Source: Maylandia zebra (Eukaryota > Chordata > Actinopteri > Cichliformes > Cichlidae). From it: 64,000 nucleotides of DNA. Below the pieces are notes generated by a model, which worked only from the letters and a program-made list of their open reading frames with translations, was not told the origin of the DNA and did not search any database. Position 1 is the stretch's first letter, and each line of letters starts with the position of its first letter. Shown in pieces: positions 1 through 64,000 of this stretch. The stretch is taken from contig NC_135176.1 in assembly GCF_041146795.1 (NCBI RefSeq), forward strand, positions 24,735,286 through 24,799,285, read 5' to 3'. The position numbers were made by a program, and so were the translations under genes.

Positions 1-2931
1 GTACGGAAAATGGGAAGTATCACGCCGAAGATTGGATTACTGTACAGTCATCAGTCTGACATCCCAGTGGGCAGCCACAGATTGCATTTAACTTATGAAG
101 GGGAAACACTGGAGACTCCTCAAAGGCTGGGTCATAATTCAAAATCTGACACCTGATTGGAACAATTGTTTGCTGAACAAGATGTTGAGTCAGAACGCTT
201 TGAATTATCGCCAAGCCTGTGAGTCATTCTGCGGAGTAATAACCTCCAAAGTTGAGGTTAGTCTGAGCAGGGTGTCATATTTTCAGCCAGATTCCTCAGC
301 AGGGTTCTAACTCTTCTGTAAAACCAAAATCTGCTGTCAAACCGATGAAAACTGCTGGAGAATTTTGGAGGTAGCTAGTCTACAACACTATAGTACGGTA
401 ATCTTTTTGTCAACTTAGGGCATCGCACAGGGTCAACTCACTTTCAGTTCATGCCACTCAAATCAAACGCAGAACACTGCTGGCCTTTTAGGTTGAAGTG
501 CTTCATTTGTACATTGTGAAAGTGACGTTGGTACAACCTTGCAAGGAAAGATTGGAGAAGTTTCTTGATCCGTTACAATTGACAGTATGAATGACATTGA
601 CAGAAGCAGCAGTTTTCTGTTCTTTCTCATACGGTACATAAACACCCCTGCTGATTGCAGTGTCCACACCAGAGCTGTAGACGAGATAGAGACGTGACAG
701 CTGTGTCACAGATCGTAGCATAGCAGCCCAGTAGAAAAATCTCCCGCAAACAAAAGTGTGAGAAACGTTTAACTCGAGCAGCGTTGGAAAAATACTCGCC
801 CTGAGATTAATGACAAGATTCAGAAATTTGCTTTCTGACTTTTATTCTCAGGTTTATTAATTCAGCTTTTTTGTGAATACTGTGATTAATCTCAGAGATC
901 TCACAGTTACGTTGCTTCTCTCTGAGTGGAGAGGTTCGGATGACCTCCGACACTGCTGCACAGCCTATTTAAAACAAATAATAAGAAGGAGAGAAAGAGG
1001 CCAGCAGTTAGACATCGTTTAACCACACTAATAATCTGTTGTAGAAAGAGCCGTATCAAACATTTCTGTCCATCAGAATGAGCTGGCTTAAAAAGACGGA
1101 GATCTTAGAGGTAGAAGAGGCCGGGAAGAACAAAACTACTCTGGTATAAATGGAATGAGGAAGAATGACAGAATTTCTGGATTGCCTCAAACTGTGAGCT
1201 TCTTTGATTTTTCTACAAAACAAACTTTTACATAGATGGCCCTCCAACCTTCAGTTAGAGATTTTAAAGATAGTCGAGTGTTGAGGACCTTCCCATTTCT
1301 GAGGGATTTTCTTTTCCTCATAGCACTGCTTTAAAAATCACATTTTCTCTGATCTTTGGGAAGGGTCCACTTACGTTACAAACAATTTCCTTCTTTGTTT
1401 ACGTCTGATGAAGAGTTTAGCCCTTGTATGTTTTGTGTACTTTATTAAGCTCGGTGAGCTTAAAACCGCGGTGAACTTTATACACGCTGAGAGTGTTTTG
1501 GGGGGTTTTACTAGAAAGTGCTGTCACTGCAGTTTTGTGTGAGGCAGTGGGACTTCGTATGCTTATTTGTGTTGAGTAATTCTGGTGACATATCCTGCTT
1601 TGCTTTGTTCAAGCCTCTCTCATACATACTTGCATAAATATACAGTATGCTCTCTCTACTTCTGTGCTGTCCTTGTTTCATATTTGTAATTTTAACCTGA
1701 TTAATTTATGAATGTGAATATTTTTTCCATGTGAGTGACTTGGTGTAATTTATCCTACAACTTGTCTGACCTACTTGATTGTTTTTTGATAAGGTAAATT
1801 TGCAGATACTGTTTTTAATGGCTCTTGCGGTATCTTACATATTTGAACGTGAGTAACAAATGTAGTGTTGATGTGATGTAAACAGTCTCTGCTCCAAAAG
1901 ATGAATGAGCAACCGAACAATTCATACCAAATAAATACTACTTGTGTGACTCACCTCTTCTTTTTTTTTTTTTTTGGCAGTCAGTTATTGAGCCACACTT
2001 TGAAAAAGCCTTAATTTGAAAGACCAAGGGAACTGAAATGACTAAATTTAGCTTATTAAAAATATGTATCTAATCTAATCAGCCAATCACAGGGCAGTAA
2101 CTAAATGCCTGTATAGCCATGTAAGCATGGTCAAGCATGTTTGGTTTGGCAGCGTTTTAGACAGGATGTAACCCTAAAGGGTATTTGTGTCTGTAGCTGG
2201 AATCAAACCAACAAACTCTTGCACAATTGAAAGTGTAGGGTCAGAATTTGATGTTAACAACATGAAAGCATGGATCCATTCCGCCTTCAACAGCTCACGC
2301 TCCTCTGGTTGTAATGGTGTAGTATTTAATAGGGGCCTGGTAAGTTTGGTTAGATTTTTTTCCCTAAATACATGAAGTCATTTCAAAACTGCATTTTGTA
2401 TTTACTTGGGTTATCTTTGAGTAAAACTTATTGGAATCATTTGATCTGCTGTTATACGTCTTGTCTTTACGGTTACTACTCTTCTTTTACTTTACTATTC
2501 ATGGTTCATATTGAAATTTAACCAATCTTCTGGCAAATATTTGCTACGTTGAACATTTTGCATTTAGATTCACCCCAGTAGTGACAAAAAGCTGCCATTG
2601 GAGGATTTTTTTTTAATATATTTTCTTTTCAAATCCAGTGCGATCTCTCATGTAAGTCTCAGCTTTAAAATGTGGAAGATAACAAGAAAGATAAATAGGT
2701 TTTTAATTTATAACTCTGTGGTGGAACCAATAAACCACTGATCCTCCAATTAATACATCTTATATTTAAGAATGAGAGCATTTTAAAATGTTTCAGTTCC
2801 ACGAAAGATAAAGAGATGAATAAGGTGAAATAAATGAAAATGAAATCATCTTCATAAAGTTCGGGAACCGCTCACAAATGAAAAGCCCTGCGACACAGCC
2901 TGTGATAAGGCTGGGGTATTCTGACCTCCCA
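1..2931. other. Intergenic DNA upstream of DDX46
   Basis: No gene is recognised here. The open frames are all under 75 codons, lie on both strands and resemble no family I know. The stretch is AT-rich with short poly(T) runs, for example near 1960-1977. The only item I can connect to something else is a dispersed-repeat fragment near 2185-2335, listed separately. A distal exon or UTR of an upstream neighbour cannot be excluded. Confidence 0.5.
2165..2335 (-). repeat. Dispersed repeat fragment, class unknown
   Basis: The run around GCATGGATCCATTCCGCCTT, together with the nearby phrase AGGGTCAGAATTTGATG, recurs in diverged form at 7600-7690. It also occurs in reverse orientation near 42400-42475 and 63300-63375, where TTGATRAAAGGCAGG and TTTCATGTTGTTGTATCT are the matching parts. 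Four copies in one window mark it as interspersed. I cannot assign it to a named family from sequence alone. Confidence 0.5.
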
Positions 2932-2945
2932 CCACTTGGTGGCGC
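2932..2945 (+). promoter_or_regulatory. CTCF-like motif upstream of DDX46
   Basis: CCACTTGGTGGCGC matches the CTCF core CCASYAGRKGGCRS at 13 of 14 positions. It lies about 155 bp before the DDX46 start codon, in the likely promoter or 5' UTR. The match is by eye, and a motif this short can arise by chance. Confidence 0.35.
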
Positions 2946-3100
2946 AGCAACCTTTTACCCGTGGAGTTCAGGAGTTGTAGAGTCGCACTTTTTTTACGTG
3001 CGGGTTCAAACACACAAACATCCACTCGACGCGCAAGACTCGTTTATTTTTTGAGAACTAATTTCACTTTTTTTGCGAGACTTATCTGCGTGGGTTCGAG

Positions 3101-15729
<12,629 letters not shown>

Positions 15730-16103
15730 AGGATGAACCGAGGCACACCGGAGGAGCTTCCATTCCTCATCTCCACAGTTTCATCCAAGTTGTTGAAGAA
15801 TATTTTAGTCAAGATTTTTTGTAATGTGTCCAACTTTAGTTGCATTTTGTTTGTTTGCATTTTTGACCCCCCCCCCCCCCCCCCCCCCCACGCACGCACA
15901 CACGCACACACACACATATGTGTCCAATGATTTTTATACCATCAAACCAGCACAATGCTGCAGTGAACTATCCACAATATGTCTTTAAGTATAAGACCTG
16001 GTTTCATTAATAAGATGTTTTTAGTCACATTTATGTAGGAACACCACACCAACCATCATCTTTATGAAAGATCCCAAGAAAACAATGTTGCTAAGAAAAT
16101 AAA
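15730..16103 (+). other. DDX46 3' UTR with poly(A) signal
   Basis: Sequence after the TAG stop. It contains a C homopolymer of more than 20 bases running into a CA-rich microsatellite (about 15868-15917). An AATAAA hexamer at 16098-16103 is the likely polyadenylation signal, giving a UTR of about 390 nt. The window has no other good signal between the stop and the next promoter. Confidence 0.65.
15868..15917 (+). repeat. Poly(C)-(CA) microsatellite
   Basis: A run of more than 20 C residues is followed by CACGCACGCACACACGCACACACACACA. It lies in the DDX46 3' UTR. Such a tract is prone to length change and to sequencing or assembly error, so its exact length is unreliable. Confidence 0.9.
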
Positions 16104-16394
16104 CTTGTTTCCAGTCTGTTAAGGTGCTTCGTATTTGTTCAGACTGCTAATGTTAATTATTTAATAGCAGTTCTTTGTATATTATTCATCAGTGGTGGGA
16201 AGTGATGCTTGGTGAGCATTAAAACTGCTTCATGGCTCGGTTTCAGGATAATAATCTGAAAAATAAAGTCGTTTTTTGAGCCTTTACTCTCGCTTGTTTG
16301 GTGAAAATTAGAATTTTCAGGACTTGAGAGACAAAAAAAGCGTTTTCCGTCGTGAAAGCAGTTCAGGAGGAGGGGAAGGAGAATAACCTCTTCA

Positions 16395-16705
16395 CATCCC
16401 CAGTTTGCTGTTGTGCGCATGCTCAGACTGCGCTGCTGTCTTATTAATTTTTAATGGAAAATGGCTGCGTTTCTTATCCAAACCGCTGGAGCTGGGAGAT
16501 GAAAAAAGGAGCCGTCTAGCTGACCACATCTCACCTCTCATCGTCGCTCGCGTCGAAACTACCCGATGCGGTGATCGTGTGTTAGCGAACCGATGTCCTG
16601 TGGCGAGAAAATATTCTGGAAAATGGATCGACTCGCGCTTTGAGGGGGATGAAAGATCATTTTGCTCCTTAACCCTTTCTGCTCCGAGATCTGCGAACAA
16701 TCGAG
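16395..16705 (+). promoter_or_regulatory. CpG-rich promoter and probable non-coding exon 1 of C5orf24
   Basis: CpG content rises sharply between about 16400 and 16900. An NRF1-like palindrome TGCGCATGC lies at 16414-16422, followed by a YY1-like AAAATGGCTGC near 16458. A plausible splice donor CGAG|GTACAG ends an exon at 16705. The coding exon downstream opens right after an acceptor (AACAG at 18769-18773) three bases before its ATG, so a non-coding first exon is required. The overlapping 137- and 129-codon frames on opposite strands are probably by-products of the CpG island. Confidence 0.5.
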
Positions 16706-18773
16706 GTACAGTAACGTTAGCGCTAACGCGGGTCTCCGGAGGGGCATTTAGATTCGTTATGCGGCTCAAATGCGAGCACATAAATCAGCTCTGTCCGCGG
16801 TCAGCTGCCATGTTGTAAACAGAGTAAACCAGTCTCTGTGTCTCTTAAAAAAAAAGCCCGTTATTCGGGCCAGGAACGAGGCTACGTTCAGCCCTCGGTG
16901 CTGCTCGTTAACGGAGAGCTGGAGGTTTTGTCTGAATGCAAAGATGCGGAATCCATGTGCATTTTGTTTTTTGTGAATGAATATTACTACTGACAGTGTA
17001 GCGTGTGTGATGGTGAAAGTCCACACCTCCCTGCGTCCCGTTTCCTCTGCAGAAAAGGCGACAGCAGCTGTGTGCACTCTTTACTTCACTCCATTTACAC
17101 TCTTCATTACTGTAATTAAAGTGTGCAAAGCAGCCAAATGCATTCAGTCTAACGCGGTTTTATGACCGGCGAGAGGAGAGGTCTTGCTCTAAGGCACTTC
17201 AGCACCACTTTGGTGAGGTCTATCCTTATTCTTAAGGTCGAAGCTGTTTATGGGACGTATGTAATCATATGCTGTTTGTTAAATTATGAAACAGCTTTTC
17301 ATGGTCGAGTTAACACGAGAAAGTCTGCGTGTAAACAAGCGAACTAGATGTGAACTTGAGTTTCTAAACAAAGCATTTTTCATCGAGATCTATAGTTTTT
17401 GTATTTTTTTTTTTGTTATTTCAATATTTCTAATAAGTTACTTTTAATTCTGTTTAGTTTCAGGGGATTTTCTTGTTTATTTTAATAGTTTCAGCACTTG
17501 TTTTTTTGTTGTTATATGAAGGGTATTTGCCTGGTTATATAGGTAGTAGTAGTAGTAGTAATAATAACAATAATGTTTTTTAACTTTTAGGGGTTGTTGT
17601 TGTTACATGAAGGGTGTGAATCCAAATTTCTAATTTGGTTTTAATTCTGTTTAGTTTCAGAGTGGATTTGCTTGTTTTTCTTGTTTACTTTTAGTTTAGT
17701 TTTGTATGTTTCCGTGCTAATTATTATTGAAGGCAGATTAGGAAGTTCAAAGCTGGTATTATAAAACAAGGACAACACTGTGTGAAGGCAGTTGACTCAC
17801 AGTCATTATAATAAAAACAAACAAACAAACAACCCAACAGATTAACCAATGCCTCCTCAGGCTGAAAATAAATAAAATAGCCCTTTATTGTCACTGTACA
17901 TGTAGAACTAAGTTATAAGTCCTCCATGCCAACTGTGCAGGAACAAAATATAAAGAGTAAGACAGCAGGAATAAATAAGAAACAAGAGAAATTGGAGAAC
18001 AAAGTGCTTAGAAGTAGTGCAAGTTAACTAAGACTAAGCATATTTACTCAATATTGTGGATTACTTTTGTAAGTCCATTATTGTTTCTGTTAGTTTGCCT
18101 TTCTTTTTGAGTCTACGTTTTATTTGAGGTCTGATTGTTGGGTCTTTATCTTATAGTACAAACACCATGAGACAACAGTTATTGTGTAGTTTGTTTGCTG
18201 TAATAACCTCGACTTCAGCACACAGCCACATTACAGTATGCTGCTGCTCCTTCTCTGCAGAGCAAAACAATCCTCAAGTCCTTTCTTCTGTTAAAATGGT
18301 TCAGATATAGCATCGTCTCCCACCTTCATGCACTTTGAAGTTTCCCCTTTCAGTGTGCAATGTGGTCATTGTTGCCCCTTGGTCATAGTAGATGCTTTCA
18401 GCCTTCTACTGTCAGCGTGGCAGTAATGAGCCCTTAATATTTAGCGCTGACACTAAATTTGAACTTTGACCAGCAGCACAAAAGTGAAGCTCACTTCAGA
18501 AATAAGCAGCACCCTTTCTTGACCTTTCTTATGAGAATAATCTGTTGGGATGGGATTAGACCCATCGTGTGTAGATCTGGATTAGACCAGATGATGCTTT
18601 CAGAATATTTCACTGAAGTCTTAGTGTTCCCATGTTTCTTGTCTTCATGCAAATATGGGTATGATCAGTTTCAACTGCAGAGTTGTTTTTTAACTTTAAC
18701 CTGACATGGCACTATCCAGAAAACATTAGTCCTGATGTTTGAGTGATGATGCATTATTTCCAACCCCCAACAG
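16706..18773 (+). other. C5orf24 first intron
   Basis: A 2.07 kb region between the probable exon-1 donor and the coding-exon acceptor. It contains a GTA/ATA trinucleotide run near 17543-17570. Near 17865-18030 is a reversed LINE tail with the phrase CTTTATTGTCACTGTACATG, typical of Rex1/CR1-like 3' ends. Nothing else was recognised. Confidence 0.45.
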
Positions 18774-18776
18774 AAG

Positions 18777-19400
18777 ATGATGCGCCAGGTGACAACCAGT
18801 GACTTCTGCATGAACAGCAGGCCGTCGTGCCTAGCAGAGGACAGCCACCACCCCACTGCTCACTTTGACCTGTGCACCTCACAGGCCAGCAAGTTCTACC
18901 CTCCTCCCCCTCCATCATCCCTCCAGATGACACTGGCTCCCATGGCCTTACCCACCCAGAGCCACAAGCCCATGGTGTGCCAGAGACAGGAAGTTCTTGG
19001 GGGTGACCCCCGCTCGTCTGGAAAGCTAGCAGGGTTAAAAAACACCAATCAAGCAACAGATGATGCCAAGAAGAAGAACAAGTCTGTCGGGAAGACGGGC
19101 AGACGTGGGAGGCCTTTGGGAACCACCAAGCTAGCTGGTTATAGAACCAGCACAGGGCGACCACTCGGCACCACCAGAGCTGCCGGGTTCAAGACGAGTC
19201 CTGGAAGGCCGCTCGGTACGACCAGAGCGGCGGGGTATAAGGTCAGCCCCGGGAGGCCTCCTGGCAGCATCAAGGGCCTCTCTCGCCTCAACAAACTGGT
19301 TCACAGTAGCACTTGCAGCGGAGCAGCTTTCCCCTATCCACTACCACACAAAGAAATCCTCTGTGAACCTTCCTGCAAAGAGAAGCCCGCTAATGAGTAA
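18777..19400 (+). CDS. C5orf24 homologue (UPF0461 family), 207 residues
   Basis: A single coding exon. The protein matches human C5orf24 in several places: the phrase HKPMVCQRQ at residues 63-71, the GRP repeats, the block AAGYKVSPGRPPGSIK, and the end AFPYP...KPANE. Residues 111-166 form four units that begin GRP at 111, 127, 143 and 159, an exact 16-residue period (GRPLGTTRAAGYKVSP type). The GRP cores with basic flanks resemble AT-hooks, so chromatin or DNA binding is an inference; the family has no established function that I know of. A proline run (PPPPP) lies at residues 42-46. The acceptor ends three bases before the ATG. Location next to DDX46 matches human synteny. Confidence 0.95.
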   Translation: MMRQVTTSDFCMNSRPSCLAEDSHHPTAHFDLCTSQASKFYPPPPPSSLQMTLAPMALPTQSHKPMVCQRQEVLGGDPRSSGKLAGLKNTNQATDDAKKKNKSVGKTGRRGRPLGTTKLAGYRTSTGRPLGTTRAAGFKTSPGRPLGTTRAAGYKVSPGRPPGSIKGLSRLNKLVHSSTCSGAAFPYPLPHKEILCEPSCKEKPANE

Positions 19401-21322
19401 AGCCTGTACCCCGTTTCTACTTCACCCTTCGTCTCTGGAATAACAGACAGACACGCACAGGTTTCCTGCCACATATTGAGGGTGATTGCAAACTTTCCTA
19501 GTCTGCTGTGTGGCAGAGAGAGGGGAGGATTTTTCTATTATTCGTGTTTGTGTCTTTTGTGTGCCTGCCACCTGATAAAATTACTGTTTTTCAGTGCTAG
19601 AGATCTATAGTGTGCGAAAGGTTTCACTACACAGTGTACACATTGCTGTATCTGTTTTCTGGGGAGAAAAAAATACCAGATATTCATTGAACAAGAGGCT
19701 TTTATCCAGCAGCTACTGTGGTAGTTAAGTCTTAGAGTGTTACATGTAGCAATTTAACGCCAACAAATGTTGGAAACTTGGACTGTCCTGTCAGATTTTC
19801 TCTTCACGATTATTGCCGATAACGACAATATTATTGCAATTTTGCAAGTTCATCTACACCGTTGTCTATTGCATAATTTCTTTTGAGGCAATTTAATTAA
19901 ATCTCCAAATAAATGGAGTTCGCAAGAGAGTGTGTAACCATAGCCATGCAAAAGCATAGAATAAGAACAGCTACACAATAATGTATGATGTGATGTTGAT
20001 CATTTATTTTTAAATTATCGAGGAAACCTCTAATGGAAACAATTCAAAATCTTGTTTGATGTAAACAAGGACATTATTGCTGAACTACAGTTTGTAATTT
20101 AAATGAGCTGCCGTCATGAAAAACAGGCAGGTTGATAGGAAGTAAAGAAATATAGTTATAGAGGAAAGGTTGGTAGTCTAGTGGTTTGCTCAGTGGCACT
20201 TCAAAAGTAGAAATCTAAATATTTATCCAGCATCCAAGAACTAAAATCTGACCGATCCAGTTCCACTCAGCTCCTCATGTAACACAAAAAAGGAATTCCT
20301 CCTAAAAACAGATTTTATTCTCTAAATGTCACATTGCAAAATATCTACATATTATTTGCATGCAAAACCACTGACTCAACATGCAGATCATTGTTATTCA
20401 GCTAAGGTTTTGTTTGTATTTTTTTAAACTAAAAGTATAAAACTTTAAAAAAAAATGTACACACCTTCACAGCAACACTCTTCGTCTCTGATGACTTGCT
20501 ACAAATTGGCTAATGTGGACTGTGGTTGCCTTTTTTGTTACATATTCGGCACAGAGAAGCTGTAGACATTTGGATGGATGGTGTTTTTGTATTTGATCAC
20601 TCTTCACAGCCACTAGCTAGTCCCAGCAACCTGCTGGCTTATTTGTGGTGGGACTTGTTTCTCCACTCTCTGCTTTTGTCTGCTATTCTTTTGCAAATTT
20701 CAGCACAAATACCAAAATAATCATTTTTTAAAATGCGCTCTTTTTCTACACAGCTTACTTTTACAAGAACGACAAACTTAATGTCTTAAAAAAGCAACAT
20801 GCCCATTTAAAAATATGACCTTCCTCACTGTTCCTGCTCTGGAACAACTTTTAGACATGTTTTGTTTCGTTTTTAGGAGGCACTTGTGTTTGAAACGCAG
20901 CTTAAATGTCCTTATATTGATCTAAAAGCTTCATTTTTAGCTTTGCATTTATCACTCCTACGGCAAAATGTAAACCCGTGTGACTGTTTTTAGTGTGTAG
21001 ATGTCAGTATAAAGTAAGAGAAAGGGTACACTGCTTTATTCTAAAAGGCTCACATTGTAGAGGAAAATCTGTTACCTATTATTGTGTTCTTGTTTTGTGT
21101 CAAACCACAGGGTCCATTTGTTGGTGTAAAATAATGAAATCTTGCGTCAGTGTTACATTTGTCCCAAGATAGTGAACAGATTCACAGATATTCAGAATCT
21201 CATCTGCTATGAATGTGTTGCTGAATGTAATTCGAATGATATGACTTTTAAAAGTTAAACACTTTTACCCAGCTAAAGACTCAAAAGTCTTATTGGCATC
21301 CTTGCTCACAGATCAGAAAATA

Positions 21323-22060
21323 CACTGCCTGTCAAAAAAAATCTAATAATATCTTGCACTGCCTTTTTAGCTTTGATGACAGCTCGCATTCACCATGGCA
21401 TTGTTTCGATAAGCTTATGCAGCGTCACCACGTTTTTGTACATACACAGTTGCATGCTCCTGCAGGGTTATGAAAGCCTGAAATATGAAATAATTGCTAG
21501 AAAGTTCTTTGAATTTTTTGAAAATGGAGAGTTTATTGAACTATCTAGCAAATTTGTTTGAAAAATGAATTACATTTTAATTTCTATATATGACTTTTAA
21601 TTTATATTGTGTTTGCTACATCTGGCTTCAAAGAAAATACTTAAAAATTAATTTTTTTAGGTTTGTTATTGGGAAAAAAAATCACACTGATGATATAACT
21701 CACAAAAAACTGAATGTATGTAATATGAAACAATAGGCGTTAAAGGGTTAAATCTGGCAATTTTTCCACTGCTGAGTCCAATCTTTATACTTCCTACCAA
21801 ATTGAACCCTTTTCTACCCTTTCATTGACGAGTGGTTTTGTTTAGTCCTGTTCTTTTTACTCTGTGCTTACTGCCTTATTGTAATGAGAACTTGGAAAGC
21901 CCCTACCCGGTTTTAGTAGTTTATCAGTCTCTTTAGTTGTTTTCTTTGCCTGAAAGAGGCCAATAATTTGACCCTTCCAACATACTTGGATGAAAAATGA
22001 TGGATGAAAATTTTTCTTTTTTTTTTGCTTTGTAAAATTTGTTTTTTTGGCCAGGCAGTG
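21323..22060. mobile_element. Non-autonomous Tc1/mariner-like element
   Basis: The left end reads CACTGCCTGTCAAAAAAA and the right end TTTTTTTGGCCAGGCAGTG, an imperfect terminal inverted repeat. TA dinucleotides flank both sides (21321-21322 and 22061-22062), the target duplication of the IS630-Tc1-mariner group. The 738 bp between hold no transposase frame, so it depends on another copy for movement. It lies in the presumed C5orf24 3' UTR. Confidence 0.75.
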
Positions 22061-23924
22061 TATGGACAAAATGCTGAAAGTAAACAAATCAGACCATCTA
22101 ATAAGGCTTTCTCCCACCACAGGCCTCTAGGTTTTAGTGGGAAATCTGCAGAGAGAGGGCGCTGTTCCTCCAGAGGAAAGACGAGCTGATAGCAACATTT
22201 GGTGATCACACCATCACTGCTGTGAGTCTCACAGCATCATCACTTAAAATCATCACTTAAAATGTAACTTTCCTAAAGGAAAAGTTTAAGCAGCTCATTA
22301 TTTTTTAAGTGATGACAAAGTCCAATCATGCTTATTATTTAAGGTTAGTATTTATTGTGCATTTTTAGGTATATTACCATTACCCTGTAACGCACTTGAA
22401 GCCGACCGTAGGTGAAAGCGATGTTTTCTGAAATGCCAGTTTAGTGTAAATGTAAGATGCACAAAGCTTTATTGGTTTAATATTTGTGACTTTACAACAT
22501 GTGTAATACACATATAGTTAATGAGAATTTTGATACAAAATGACCGATTGGCTATGTAACTACTTGCCACTATAATTTTTTTACTTAATCATTCAGCAAA
22601 TAATAATTTTTGGTCTTTAAAACGTTCCCTACTGAACATTCGCTTTTTAATTGTATTATTCATTTATGGGTGGCTTTAAATCCAGAGAGTGGAGAAAGTG
22701 AAACAGTGTCACTAAGTCGCTCTGCTATAACATTTATAATAGTTACATTTGGTGCAATAATCTATTGTATGTATTGTACTGTGGAAACTTTGATACTATC
22801 ACTTTTTATCATTGTATTTTTAAACTTGTGTATAAGGCCTTTTATCATTGGTTTGTTGACGTGCGTAGTGTTATCAGAGGTAATTCATACAAACATCCTC
22901 TTCACCCTCCTTTTACCAAAGAATATGATCTCATCTGACTTGATCTAAAAATACTCGAACAACCTCACAAAACAGCCGGCGCATGAAAATGGAAATGGAA
23001 GTTAAAAAACAAACAAACCACTAACCCATAAAATATGATTGTTTGGCTTCATCGTTACATTGTTACATCTGGGAGAGTATGTGTTTAATGAGCACACTGT
23101 AAAGTAGTACACGTTGATAATACAAACTTTACTTTTCATTGTTTTCTATTTATATGCTTCAAAATTAGACTTCTTTTTATCCATAATTCTTATATAGTCA
23201 TGTTTGATATTTACCTGATATTTTCCATTGAGATTATGGTGGATATGGTGCCTGTTTTTCTCATGATCTGACCTTTTTTTTTCACACAGTATTTGTGGCT
23301 AAAGTGTTTATTAAATTGTTATTATTTGTTTCTAACCCTGATAGGATCAACATAACTGGGGAGCTTTTCCCACAGCAGACATTTTGATATATGACACAGC
23401 AGGAAAAGCATAAATAAGAGCATACACAATGGCTATTGTGAAGTTTGCTCGCAGTGACTTAAAGGGAGATTTGAAGACATGTTAAGGTTGCTTATAACAT
23501 GTGTAAGTCACCTTTTAGTAAAAGCTGTGACATATGGCTTTTTGTTACTGCTCTTCAATCTTCTGGGTAGCTTCTGTTCTTATAACATCTGCAACTTACT
23601 GAAAAAGTGAACACACACACACACACAATTAGCTTTGTTCACTTTTAGCAGCTCCAATAGACTTTTACATCTTGCTAGTTTGCTATTAGCGGCTAAAAGC
23701 TAGATATTTGCACAAAGACAGTGGAGTTTTGGAAACTTTGCGTTTTTTAAAATCTGTTAATAACAACAGTATTTAACGCCAAACACCCAGATTATGTGTA
23801 AAAAACCCTCATCAGGCATATTCAATTTTTTATTGAAAGAGCTTAGCTAGCTCTCATATGCGTTTTTTTTTTTTAGCAAGTAAGGGGGAAACTGTTATCT
23901 GGATTGAATTCCAATAATTAGTCG

Positions 23925-24170
23925 CAGGGCCAACACACAGAGACAGACAACCATTCGCACTCACATTCACTCGCACATTCACACCTATGGGCAATTTGGA
24001 TTAACCAATTAACCTATCCCCAAGTGCATGTCTTTGGACAGTGGGAGGAAGCCGGAGTACCCGGAGAGAACCCACGCAAACACGGGCAGAACATGCAAAC
24101 TCCACACAGAAAGACCCCGGCCTGATGGTGGAATTGAACTCAGGATGTTAAAGCTAGAGGAGCTTTGGAG
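23925..24170 (+). repeat. Widespread fish interspersed repeat fragment
   Basis: The phrases CAATTTGGATTAACCAATTAACC, TGTCTTTGGACAGTGGGAGG, CCGGAGTACCCGGAGA and ACATGCAAACTCCACACAGA are familiar from repeats spread through many fish genomes. I cannot place the family securely. It appears once in this window. Confidence 0.6.
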
Positions 24171-25320
24171 CGCGGCAGAGTCAGCAGAGCGTTGCTGACT
24201 GTTAAACACTATGCCTCCTCTGCTCTTATTACTTCATGACTGAGTTGCTGTGGTTCCTAAACACTTCCACTTTGCAATAAAACCACTTACAGCTGATTGT
24301 TGAATATATCTAGCATGAAAACTGACTTGTTGCAGAGGTACCGCAGCACTACGCTTGAATGTGAGCTCTTCAGAATGACTCATTCTTTCACAAAAGGCAG
24401 ACTGTGTGGGTAGGTGCTTGATTTTACACACCTGTGGCAATGAGACTGAAAGACTGAAAGTTGTGGCTCAATACGTTTGTCCATATAGTGTGTATAGTGT
24501 ATGCAACTAAGGAAAACCCCCAAAACATGTTTCAGCTCTTAAAAAAAAGACAGGAAGCTTTTTGTGTTACAGGCGTTAAAAGAACAGAAGGTAATTATAA
24601 CAACCGTTATCTTAATTATCTCAAGCTTTGATATTTTTAAGTATAGATATATGCTGAGGCTGAGGTAGTTATGATTGACTCTCAAGTATTTGACCTTTCA
24701 AAGTCAGAATTTAGGTAAGACACTTTCTGCACCTTTACAGATTTTCTCTGAATGGTAAGAATTTAAGGGAATGAAATGATAAATGTCCAATGATCCCAGA
24801 GCGCCCTGACTTTGTTTGTGCGTCTGTTTTACTGTAGCTTTTATTTCTTTTGTAGAATTGATGTACAAAAGAAAAAAGGACAAGGTGTTATGTTAATAAT
24901 TTCTGATGTGTAATTTTTTTTTACTTCTAAGGAGGACATCAAATAAGGGATAAGGAATTGATGGTGCATTTGTTGACATTCCTGGCATTTTAAACTTTAA
25001 TATTCCAAATGAACTCAATGCTGACGCAGTGCACAGTTATGTATAGTTAATTGCTGACTTCATTACCCTATAATGAGTGTTTTTGTTTCTTTCACCCTCT
25101 TCGGCATTCAGTCAACACACGGTCTTTCGTCTGTAGATAATGATTTTTAAAAATTACCTCACATTTTGAGTGTTTTTGAGACAATGATCAGAAGTCCAGT
25201 TATTCCTGAAGTGTGATTGGAGAAGCGTGTAAAGCTTTGTATAATTCCCATTTTATTCCTGCATGATTGTTGTGGAATGTTTAAACAAGTTGTGTAATAA
25301 ATCTGAAAGTAACACTGTCT

Positions 25321-26095
25321 GGTGAAATGTTTACTTTTATTTACTTTTGTAACCTTTTACTTATTTGTTATATTAAAATAAAAGTAAAGAAATTGAGAAT
25401 CATAAAAGTGGAACAAATCCAAGATTTATTTTAAATGGCCATGGACAGGACAATAGGAAATCTATCAGAAATAAATGCAACCATCAGGTGTGGCTCTTCT
25501 GCTGTGCAGGTTACAAAAGACGGGACCGTTTTGCTCAGTGGAAGAAAAGATAACCTGAGCTTTTACACTAAATATACTCTATAACAATTAAAAATCCTGC
25601 ATTTGTAAAGATTGAAAGCATTAGTGTTAACATTATAGCTACCAAAAGTAAATTTGGTCATTATTCAGAATGCTTCAATTAAACATGCTTAAATTTACAT
25701 TTAATACTGCTGTGATTTTGTAATATCATTAAAACAGCTTTATAATATATACAAGAAGAATACACAGCATATGAAATACCCAGCAACAAATATAGACATT
25801 GAATTAATTAATATATAAATTATAATGACATTTTCTTACATTATAATACATTCCTTTCGGAGATGATTGTGTTCAGAGAAATTAATAGGTTTATTTAAAT
25901 GAATAAATCAAAACACTTTCTAATGCAAGTTTTATTCTTATAAAATCTGCATATGTTATAAGTATACCTGCTTTTATAAATGCAGTATTTTTCAATTTTT
26001 TTAAATTCTCACCCACAGAGTTTGACCTCAGCAGTGCAGCCACATCTCAGCATATATTATTTTACTGTTCACCACAGATCAGTCATCACTCCGGT
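25321..26095. other. AT-rich spacer between C5orf24 and the TRIM cluster
   Basis: No gene or RNA is visible. The sequence is very AT-rich (for example 25740-25990). Its right end runs into the 3' flank of the minus-strand TRIM pseudogene. Confidence 0.5.
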
Positions 26096-26224
26096 CTACT
26101 TTAACTTACACAACTCAACAGTGTCTCCAACAAATGCTGACAACCAAAAACCAGGATAGAGAGGCTGAGTGAACCTGGCCTGGACTCTGTGGAGGAGATT
26201 CATGGTCTCAGTGATGCTGTAGAA

Positions 26225-26531
26225 CAGGGGTGTCAAACTCAAATACACAGTGGGCCAATATTCAAAACTGGAACAAAGTCGCGGGCTAACGTTAATATTT
26301 ATTGAAAAACAAAATCTTCAGATTCTCAGATATAAGAATGAATCTTTTCTTATGGACTCAAACAAGTTTTGCTGAAAAACGGAATATGGAACAAGCAAAG
26401 CTTAATACTAAACAATATATATATTAGCTGTATAATACCAGTAGGCCAGCTCTAATAGTAATTTGGTATGGCTTCGCGGGCCAAATGTAATTAGGCTGCG
26501 GGCCAAATTTGGCCAGAGTTTGACACCTGTG
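26225..26531. mobile_element. hAT-type non-autonomous element
   Basis: A 307-bp sequence starting CAGGGGTGTCAAACTC and ending GAGTTTGACACCTGTG, with internal GCGGGCCAAAT phrases near the right end. This is the familiar end structure of a short hAT element in fish. It encodes nothing. Its last ~170 bp recur almost unchanged at about 34155-34331. Confidence 0.8.
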
Positions 26532-26682
26532 ATATATACAGTGGTAGCATACACAGTATGTGATTATGGATATGGTTGTAGAAACATGCAAGACATAAAT
26601 TTAACTATTTTACCGCTACTATTAATTTGTAAGTAATAGATATCTATAAGTATAGACATGTACATGCACACTACACACACAT

Positions 26683-27565
26683 GTGTACTGTAATTCATTA
26701 TTATCAGGATGTCCAAAAAACTCGCTGAAAAGCCTTCAGCTAATCCAAAATGCTGCAGCAAGAGTCCTGACAGGGACTAGAAAGAGAGAGCAGATTTCTC
26801 CTGTTTTGGCTTCCCTTCATTGGCTTCCTGTTAAATCCAGAATTGAATTCAAAATCTTGCTCCTCACATACAAGGTCTTAAATAATCAGGCCCCATCTTA
26901 TCTTAATGACCTTGTAGTACCATATCACCCTATTAGAGCACTTTGCTCTCGCTCTGCAGGCCTACTTGTTGTTCCTAGAGTATTTAAAAGTAGAATGGGA
27001 GGGAGAGCCTTCAGTTTTCAGGCCCCTCTTCTGTGGAACCAGCTTCCAGTTTGGATTCGGGAGACAGACACTATCTCTACTTTTAAGATTAGGCTTAAAA
27101 CTTTCCTTTTTGCTAAAGCATATAGTTAGGGCTGGACCAGGTGACCCTGAATCCTCCCTTAGTTATGCTGCAATAGATGTAGGCTGCCGAGGGATTCCCA
27201 TGATGCACTGAGTTTTTCCTTTCCAGTCACCTTTCTCACTCACTATGTGTGAATTGACCTCTCTGCATTGAATCATATCTGTTATTAACCTCTGTCTCTC
27301 TTCCACAGCATGTCTTTTATCCTGTCTTCCTTCTCTCACCCCAACCGGTCGCAGCAGATGGCCGCCCCTCCCTGAGCCTGGTTCTGCCGGAGGTTTCTTC
27401 CTGTTAAAAGGGAGTTTTTCCTTCCCACTGTCGCCAAAGTGCTTGCTCATAGGGGGTCATATGATTGTTGGGTTTTTCTCTGTATCTATGAAGCGCCTTG
27501 AGGCGACTTTTGTTGTGATATGGCGCTTTATAAATAAAATTGAATTGAAAATTGAATTGAATTGA
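26683..27565 (+). mobile_element. L2-clade LINE, 5'-truncated 3' end
   Basis: Encodes the C-terminal end of an L2-type reverse transcriptase: YCNSLLSGCPKNSLKSLQLI, then LASLHWLPVKSRIEFKILLL and APLLWNQLPVW. The stop near 27127 is followed by the typical fish L2 3' UTR (GGAGTTTTTCCTTCCCACTG, CGCCTTGAGGCGACT, GGCGCTTTATAAATAAAATTG). It ends in a short ATTGA repeat tail. The endonuclease and catalytic RT core are absent, so it is a dead-on-arrival copy. Confidence 0.88.
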
Positions 27566-27720
27566 ATGTACACACTAAATATACATATGTATACATACAC
27601 ATATACCTGCACACGTCCATACATATAAAAAGATGCATTATGCATGAAGTGTGACAGTGTATGTCCACAATGTCCAGTGACTTATGATTTTGTGATTGAG
27701 GAGTTATAGAGTCTAACTGC
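27566..27720. repeat. AT-rich simple sequence
   Basis: Short alternating CATA/TATG and CACA runs (ATACATATGTATACATACAC) lie between two LINE fragments. No gene. Confidence 0.5.
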
Positions 27721-28500
27721 TGTTGGGATGAATGATCTGCGAGAGCGCTCCTTCCTGCAGTGAGGCTGTTTCACTCTCTGACTAAAAGAGCTGCTCAGCA
27801 CACAGACTCATGCAGAGGGTGATGTGGGTTGTTCATGATGGATGTCAGCGTTACTAATATCCTCCTCTTGCCCACTGCCTCCACAGACTCCAGAGGACAT
27901 CCCAGCACAGAGCTAGAGCTCCGCACCAGTTTGTCAAACCTGCTCCTGTCCCTGTCCGTGCATCTGCTCCCCCAGCAGGCCATTGCATAGAAAAGGGCAG
28001 ATGCTACCACGGTATCATAGAATGTCCTTAAGAGAGTCCTGCAGACTCCAAAGGACCTTAGTCTCCTGGAGAAGTCAAAAAACATTTTCCTCACAGTGCT
28101 CCCAGACTGTTCTAGGTGAGAGAGGGATCGGTGTAAAAGGTAGATGACAGCGTCATCCACCCCGATTCCAGATCGGTAGGTGAACTGCAGGGGGTCGATC
28201 GCTGAGCTCACCAGTGGGCAAAAGTGGTGCAGAACGAGCCTTTCCATGGTCTTCATCAGATGAGAAGTCGAGGCCACAGGCTTGAGGTTGTTTGGCTCCT
28301 TGGGGTGTGCGATTTTTGGCATCGGAACCATGCAGGAAGTCTTCCACGGTTCAGGACCCCTCTCCAGACTCAGGCTCAGGTTGAAGATGTACAGGACCAC
28401 CTGACACAGCTGGTCTGCACAGTCCCTGAGCAATCTGGAGCAGATTCCATTCGAACCTGCTGCCTTCCTTGCCTTTGTCCTCTTGAGCTGACTTAAATAT
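27721..28500 (-). mobile_element. Rex1-like LINE fragment (reverse transcriptase)
   Basis: Read on the minus strand. It has RT-like stretches such as LRDCADQLCQVVLYIFNLSL, DPLQFTYRSGIGVDDAVIYL and MFFDFS, then directly RLRSFGVCRTLLRTFYDTVV. The central catalytic part with the FADD box is missing between MFFDFS and RLRSFG, so the copy is internally deleted. It is related to the fragment at 50009-50866. Family name by eye; another CR1/L2-group element is possible. Confidence 0.75.
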
Positions 28501-29746
28501 ATATTTTAACCAAGATGGTGCCTTGTCTCTACATCACCCAGTTTTCTTCTAAATGGGACTGCAATCTTAAGAATTGTAAATGCTTCAAGAGCAGTTTACA
28601 TGTCTGATTCTTTTGGTGTAAGTGTAGCTTTTGTTAGTTTAAGGTGGTTAAACTGGCTTTGTTTTTGAAGTGTTTAAAAAATAGCTGGCAATAGTTCTAT
28701 TTAATGTTTTTATTAAATGTCACACCATCACACCACAATCTTAAGACGTCTTGCGGTCTACGGCTTAGGGTGGCTTGTATTCTATTACTTCGTATAAAGT
28801 AAACACTGCCCCCTAAGAGAACCTTTTAAAGGTAGGTGTGGTAAAACCAACTCTTTATGAACAGTGCCTTTTATTTCATTCTGACATTTAACCCTAGTTT
28901 CAATTGTCGATGTCGTACTGTTTTGTTAATCCTAATTGTTTTTGTTTGTTTATTTTTTGTGTGTTTTCTAACCTAAGGGTGTTTTGCTAACTGCTAAACA
29001 AGCTAAAGTGTAAAAAAAATTATTCGCTTTTCTTTTGTTTGTTTGTTATGTTTTTTTGTTTGTTTTTAAAAAAAAGAAATAGCACTGGGGTTAGTTCGTT
29101 AAAGTAATACAAATGCAGAAAAGATAAACAGATACATTCAACCTCCCTCCAGCTGCAAGTTTTCTCAGACTTTCTCATTTCACACCAAAGTTACAAAAAT
29201 GCATAAATAATTGTAACTTATTTAAGCTAGTTTTGTATGTCCACTTCCATGGTTAGAAACTGCTGCAAATCCAGTGTCAGTACTCTACAGTAGATTACTG
29301 TGGTCTAGAGTAGACTTTGTGCAGTTTTCTGTCTGTACACCTGAGGGCGGAAGTGTGTCTTTGTGAAACCTTAAACAATCATAGACGTGTTTATTTGATT
29401 TTCGTCGTTTCATTTCAACGCACGATACTGGTATTATAATTCTTTCATCTTGTAATTATCATATTATGAAAACAATTATAACGCCAAGAAAGTTATAAAA
29501 ATGAATTTAAGACGCTCCGTCTTAACGACCGCTGATTGGACTGCAGACGACCACGTGATTTTGAATCTCATTAACCGGCACGCGCTGACCGGCGTTTCAG
29601 AAACTAAAGTGTCGTTATATATGTGGCGCCGTTTATAAACTGAAACATGCCGACCATAGTTATATTGTGATTTTCGGAGGTAAAACGTCAGTAAAACATC
29701 GACCTGTCCTCTACCATTTGTTAGAAGGCGACTGTGTTCTTCATTG
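28501..29746. other. Spacer upstream of the U2 gene
   Basis: About 1.2 kb without a recognisable gene. T-rich runs occur near 28930-29070. An E-box CACGTG is at 29552-29557, about 250 bp before the U2 start. I see no canonical octamer of the distal sequence element. A 107-codon minus-strand frame at 29476-29799 overlaps the U2 promoter and is unlikely to be real. Confidence 0.5.
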
Positions 29747-29765
29747 TAACCATGAGTTAGAGTTG
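29747..29765 (+). promoter_or_regulatory. Proximal sequence element of the U2 gene
   Basis: TAACCATGAGTTAGAGTTG lies at -61 to -43 from the U2 start. It fits the vertebrate snRNA PSE pattern (YACCNTNANTNNAANNTG type) in place and sequence. There is no TATA box at -25, as expected for a Pol II snRNA gene. The three truncated U2 copies downstream lack this element. Confidence 0.65.
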
Positions 29766-29807
29766 CAGTAAGCAGAATGAGTCGTTTCTGTCGTGCCATA
29801 TGTGGGT

Positions 29808-29996
29808 ATCGCTTCTCGGCCTTTTGGCTAAGATCAAGTGTAGTATCTGTTCTTATCAGTTTAATATCTGATACGTCCCCTACCCGGGGACCATATATTA
29901 AATTGATTTTTGGAACAGGGAGATGGAATAGGGGCTTGCTCCGTCCACTCCACGCATCGACCTGGTATTGCAGTATTTCCAGGAACGGTGCACTCC
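29808..29996 (+). ncRNA. U2 spliceosomal snRNA, complete gene
   Basis: Begins ATCGCTTCTCGGCCTTTTGG, the invariant U2 start. The branch-site pairing element GTAGTA falls at nucleotides 33-38 of the RNA. The Sm site GATTTTTGG and the stem III/IV region through CCAGGAACGGTGCAC are present. Length is about 189 nt, as in vertebrates. The stem IIb segment reads GTCCCC-TACCCG-GGGAC where the human RNA has GTCCTC-TATCCG-AGGAC; the T-to-C and A-to-G changes are paired, so the stem is kept. With a PSE upstream, this copy could be expressed. Three further copies start at about nucleotide 38 and are listed as pseudogenes. Confidence 0.96.
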
Positions 29997-30003
29997 CTGA
30001 AGC

Positions 30004-30018
30004 TGTGAAAAAGAAGTG
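30004..30018 (+). terminator. Candidate snRNA 3' box
   Basis: TGTGAAAAAGAAGTG begins about 8 nt after the U2 end and roughly resembles the vertebrate 3' box GTTTN(0-3)AAARNNAGA. A second candidate, GTTTCTGTAAAGAAA at 30034-30048, fits the sequence better but sits farther away. Both recur behind each truncated U2 copy. Confidence 0.35.
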
Positions 30019-30103
30019 TAATTTGATTCAACAGTTTCTGTAAAGAAATTTGTTATACGTTAGATATATGCGTGCGTGTGGATATGTGGAGATTGCCTTC
30101 GTG

Positions 30104-30645
30104 CACCTACATAGGAAATTACCTGTAAGGACTACGATGTATGCACATAATTTGGGGAAGTTAAAAGAATGTCCGAGGGATAATTGCACAGAGGAAGAAA
30201 CGATTGAACACGTCCTATGGGGGTGCAAATATGCAAAAAAGGTATGGGCTGGAATGAAGAGGAGGTATAAGGGACTAGAGGCTTTGACATATGAGGAAAT
30301 AACTTATCTTAGGCCTAAGGATAAAAAGAAGGAGGAAAATAAAATACGTTGTATGTTGTTATCAATTACAAAACTTAAGATATGGAGGGCAAGACAGGGG
30401 TATATAAGGGGGGGGTATGAATGGAAAGAGATGGGAACAATAAAGGATATAGAGAGGGAATTTGAGGGGATATATCGGCATGAATTACAAAGATGGGGAA
30501 TAGACACGATTAAGGACAGGTGGAAGGATTACTATGAATGATGTAAAAGATGTTTTTGTGAAATATGAAAAGTATTTAATGGAATGTTGAGCAAATGGAA
30601 ATGTAAGATGGTGTTGTAAGTAAAAAGAAAAAAGAAAAAAAAAAA
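30104..30645 (+). mobile_element. Tx1-clade LINE 3' end in U2, copy 1
   Basis: Codes for the last ~140 residues of an ORF2-like protein, open across the junction with D. A CCHC-like motif (CPRDNCTEEETIEHVLWGCK) is followed by KVW and the end RWKDYYE. After the stop comes a short 3' UTR and an A-rich tail (AAAAAGAAAAAAG...) joined directly to U2 nucleotide 38. Tx1-clade elements of the Keno group are known to target U2 snRNA genes in fish, and the junction fits such a target; the Keno assignment is an inference. The 5' truncation is at the same base in all three copies. Confidence 0.8.
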
Positions 30646-30797
30646 ATCTGTTCTTATCAGTTTAATATCTGATACGTCCCCTACCCGGGGACCATATATT
30701 AAATTGATTTTTGGAACAGGGAGATGGAATAGGGGCTTGCTCCGTCCACTCCACGCATCGACCTGGTATTGCAGTATTTCCAGGAACGGTGCACTCC
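30646..30797 (+). pseudogene. Truncated U2 snRNA copy 2
   Basis: Starts at U2 nucleotide 38 (ATCTGTTCTTATCAG) right after a LINE A-rich tail and runs to the RNA 3' end. It matches the full gene throughout. The 5' stem-loop, branch-site pairing element and promoter are absent, so it cannot make U2 RNA. Confidence 0.93.
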
Positions 30798-30904
30798 CTG
30801 AAGCTGTGAAAAAGAAGTGTAATTTGATTCAACAGTTTCTGTAAAGAAATTTGTTATACGTTAGATATATGCGTGCGTGTGGATATGTGGACATTGCCTT
30901 CGTG

Positions 30905-31444
30905 CACCTACATAGGAAATTACCTGTAAGGACTACGATGTATGCACATAATTTGGGGAAGTTAAAAGAATGTCCGAGGGATAATTGCACAGAGGAAGAA
31001 ACGATTGAACACGTCCTATGGGGGTGCAAATATGCAAAAAAGGTATGGGCTGGAATGAAGAGGAGGTATAAGGGACTAGAGGCTTTGACATATGAGGAAA
31101 TAACTTATCTTAGGCCTAAGGATAAAAAGAAGGAGGAAAATAAAATACGTTGTATGTTGTTATCAATTACAAAACTTAAGATATGGAGGGCAAGACAGGG
31201 GTATATAAGGGGGGGGTATGAATGGAAAGAGATGGGAACAATAAAGGATATAGAGAGGGAATTTGAGGGGATATATCGGCATGAATTACAAAGATGGGGA
31301 ATAGACACGATTAAGGACAGGTGGAAGGATTACTATGAATGATGTAAAAGATGTTTTTGTGAAATATGAAAAGTATTTAATGGAATGTTGAGCAAATGGA
31401 AATGTAAGATGGTGTTGTAAGTAAAAAGAAAAAAGAAAAAAAAA
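30905..31444 (+). mobile_element. Tx1-clade LINE 3' end in U2, copy 2
   Basis: Same content and 5' truncation point as the copy at 30104. Beyond the tail I see no difference between the two protein-coding parts. The A-rich tail is two bases shorter. Near identity of the copies points to recent amplification of one insertion, not independent insertions. Confidence 0.8.
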
Positions 31445-31596
31445 ATCTGTTCTTATCAGTTTAATATCTGATACGTCCCCTACCCGGGGACCATATATTA
31501 AATTGATTTTTGGAACAGGGAGATGGAATAGGGGCTTGCTCCGTCCACTCCACGCATCGACCTGGTATTGCAGTATTTCCAGGAACGGTGCACTCC
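31445..31596 (+). pseudogene. Truncated U2 snRNA copy 3
   Basis: Second of the three promoterless U2 copies, again starting at nucleotide 38 immediately after a LINE tail. No sequence change from the full gene was noticed over its length. Confidence 0.93.
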
Positions 31597-31703
31597 CTGA
31601 AGCTGTGAAAAAGAAGTGTAATTTGATTCAACAGTTTCTGTAAAGAAATTTGTTATACGTTAGATATATGCGTGCGTGTGGATATGTGGACATTGCCTTC
31701 GTG

Positions 31704-32243
31704 CACCTACATAGGAAATTACCTGTAAGGACTACGATGTATGCACATAATTTGGGGAAGTTAAAAGAATGTCCGAGGGATAATTGCACAGAGGAAGAAA
31801 CGATTGAACACGTCCTATGGGGGTGCAAATATGCAAAAAAGGTATGGGCTGGAATGAAGAGGAGGTATAAGGGACTAGAGGCTTTGACATATGAGGAAAT
31901 AACTTATCTTAGGCCTAAGGATAAAAAGAAGGAGGAAAATAAAATACGTTGTATGTTGTTATCAATTACAAAACTTAAGATATGGAGGGCAAGACAGGGG
32001 TATATAAGGGGGGGGTATGAATGGAAAGAGATGGGAACAATAAAGGATATAGAGAGGGAATTTGAGGGGATATATCGGCATGAATTACAAAGATGGGGAA
32101 TAGACACGATTAAGGATAGGTGGAAGGATTATTATGAATGATGTAAAAGATGTTTTTGTGAAATATGAAAAGTATTCAATGGAATGTTGAGCAAATGGAA
32201 ATGTAAGATGGTGTTGTAAGTAAAAATAAAAAAGAAAAAAAAA
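31704..32243 (+). mobile_element. Tx1-clade LINE 3' end in U2, copy 3
   Basis: Last LINE unit of the array. It carries a few private changes near the end (GATAGG for GACAGG, ATTATTATG for ATTACTATG, TATTCAATGG for TATTTAATGG, AAAATAAAAAAG in the tail). The encoded end RWKDYYE is unchanged. Confidence 0.8.
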
Positions 32244-32395
32244 ATCTGTTCTTATCAGTTTAATATCTGATACGTCCCCTACCCGGGGACCATATATTAA
32301 ATTGATTTTTGGAACAGGGAGATGGAATAGGGGCTTGCTCCGTCCACTCCACGCATCGACCTGGTATTGCAGTATTTCCAGGAACGGTGCACTCC
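32244..32395 (+). pseudogene. Truncated U2 snRNA copy 4
   Basis: Last truncated U2. Its 3' flank continues to 32502 and then enters unique sequence. This shows where the ancestral U2 downstream flank resumes and defines the right edge of the duplicated segment. Confidence 0.93.
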
Positions 32396-32502
32396 CTGAA
32401 GCTGTGAAAAAGAAGTGTAATTTGATTCAACAGTTTCTGTAAAGAAATTTGTTATACGTTAGATATATGCGTGCGTGTGGATATGTGGACATTGCCTTCG
32501 TG

Positions 32503-33241
32503 TAATCTTCGAAGGTTAGTCAGGCTGAAATGTTGCGACTTAATATTTGTGAATGAGTTACATTTAACTATTACGAGAATTACTAAATCCTGCCACTTGG
32601 ACTGACACGTGGACACACACTTTCTATGGGAAATCAAAAAAAATATGTAGTTTTGAACTGCAGTTACATTATTCTGGCTCGAATCCTGCAGTTACCTCTG
32701 TTGTCCACTAGAGACCGATAGAAGTCTTTAAAAACCGGAGGCTGCCATCTACAAGGACTCATGTTGATTATAGGTTTAACTCTTCTCTTTCTCTACATAC
32801 TGCAGCTTTCTGTCCTCTGTGGCTGTAAATTACATCGTTTGAAAAAAAAAACCCCCACAACTTTTTCTTGGCTTCTTTAGCTAAAATCACCTGTATTGTC
32901 TGTTGTTTCCATTTGTGGATGGTTAATAGTGCAGAAGATTGTTTTTCTGTTTTCAGGATTACATGAAAACATTTTGGAACAGATCATTTTTGTATATAAT
33001 AAATCTTAGGATAGTATTGGTTTTGATGATTTATAAAACAGCTGTGTGCCGTAGCCCTGGTAGTGTGGATCCTTAGTGTGTAAAGAGTAGATAACTCATG
33101 TAATATGTGTGAATGAAAATCCATGGACTTTATAAGAGTCCTCCATTTACGGCTATGATCCTAACAAACAAGAATAATACGTTTCTTTCTCCTACCAATC
33201 TTCCTGTTTCCTAAAGGAACACACATACACAATATATATGC
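32503..33241. other. Spacer between the U2 array and tRNA-Leu
   Basis: Unique DNA that continues the ancestral 3' flank of the U2 gene. No coding frame, RNA gene or repeat was recognised. Confidence 0.5.
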
Positions 33242-33324
33242 GCCAGGATGGCCGAGTGGTTAAGGCGTTGGACTTAAGTTCCAATGAGCGCATGCTCTCG
33301 TGGGTTCAAACCCCACTCCTGGTA
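33242..33324 (+). tRNA. tRNA-Leu (anticodon TAA)
   Basis: An 83-nt class II tRNA without intron. Acceptor strands GCCAGGA and TCCTGGT pair with one G-T wobble. The A box is TGGCCGAGTGG and the anticodon arm is TTGGA-CTTAAGT-TCCAA with anticodon TAA. The long variable arm GAGC-GCAT-GCTC folds well. The B box is GGGTTCAAACC. All expected arms are present, so it looks functional. There is no TTTT run directly after it; the first T-stretch is only three bases. Confidence 0.93.
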
Positions 33325-33439
33325 TAATTTGGAGCCTCATGACTGGTAAACTGAAATGTATCTATGGGAGCAACAATGATCAATAGGAATTTGCTGTGAG
33401 CAATATCCCCCCCACCCAGTCACCCCCAAAAAAGCTGGG

Positions 33440-34150
33440 ATGTAAGACAAGAAAGACAAATGAGAGGTCTGTGCCAAGGTTGCCCCCTCTCAGTCTTACT
33501 GTACATGTTATATGTAGAACCGTTGGCTTGTGCAATTAGGGAAAGCCCAGACATAACAGGAATACAGTTACCGGGAGGAGAAACATTAAAAATTTAACAG
33601 TATGCAGACGACACAATGCTGTACCTGGCTGATGATAAAAGTGTAACAGAATCAATAAGAGTTATACAGGAGTTTTTGAAGGCTGCGGGGCCTCAAATAA
33701 ACAAGTATAAGTCAATGTATAAATACCTGGGAAGATGGGCGGGCGGGAGAGAGGCAATTTGTGAATATCAATTATGTGGAGGGCCATTGGAGGTCTTGGG
33801 TATTTCCTTTGGGAATACAGAGGGGGATGCTATCTTTAATTGGGGAAAGATTTTGAAGAAGATGCGTATAAAATTGGGGCTATGGAACAAGAGGAAGCTT
33901 ACCATTTTGGGAAAGGTGCTAGTTATCAAAGCTGATATCCTACCAGGCCTTCTCCACCTTGCTTACATCTTCCCAATTCCATGTGTGTTGAGGTTTATAT
34001 GAAAAATGTTTAAGTTTATGTGGGGAGGGATTATGAATATGTGAAAAGGGGGATGATGTACCAAGAGATAAGGTAGGGGGGAAGGAATGTGCCATGCATC
34101 CCTCTGAAGTTGGACATGATTTTTTGCAGTAATGTATGCAAATTGCTAAA
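33440..34150 (+). mobile_element. Decayed Tx1-clade LINE reverse-transcriptase fragment
   Basis: Translations show RT pieces in shifting frames: [16 protein letters not shown] near 33485-33530, the catalytic YADD at 33601-33612, then TMLYLADDKSV and ESIRVIQEFLKAAGPQINKYKS. Later come KLTILGKVLVIKADILPGLL and a degraded WGGIM region. This pattern is that of L1/Tx1-type ORF2. It could be the upstream part of the same family as the U2-linked copies, but no overlap allows a direct comparison. Frame changes show it is dead. Confidence 0.75.
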
Positions 34151-34154
34151 GGAA

Positions 34155-34331
34155 GCAAGTTTTGCTGAAAAACTGAATATGGAACAAGCAAAGCTTAATA
34201 CTAAACAATATATATATTAGCTGTATAATACCAGTAGGCCAGCTCTAATAGTAATTTGGTATGGCTTCGCGGGCCAAATGTAATTAGGCTGCGGGCCAAA
34301 TTTGGCCCGCGGGCCAGAGTTTGACACCTAT
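34155..34331. repeat. Second hAT right end
   Basis: Nearly identical to about 26360-26531 (GCTGAAAAAC, AATATGGAACAAGCAAAGC, GGTATGGCTTCGCGGGCC), but with an extra GCCCGCGG run near the end. It ends GAGTTTGACACCTATG and abuts the TRIM pseudogene. This makes it the outer right boundary of the 8.1 kb block. Confidence 0.8.
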
Positions 34332-34634
34332 GCTGGAGAAAGACAGAATACCTGCCCTGTGATCCAAATACACTCCCACTCTGGAGGATTGAGGGCCTGA
34401 GATTAAACCGGAAATGCTGTTGTGTCTGAAAACATAACTACCGTCCTCACATTCCAGTGCCCACGATTTCTCATTATTTCCAAATCCACATTTAATCCTG
34501 TTTCCTGTTCTACAAATGTCATTGTATGTAACTGCAATTAAAACTTTACCACTCCACTTTACTTCCCAGTAACAACATCCAGTCAGACCATCAGAACTCA
34601 TCACCTGCCACCATGGTAAGAACCTTTTCGGATG

Positions 34635-35302
34635 CAGTGGCGGACTCCCTCAGGTGTCGGTGCGTTGGTGGTTCTTTGTGTCTGGGGGTGGGCGTCCAGG
34701 TGGGCTCACTCCTTGGCGGCCGCTTATCGGGCTGTGGCCCCCCCACACTCCCTAGCAGATCGTTACATGGAGAAACCTTTGGAATACAAGCGCGCTGATC
34801 CACACAGGTATGCACACGGGTGTTCACTGCTCGTAGACCCAAATTACACCTTTCTTGGCTGCTACTTCGAAGCACATCTGTCCTGCGTGCTGCACAACAA
34901 CATTGAATATTTAGTATTTACTGCTGTTTACACTTAGCTAGATTAATGCGATGGTGTTGTGTTTAGTACGTTGCTTTGTTTTTTTTTTTGCTTGTTTTCT
35001 ATTCTTCTCTCAACAGGTGATCCAGGAGATTTTTATTTTCTTTCTCCCCCCCTTTCTCACTGTCCCTCTCCCCTTCTGTTTTTCCTTTCCTTCCTCTTTC
35101 TTTCTCCCTTTCCTATCCCTCACTCATGTCTGTCCCGTCTGTAACATCTGAAAATAAAATATAATAAATAATAAAAACAAAGATCGACCAAATGGACCAA
35201 TACGGCAATGCCACGATGATCCATTTGGCAAAGTAAATCCATTGGGTATCCTTGTTGGTCTTCAGACAACATTTCTGATGGCTAAAGAACCAAATGGGAC
35301 AG

Positions 35303-35337
<35 letters not shown>
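34635..35337 (+). mobile_element. Poly(A) retroposon with 17-bp target duplication
   Basis: AAGAACCTTTTCGGATG occurs at 34618-34634 and again at 35338-35354, on either side of a 703-bp insert ending in a run of more than 30 A. The insert breaks the PRY-SPRY part of the TRIM pseudogene. The body has a GC-rich 5' half and a pyrimidine-rich stretch (about 35030-35145). Target duplication plus poly(A) show L1-type retroposition in plus orientation. The source, a LINE 3' end or a processed transcript, was not recognised. Confidence 0.85.
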
Positions 35338-35343
<6 letters not shown>

Positions 35344-36512
35344 CTTTTCGGATGAATGGAAACCAAGTGTTCGACTTGCGTCAGCGTTGCCTTCCTGTTG
35401 CTCATACTCAGAGATAAATATGGATTTGCAGTCTTTGGATCCAGTGTGATTTTACGGGCGTATTTCAAAAACTCGTGTCTAGTCACGGGCTCTTTTAGAT
35501 CCACTTGAGTCATTTTCTGACAGGTGTTTGCCGGCTCTTCACTCAAAGCAGCCTGTAGTTCATTTCTGAGGTGTGACACTTCCATCATCATATCCTTAAA
35601 GTACTGTTGAGGTTGAACACTGATAGTGGGTACGTTTGTAGATGCACTCAGATGTGACAGTGAGGAGTAGTTTTTCAGAAAATGGAGGTGATCCTCAGTC
35701 AGTGAGAGCTGCTGCAGTTCAGCGTCTCTCCTCCTCAGATCTCTGATCTCCTGCTCTAGCTTCTCCTGAAGCTCTTTGACTCTGTTCTGTTCAGTTTCCT
35801 GCTTGGATCTGATCTTCTGCTTCACCTCAGAGCTTTTTTTCTCAATTAGATTGATCAGGTCTTTGAACAACTCCTCACTCTCCTTCCCTGTTTTATCAGC
35901 AGAAAGATTAATGGCCTCCACCTCCTCCTGAAGCACCTTCATATCTTTCTCTCTGTCCTGGATTCTCTGCTGGATGTTCTGTCGATTCCCTGATCGATCT
36001 TTCTGCCTCTCAGCTCTTTCTGCTGCAGCTGACACTGTGACATGGTCTTTGCGTTCATCCATTAAGCAGAGATAACAGATACACTGCTAATCAGTGCGGC
36101 TTTGACCAGCTTGTGTTTCTTTAGTGGAGCTATGTTGTAGTGAGGCTGGAGGTGCTGCTCACAGTAAGAGGCCATACACACCAGGCAGGACTTGGAGGCT
36201 TTCAGCTTCTTCCCAGAACAGAAATCACAGGCCACGTCTTCAGGTCCAGCATAGGCATGATCAGGTGAAGCAGCTGGAAGTCCTGCTTTCTTTAGGTCGT
36301 CCACTAACTCAGCTAACATGGTTTTTCACCAGGACAGGCCTCGGTGTAAAAGTCTTCTTGCACTGGGGGCAGCTGTATGTTTCCTTCTCATCCCAATATT
36401 TTTTGATACAGCTCATGCAGCAGCTGTGCCCACAGGGATTAGTGACGGGATCCTTAAGGAGATCCAGACAGATTGGACAGCTCAATTTTTCTTGATTCAC
36501 TTGCTGCGTCAT

Positions 36513-36985
36513 GTCTCCTCACGATGACTGTAAATGTCTGAAAGCTTTCCTTTCTGTTATAAGAATGCAAATATGAACTGAAATTCGAACCCAAAGTCCT
36601 TTTGAGGGAGGTCTGTGAAAGGGGAGGGTACAAAGATATTTACACTGAATGGACTTTGATTCTGATAGCAGGGCAAGAAGGGAAGGGTTGTGCGGTGAAT
36701 GATTGTAGACGATCTTAGGTATATATTTTTTGAGTTAAGGTGAAGTAGTTGTTTCATGTGATCTCGCCTGTCTCAAAACATGAAAATATTCAACATGTTA
36801 CTTGCTTTGTTCTGCCTGGAGAGTAAAGATGCTCACTCCTTTTCCAATAGTTATGTTTTTAAGTATTTTATATTATAATACAGCTAACTGGAGGCAAATA
36901 TATAAGTATTTTTGTAACTCATTTTTGATTTGATCTTGCATTTTCTAAAATGGTGACTTGTAAGTATGTAATTTAAACAAATACA
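36513..36985. other. 5' flank of the TRIM pseudogene
   Basis: Sequence upstream of the minus-strand TRIM start. I see no clear ISRE here, unlike the plus-strand copies. No gene. Confidence 0.4.
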
Positions 36986-36989
36986 GTTA

Positions 36990-37515
36990 CCGTACTACTT
37001 TATTTATAAAGCACTTAAAAACAACAACAGGGCAAACCAAAGTGCAGTAAAATGATATCAAATACAAAAGACAAACAACACACACCAGAAGGTAAAAGAT
37101 ACGGAAACAGAAAAGAGGAGTTGAAGTTAAACAATAAACAAGTACATAAAAGTAACATAAGATCACAGACATCTGACACTGGGTTGAAGGACAGGGAGTA
37201 AAAGTGTGTTTTAAAACGGTGAGTGAAGGAGCTCTTGCTTGCACAAGATAAAAATCCACCGGTGGCGTTTTGCATCAGCTGAAGGTGAGCAATGGAGGCC
37301 TGGGTGAGTTGGATGAAAAGTGCACTGCAGTAGTTGAGATGAGAGCATATAAAAGCATGTATGTCTCTTTCAAGGTTGCGTTTGACCAAAAGAAGCTTGA
37401 TCTTTGACAGCTGCCTCAGTTGGAAGCAGGATTTTACCACAGTGTTCACGTGAGAATCGAGCTTTAGAGAAGGATCTCCTCTAAAGCTCATTTTCAGTCT
37501 TTTGTAGCTCAAAAT
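36990..37515 (-). mobile_element. L2/CR1-group LINE fragment
   Basis: The minus strand encodes DSHVNTVVKSCFQLRQLSKI, then LERDIHAFICSHLNYCSALF and QASIAHLQLMQNA, the well-known C-terminal RT block of L2-type LINEs. After this the frame leaves the conserved sequence. The right part (minus-strand 3' end) finishes in TTTATAAATAAAG. It is truncated at both functional ends. Confidence 0.82.
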
Positions 37516-37639
37516 ACACTAAACACTGTATCAGTAGTGTTTACTACTCAGAGCTTTGGTCCTGACACTAATAGTTGTGTTGTAAACGTACAGCATATAA
37601 GAACACTGCTAACTGGACAGAGTACAGTGTAATAATAAA

Positions 37640-38040
37640 AAGAAGATTTTGTTTCTTTCTTTTCCTCTTTCTTCCTTTTTTATGTTTTGTGTGTCAAAAA
37701 AACAAAACAAAAAGAAAATAAAGGTAATAAATGTGACATAATGTGCCATTCCCTCTGACATCAGTGCTACTGCCCTGCAGCACCACTGTTCTTTCTGACC
37801 AGCCTGAACTTGTCATGGCCCCTGGGTTTTTGTCCCAGTGTTCCTTATTCTTTGTTATTTAGATTCTGGGGTGAGTTGGTAGTCTTCATTCTTTCAGTTG
37901 TAGCTATATTTTGATTCCTGTGTTTTGAGTTATATGGTGTCTGGTTTATTTTTTAATTATTTTGTTTGTGTTTTAGAGTAGTATTTATAGAGCTAGCCAC
38001 ACAGCTATGGTTAAAATAATAGAAACACAGTGAAGCTGGA
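37640..38040 (+). repeat. TGTCATGG-type repeat, copy 1
   Basis: The stretch CTTGTCATGGCCCCTGGGTT through TTTGTGTTTTAGAGTAGTAT recurs at 43120-43480. Both share the flank with TTTTCCTCTTTCTTCCTTTTT on the left. The phrase TGTCAT..CTGGGTTTT.GACCCAG-like is shared with 47967 and with the outer element at 55806-59342. Probably a non-autonomous DNA element carried along when the TRIM units were duplicated. Confidence 0.5.
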
Positions 38041-38057
38041 GGATGAACGCTAAGCAT

Positions 38058-38375
38058 TAATAATAATAATGGATTGCATTTATATAGCGCTTTTCAAGAT
38101 CATCAAAGCGCTTTACAATTCCACTCTTCATTCAGTCTCACATTCACACACTGGTGGAGGCAAGCTACAGTTGTAGTCAGAGCTGCCCTGGGGCAGACGG
38201 ACAGAAGCGAGGCTGCCATATCGCGCTATCGGCCCCTCTGGCCATCACCAGTAGGCGGTACGTGAAGTGTCTTGCCCAAGAACACAACGATCGAGATTGT
38301 CCGAGCCGGGGCTCGGACCAGCAACCCTCCGATTACAAGACGAACTGCCAACTCTTGAGTGACGATCGCCCTATA
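38058..38375 (+). repeat. Interspersed repeat with TATATAGCGCTTTTC start
   Basis: Starts after a TAA repeat with GGATTGCATTTATATAGCGC and has AAAGCGCTTTACAAT soon after. It ends in GGGGCTCGGACCAGCAACCC-like text. This pattern is frequent in fish genomes. Class not determined. Confidence 0.55.
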
Positions 38376-38765
38376 AATAAGTTAAGTACAATGTAATAAG
38401 CCCAGGAGAGTGAGGGTACTTATATGGCCAGAGTCTGCAGCAGTGAGGAGGTAGTTTGTGTTTTTGATGAGAGCAGTTTCAGTTTTGTGGTGTGATCTGA
38501 ACACAGATTGAAAATTTAAAAAAAAATGTGACATGTGTTGCCAGGATTTAACTAATAAATGAAAAGTTTGAAGTTGAAAAGTTACTGAAGTCTTTAAGGT
38601 CCAAATTCATGCCCATGATGACTTCAGGTCAGTTCAGTTAAATTCAGTTTTATTTGTATTTGCTTCACTCAGTATGAACAAGCACTTGGCAACAGCGGGT
38701 AGATAAACAGTGAGTAACAGTTTCCAGTGTAAACATTCAATTATAATTCGGTTTTCATCCGAAAC
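38376..38765. other. Spacer upstream of the first RING-only remnant
   Basis: Holds an L2-like GGTCAGTTCAG tail near 38625-38660 followed by TRIM-unit flank that is also found before 44790. No gene. Confidence 0.45.
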
Positions 38766-38779
38766 ACTTTCAGTTTCAC
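38766..38779 (-). promoter_or_regulatory. ISRE-like motif 1
   Basis: The minus strand reads GTGAAACTGAAAGT, matching the interferon-stimulated response element core GAAANNGAAA. It lies about 200 bp before the first RING-only remnant. Confidence 0.6.
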
Positions 38780-38966
38780 ACCAATCTGAGTACCTGGATG
38801 GAAGCTCCTCTCTGCACTGTTTACGCGTACCCTCTTCTTTGACAGAGTCACGTGATAAGATACAAAACAGAAAATTTCCATATGCTTTAGTTCAGTGTCT
38901 CAGCATTAAGAGACGAAAACAGCTTTTATCTAAAAACGAAAAGAGAGACCATTTGAATGAGGAGAA

Positions 38967-39104
38967 AAGGCGCAGCAAGTAATTCAGCTGCATCAAGAAA
39001 AACTGAGCTGTTTCATCTGTCTGCAACTTGTAAAGGAGCCAGTCACTATTCCCTGTGGGCACATCTACTGCATGAGCTGTATTAAAAACTACTGTAAAAA
39101 CTAA
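38967..39104 (+). pseudogene. RING-only TRIM remnant 1
   Basis: Homologous to the first 45 codons of the intact TRIM genes. It reads [20 protein letters not shown] and [16 protein letters not shown] then stop. The position of the start codon is AAG instead of ATG. It ends before the last Cys pair of the RING. The sequence after the stop (GACTGCCATTATTCATATG) is shared with the remnant at 52524, so both derive from one truncated ancestor. Confidence 0.8.
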
Positions 39105-39505
39105 GTGACTGCCATTATTCATATGTGGTGTGTGTGGCAAAATGAGCTCAAGACAAAGTAGAAATATATTTAAAGGTCATTTATTATTCTTTATTATTAT
39201 TCTGAACAAATTGCATTCTTAAAAAAAACAATTAAAACCTTAGAGTGAAAATTATCCTCTAAATAGAGGCTTGTTTTCTTGTTTAAATCAGAATACAAAA
39301 AACTCACATTAACAGTTAGAAAATACAGACAATACTAATTGAATTCATCATTTTCAGTAATAGAACAATAAAACATGAAATAACCCCATAATATACATTG
39401 CAAATAAGTAAGGAAAACCAATGGGCTTCAACCTACCAACCAGCCTGCAAGTATTGCACAAAGACTTGAAGCACCTACAAATACATCTTAATCAAAAACA
39501 TGAAA
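39105..39505. other. Shared downstream sequence of RING-only remnants
   Basis: AT-rich DNA matching 52659-52880 (for example AAAATTATCCTCTA and TTTATTATTCTTT). It marks where the truncated TRIM copies lost the rest of the gene. No coding content. Confidence 0.6.
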
Positions 39506-39519
39506 AGTTTCAGTTTCAC
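39506..39519 (-). promoter_or_regulatory. ISRE motif 2, upstream of TRIM copy at 39731
   Basis: The plus strand reads AGTTTCAGTTTCAC, a full match to the ISRE consensus AGTTTCNNTTTC. It lies 212 bp before the ATG and about 150 bp before a TATA box (TATATAAAA at 39672-39680). Confidence 0.7.
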
Positions 39520-39671
39520 ACCAATCTGATGACTGCCTCTCCTGGAATGAAGCACACCTTTCTAAGCCCCTCTCTGTTTACAGACTGTTTACCTCAGACG
39601 TTAGGCACACCCTCTGTTATCACAGTCATGTGATAAGTGGAAAAACAGGAAATTTCCACACTCAGTGTCTC

Positions 39672-39680
39672 TATATAAAA
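39672..39680 (+). promoter_or_regulatory. TATA box of the TRIM gene at 39731
   Basis: TATATAAAA lies 51 bp before the start codon. Initiation about 30 bp downstream would give a very short 5' leader and fits an unspliced gene. Confidence 0.55.
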
Positions 39681-39730
39681 GAGACAAGAGCAGCTTTTAT
39701 CTGGGGAGACGTTACTTACATTGAGGAGAC

Positions 39731-41404
39731 ATGGCACAGCGAACGATTCAGCTGGATCAAGAAAAATTGAGCTGTTCCATCTGTCTGCAACTTTTAAAGC
39801 ATCCAGTCACTATTCCCTGTGGGCACAGCTACTGCATGACCTGTATCAAAAACTACTGGGATGAGAAGGAAACACACAGCTGCCCTCAGTGCAGAGAGAT
39901 TTTCACACCGCGGCCTGTTCTGGTGAAGAACACCATGTTAGCTGAGTTAGTGGAGGACCTAAAGAAAGTAGAACATCTGACAGCTTCACCTGATCATGCC
40001 TATCCTGGACCTGGAGATGTGGCCTGTTCTGGGAGGAAGCGGAAAGCCTCAAAGTCCTGCCTGGTGTGTATGGCCTCTTATTGTGAGCAGCACCTGCAGC
40101 CTCACTACAACGTAGCTCCAATAAAGAAACACAAACTCATCAAAGCCACTTCAAAGCTTCAGGAGAACATCTGCCCTCGCCACGATGAGGTGATGAAGAT
40201 CTTCTGCCGCACTGATCAGCAGTGTATCTGTTATCTCTGTTTAATGCATGAACACAAAGACCATGTCACAGTGTCAGCTGCAGCAGAAAGAGCTGAGAGG
40301 CAGAAAGGGCTTGGAAGAAATCGACAAAAATTTCTTCAAAGAGTTCAGGACGGAGAGAAAGATGTGAAGGCGCTTCATGAAAGAGTGGAGGCTATCAATC
40401 TTTCTGCTGATAAAGCTTTCAGAGAATGTGATAAGGCTTTCAAAGATTTGATCAGTCTCATTGAGAAAAAAAGCTCTGTAGGGAAGCAGAAGATCAGATC
40501 CAAGCAAAAAGCCGAACAGGACAGAGTCAAAGAGCTTCAGGAGAAAATAGAGCAGGAGATCAGAGATCTGAGGAGGAGAGACGCTGAACTGCAGCAGCTC
40601 TCACTGACAGAGGATCACCTCCATTTTCTGAAAAACTACTCCTCACTGTCACATCTGAGTGCATCTACAAACGTACCCACCTACAACAATCTTACTCTGC
40701 AGTACTTTGAGGATGTGACTGCATCTGTGTCACGGACCAGAGATAAAGTGAAGGCTCTTCTCAGTGATGAATGGCCAAAAATCTCAGTTGGAATGACCAA
40801 AGCAGATATTTTACTGCCTCAAGGAGAACCCAAAACCAGACACGACTTTTTGAAACATTCTTGTCAGATCACTCTCGATCCAAATACAGCACACACACTG
40901 TTGTCACTGAGTGACAGCAACAGAAAAGTAACACTGATGAGTAGAAACCAGTCATATCCAAGTCATCCAGACAAATTCCTTGAATGGTGGCAGGTCCTGA
41001 GCAGAGAGGGTCTGACTGGACGCTGTTACTGGGAGGTGAAGTGCAACGGGATGGTTGGAGTAGCTGTTGCATACAAGCATATCGGCCGTAGAGGGACCAG
41101 AGAGGAATGTGGATTTGGATTGAATGACAAATCCTGGTCATTAACAGTTTCAGGCAGCGGTTATGAATTCAAACACAACAACATTTCCACTCCCATCCCA
41201 GGCCCTCTGTCCTCCAGAATAGGAGTATATTTGGATCACAGGGCAGGAACTCTTTCTTTCTACAGCATCACTGAGACCATGAATCGTCTCCACAGAGTCC
41301 AGACCAGGTTCACTCAGCCTCTCTATGTTGGACTGTGGCTTCCACAAAGTGCTGGACACACTGCTGATGTGTGTGAGCTCAAGAAGAGAATAAACATAAA
41401 ATAG
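39731..41404 (+). CDS. TRIM E3 ligase, intact copy A, 557 residues
   Basis: Intronless gene of the fish TRIM16/finTRIM-like type. The C3HC4 RING has all ligands: C15, C18, C30, H32, C35, C38, C51, C54. B-box 1 follows at about 95-130 and B-box 2 (CPRHDEVMKIFCRTDQQCIC) at about 148-180. A long coiled coil spans about 185-310 and PRY-SPRY about 360-557. Such proteins are ubiquitin ligases; many fish members are induced by virus or interferon. B-box 1 here lacks the three residues DFC found in the paralogues (VACSGRKRK instead of VACDFCSGRKRK), losing a zinc ligand. The start is supported by the same ATG context as the other copies (GAGGAGACATGGC). Poly(A) signal AATAAA at 41820-41825. Confidence 0.92.
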   Translation: MAQRTIQLDQEKLSCSICLQLLKHPVTIPCGHSYCMTCIKNYWDEKETHSCPQCREIFTPRPVLVKNTMLAELVEDLKKVEHLTASPDHAYPGPGDVACSGRKRKASKSCLVCMASYCEQHLQPHYNVAPIKKHKLIKATSKLQENICPRHDEVMKIFCRTDQQCICYLCLMHEHKDHVTVSAAAERAERQKGLGRNRQKFLQRVQDGEKDVKALHERVEAINLSADKAFRECDKAFKDLISLIEKKSSVGKQKIRSKQKAEQDRVKELQEKIEQEIRDLRRRDAELQQLSLTEDHLHFLKNYSSLSHLSASTNVPTYNNLTLQYFEDVTASVSRTRDKVKALLSDEWPKISVGMTKADILLPQGEPKTRHDFLKHSCQITLDPNTAHTLLSLSDSNRKVTLMSRNQSYPSHPDKFLEWWQVLSREGLTGRCYWEVKCNGMVGVAVAYKHIGRRGTREECGFGLNDKSWSLTVSGSGYEFKHNNISTPIPGPLSSRIGVYLDHRAGTLSFYSITETMNRLHRVQTRFTQPLYVGLWLPQSAGHTADVCELKKRINIK

Positions 41405-42075
41405 TGAAATTTGATGCCGTGTGCTACTTGTTGAGATGTGTTTATCTATCCTGCACCTGTTAGAGATGAATGCTTATGGATATAAGTGTGTTCTTTAATT
41501 TCTTTGATTGTGTTGTTTTCAATAGCTATTTGGGTAAAACTGTTTATTTGGCAAAACAATATTCATTTCCTATATAGTTTATATTTAACCAGTTTTGTTG
41601 TAAAAAACTCACATAAATATAAATTCCTATGAAAATAACTTCAGTGTATTTAAAATTACAGAAAAAAATAATTATGTATCAGATAAGTTGGAATCAGGGT
41701 TATTATGGTTTTTGCAGTTTTAATGTACTTTTTATTTCTATACTTAAGTTGGTGGATTGTAAAATGTTTAATTTCAGTTATGTTTTCATGAACTTTTTTT
41801 TATTTACTGCTGTTTGTGAAATAAAGTGAGCAATGTACACTAAAGTTTCCTGTTTCAAGAAATAAAATATCACTAACATGATGAATGTAAACTTTGTAAA
41901 GAGACATTTAAAATAGAGCATTTAAAAATGTCAAATAATGATGAAATTAAAAAAGTGTAATATTAAAAACATACATAGCTCTACAACACTAATTTAAGTA
42001 GGAGGATGTGGATGTTAAAGTTGAATTGGAAAGAAATTTAAATATAACAGACGAGTTGTCCGTTATTAATTAGTA
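41405..42075 (+). other. 3' UTR and flank of TRIM copy A
   Basis: Closely matches sequence after the copies at 46711 and 54959 (GATGCC.TGTGCTACTTGTTGA, CTGCACCTGTTAGAGATGAA). AATAAA at 41820-41825 is the likely signal. Confidence 0.65.
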
Positions 42076-42079
42076 ATTC

Positions 42080-42830
42080 ATGTAAATTTTGATGTAGGGG
42101 CTTTGGAATTGATTAAGGATTTTACACGTATATTTTGGGATTTTTCAAGGTTACTTCATTTCATAAAAGATTTTCCAAAAGGGATTTAACAGATTTCTGG
42201 AACTGATGATCATTTAGATCCATTACTCTATATTAGCCATATGTCTGTATGATATATCAGATGGAAAACTGATATATTTGTTAAGAATTCTGCTCCCTAT
42301 TGACAATATGGAGAGTTGCCTGCTTAGGTAGGCTGATTTTTTCCATAATGCTCAGTTGGTATTACAGGGCCCAAAGCATGCCAAGAATATATTCACCACA
42401 CCATTACATCATCGGCACTCTGAACCGTTGATGAAAGGCAGGACTGAGTCATACTTTCATGTTGTTGTATCTGTTATCAGTAACTCCCTGCAGGCAGGTA
42501 AAGAGCTACCCAAGAGTGTGAAACTGCAGCACCTGCAAAGCAGATCTTGTCGTGGAGTGATGGCCAGATGAATTAAACCTTAAAGCTCTCCATCCACGTG
42601 GAAAAAAAAAAGATGGATTTCTTCAGGCTTTGTGTGTACACAAGTGTGTCCTATTAAAAAAAAGATGTTTTTCCTTCCCACTGTTGCCAAACCACTTGCT
42701 CATAGGGGGTCTTCTGATTGTTGAGGGTTTCTCTGTTTTCTCCATCTTACAGCAGGGTCTTGCCTTAAAATATAAAGTGCCATGAGGCAACCGTTGTTAT
42801 TTGGCGTTATATAAATAAAAGTGTAAAGAT
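42080..42830 (+). repeat. Duplicated repeat block, copy 1 (L2-tail at its end)
   Basis: Matches 62990-63760 over most of its length (GTAGGGGCTTTGGA, ATTTTGGGATTTT, GGTTACTTCATTTC, GACAATATGGAGAGTT, AATGCTCAGTTGGTA). The last ~170 bp (TTTTTCCTTCCCACTGT to GGCGTTATATAAATAAAAGTG) are an L2-type LINE 3' end. The middle part relates to the dispersed repeat at 2165 and 7585. No gene. Confidence 0.7.
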
Positions 42831-42932
42831 CTTGGAGGACTGCACAGCAGCATGTCTCGCGTGGCAAACCCCAATGTTATGTTTTTTTATTTGTTATATT
42901 TGTAAATGAAAAAAAGATATCTTATAAAAGTT

Positions 42933-42946
42933 ACTTTCAGTTTCAC
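42933..42946 (-). promoter_or_regulatory. ISRE-like motif 3 in an orphan TRIM promoter
   Basis: ACTTTCAGTTTCAC on the plus strand. The surrounding 42930-43080 matches the promoter region of the TRIM genes (CACACCAATCTGA, CCTGGAATTAAGCACACC), but no RING exon follows. Apparently a third duplicated unit lost its gene. Confidence 0.55.
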
Positions 42947-43119
42947 ACCAATCTGACTGCTCCCTTTCCTGGAATTAAGCACACCCGTCTATTTACCTCT
43001 CTGTTTACAGACTGTTCACCTCAGGCGTTAGGCACACCCTCTCTTATCACAGTCATGTGACAAGTTGAGAAAAAGGAAATATCCATACGCTCTAGCTCAA
43101 ATAATTAACAAAAATATTT

Positions 43120-43800
43120 GTTTTTTTCTCTTTTCCTCTTTCTTCCTTTTTTGTGTTTTAAACAAAGAAAATGAAAAACAAAAAGTTGATAAACTTAAGT
43201 GTGGAATAATGTGCCCTTCACTCTGACACCAGCAGATATTTTCCAATGCTACTGCCCTCTAGCACCACTGTTCATTGACAGGCCTGAACTTGTCATTGCC
43301 CCTGGGTTTGTGTCTCACAGTTTTGTTTAGTTTATTATTATTCTTTGTTATTTAGTTTCTGGGATGAGTCAGTAGTTTTGATTCAGCTGTAGCCATATAT
43401 ATTGATTCCTGTGTTTTGAGTTTTCAGGAGTCTGGATTATTTTTTTTTTAATTATTTTGTTTGTGTTTTAGAGTAATATTTACAGAGTTTGCAGTATTTT
43501 TTTCCCAGTTCTGCCGATGTTCTGTCCTTCCCCATTCTGCGTTAATCTTTATTCTCAGTATGATTTTATCTTTTCTTTTTTTTTTTAATAAACATTTTCT
43601 AAGTTGAGTTCTTTTTAGGTTGTATTTTGAGCTTGGATTCCTGTTTTGATTTTCATCCCATTATGAGCTATTTATTTAATTCTATCATTGTTTAGTTCCA
43701 ATACTGTTAATATTGGTGATATTTTGTTACTGTCCTCTATATTTACCTTCTCTGGCTGATGTCTAGCTGTTTGGCTGGTTCACAGGATATTTATACCCAT
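43120..43800 (+). repeat. TGTCATTG-type repeat, copy 2
   Basis: Second copy of the block at 37640-38040, more complete on the right (to about 43790). Carries CTTGTCATTGCCCCTGGGTT and a TTTTAATTATTTTGTTTGTG stretch. No coding frame. Confidence 0.5.
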
Positions 43801-44150
43801 GATGACTTCATGTCAGGTCAGTTCAGTTCAGTTCAGTTCAGTTTTATTCACATTTAGTTCAGTCACTATGAGGAAGCACTTGGCAACAGCAGGGAGATAA
43901 AACTCCTTTTAGCAGGAGGAAGTTTCCAAGAGAACCAAGTTCTGGGAGGAGCAGCTCTCCACCATGATCAGCTGGGGGTGAGGAGAAAGAAAAGAGAGGA
44001 GAGAGACAAGACAAAAGGCAAACTACCGAAGAGAGTTTAATAACTGCTAAGTGTTAAATACAGTAGTGGTGCAGAAACAGAAAAGGAGTCAAAAGAGAGA
44101 AGAAGAAATGCTCAGTGCATCATAGGAAACCTCTCTCATTTTAAGGTGTG
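43801..44150 (-). mobile_element. L2-like LINE 3' tail with CAGTT repeats
   Basis: A run of TTCAG pentamers near 43820-43845 leads into TTTTATTCACATTTAG. Then follow the typical reversed L2 phrases AGCACTTGGCAACAGC, AGGAGGAAGTTTCC and CACCATGATCAGCTGGGGGT. Only 3' sequence is present. Confidence 0.7.
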
Positions 44151-44790
44151 GAGAAATATGACATGAAGGGTCCCTACACTAGTATAATTCATTTGTAGTT
44201 GTTTGCGTTTTATAATGAGGAATGTGTGGCTTTCTACACCTGTGATGGATGCGTCCCTACTGAAACCCAGTTATGATTTCTAGAAAGAACAGCACTTTAA
44301 AAAAAAGTTTTAATTGTTATTGGGATAACAAAGCATCTTTTAACCATAATACATTTACCTAAACAGAGATGTGAAAGTTGCTTTCTAATAAGTAATTAGG
44401 CCTATATTTGTTATTAACATGTTAAATGCTTGACCTGTAATCTGTATATTCCGTATGTTTCAAGCCAGACTTGAAAGAACTCTTCAGCATTAGTGATGTC
44501 TCACATCAACTGTTAAGCTTATTCTAAACTTGTATTGGCTCCAGTCTATTCTGCTCCATTCCCAGTATTTAAAATTATATAATGGACACTAAATGTACTA
44601 AAATGTTTATTTTTTGACAACTACAAGTCCATTTTTCCTATAAATTTGAGTCAATTTAATATTTCTCTATAAAGGCATAAAGGGATCAATGTTGAATGTT
44701 ACTAATATTTAGTATTGCTAATTGTATTCCTAGTGAATTCTTGAGTAACAGTTTCCAATGTAAACGTACAATTACAATTCTGTTTTCATC
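44150..44790. other. Spacer upstream of TRIM copy B
   Basis: Part of the duplicated TRIM unit. 44100-44320 matches the DNA flanking the LINE at 48825-52050 (GGTGTGGAGAAATATGACAT before it, GAAACCCAGTTATGATT after it). This gives a clean pre-insertion reference for that LINE. No gene. Confidence 0.6.
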
Positions 44791-44796
44791 TGAAAC

Positions 44797-44810
44797 ACTT
44801 TCAGTTTCAC
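44797..44810 (-). promoter_or_regulatory. ISRE-like motif 4, upstream of TRIM copy B
   Basis: ACTTTCAGTTTCAC on the plus strand, 222 bp before the ATG at 45032. Spacing is nearly the same as for copy A. Confidence 0.65.
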
Positions 44811-45031
44811 ACCAATCTGAATACTTCCTTTCCTGGAATGAAGCACACCGTTTTAAGCTCCTCCCTGTTTATAGACTATTTACTTCAGACATTACTGATC
44901 TGCCGGTCATGTGATAAGATGCAAAACAAAAACATTTGCAAAGAATTTCCATCTGCTCAGGTCAGTGTCTCTGCATGAAAATGGCTTTTTTCTGGAAACA
45001 GAAAGTAAGACGTCGTTTGAGCGGAGGAGAC

Positions 45032-46447
45032 ATGGCGCAGCAAGTAATTGAGCTGTATCGAGAAAAACTGAGGTGTTCCATCTGTCTACAACTTCTAAAG
45101 GATCCAGTCACTATTCCCTGTGGGCACAGCTACTGCATGACCTGTATCGAAACTTGCTGGAATGAGAAGGAAACCCACAGCTGTCCTCAGTGCAGGCAGA
45201 CTTTCAAATCGCAGCCTGTCCTGGTGAAAAACATAATTTTAGGTGAGCTAGTGGAAGATCTAAAAGCAGGACTCACATCTGCTTCATCTGGTCATGCCTA
45301 TGCTGGACCTGGGGACATGGCCTGTGATTTCTGTTCTGGAAGGAAGCGGAAAGCCTCCAAGTCCTGCCTGGTGTGTATGGCCTCTTATTGTGAGCAGCAC
45401 CTTCGGCCTCACTACAACATAGCTCCATTAAAGAAACACAAGCTCATCAATGATGCTTCAAAGCTTCAGGAGAACATCTGCCCTCGCCATGATGAGGTGA
45501 TGAAGATCTTCTGCCGCACTGATCAGCAGTGTATCTGTTTTCTTTGTTTAATGGATGAACACAAAGACCATGTCACAGTGTCAGCTGCAGCAGAAAGAGC
45601 TGAGAAACAGAAAGATCTTGAAACAAATCGACAAAATGTCCAACAGAGAATCCAGGAAAGAGAGAAAGATGTGAAGGTGCTTCAAGAGGAAGTTGAGGCT
45701 ATAAGTCTTTCTACTGATAAAGCTTTGAGGCAAAGTGCGAAGATGTTCAAAGATTTGATCAGTCTCATTGAGAAAAAAAGCTCTGAGGTGAAGCAGAAGA
45801 TCAGATCCAAGCAAAAATGTGAACAGAACAGAGTCAAAGAGCTTCAGGAGAAAATAGAGCAGGAGATCAGAGATCTGAGGAGGAGAGACGCTGAACTGCA
45901 GCAGCTCTCACTGACAGAGGATCACCTCCATTTTCTGAAAAACTACTCCTCACTGTCACATCTGAGTGCATCTACAAACGTACCCACCTACAACAATCTT
46001 ACTCTGCAGTACTTTGATGATGTGACTGCATCTGTGTCACGGACCAGAGATAAAGTGAAGGCTCTTCTCAGTGATGAATGGCCAAAAATCTCAGTTGGAA
46101 CGACCAAAGCAGATATTTTACTGCCTCAAGGAGAACCCAAAACCAGACACGACTTTTTGAAACATTCTTGTCAGATCACTCTCGATCCAAATACAGCACA
46201 CACACTGATGTCACTAAGTGACAGCAACAGAAAAGTAACACTGATGAGTAGAAACCAGTCATATCCAAGTCATCCAGACAAATTCCTTGAATGGTGGCAG
46301 GTCCTGAGCAGAGAGGGTCTGACTGGACGCTGTTACTGGGAGGTGAAGTGCAACGGGACTGTTGGAGTAGCTGTTGCATACAAGGATATCGGCCGTAGAG
46401 GGACCAGAGAGGAATGTGGATTTGGATTGAATGACAAATCCTGGTAA
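45032..46447 (+). CDS. TRIM E3 ligase copy B, truncated in SPRY
   Basis: Starts MAQQVIELYREKLRCSICLQ at the ATG equivalent to the other copies; an in-frame upstream ATG at 44936 is outside the conserved start. RING, both B-boxes (with CDFC present) and the coiled coil are intact. In the SPRY domain the codon TCA after GLNDKSW is TAA, so the last 88 residues are not made. Sequence homologous to them continues without further breaks to 46711. The protein would keep ligase and oligomerisation parts and lose half of the target-binding domain. It may be a young pseudogene or a natural truncated form. Poly(A) signal AATAAA at 47137-47142. Confidence 0.88.
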   Translation: MAQQVIELYREKLRCSICLQLLKDPVTIPCGHSYCMTCIETCWNEKETHSCPQCRQTFKSQPVLVKNIILGELVEDLKAGLTSASSGHAYAGPGDMACDFCSGRKRKASKSCLVCMASYCEQHLRPHYNIAPLKKHKLINDASKLQENICPRHDEVMKIFCRTDQQCICFLCLMDEHKDHVTVSAAAERAEKQKDLETNRQNVQQRIQEREKDVKVLQEEVEAISLSTDKALRQSAKMFKDLISLIEKKSSEVKQKIRSKQKCEQNRVKELQEKIEQEIRDLRRRDAELQQLSLTEDHLHFLKNYSSLSHLSASTNVPTYNNLTLQYFDDVTASVSRTRDKVKALLSDEWPKISVGTTKADILLPQGEPKTRHDFLKHSCQITLDPNTAHTLMSLSDSNRKVTLMSRNQSYPSHPDKFLEWWQVLSREGLTGRCYWEVKCNGTVGVAVAYKDIGRRGTREECGFGLNDKSW

Positions 46448-47280
46448 TTAACAGTTTCAGGCAGCGGTTATGAATTCAAACACAACAACATTTCCACTCC
46501 CATCCCAGGCCCTCTATCCTCAAGAATAGGAGTATATTTGGATCACAGGGCAGGAACTCTTTCTTTCTACAGCATCACTGAGACCATGAATCGTCTCCAC
46601 AGAGTCCAGACCAGGTTCACTCAGCCTCTCTATGTTGGACTGTGGCTTCCACAAAGTGCTGGACACACTGCTGAGGTGTGTGAGCTCAAGAAGAGAATAA
46701 ACATAAAATAGTAAAATTTGATGCCATGTGCTACTTGTTGAGATGTGTTTATCTATCCTGCACCTGTTAGAGATGAATGCTTATGGATATAAGTGTGTTC
46801 TTTAATTCCTTTGATTTTCTTGTTTTCACCAGCTATTCAGGTAAAACTGTTTATTTGGCAAACAATATTCATTTCTTATATATTTTATATTTAACCAGTG
46901 TTTTGTTGTAACATTAGCAGAAAAAACTCCCATAAATATAAATTCCTATGAAAATAACTTCAGTGTATTTAAAATTACAGAAAAAAATAATTATGTATCA
47001 GATAATTGTAATCAGGGTTATTGTGATGTTTGCATTTTCAACTTAGTTTTTATTTCTATACTTAAGTTGGTGGATTGTAAAATGTTTAATTTCAGTTATG
47101 TTTTCATGATGATTTTTTATTTACTGCTGTTTGTGAAATAAAGTGAGCAATGTACACTAAAGTTTCCTGTTCCAAGAAATAAAATATCACTAACATGATG
47201 AATGGAGGTTTTTGTAAAGAGACATTTAAAGTGGAGCATTCAACAATTTCAAATAATGATGAAATTTAAAAAAAGTATAA
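46448..47280 (+). other. Untranslated SPRY remnant and 3' flank of copy B
   Basis: 46448-46711 still matches the SPRY end of copies A and C in frame, ending KKRINIK and TAG. The flank to about 47260 matches the other 3' UTRs. Confidence 0.75.
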
Positions 47281-47284
47281 CCTT

Positions 47285-47945
47285 AAAAATGTACATTAGA
47301 CAATACCAAGCCCAGAGGGTGTCGAGACCAAGACTAGACCAAGACCGAGACCAACACAAAAAAGTCTATAAACTGCAGCCAGATGCTGCTTCGTTTACAG
47401 GTGTCAGGCATATTTATGTGTTTTTGCGATGCACTCGCACAGCCCTCCTCACTGCTGTCTACTGTCTCACTCACTTACTGAGAGGACAGACGCACGCTCC
47501 ACTTGACTGTCGCGTCTCTCACCCTCTCTGTTTTTCACATAATGATATTATCCTATATCCTCGCATGTGATTGGCCACAATATGGAAGGATTGGAGCATA
47601 GCTGAGCCACTGTGTGAGAGCTGAGCAACGAAAGGAAATTAATTGAGGAGCCGGCTCTCGCTCAATGAGAGTCGACTCTTCTGATTCACTACAAAGCACT
47701 CTCTAAGCACGGCTCTTAGAGCTGATGCTTTTGCGTATGACACATCATCGAACGTTACGTTGTGTGTCATGGATACTGTTGACTCCAAATCTCCTTACCA
47801 CTATTTAGATCTGAGACAGCAAGACCGAGACAGTGAGACCAAGACAAGACAGAGACCAAAGTCCGTCTAGACCAAGACAAGACCAAGACCACATCAAAGT
47901 CTCGAGACCAAGACCTGTCTTGAGACATCCAAATCTAACTGTAGG
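47285..47945. repeat. Repeat with GACCAAGAC-rich ends
   Basis: Both ends are packed with AAGACCAAGACC-like words: GTCGAGACCAAGACTAGACC on the left, and TCTCGAGACCAAGACCTGTC on the right. The middle is GC-richer with GAGAGTCGACTCTTC. Subterminal repeats of this type suggest a non-autonomous DNA transposon. No transposase. It is absent at the matching place after TRIM copy A. Confidence 0.5.
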
Positions 47946-47959
47946 TCTACACTAATTTA

Positions 47960-48665
47960 AGTGGAAGAATATGGATGTGTCATAATCCTGGGTTTTTTGA
48001 CCCAGCATTTTGAGTTTTAGCTTATTTTGATGTTTGTGGTTTATGTTTAAGTACTTTAGGTTCTCTAAGTTCATTTCCACTAAACCTAAGTTTCCGTTAT
48101 AGTTTATTGTTTTTCAGATTCTCCTTGTGTCTTCTGCCCCTGTGTTTAAGTTTCCCTCACCCTTTGTGTTTTATGTTTGTGTGTCTTATGTTGTCAAGGT
48201 TGTGTTGTCATGTCTGCATTCCATTCTGCTTCCTGTTTTACTGTGAAAGTCTCTGTCCAGTATGCAGTGTGTCCAGATTTCTTCCCCTTGTCTAGTTAGG
48301 TCTGATTTGTCCCAGCTGTGTTTCCACCTGTTCCCCATCCTCTCATTATATTTTTGTGTACTTAAGTCCTCTGTCCTCCTTTGTTCAGTGTCAGGTCATC
48401 TGTGGTTTTTTGTGCCATGTCTCCATGGTCCAGGTCTCTTTGTATCTATACCAAGTTTCATATTTATTTATTTATTTATTTTCCCCCAGTTTCGGTTGTT
48501 GTTTATTCTCGTCTTTTTTTGCCTTGTGCATTACTTTGTGTTTCTCCATCAGCCGCTTTAAACAGCTCACTTTTTGTTAACTCAAGTTATGTTCCATGTT
48601 CCATTTTGTTTGCTCTTGGGTCTACTATTCATACTTCACACAGTCAGCTACTCAGCTAGACTGTA
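47960..48665 (+). repeat. TGTCATAA-type repeat, copy 3
   Basis: Begins TGTCATAATCCTGGGTTTTT, with GACCCAGCATTTTGAGTTTT next. This resembles the reversed right end of the element around 55806-59342. It ends near CTAGACTGTAACA. Overlapping open frames of 60-100 codons in T-rich sequence are not genes. Confidence 0.5.
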
Positions 48666-48824
48666 ACAAGTGGTGCAGGAACAAAAAGAGAGTGAACAGA
48701 GTGAAGAAGAAATGCTCAGTGCATCATAGGAAACCTCCCTAATTTTAAGGTGTGGAGAAATATGACATGAAGGGTCCCTACACAAGTATAATTCATTTGT
48801 AGTTGTTTGCGTTTTATAATTAGA

Positions 48825-51800
48825 AATTCACATGCAATACTAGGTCCGTGGCGCTGCTGGAGACCATGCGATCGGACAAGGTGTTTGCTGTCAGTCCCAC
48901 TTCGACAATCTGATGTGAAACCTGCGCTGCCAGTATTTAGTTGGACTCTGCTCTTGAACATCCGCTCCATCGCAAACAAATCCTTCTCTCTGAATAAGCT
49001 CTTCACAGAAACCCCCCCCCCCCTTCCCCCCTCCCTGTTTTTTTTCCTGTTTCTCACTGAAACATGGCAGAGGGATGGCAAGTTTATTCACCTAAACAAA
49101 CTGCGCCCTGCTGGCTGCTCTTACTTGGGCGCCTCCCATTTACGTCGCCGTGGTGGAGGACTTGCTGTTGTACTAAAAACTAAAAACTGTTCTTCTTTTG
49201 AGTCAAAAAAATTAAGGTTGGCTCTACGAACATATTTTATCTTTGACAGTTTGACATGACAGTTTCAGTCTATCGCCCTCCTGTCTCTGCTGCTGTGTTC
49301 TTAAAGGATTTTACGAACTTCTAATCTTCTATTATCCAGCTGGAGAAAGTTTTGATTCTTGGGGATTTTAACATTCATATTGATGATGCCTCATCAAACT
49401 CTGCAGCAGAACTTTTATCTGTATCCAATTCTTTTGACTTTGTCCAACATGTCTCTGGTCCAACCCATTTAAAAGGCCATACCTTGGAACTTGTCTTTTC
49501 CTTGGGCCTCAACATTGGCAACGTGTTTGTCGAGCATGCACTTTTGAGTGATCATAATTGTCTTTTTTGAACTCAACTTTAGTTCTAAACAAACACCTTG
49601 GAAGTTAAAAACTCAGACGCATAATAACTGAGACTACTGCTGGGAGGTTCTCCATCATATTTGACAGTTCTCTACTTTTTACTGGAAATGATGTAAATAT
49701 TCTTATTCAGTCATATAGATGTTGTAAAGACTCACCTTTCAGTGCACTCACTTCACCAGATGCACCTAGTTTCTTTTCCTCACCTTTGATTGGGTGTGGT
49801 GCTTGCCCTTAATTGCACTCACCTGTAACCAGTTATATAAGGACTGCATTCACCTACAGCTAACTCCTTCTTCACTCCCTCATGGGGCGGCAGCTGAGGT
49901 GAGTTTCTGTTAGAGTTTCCTGAGTTCATGTATTATGAGTTACTGAATGACTTAAATCACACTTTATTTCCTTTCAGAGTTAGCAGTCCATGTGCGTCTT
50001 TCCTTTTAGAATAGAAGAATAGAATAATCCTTTAATTGTCCCACAAGGGGAAATTTGGTTGTAACAGCAGCCAAAAAGACACATATACAACAAACAGGAC
50101 ACAGAACAGAAACATACACAATTTTTCTTACATATTTACATTAAGGACAATGATTACTATAAACAGAGTACTGTACAGTTATCAAATTAAATAAAAATAA
50201 CTACAGATAAGAGGCAAACCAGGTTATAGTGCGAATCAGTTGATTAAATTGTTGCAGTTACAGTGCAGATGTAAACATCTGTGTTTGTTGGGAGCAGTTC
50301 TGATTGTACAGTCTGACAGCTGCAGGGAGGAAGGACCTGCGGAAACGCTCCTTCATGCATCGAGGACGCAGCAGTCTGTCACTGAAGGAGCTCTGCAGTT
50401 CAGCAACATTTACATGCATGGGGTGGGAGACTCTGTCCATCAGAGATGTTATTTTGGCCAGAGTCCTTCTGTCTCCCACCACCTGCACTGGGTCCAGGGT
50501 GCCTCGCAGAACAGAGCTGGCCTTCCTGATGAGTTTATCCAACCTCTTCCTCTCAGCTGCCGATAAACTGCTGCTCCAACATACCACACTGTGAAAAATG
50601 ACAGATGCCACCACAGAGTCATAGAAGGTCTTTAAAAGGGCTCCCTGTACTCCAAATGACCTCAGCCGCCTCAGCAGGTAGAGTCTGCTCTGACCCTTCC
50701 TGTAGAGAGCATCAGTGTTGTGACTCCAGTCCAGTTTATTATTCAGGTACCTATAAGAGTCCACTATCTCAATGTCCACTCCCTGGCTGTTCACTGGTGT
50801 CAGTGTGGTGTGTCTGCGTCTTCTCGCTCGTAGACCGCGAAGGCCGGGTACTCTGAAGTGTGCGGCCCCTGAATTGGGACACAGCTCGAGTCTTGTTAGA
50901 CTTTACCTCAGCCCTTGACACAGTTGATCATACCATCCTGATAAACTGACTGATAGACCTGGTTGGGATGTCTGGCTCTGTTCTAGACTGGTTTTCATCC
51001 TACATGTCATGTCGGAATCTACAGAGCTGCTGTGTGGAGTTCCTCAGGGCTCCGTGCTGGGACTTATTCTGTTTTTAATATACATTCTTCCTTTAAGCCA
51101 GATAATACGGCAGTTTCCTGATGTATCTTATCATCTTTTTGCTGATGATATTCAGCTATACTACTCATTTAAGCCTTCTGAAGTTCATAAGCTCTCCGCT
51201 CTGACTGTTTAACCAACATTAAATAATGGTTGAACAATAATTCCTTACAGCTAAACCCAGAGAAAACAGAAACTTTGATTATTGCACCAGACAGTGCAAT
51301 AACTGATATTAAACAGCGATTAGGTGATTTAGGTTCCTTATAGAAGCATAACCTTAGAAATCTAGGTGTTATTTTTGATTAAGCTTTTTCTTTGGAGGGA
51401 CATTTAAATCAGTAAGAACCTGCTTTTTCCACTTGAGGAACATTTCCAAACTTAGATCCATCGTGTCAACAAGTGAACTCGAGATCATAATTCCGTACTT
51501 TTGTCTCTACAAGACTTGACTACTGTAACAGCCTGTTTACTTGTCTAAACGAGAAAGGGCTAGCTCGTCTACAGGTTGTTCAAAACTCTGCAGGGAGGCT
51601 ACTGACCTGCTCGAACAAGGGAGCTCATATGACCCCTGTTTTAAAGTCGCTGGTCGAACCAGTCAGATTTAGGTTCCATTTTAAAATTATAGTTTGAACT
51701 TTTAGAGCATTACAGGGACAGACCCCTTCCAATATTGCTGATTTGATTCGTACACATACCTCTTCTCGTAACCTGAGGTCATCTAATCAAAACCTTTTAG

Positions 51801-52050
51801 TGGTCCCCCACACTCATTTTAGAACTTGAGGGGACCGATCTTTCCAAGCTGTTGCATCCAGACTGTGGAATGCACTTCCTCTATTTTTATGATGTCTGGA
51901 CTCTGTGGAGACCTTCAAAAAGCTTTATATAGACCATGGTTTTTATGATGTATTTATGAGTGTATTGTGTTTTCTTACCTTTCTTGTAAAGCACTTTGTG
52001 ACCATGTCTGTGAAAGGTGCTATATAAATTAACTTTACTTACTTACTTAC
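48825..52050 (+). mobile_element. L2-like LINE, decayed, with nested insertion
   Basis: Endonuclease pieces are RSIANKSFSLNKLFTETPPP, FLTETWQRDG and ILGDFNIHIDDASS with SDHNCLF. RT pieces are LDFTSALDTVDHTILI, GVPQGSVLG and YHLFADDIQLYYS (51147-51180). Many frame changes and stops show it is dead. The 3' end has AAGCACTTTGTGACC, GTGCTATATAAAT and a TTAC repeat tail. Reversed LINE sequence (50009-50866) interrupts it. Left and right flanks match adjoining sequence at 44200-44225, where no LINE is present. Confidence 0.85.
50009..50866 (-). mobile_element. Rex1-like LINE 3' part nested in the L2-like LINE
   Basis: The minus strand carries the RT C-terminal part: VDSYRYLNNKLDWSHNTDAL, LYLLRRLRSFGVQGALLKTF, ERKRLDKLIRKASSVL and ERFRRSFLPAAVRLYN. 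Its 3' end on the left has CCTTTAATTGTCCC and a TTCTATTCT-type tail. It is 5' truncated. The host LINE resumes at about 50880 with LDFTSALDTVDH. The stretch 49720-50008 next to it is unclassified. Confidence 0.8.
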
Positions 52051-52313
52051 ATCATGTCAATCTTACAAAGAAATGTGTGGCTGTCTACGCCTGTGATCGA
52101 TACGTCCCTTGTGAAACCCAGTTATGATTCCTAGAAAGGACAGCACTTTAAAAAAAACAAAAAAAAAACAAACAGTTTTAATTGTTACTGGGATAACAAA
52201 GAATTAAGGTTGAATGTTACTAATATTTAGTATTACTAATCCAGTCCTTCTGAATTGTCCAGTAACAGTTTCCACTGTAAACATTCGATTACATTTCTGT
52301 TTTTATCTGAAAC
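52051..52313. other. TRIM-unit flank right of the LINE
   Basis: Resumes the duplicated TRIM-unit sequence seen at 44222-44790 (TGTGTGGCTGTCTACGCCTG). No gene. Confidence 0.6.
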
Positions 52314-52327
52314 ACTTTCAGTTTCAC
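52314..52327 (-). promoter_or_regulatory. ISRE-like motif 5
   Basis: ACTTTCAGTTTCAC on the plus strand, 197 bp before the RING-only ORF at 52524. Confidence 0.6.
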
Positions 52328-52523
52328 ATCAATCTGAATACTCCCTTTCCTGGAATGAAGCACACCTTTCTAAGCTCCTCCCAGACTACTGATCTGCCAG
52401 TCGTGTAATAAGACGCAAAACAGAACATTTCCATATGCTTTAGATCAGTGTCTTTGCATCAAGGAGACAAAAACAAGTTTTATCTTGAAACAGAAAGTAA
52501 GACGTCGTTTGAGGGCAGGAGAA

Positions 52524-52658
52524 ATGGTGCAGCAAGTAATTGAGCTGCATCGAGAAAAACTGAGCTGTTCCATCTGTCAGGAACTACTAAATCCAGTCAC
52601 TATTCCCTGTGCGCACAGCTATTGCATGAGCTCTATTAAAACCTACTATAAAAACTAA
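52524..52658 (+). pseudogene. RING-only TRIM remnant 2, 44-residue frame
   Basis: Has an ATG in the same context as the full genes and encodes MVQQVIELHREKLSCSICQE then CAHSYCMSSIKTYYKN and stop. Compared with the full RING, the CGH is CAH, the sixth ligand Cys is Ser (MSS), and the last Cys pair is absent, so it cannot fold as a complete RING. A translated peptide is possible, but a functional ligase is not. Downstream sequence is shared with remnant 1. Confidence 0.8.
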
Positions 52659-53276
52659 AGTAAAATAGCAAAAACTACTATAAAAACTAATTGACTGCCA
52701 TTATTCATATGTGGTGTCTGGTAAAATGAGCTCAGGACAAAGCACAAAATATATTTAAAGGTCCTTTATTATTCTTTGTTATTCTGAACAAATTGAATTC
52801 TTAAAAAAAACAATTAAAACCTTACAGTGAAAATTATCCTCTATATGAGTCCATCAACAGTTAGAGTGGGGTGGTTTCCTGTTTAAATAAAAATACATAA
52901 CTCACATTAACTAGCAGAAAACTCACAACCCTTATACTTATTAGATAGAAAATATACACAATACCCACTAACAAATGCACAGCTGAAATGGTGAGAACAG
53001 TACTGTATCAAATTACAAGACCAGTCTGTCTAGGCCCTTTCCTGGAATAAAGCACACGTGTCTAAGCCCCACTCAGTTTATATACTGCTCACTCAGACAT
53101 TAGTCACACCCTACGCTCAGGTCAGTGTCTACATCAAAGAAACGAAAGCAGCTTTTATCTGGTAACTGAAAGTGAGATGTCACAGACTTCCCTCAAAAGG
53201 ACCTTGAGTTCAAATTTCAGTGCATATTTGCATCCGGTAAAAGAAAGGAAATCTTTTACAGTCGTGGTGAGGAGAC
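52659..53276. other. Spacer and promoter region of TRIM copy C
   Basis: 52659-52880 matches 39105-39260. 53030-53160 matches the proximal promoters of copies A and B (CCTGGAATAAAGCACAC, CAGGTCAGTGTCT). The part that should hold the ISRE is replaced by unrelated AT-rich sequence. An extra segment, 53175-53260, lies between the promoter and the ATG. Confidence 0.6.
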
Positions 53277-54959
53277 ATGGCGCAGCAACTGATTCAGCTG
53301 GATCAAGACAAACTGAGCTGTTCCATCTGTCTGCAGCTTCTAAAGGATCCAGTCACTATTCCCTGTGGGCACAACTACTGCATGGACTGCATCAGAAAGT
53401 GCTGGGATGAGAAGGAAGTACACAGCTGCCCTCAGTGCAGGCAGATTTTCACACTGAAACCTGACCTGGTGAAAAACAGCATGCTTGCTGAGTTAGTGGA
53501 AGACGTAAAGAAAGCAGGACTTCCAGCTGCTTCACCTGATCATGCCTTTGCTGGACCTGGAGATGTGGCCTGTGATTTCTGTTCTGTGAGGAAGCGGAAA
53601 GCCTCAAAGTCCTGCCTGGTGTGTATGGCCTCTTATTGTGAGCAGCACCTGCAGCCTCACTACAACGTAGCTCCAATAAAGAAACACAAACTCATCAAAG
53701 CCACTTCAAAGCTTCAGGAGAACATCTGCCCTCGCCACGATGAGGTGATGAAGATCTTCTGCCGCACTGATCAGCAGTGTATCTGTTATCTCTGTTTAAT
53801 GGATGAACACAAAGACCATGTCACAGTGTCAGCTGCAGCAGAAAGAGCTGAGAGGCAGAAAGGGCTTGGAAGAAATCGACAAAAATTTCTTCAAAGAGTT
53901 CAGGACGGAGAGAAAGATGTGAAGGCGCTTCATGAAAGAGTGGAGGCTATCAATCTTTCTGCTGATAAAGCGTTAATGCAAACTGAGAAGATGTTCAAAG
54001 ACTTGATCAGTCTTATTCAGAAAAAAAGCTCTGAGGTGAAGCAGAAGATCAGGTCCAAGCAAACATTTGAACAGAACAGAGTCAAAGAGCTTCAGGAGAA
54101 AATAGAGCAGGAGATCAGAGATCTGAGGAGGAGAGACGCTGAACTGCAGCAGCTCTCACTGACAGAGGATCACCTCCATTTTCTGAAAAACTACTCCTCA
54201 CTGTCACATCTGAGTGCATCTACAAACGTACCCACCTACAACAATGTTACTCTGCAGTACTTTGATGATGTGACTGCATCTGTGTCACGGACCAGAGATA
54301 AAGTGAAGGCTCTTCTCAGTGATGAATGGCCAAAAATCTCAGTTGGAACGACCAAAGCAGATATTTTACTGCCTCAAGGAGAACCCAAAACCAGACACGA
54401 CTTTTTGAAACATTCTTGTCAGATCACTCTCGATCCAAATACAGCACACACACTGTTGTCACTGAGTGACAGCAACAGAAAAGTAACACTGATGAGTAGA
54501 AACCAGTCATATCCAAGTCATCCAGACAAATTCCTTGATTGCCGGCAGGTCCTGAGCAGAGAGGGTCTGACTGGACACTGTTACTGGGAGGTGAAGTGCA
54601 ACGGGACTGTTGGAGTAGCTGTTGCATACAAGGATATTGGCCGTAGAGGGACCAGAGAGGAATGTGGATTTGGATTGAATGACAAATCCTGGTCATTAAC
54701 AGTTTCAGGCAGCGGTTATGAATTCAAACACAACAATATTCCCACTCCCATCTCAGGCCCCCTGTCCTCCAGAATAGGAGTATATTTGGATCACAGGGCA
54801 GGAACTCTTTCTTTCTACAGCATCACTGAGACCATGAATCTCCTCCACAGAGTCCAGACCAGGTTCACTCAGCCTCTCTATGTTGGACTGTGGCTTCCAC
54901 AAAGTGCTGGACACACTGCTGAGGTGTGTGAGCTCAAGAAGAGAATAAACATAAAATAG
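53277..54959 (+). CDS. TRIM E3 ligase, intact copy C, 560 residues
   Basis: Complete reading frame with RING (MAQQLIQLDQDKLSCSICLQ, all C3HC4 ligands), B-box 1 with CDFC, B-box 2, coiled coil and full PRY-SPRY ending KKRINIK. In SPRY the phrase LEWWQVLS of the other copies is LDCRQVLS, and GRCYWEV is GHCYWEV. From B-box 1 to mid coiled coil it is almost identical to copy A (QKGLGRNRQKFLQRVQDGEK), then differs (LMQTEKMFKD for FRECDKAFKD), then is again nearly identical to both A and B. Likely function as for copy A. Poly(A) signal AATAAA at 55667-55672. Confidence 0.92.
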   Translation: MAQQLIQLDQDKLSCSICLQLLKDPVTIPCGHNYCMDCIRKCWDEKEVHSCPQCRQIFTLKPDLVKNSMLAELVEDVKKAGLPAASPDHAFAGPGDVACDFCSVRKRKASKSCLVCMASYCEQHLQPHYNVAPIKKHKLIKATSKLQENICPRHDEVMKIFCRTDQQCICYLCLMDEHKDHVTVSAAAERAERQKGLGRNRQKFLQRVQDGEKDVKALHERVEAINLSADKALMQTEKMFKDLISLIQKKSSEVKQKIRSKQTFEQNRVKELQEKIEQEIRDLRRRDAELQQLSLTEDHLHFLKNYSSLSHLSASTNVPTYNNVTLQYFDDVTASVSRTRDKVKALLSDEWPKISVGTTKADILLPQGEPKTRHDFLKHSCQITLDPNTAHTLLSLSDSNRKVTLMSRNQSYPSHPDKFLDCRQVLSREGLTGHCYWEVKCNGTVGVAVAYKDIGRRGTREECGFGLNDKSWSLTVSGSGYEFKHNNIPTPISGPLSSRIGVYLDHRAGTLSFYSITETMNLLHRVQTRFTQPLYVGLWLPQSAGHTAEVCELKKRINIK

Positions 54960-55740
54960 TAAAATTTGATGCCATGTGCTACTTGTTGAGATGTGTTTAT
55001 CTATCCTGCACCTGTTAGAGATGAATCCTTATGGATATAAGTGTGTTCTTTAATTTCTTTGATTGTGTTGTTTTCAATAGCTATTTGGGTAAAACTGTTT
55101 ATTTGGCAAAACAATATTCATTTAACCACTGTTTTGTTGTAACATTAGCAAAAAAAACAAAGTCATATAAAAATAACTTCAGTATATTTAAAATTAGAGA
55201 AAAAAGTAATTATGTATCAGATATGTTGGAATCAGGGTTATTATATCTTGATGCATGCTCAATCATCCAGGTAAGGAAATCCTAAAAAGCTGATTCTGTT
55301 TATCTGGACATAACGTTTTCAGTAGGAGAAATGCTCATGACAATTTGCATATTATTGATAAAGAAACTGACCTCACATACTATTATTCATTCAGTGGGCT
55401 AGTTTCAGTTATTGTGAATATGTACTGTTTATAAGGTCGGGGGAAACTGCAGTCAGCTGAGACTGAAGAAGTCACTTGGATAACTGATGTAATGTTTCTC
55501 CCACTGGAAACGTTTAGATGAACAGAATATATTTTTTGGCACTTTTATTATAATTGTTGCTTCTATTTTTGTTTTTTAAATTTCTATACTTAAGTTGGTG
55601 GATTGTAAAATGTTTAATTTCAGTTATGTTTTCATGAACCTTTTTTTTATTTACTGCTGTTTGTGAAATAAAGTGAGCAATGTACACTAAACTTTCTTGT
55701 TTCAAGAAATAAAATATCACTAACATGATGAATGGAACCT
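54960..55740 (+). other. 3' UTR of TRIM copy C with inserted foldback
   Basis: Matches the 3' UTRs of the other copies except for an insert at about 55249-55560. AATAAA at 55667-55672 is the likely polyadenylation signal. The nearby AAGTTGGTGGATTGTAAAAT is common to all three. Confidence 0.65.
55249..55535. repeat. Foldback-type insert in TRIM copy C 3' UTR
   Basis: The left part has GATTCTGTTTATCTGGACAT followed by ACGTTTTCAGTAGGAGAAA. The right part carries the reverse complement (TTTCTCCCACTGGAAACGTT, TAGATGAACAGAAT). Absent from the matching position after copies A and B, so it entered copy C only. Class uncertain. Confidence 0.6.
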
Positions 55741-56255
55741 TTTGTTAAGAGACATTTACAGTAGAGCATTAATGATGAAATTAAAAAAGTAAAATCTTAA
55801 AAAATGTCACGGCTGCCGGGGCGAGCCGTGTGGTGTTGGTGGAAAAGGACCCAAAATGCAGGCAAAAGACTGATATGAGTGAATGTTCATTTACAAAGTG
55901 GCAAGGGGAGAAAAAGAGGCAATGAGCTACTGAAGAAACCTAAACTGGGAAAACTAAAGAGCAAACCTTAAATCATAATGAAACTGGGTGAAGGGCAGAG
56001 AGACACAGACCAAAAAACAAAACACCATGAAACAGAGACGAGGGCCCTGTTTCAGGAAGCCGGTTTAGAAAACTCAGAGTGAAAAACGATACGCAGGGTT
56101 GAGTAACCCCGAACTGTCCAACTCGGAATATTCGGTTTCAGAAAGGCTGATAACAAGTAGTTCAGTCAACGCGGAGTTGCTTTAACCCCAAGTGAAGCGC
56201 GCGGACGAGGATACATAAAGCCCTGATCAGTGGAGCACAGATTAAGCGAGTCACC

Positions 56256-57440
56256 ATGGAGACGGAGGGAAAGAAGGCGCGGTCAATGTATTTTACAGCG
56301 CTTGAGGCCGAAATTCTGATGGCAGCATATGCCGATAACATGCAAATTCCGCGGAAAAAAGTAACACAGCGACAGCTGCAAAAGAAAGTGAGCATGCATG
56401 GCAAAACATAGCCGACAGAGTCAATGCGTGAGTGTTAATTTAAACATTGATCTAGGGATTTCCACCCATTTAACACGTTATTTTATCATATGTTATTTTA
56501 TTTGTTATTTTATACATTTTATTTTGTGACGTGATGTGAGCGCAGGTGCAACCCAACAGGCCCCAAACGTTCCTGGCAGCAAGTAAAAATGAAATATAAA
56601 AATATAGTCCAAACAGGTAAGGTGTAATTGTATTATGAGCCATAGTGCTTGGTCTGTTTGTCCGATGTAAATCAATTGCAGTTAGAGGCTACATTAATTT
56701 TCTGTCTGTAAGCACTTATTGAAATTATCTGAGCACATTACAAGTACATATTTGCTTACTCTGTATGCTCAAATGTGACCCGTTATAGCCAACAGAAAAA
56801 AAGCGGAGGCCCGAAAAACAGGTGGGGGTCCTCCACCACCACCACCACTCACAGAGGCTGAGCAGTTGGCCCTCAGCCAAAACAGTGGGCGCCCTGTGGC
56901 CGAAGGCATCTCTGCGGGGACATCCTCTGAGTCAATAACCCCGCAAGACACAAGTGCCTACATAGGGGGTAAATCCAAAATAATACATGATGTGCATACA
57001 TCCTTTCTTCACAGTCACCTTTGCAGTGCTACTCATTCATTTGATAAACTCTTTACCATAATGGATTATTTTGTAGTGAAGTTATTTTCCTACTGACTTT
57101 GCCTTCCCTCAGTCTTGGTTGTCTTTGAGAGCATAATGACAATGAAGTGTAAGGTGATTGGTATGTTTGTTAATTGCCATTTGGTCCCTTGTAAGTTATA
57201 AGTGACCTGTATAAACCTCATATTCTATCAGTTGATGGTGATGGTGTACTGCATCTGGTGCAGCCTCCTGTTGAGCCAGACCAACATGCAGTTGTGAGTA
57301 ATACTCCACAGATTATATGAGTTTACAGTAGAACAGCAATGTTGTTTATTTCTTTACTACAGGAAAATAATGAAGAAACATTGACAGCTGTTACAGAGGA
57401 GGAAGCAACAGAGACACTTTATGAGGTTTACATCTTTTAA
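56256..57440 (+). CDS. Harbinger Myb/SANT-like DNA-binding protein, frameshifted
   Basis: Probable exons 56256-56427, 56546-56616, 56789-56968, 57232-57293 and 57363-57440, all GT-AG. The N-terminus reads METEGKKARSMYFTALEAEI. The SANT-like part continues as AWQNIADRVNA|CNPTGPKRSWQQVKMKYKNI in another frame. An A-run at about 56356 is one base short, so the current frame ends early at GKT. In this superfamily the protein binds the transposon ends and helps carry the transposase into the nucleus. Distal part has GGGPPPPPPLTEAEQLALSQ. Confidence 0.75.
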
Positions 57441-57529
57441 TACTTTGTGTACAGGAAACACAGGTGACCAATAAAGCCAGTTGAACAAAAAATCTGTTTA
57501 TTCTTCTTTCAACATGTTGAGGTGATGGG

Positions 57530-58817
57530 TCAAAAGAAATGATTGTGACATATGGTGTCTCTGACTGCGCTTCCATCTTGTATGTCCGTGGGAGGGTCAG
57601 GATGTTCATGGTTTGGATCACTGCTGTTTGGTTCAGAAGGACAGTGTTCTCCTCTAATTGTGGCAATGTTGTGAAGAATCACACATGCCACAATAATGTC
57701 ACATGCCCTTTCTGGGGTGACCCTGAGTCTTTGCAGGCACTGGAACCGGGCCTTAAGCATTCCGATAGTCATTTCAACTCTGGCTCTTGTCCTGCAATTA
57801 GCCAGATTATATCGCTGCTGTGGGCCCGGTTCAGGGTCAGAGTAAGGGGTAAGCAAATAGGGTAAACATGGATACCCCCTATCACCAAGCAAGTAGCCAG
57901 TGAACTCTCCTAAGACAGAAGGATACACTTCAGTTCAAATGTCCCTGAAGCAATTGGTCTTTATATATTTTAAAGTATTTTCAACTCACCATGTCCAAAT
58001 TTTGTGCTCAGTGTACATTCACGGAATATTTGTGAGTCATGGACAGAGCCTGGCCACTTGGCTTCCACATTTGTGATAATGTTGGCAGCATCACATATGA
58101 TCTTCACAGTGCAGAGAACACAAATTAGCATCCATTACTATGATGAAATAATTTGTTAGTTTGAAATGCTACAGGGAACTATGTACCTGTACATTAATGC
58201 TGTGGAAAGACTTCCTGTTCACATAGTCTCCTTCATCTACTGAAGGAGCAATGATTGGAATGTGAGTGCCATCTATACAGCCAATCACGCCTGGGAACCC
58301 TGAAAATAAATGTAAAATTTAAGTAGTAGTTCAAATATCACCACACCATAAATTAAGTTTTGGTCATCCTGATACCTGCAATTTTGTGGCATCCCTCTTT
58401 GATGAATCTTGTGGGTCTATGACCGGGGAACACCACAAACGTGTACAGGAGACGTTTCAGTGCAACTGTAACATTCCTGACTGCCCGACAGACGGTAGCC
58501 TTGGAAACGTGCTCAGCGTAACCAATATTATACAGAAAGCTCCCGTTTGCAAAAAACCGAAGTGCAATACAAATAATATGTACGGAACTGAGAGCATGTC
58601 CGCGATGTGTCACATGCGTAATATATGGCCTGAGGATGTTATTCAAATAAATTATAGATTGTGCTGAGAAACAGTAACGTTCGCACAGACAATCATCAGG
58701 AAATGATAAAATGTCCAAACGCGCTCTGATCACTCTCTCCCGGCGGAGAGCTCTGCGGAGAATTTGGGCTTCACGATCTACTGGCTCTTCAAGGAAGGGA
58801 CACGCCATGTCTGACAC
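57530..58817 (-). CDS. Harbinger transposase (HARBI1-like), 4 exons, 348 residues
   Basis: Minus-strand exons 58817-58376, 58299-58187, 58101-57990 and 57909-57530. All junctions are GT-AG and the spliced frame is 349 codons including stop, the same size class as vertebrate HARBI1 (349 residues). The DDE residues are visible: D in GCIDGTH, D in [12 protein letters not shown] in [15 protein letters not shown]. The N-terminus is [20 protein letters not shown]. An uninterrupted frame over four exons suggests recent activity. It faces the Myb-like gene tail to tail with about 90 bp between. Confidence 0.9.
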
Positions 58818-59342
58818 TTCCTACTGTCAGGTTTCCGACAAAGGGGCGGAGACAGTCAGGGTTAGTTGTAGTAAACCTGCTAGGGGGCAGGTTAGCTTCA
58901 CGGCGTGTGTCGTCATAGTGACTCACTCAGGCTTCAGCTGAACTCGCTTTGTGAAACCGAAAACCCAGAGTTTTCGTTAACTCAGGGTATACTTACTCAG
59001 TTTTTCCACTAAACCGGCTTCCTGAAACAGGGCCGAGCCGACAAAGAGCGCACACACACACACACGGTTATCAGGCAATGACACACAGATGATCCTAATT
59101 CACAAGATGACGGGAGGATACAAGCTGAACACAGTGATAACAGACACAGACCTTCAAAGTAAAACAGGAAATTCATAAAACAAACTCATGGACACGAAGG
59201 GGGACGACACGGGAAATAAACCTTAGGACTGGAAACCCTGAGAATGAAACCTACATACTAATAACCATGAAGAAATTAACATCAAATCTGATAAAACATA
59301 ATGACAAAGGCAAAACGCTGGGTCAACCCAGCACCATGACAA

Positions 59343-59502
59343 AAACGTACATACTGTAGGTCTATACTAATTTAAGTAGGAGTATAACAGATGAAAAATG
59401 TTTTCATAATAAGGCAAAATTTAAAGCAGGAAGTAAACTAGCAAAGTGAAAATAAAAATGAGATATTTCAATATACCCATTATTATTATTTCAAGATATG
59501 AT
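59343..59502. other. Short TRIM-unit flank
   Basis: Sequence between the TGTCA-ended repeat and the LINE. Part matches 41990-42040 and 47940-47970 (CTACACTAATTTAAGT type). No gene. Confidence 0.5.
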
Positions 59503-59646
59503 GAAGATGGCGCCGGTGAGGTCGGCTGCCGTCACGACTGCTCCGACCACTTTTTCTTTGTCTTTGTTTTTTAAGTTAGTTTTCAGCGTTTCTAAATCGG
59601 CAAAATCATCACCATTGGGTACATTAGGTATGACAGTGACACTCTT

Positions 59647-60942
59647 GTTTCTATTGGTATACAATGTACTCACAATTCGAAGTTTTTAACTCCGGATCCG
59701 AGCTGGCCGAGTGAGATCTCGAGGGAGAACAAAGGGAAGCGGCGGCGGCCTAGAGGGAAGCGAGCCGGCGTCAGGAACAGGCTGAGAGCTCGTGCACACC
59801 GCATACCTCTGCCTAGCATCCTGCTCGCCAACGTCCAGTCACTGGAGAACAAGCTTGATGACCTCAGGGCCAGGATAAAGTTCCAGAGAGACATTCGGGA
59901 CTGCAATCTCCTCTGCTTCACCGAGACATGGCTGAACCCAGCGGTGCCGGACCACGCCATCCAGCCGGCCGAGTTCTTCTCGGTTCACCGCATGGACAGG
60001 ACACGGGACTCGGGGAAGTCAAGGGGAGGCGGCGTGTGTTTAATGGTGAACAACAACTGGTGCAACAGTGCGAACGTTGTTCCTCTCACACGCTCCTGCA
60101 CACCAAATCTGGAACTACTGTCCATCATGTGTCGTCCTTTTTATCTACCTCGGGAATTTACATCGGTCATTGTAAGTGCCGTTTATATTCCACCACAAGC
60201 GGACACGGTCACCGCCTTATGCGAGCTGCATGAGGCACTCACACAGCACCAGACACAACACCGGGACGCTGCACTTATTGTGACGGGGGACTTTAATAGC
60301 GCCAACCTCAAACGCGCAGCGCCGAACTTTTATCAACACATCACCTGCCCCACCAGGGGTGAAAGGACACTGGACCACTGCTACACTACGGTCAAGGACG
60401 GCTACAAGGCACAATCCCGCCCCCCGTTTGGCAAATCTGATCACGCCGCCATCTTCCTCATGCCAAAATATAAACAAAGGCTGAAACAGGAAGTTCCGGT
60501 TCAGAGGAAGGTCGCGCGCTGGACGGATCAATCGGTGGCCGCGTTACAGGACGCACTCGATGACGCAGACTGGGGCATATTCAGAAACAGCTCCGACGAT
60601 GACGTCAACGTGTTTACGGAAGCGGTTGTGGGATTCATCGGGAAACTATCGGATGATACCGTGGAGACAAAGACTATCACAACGTTTCCCAACCAGAAGC
60701 CGTGGGTGGATAAAACCATCCGCAACGCTCTGAGATCCCGCACCGCTGCCTACAACACGGGACTCACAACGGGGGACATGGACCCGTACAAAGCCGCGTC
60801 ATATAACGTGCGGAGGGCGGTGAAAGAGGCGAAGCAGCGCTACGGGAGGAAACTAGAGTCACAACTCCAACAGAGTGACTCTAGGAGCCTGTGGCGGGGA
60901 CTAAGGACATTACGGACTATAAAACACCAACAACCGGTATGA
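59647..60942 (+). CDS. LINE endonuclease part
   Basis: Open from before 59689 (TPDPSWPSEISREN) to the stop at 60942. Endonuclease motifs are ILLANVQSLENKLDDLR, CFTETWL, GGGVCLMVNN, AVYIPPQ, VTGDFNSANL and KSDHAAIFLM. The later part (DKTIRNALRSRTAAY) is the linker to the RT. No convincing start codon was found, so the N-terminal limit is approximate. The frame shifts near 60900 into the RT frame. Confidence 0.8.
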   Translation, partial: VSIGIQCTHNSKFLTPDPSWPSEISRENKGKRRRPRGKRAGVRNRLRARAHRIPLPSILLANVQSLENKLDDLRARIKFQRDIRDCNLLCFTETWLNPAVPDHAIQPAEFFSVHRMDRTRDSGKSRGGGVCLMVNNNWCNSANVVPLTRSCTPNLELLSIMCRPFYLPREFTSVIVSAVYIPPQADTVTALCELHEALTQHQTQHRDAALIVTGDFNSANLKRAAPNFYQHITCPTRGERTLDHCYTTVKDGYKAQSRPPFGKSDHAAIFLMPKYKQRLKQEVPVQRKVARWTDQSVAALQDALDDADWGIFRNSSDDDVNVFTEAVVGFIGKLSDDTVETKTITTFPNQKPWVDKTIRNALRSRTAAYNTGLTTGDMDPYKAASYNVRRAVKEAKQRYGRKLESQLQQSDSRSLWRGLRTLRTIKHQQPV

Positions 60943-62486
60943 CGAACGCGGCCGTGACTCTGGCAGACGAGCTGAACACTTTCTATGCTCGCTTCGAGGC
61001 TGCAACTAAGGTCTCCAACAATGCTAGTGTTAGCGGCGCTAACGGCTGCAGACAGGAAGATACTGCCAGCACCGGAAACGTGCTCGTCATCTCCGAGCAT
61101 GAAGTAAGGAGAGCCTTCAAGAGAGTGAACACCAGGAAAGCAGCAGGACCAGACGGCATCCCAGGTCGTATCCTAAGAGACTGCGCATACCAGCTAGCTC
61201 CTGTGTTCACTGAGATATTCAACATCTCTTTATCTCAGTCGGTGATCCCCACATGCTTCAAAGAGTCCATCATTGTTCCTGTCCTGAAGAAACCCCACCC
61301 TGCTTCTCTCAATGACTATCGCCCTGTAGCCCTCACCTCAGTAGTGATGAAGTGCTTTGAACGCCTGGTCAGAGACTTCATCATTTCTTCACTACCAGAC
61401 ACACTGGACCCACTACAGTTCGCTTACCGTCCAAATCGTTCCACAGACGATGCCATCTCTCATCTCCTCCACACATCACTCACTCACTTGGACACTAGAA
61501 GGGGGAATTATGTTAAAATGCTCTTCATAGACTATAGCTCTGCATTTAACACCATAATTCCCGCCACACTCACCACCAAGCTGGAGCATCTGGGACTCAG
61601 CTCATCTATGTGTCAGTGGATCTCCAACTTCCTAATTGGCAGACCACAGGCAGTAAGGATGGGCGGACATGTCTCAGCCTCCACCACTCTCAGCACTGGA
61701 GCCCCCCAGGGGTGTGTTCTGAGCCCCCTGCTGTACTCTTTGTACACATATGACTGTGTGGCCACTACCAGCTCCACCACCATCATCAAGTTTGCTGACG
61801 ACACCGTCGTGGTGGGCCTGATCTCTGATAACAACGAGACGGCCTACCTGAAGGAGATTAGGAATCTGGAGAACTGGTGCCAGAGGAACAACCTCCTTCT
61901 AAACGTCAGTAAGACAAAGGAGCTGATAGTGGACTTCAGCACTAAGCAGGAGAGGAACTACCAGACCCCCGTCATCAACGAGTGCCCAGTGGAGAGAGTG
62001 GACAGCTTCAAATACCTCGGAGTTCACATCACGCAGGACCTGTCATGGTCCTGTCACATCAACACCGTGGTGAAAAAGGCCCGACAGCGTCTCTACCACC
62101 TCAGACGCTTGAGAGACTTCCAACTGCCCTCCAAGGTGCTCAGGAACTTTTACTCGTGCACCATAGAGAGCATCCTGACGGGAAACATCTTAACCTGGTT
62201 CGGGAACAGCACCATGCAGGACAGACGAGCTCTACAGAGGGTTGTGCGGTCAGCTGAGCGCACCATCCGCTCCGAGCTCCCTGACCTGCACTCAATCTAC
62301 AGCAGGCGGTGCTGGACCAAGGCCAGGAAGATCGTGAAGGACCTCAGCCATCCCAACAACGGACTGTTCTCTCTGCTGAGGTCAGGAAAGCGATTCCGCT
62401 CCCTGAAGACCAACACAGAGAGACTGAGGAGGAGCTTCTTCCCGCAGGCGATACGGTCTCTCAATCACACCACCACACAGTACTGA
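60891..62486 (+). CDS. LINE reverse-transcriptase part, 531 codons
   Basis: Continues the previous frame after a shift within the 52-bp overlap. RT blocks are RKAAGPDGIPGRILRDCAYQ, KPHPASLNDYRPVALTSVVM, MLFIDYSSAFNTI, GAPQGCVLSPLLYSL, the catalytic FADD in IIKFADDTVVVGL, and YLGVHITQDL. The C-terminal block is LRRLRDFQLPSKVLRNFYSC with RRSFFPQAIRSLN. All catalytic residues are present. Its first Met is internal to the linker, so it is not a separate gene but the second half of ORF2. Confidence 0.88.
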   Translation: MAGTKDITDYKTPTTGMTNAAVTLADELNTFYARFEAATKVSNNASVSGANGCRQEDTASTGNVLVISEHEVRRAFKRVNTRKAAGPDGIPGRILRDCAYQLAPVFTEIFNISLSQSVIPTCFKESIIVPVLKKPHPASLNDYRPVALTSVVMKCFERLVRDFIISSLPDTLDPLQFAYRPNRSTDDAISHLLHTSLTHLDTRRGNYVKMLFIDYSSAFNTIIPATLTTKLEHLGLSSSMCQWISNFLIGRPQAVRMGGHVSASTTLSTGAPQGCVLSPLLYSLYTYDCVATTSSTTIIKFADDTVVVGLISDNNETAYLKEIRNLENWCQRNNLLLNVSKTKELIVDFSTKQERNYQTPVINECPVERVDSFKYLGVHITQDLSWSCHINTVVKKARQRLYHLRRLRDFQLPSKVLRNFYSCTIESILTGNILTWFGNSTMQDRRALQRVVRSAERTIRSELPDLHSIYSRRCWTKARKIVKDLSHPNNGLFSLLRSGKRFRSLKTNTERLRRSFFPQAIRSLNHTTTQY

Positions 62487-62988
62487 CCCACACATATGGT
62501 TCTTACACACACACTGGACTTTCTGGACATTGTTTTTGCACACATTGTTTTTTTGCACAACACTGGTCACTATATTCTTCATTTCCGGTTAATACTTGTA
62601 CAGCTGCTGTTATTGTGTATATATTTATTTATATTTATATTTCTTCATACATTCTTATATAGTTCTATATTGTGTATTTTGTTGTACAGTTATTTTATTT
62701 TCAACTTTAATTTATATATTTTATCTTATTCCTTCCCAGTTAAATTTACCCTTCATTCTAATTTGTGTTGTACAGTTATTTCATTTTTAACCTTAATTTA
62801 TATTTTATTCCTTCCTAGTTAAATTTACCCTTTTTAATTTTTCATATTTATTTCCTATCTTATTCATAGCCTTTTCCTTTTTTGTTTTCTTTAGGTCACG
62901 AGCAGTTGTCCAAGCATTTCACTACATATCGTACTGTGTATGACTGTGTACGTGACAAATAAAATTTGAATTTGAAAATTTGAATTTG

Positions 62989-63760
62989 GTAATTTTGCTG
63001 TAGGGGCTTTGGATTTAGGATTTTACACTTATATTTTGGGATTTTCCAAGGTTACTTCATTTCTGGAATGATTTTCAAAAAACAAATTTAACAGCTTTTG
63101 GGAACTGATGATCATTTAGATCCATTACTCTATACTAGCCATATGTCTGTATGATATACCAGATGGAAACTGATACATTTGTCCAGAATTCTGCTCCATT
63201 TTGCTCCATATTGACAATATGGAGAGTTTCCTGCTTAGGTATGTTAAGGGGTTTAAATAATGCTCAGTTGGTACTACAGGGCCCAAAGTGTGCCGAGAAC
63301 ATAATCACCACAGCATTACATCATCAGCAATCTGAACCATTGATAAAAGGCAGGCTTGAGTCAAACTTTCATGTTGTTGTATCTATTATCAGTAACTCCC
63401 TGCAGGCAGGCAAAGAGTGTGAAACTGCAGCACCTGCTAAGCAGATCTTCTCGAGGAGTGATGGCCAGATGAAGCCGAATGAAACCATAGAGCTCTCCAA
63501 GTGGTTCGAAAAGAAAGATGAATTTCTTCAGGCTTTGTGTGTACACAAGCCCTTCTGCTGGAGGGTTCTTCTTGTTAAAAGGAAGTTTTTCTTTCCTACT
63601 GTCGCCAAAGTGCTCGCTCAAAGGGGATCTTCTGATTGTTGGGGTTTTTTCAGTTTTCTTGATCTTAAAGTAGGGTCTTGGCTTAAAATAAAAAGAATCT
63701 TGAGGCAACTGTTGTAGTTTGGCGTTATATAAATAAAAGTGAACTAAGTTTCAGGACCCA
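62989..63760 (+). repeat. Duplicated repeat block, copy 2 (L2-tail at its end)
   Basis: Counterpart of 42080-42830. It resumes right after the LINE with GTAGGGGCTTTGGATT. The middle (LNNAQLVLQGPKCAENI in one frame) is a decayed mobile-element piece. The last part (CTTCTTGTTAAAAGGAAGTT to GGCGTTATATAAATAAAAGTG) is an L2-type LINE 3' end. A 188-codon frame here is a chance reading through repeats. Confidence 0.65.
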
Positions 63761-64000
63761 GGATCTTGGAGGATCCAAGGCAGCGCATCTCATGTGGGCG
63801 AAAACGCCAATGCTTTGCTTTTTTGTAAATTAAAAAAAGGTATCCTATATAAAATCTTTTTTTTTGTAAAAATAAAAGTACATCAAACGAAATTATTCAA
63901 ACCTACATGTCATCATAGACACATATTGTGTCATCCTTTTGCATTTTTCTTTTTGTTTCCCGCGGTTAAACTAGTGACAACAGTTTTTATCATTATTTCT
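63761..64000. other. End of window, TRIM-unit flank
   Basis: Resembles 42830-42900 (GGATCTTGGAGGA, GCATCTC, AAAACGCCAATG). This suggests a further TRIM unit may follow outside the window. No gene visible. Confidence 0.5.

Follow-up and report, generated by a model that had tools for sequence, protein, structure and literature searches.

The stretch of DNA analysed here (the window) comprises 64,000 bp of Maylandia zebra, C10:24735286-24799285 of a 962-Mb assembly in 63 contigs, and this one assembly provided the whole evidence base. The window contains a complete U2 snRNA gene and an array in which head-to-tail copies of a LINE 3' end are separated by an identical piece of the target (C10:24765093-24767787; Table 1). 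Three more U2 matches were found in the window (RF00004, 118.0-118.4 bits each), all identical to the complete U2 from nt 38 onward. The array begins with the U2 head and continues in the order T1-L1-T2-L2-T3-L3-T4, where T is a 259-bp repeat made up of U2 nt 38-191 (154 bp) and 105 bp of 3' flank, and L is the last 540-542 bp of a LINE assigned below to Keno (542, 540, and 540 bp in the three copies). The original prediction had described a complete U2 gene followed by three units of about 800 bp, each joining a LINE 3' end to a U2 copy without its first 37 nt. The start-to-start spacing of 801, 799, and 799 bp and the exact boundaries agree with this description, and the predicted limits (29808..32502) were exact to the base, the last being the end of T4. 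The 105 bp of U2 3' flank within the repeated target piece go beyond that description, and the term "satellite-like" was too strong for the three units at C10, as satellite DNA consists of long arrays of many units.

Table 1. Features of the U2/LINE array and its surroundings, in window positions
Feature	Position	Strand	Remarks
U2 promoter region	29678..29807	+	0 and 1 differences in 129 aligned bases relative to two intact C15 U2 genes
Complete U2 snRNA gene, 191 nt	29808..29998	+	Rfam RF00004, 193.7 bits, model positions 1-192
U2 head, nt 1-37, single in the array	29808..29844	+	exact boundaries
T1: U2 nt 38-191 and 105 bp of 3' flank	29845..30103	+	
T1 private G at position 247			C in T2-T4 and in the compared C15 copies
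L1: last 145 ORF2 codons, 3' UTR, and A-rich tail of Keno	30104..30645	+	
L1 alleles			C429 T474 G524
T2: headless U2 and flank	30646..30904	+	
L2: as L1, 2 A's shorter	30905..31444	+	
T3: headless U2 and flank	31445..31703	+	
L3: Keno 3' end	31704..32243	+	alleles T414 T429 C474 T524
T4: headless U2 and flank, final copy	32244..32502	+	
Native downstream flank	32503..33604	+	directly continues T in C15 repeats
Decayed fragment resembling U2 nt 6-54	32865..32914	+	local alignment score

Repeats of the same kind were nearly identical to each other. T2, T3, and T4 have the same sequence, from which T1 departs at 1 of 259 positions. L1 and L2 are the same apart from the length of the A-run, and L3 differs from L2 at four positions (414, 429, 474, and 524). 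The single 5' truncation point claimed for the LINE copies held, with L1, L2, and L3 sharing one 5' end. An 18-base pattern spanning this 5' joint had three matches in the 962-Mb assembly, all in the window. A scan for the joint in the viral_contigs and genome_contigs collections gave 0 matches, which carries little weight, as these collections hold no animal genomes as such.

Several other features lie near the array. Read by eye, these include what we take to be DDX46-like exons, a C5orf24-like frame, and three long TRIM-like frames, and the gene-like stretches noted in this way span 5117-16000, 18750-19400, 39725-41404, 44918-46447, and 53271-54959. Downstream of the array, a tRNA-Leu (33242-33324) is followed by an old LINE reverse transcriptase fragment (33456-34138) that is about 65% identical to sequence inside C14 Keno copies. 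The element Dewa is described as residing in the tRNA-Leu spacer of zebrafish (PMC3706591), and the fragment could be a Dewa relic.

By sequence comparison, L is the 3' end of the U2-specific LINE Keno. L closes a LINE ORF2 frame, and its match to zf-RVT (23.3 bits) falls under the Pfam cut-off of 27.5 bits; the window copies are too short to contain AP endonuclease or reverse transcriptase (RT) domains. C14 and C15 both have copies more than 97% identical to L; these lie within U2 sequence, next to it, or in head-to-tail arrangement with further Keno copies. One C14 copy, 99.4% identical to the window over the tail, has open frames with an AP endonuclease (PF03372, 1.3e-9), an RT (RVT_1, 1.5e-32), and a zinc-knuckle ORF1 that matches ZCCHC3 RNA-binding domains, and the C-terminus of its ORF2 reads, by eye, the same as the window tail. 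Among relatives with solved structures, the nearest were L1 ORF2 proteins (best 3.7e-61), with R2 far behind (best 3.4e-17). In all three window copies, the LINE 3' end is joined to U2 nt 38, and a joint at U2 nt 37/38 is the Keno site given in the published accounts (PMC6136364, PMC4640811), in keeping with the predicted U2-targeting LINE. The Tx1-clade placement would rest on this Keno match. Utopia was ruled out as the element, the 99.4% copy having an AP endonuclease and not a restriction-like one. We also observed a Keno-like copy of about 1.1 kb (C14:9682881-9683989, locus L045) that has both the Keno 5' start and 3' end and looks internally deleted. At seven loci (L054, L056, L057, L059, L060, L066, and L067), other A-rich element tails end exactly at U2 nt 38, and use of this site may extend beyond one element family or subfamily.

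Uninterrupted U2 repeats on C15, in an array around 12.29-12.74 Mb, provide an empty site for comparison. These repeats run from promoter through head, body, and flank to downstream sequence, and the 1757-bp repeat matches window 29451-33604 at 95-97% identity once an extra 2399 bp of the window are left out. Homology between C10 and C15 extends upstream to about 28494 and, at the lower edge of the fetched part of the C15 array, stops at window 33415. The order in the empty site implies that T4 followed by 32503 onward is native and that each T-L joint is the inserted one; every L is therefore flanked by two copies of a 259-bp duplicated target. The duplication leaves the promoter, nt 1-191, and the 3' flank complete upstream, and the downstream U2 copies have neither head nor promoter. 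We take a putative proximal sequence element to lie near -55 in the promoter region. Given the complete front gene, the array would most likely be near-neutral.

Other insertions at this site carried much shorter duplications. At ordinary insertions in the fetched loci, ATCTGTTCTTATCAG (plus T) stood between the U2 nt 1-37 head and the insert in seven of seven cases. We surveyed this motif in all fetched loci minus the window's own (L001-L003, L024), and at 25 of 75 distinct places the sequence after it was not U2 body. The motif followed a U2 head at 7 of these places, an A-rich tail at 17, and a headless A-run joint at one; 16 of the insertions started with Keno 5' sequence as defined here, and nine with other sequence. 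All 25 of these 5' joints had duplications of 15-16 bp, although the survey starts from a short motif and by design sees only short duplications, being blind to long ones. The window copies, with 259 bp, do not have the short duplication of other Keno copies. At their 5' joint there is a 2-bp TG match between longer Keno copies (..GGATG/CACC) and the target (..TTCGTG). As a separate observation, two insertions about 3.2 kb apart on C15 (12454704 and 12457877; L012 and L058) begin identically beyond the target motif; one is preceded by a Keno tail and the other by a headless A-run, and this pair is perhaps another tandemly duplicated truncated Keno.

The decayed U2-like fragment downstream of the array scored 22 in local alignment, compared with a mean of 9.7 and a maximum of 17 in 500 shuffles, and lies about 653 bp after the U2 start with the insert excluded. 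Its end lies close to the point at which an ordinary Keno target duplication would stop, and it is perhaps an ancient disrupted U2.

Allele comparisons indicated that the array did not grow from one LINE alone and that a second Keno sublineage contributed. We aligned L1-L3 with 20 other Keno tails that were at least 95% identical along almost their entire length, dropping duplicate rows and copies of a 70-77% subfamily. At positions 429, 474, and 524, L1 and L2 have C, T, and G, and L3 has T, C, and T. The other 20 copies are polymorphic at these positions (429, T in 16 and C in 4; 474, C in 13 and T in 7; 524, T in 10, G in 7, and A in 3), and all have C at 414. By exact pattern across the genome, the C429 form occurs in the two window copies and four others, the T429 form occurs 16 times, and the form with both T414 and T429 is found in L3 only. 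Over positions 1-524 with gaps ignored, L1 and L3 are four differences apart, and each is a single difference from a copy on another contig (L1 from C15_12303059, L3 from C14_9545884). Three of the four L3 differences represent standing Keno alleles, which suggests two or more contributing Keno templates. By a crude binomial, the probability that three or more of the four differences would fall on standing alleles by chance is about 1e-5. Clustering of the differences within L3 is in itself weak (p 0.03), positions 1-413 of L do not discriminate between sources, and position 524, in an A-rich tract with three alleles, may be recurrent. Candidate routes for the second source are interlocus gene conversion, completion of a new cDNA by copying a resident unit, and re-insertion of Keno into a regenerated gene with a later unequal crossover within the 3' part that the copies share.

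The 105-bp flank inside T also stands out, with 13 of 105 sites (about 12%) different from C15 compared with about 2% around it. This divergence suggests that a segment of T may derive from a different U2 locus. A 205-bp stretch 3' of U2 (window 32398-32602) has 18 differences from one C15 copy (L035), nine of them G/C exchanges, compared with 31 of 1805 sites, three of them G/C exchanges, in the remaining aligned repeat (Fisher, p 0.004 for type and 5e-7 for rate). The sole difference among the T copies within the array is also C to G, and lies in T1, the only copy with a promoter. This 3'-flank pattern looks like transcription-linked mutagenesis at the U2 3' end, with import from another locus as the alternative. 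In human snRNA genes, variants are reported to be enriched in R-loop regions (PMC12165836).

Headless U2 units on C15 constitute a second, independent case. There, headless U2 bodies follow intact genes, mostly at a spacing of 654-662 bp, and the joint, ..TTTTTAGCTAAAA(A)n/ATCTGTTC, is the Keno nick site with an A-run alone. By pattern, we found 48 such joints on C15, of which one (L058) continues into a LINE insertion, and six more with longer or variant A-runs among 20 sampled regions; the remaining sampled sites had LINE or A-rich tails, some not assigned to a kind. The number of headless units between successive intact genes was 0, 1, 1, 6, 3, 2, 3, 3, 1, 1, and 2 in the 11 resolved intervals. 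Intervals with unexplained gaps were excluded, one of which has eight units in a row and then a 2413-bp gap. This range of 0-6 units is as unequal exchange predicts, in line with the original claim that LINE and target were amplified together. A few C15 units are spaced 1146-1168 bp apart or, beside LINE tails, about 670 bp. At L026, a block of about 480 bp (771-1251) interrupts the U2 downstream flank, and the same cause may underlie the 1146-1168-bp spacings elsewhere. The C15 A-run joint falls within the decayed U2 5' fragment, which may have guided it. The C15 unit arose in one of two ways, each of which requires a Keno nick or insertion: a poly(A)-only insertion that duplicated about 645 bp, or a deletion that ran into a Keno tail. 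Unequal crossover between U2 and the decayed fragment was ruled out for C15, as the joint lacks U2 nt 27-37 and the A-run ends exactly at nt 38.

The original prediction had proposed a genome search for the junction of U2 nt 38 with the LINE tail, and we found 91 exact A-run/nt 38 joints (3 on C10, 8 on C14, and 80 on C15). Exact intact stretches of nt 29-66 numbered 25 (1 on C10, 5 on C14, and 19 on C15), and by these exact joints, A-run-joined U2 copies outnumber intact ones. Of 50172 RF00004 candidates, 46 were scored, giving at least 28 copies with 176 bits or more and at least 18, on C15, with 146-148 bits. Headless units are more numerous on C15 than on C10, but are interspersed with genes.

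We consider the probable origin of the C10 array to be an aberrant, retrotransposition-linked 259-bp tandem duplication followed by exchange, with a second Keno source. A Keno RNP would have nicked the bottom strand at U2 nt 37/38 and reverse-transcribed the last 541 nt of its own RNA; the site and the joint are observed, and we infer the enzymology from target-primed reverse transcription. The cDNA end would then have been joined, at the TG match, to a 3' end 259 bp downstream, past U2, instead of about 16 bp away. Such a distant joint would place a complete U2 with its promoter upstream and a headless U2 downstream, the structure that we observed. The T-L unit would have become three by homologous exchange between the long repeats, as suggested by repeat identity and by differences in unit number within the analogous C15 array. 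While the array was growing, the 3' part of L1 and L2, or that of L3, would have come from a second Keno sublineage. A model for L1 in tumours has the cDNA join a downstream break on the sister chromatid and so produce a tandem duplication (PMC7058536), and target-primed reverse transcription with a distant 5' joint would be the best single-step account of the first unit. The array may instead have grown by retrotransposition-primed copying, in which a Keno nick and new Keno cDNA are completed from a resident L-T unit, although we regard this as rather unlikely. If true, each round would yield one more unit in which a new 3' end is combined with the old truncation point, the front gene would stay intact, and the LINE would amplify part of its target gene without destroying the gene itself. 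A deletion is similarly doubtful: given two tandem U2 genes on C10 with an ordinary Keno in the second, a loss of sequence that starts in the 3' flank of the first gene and ends inside the Keno body would give U2-T-L-T, later multiplied. The final structure would be identical, so that surviving structure fits either reading; the TG match, the tandem U2 genes with Keno that do occur on C15, and an A-run joint at GCTAAAA that could be a deletion into a Keno tail are all compatible with it. However, exact patterns located a single intact head-body joint and three A-run/nt 38 joints on C10, all in the window, and only one C10 place was among the 46 scored RF00004 candidates. The deletion would need an extra U2 unit that left no trace, although exact patterns would miss a diverged C10 U2.

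Three further readings are less likely. Plain clonal amplification of a single insertion, with the L3 differences as later point mutations, would explain the common truncation and the identity of T2-T4 and of L1 with L2, but is improbable given that L3 has standing alleles at three of its four differing positions and that L1 and L3 each resemble a copy on another chromosome more closely than they resemble one another. The original claim of one insertion amplified with its target, not three insertions, was right in that the insertions are not independent and that LINE and target were amplified together, but a clonal origin of the LINE copies from a single insertion was not supported. False expansion of one unit in the assembly is very unlikely: L1 is almost identical to L2, but the window lies within a 35-Mb contig, T1, L1, L2, and L3 can be told apart, and the L3 form with T414 and T429 is, by exact pattern, found only here. 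Three (or two) fully independent Keno insertions at one site would account for the differing 3' alleles, and a LINE did enter at least one headless site (C15:12457877), producing the ordinary 15-16-bp duplication. We rejected this reading, the least probable of all, as it requires an identical truncation and an identical 259-bp duplication every time, whereas the 25 other joints, in a survey that sees only short duplications, show 15-16 bp, and the window joint pattern is absent from the remaining genome.

An exceptionally long target duplication is reported for R9 of rotifers (Gladyshev and Arkhipova, 2009), where the length is, by the title of that study, a property of the element, whereas here it is an exception within Keno. 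Compared with Keno as known, the window copies share the 3' end precisely at U2 nt 37/38, the A-rich tail, and, through the close copy, the AP endonuclease and RT, but differ in the 259-bp duplication in place of 15-16 bp and in forming a tandem unit with the target. Keno insertion is described, in the account given in PMC6136364, as destroying the target. The R1 arrays in Drosophila 28S genes likewise alternate LINE and target pieces, and those of D. melanogaster are interpreted, in the part of the report concerned with them, as amplification of an original unique event (PMC2718515). In R1 arrays the target piece is 14 bp or a short rearrangement, whereas here it is most of a gene and the front gene is complete. 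The window array works like R1 tandem arrays without being one of them, as element and target differ. The tumour L1 duplications share a LINE cDNA joined to a distant downstream break, with the LINE at the joint, but the example presented is somatic, spans 22.6 Mb, has no fixed gene site, and is not multiplied (PMC7058536). In Phytophthora, disrupted U2 copies without the first 38 nt lie beside the 3' end of the LINE Utopia, as in the window; Utopia has a restriction-like endonuclease and the close copy of the window Keno an AP endonuclease, and no composite unit with one common truncation appears in the sections of that report on U2 (PMC4640811).

Tandem arrangement of a site-specific LINE with its target is already known, and what is new here is the long duplication that restores the gene, together with the indicated two-source array. 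In the portions of the literature covered by our search, neither a composite U2/Keno unit nor long target duplications made by Keno were described. This aberrant type of insertion leaves a complete gene together with headless copies that are able to expand. For Utopia, intact U2 genes and not fragments of nt 1-38 are reported upstream of insertions, and the authors, in the sections cited, give no full explanation (PMC4640811). Our results offer a testable answer to this puzzle, and by analogy the same mechanism may operate in Phytophthora Utopia. Within one genome, composite repeats have been built twice by a LINE, its target gene, and recombination.
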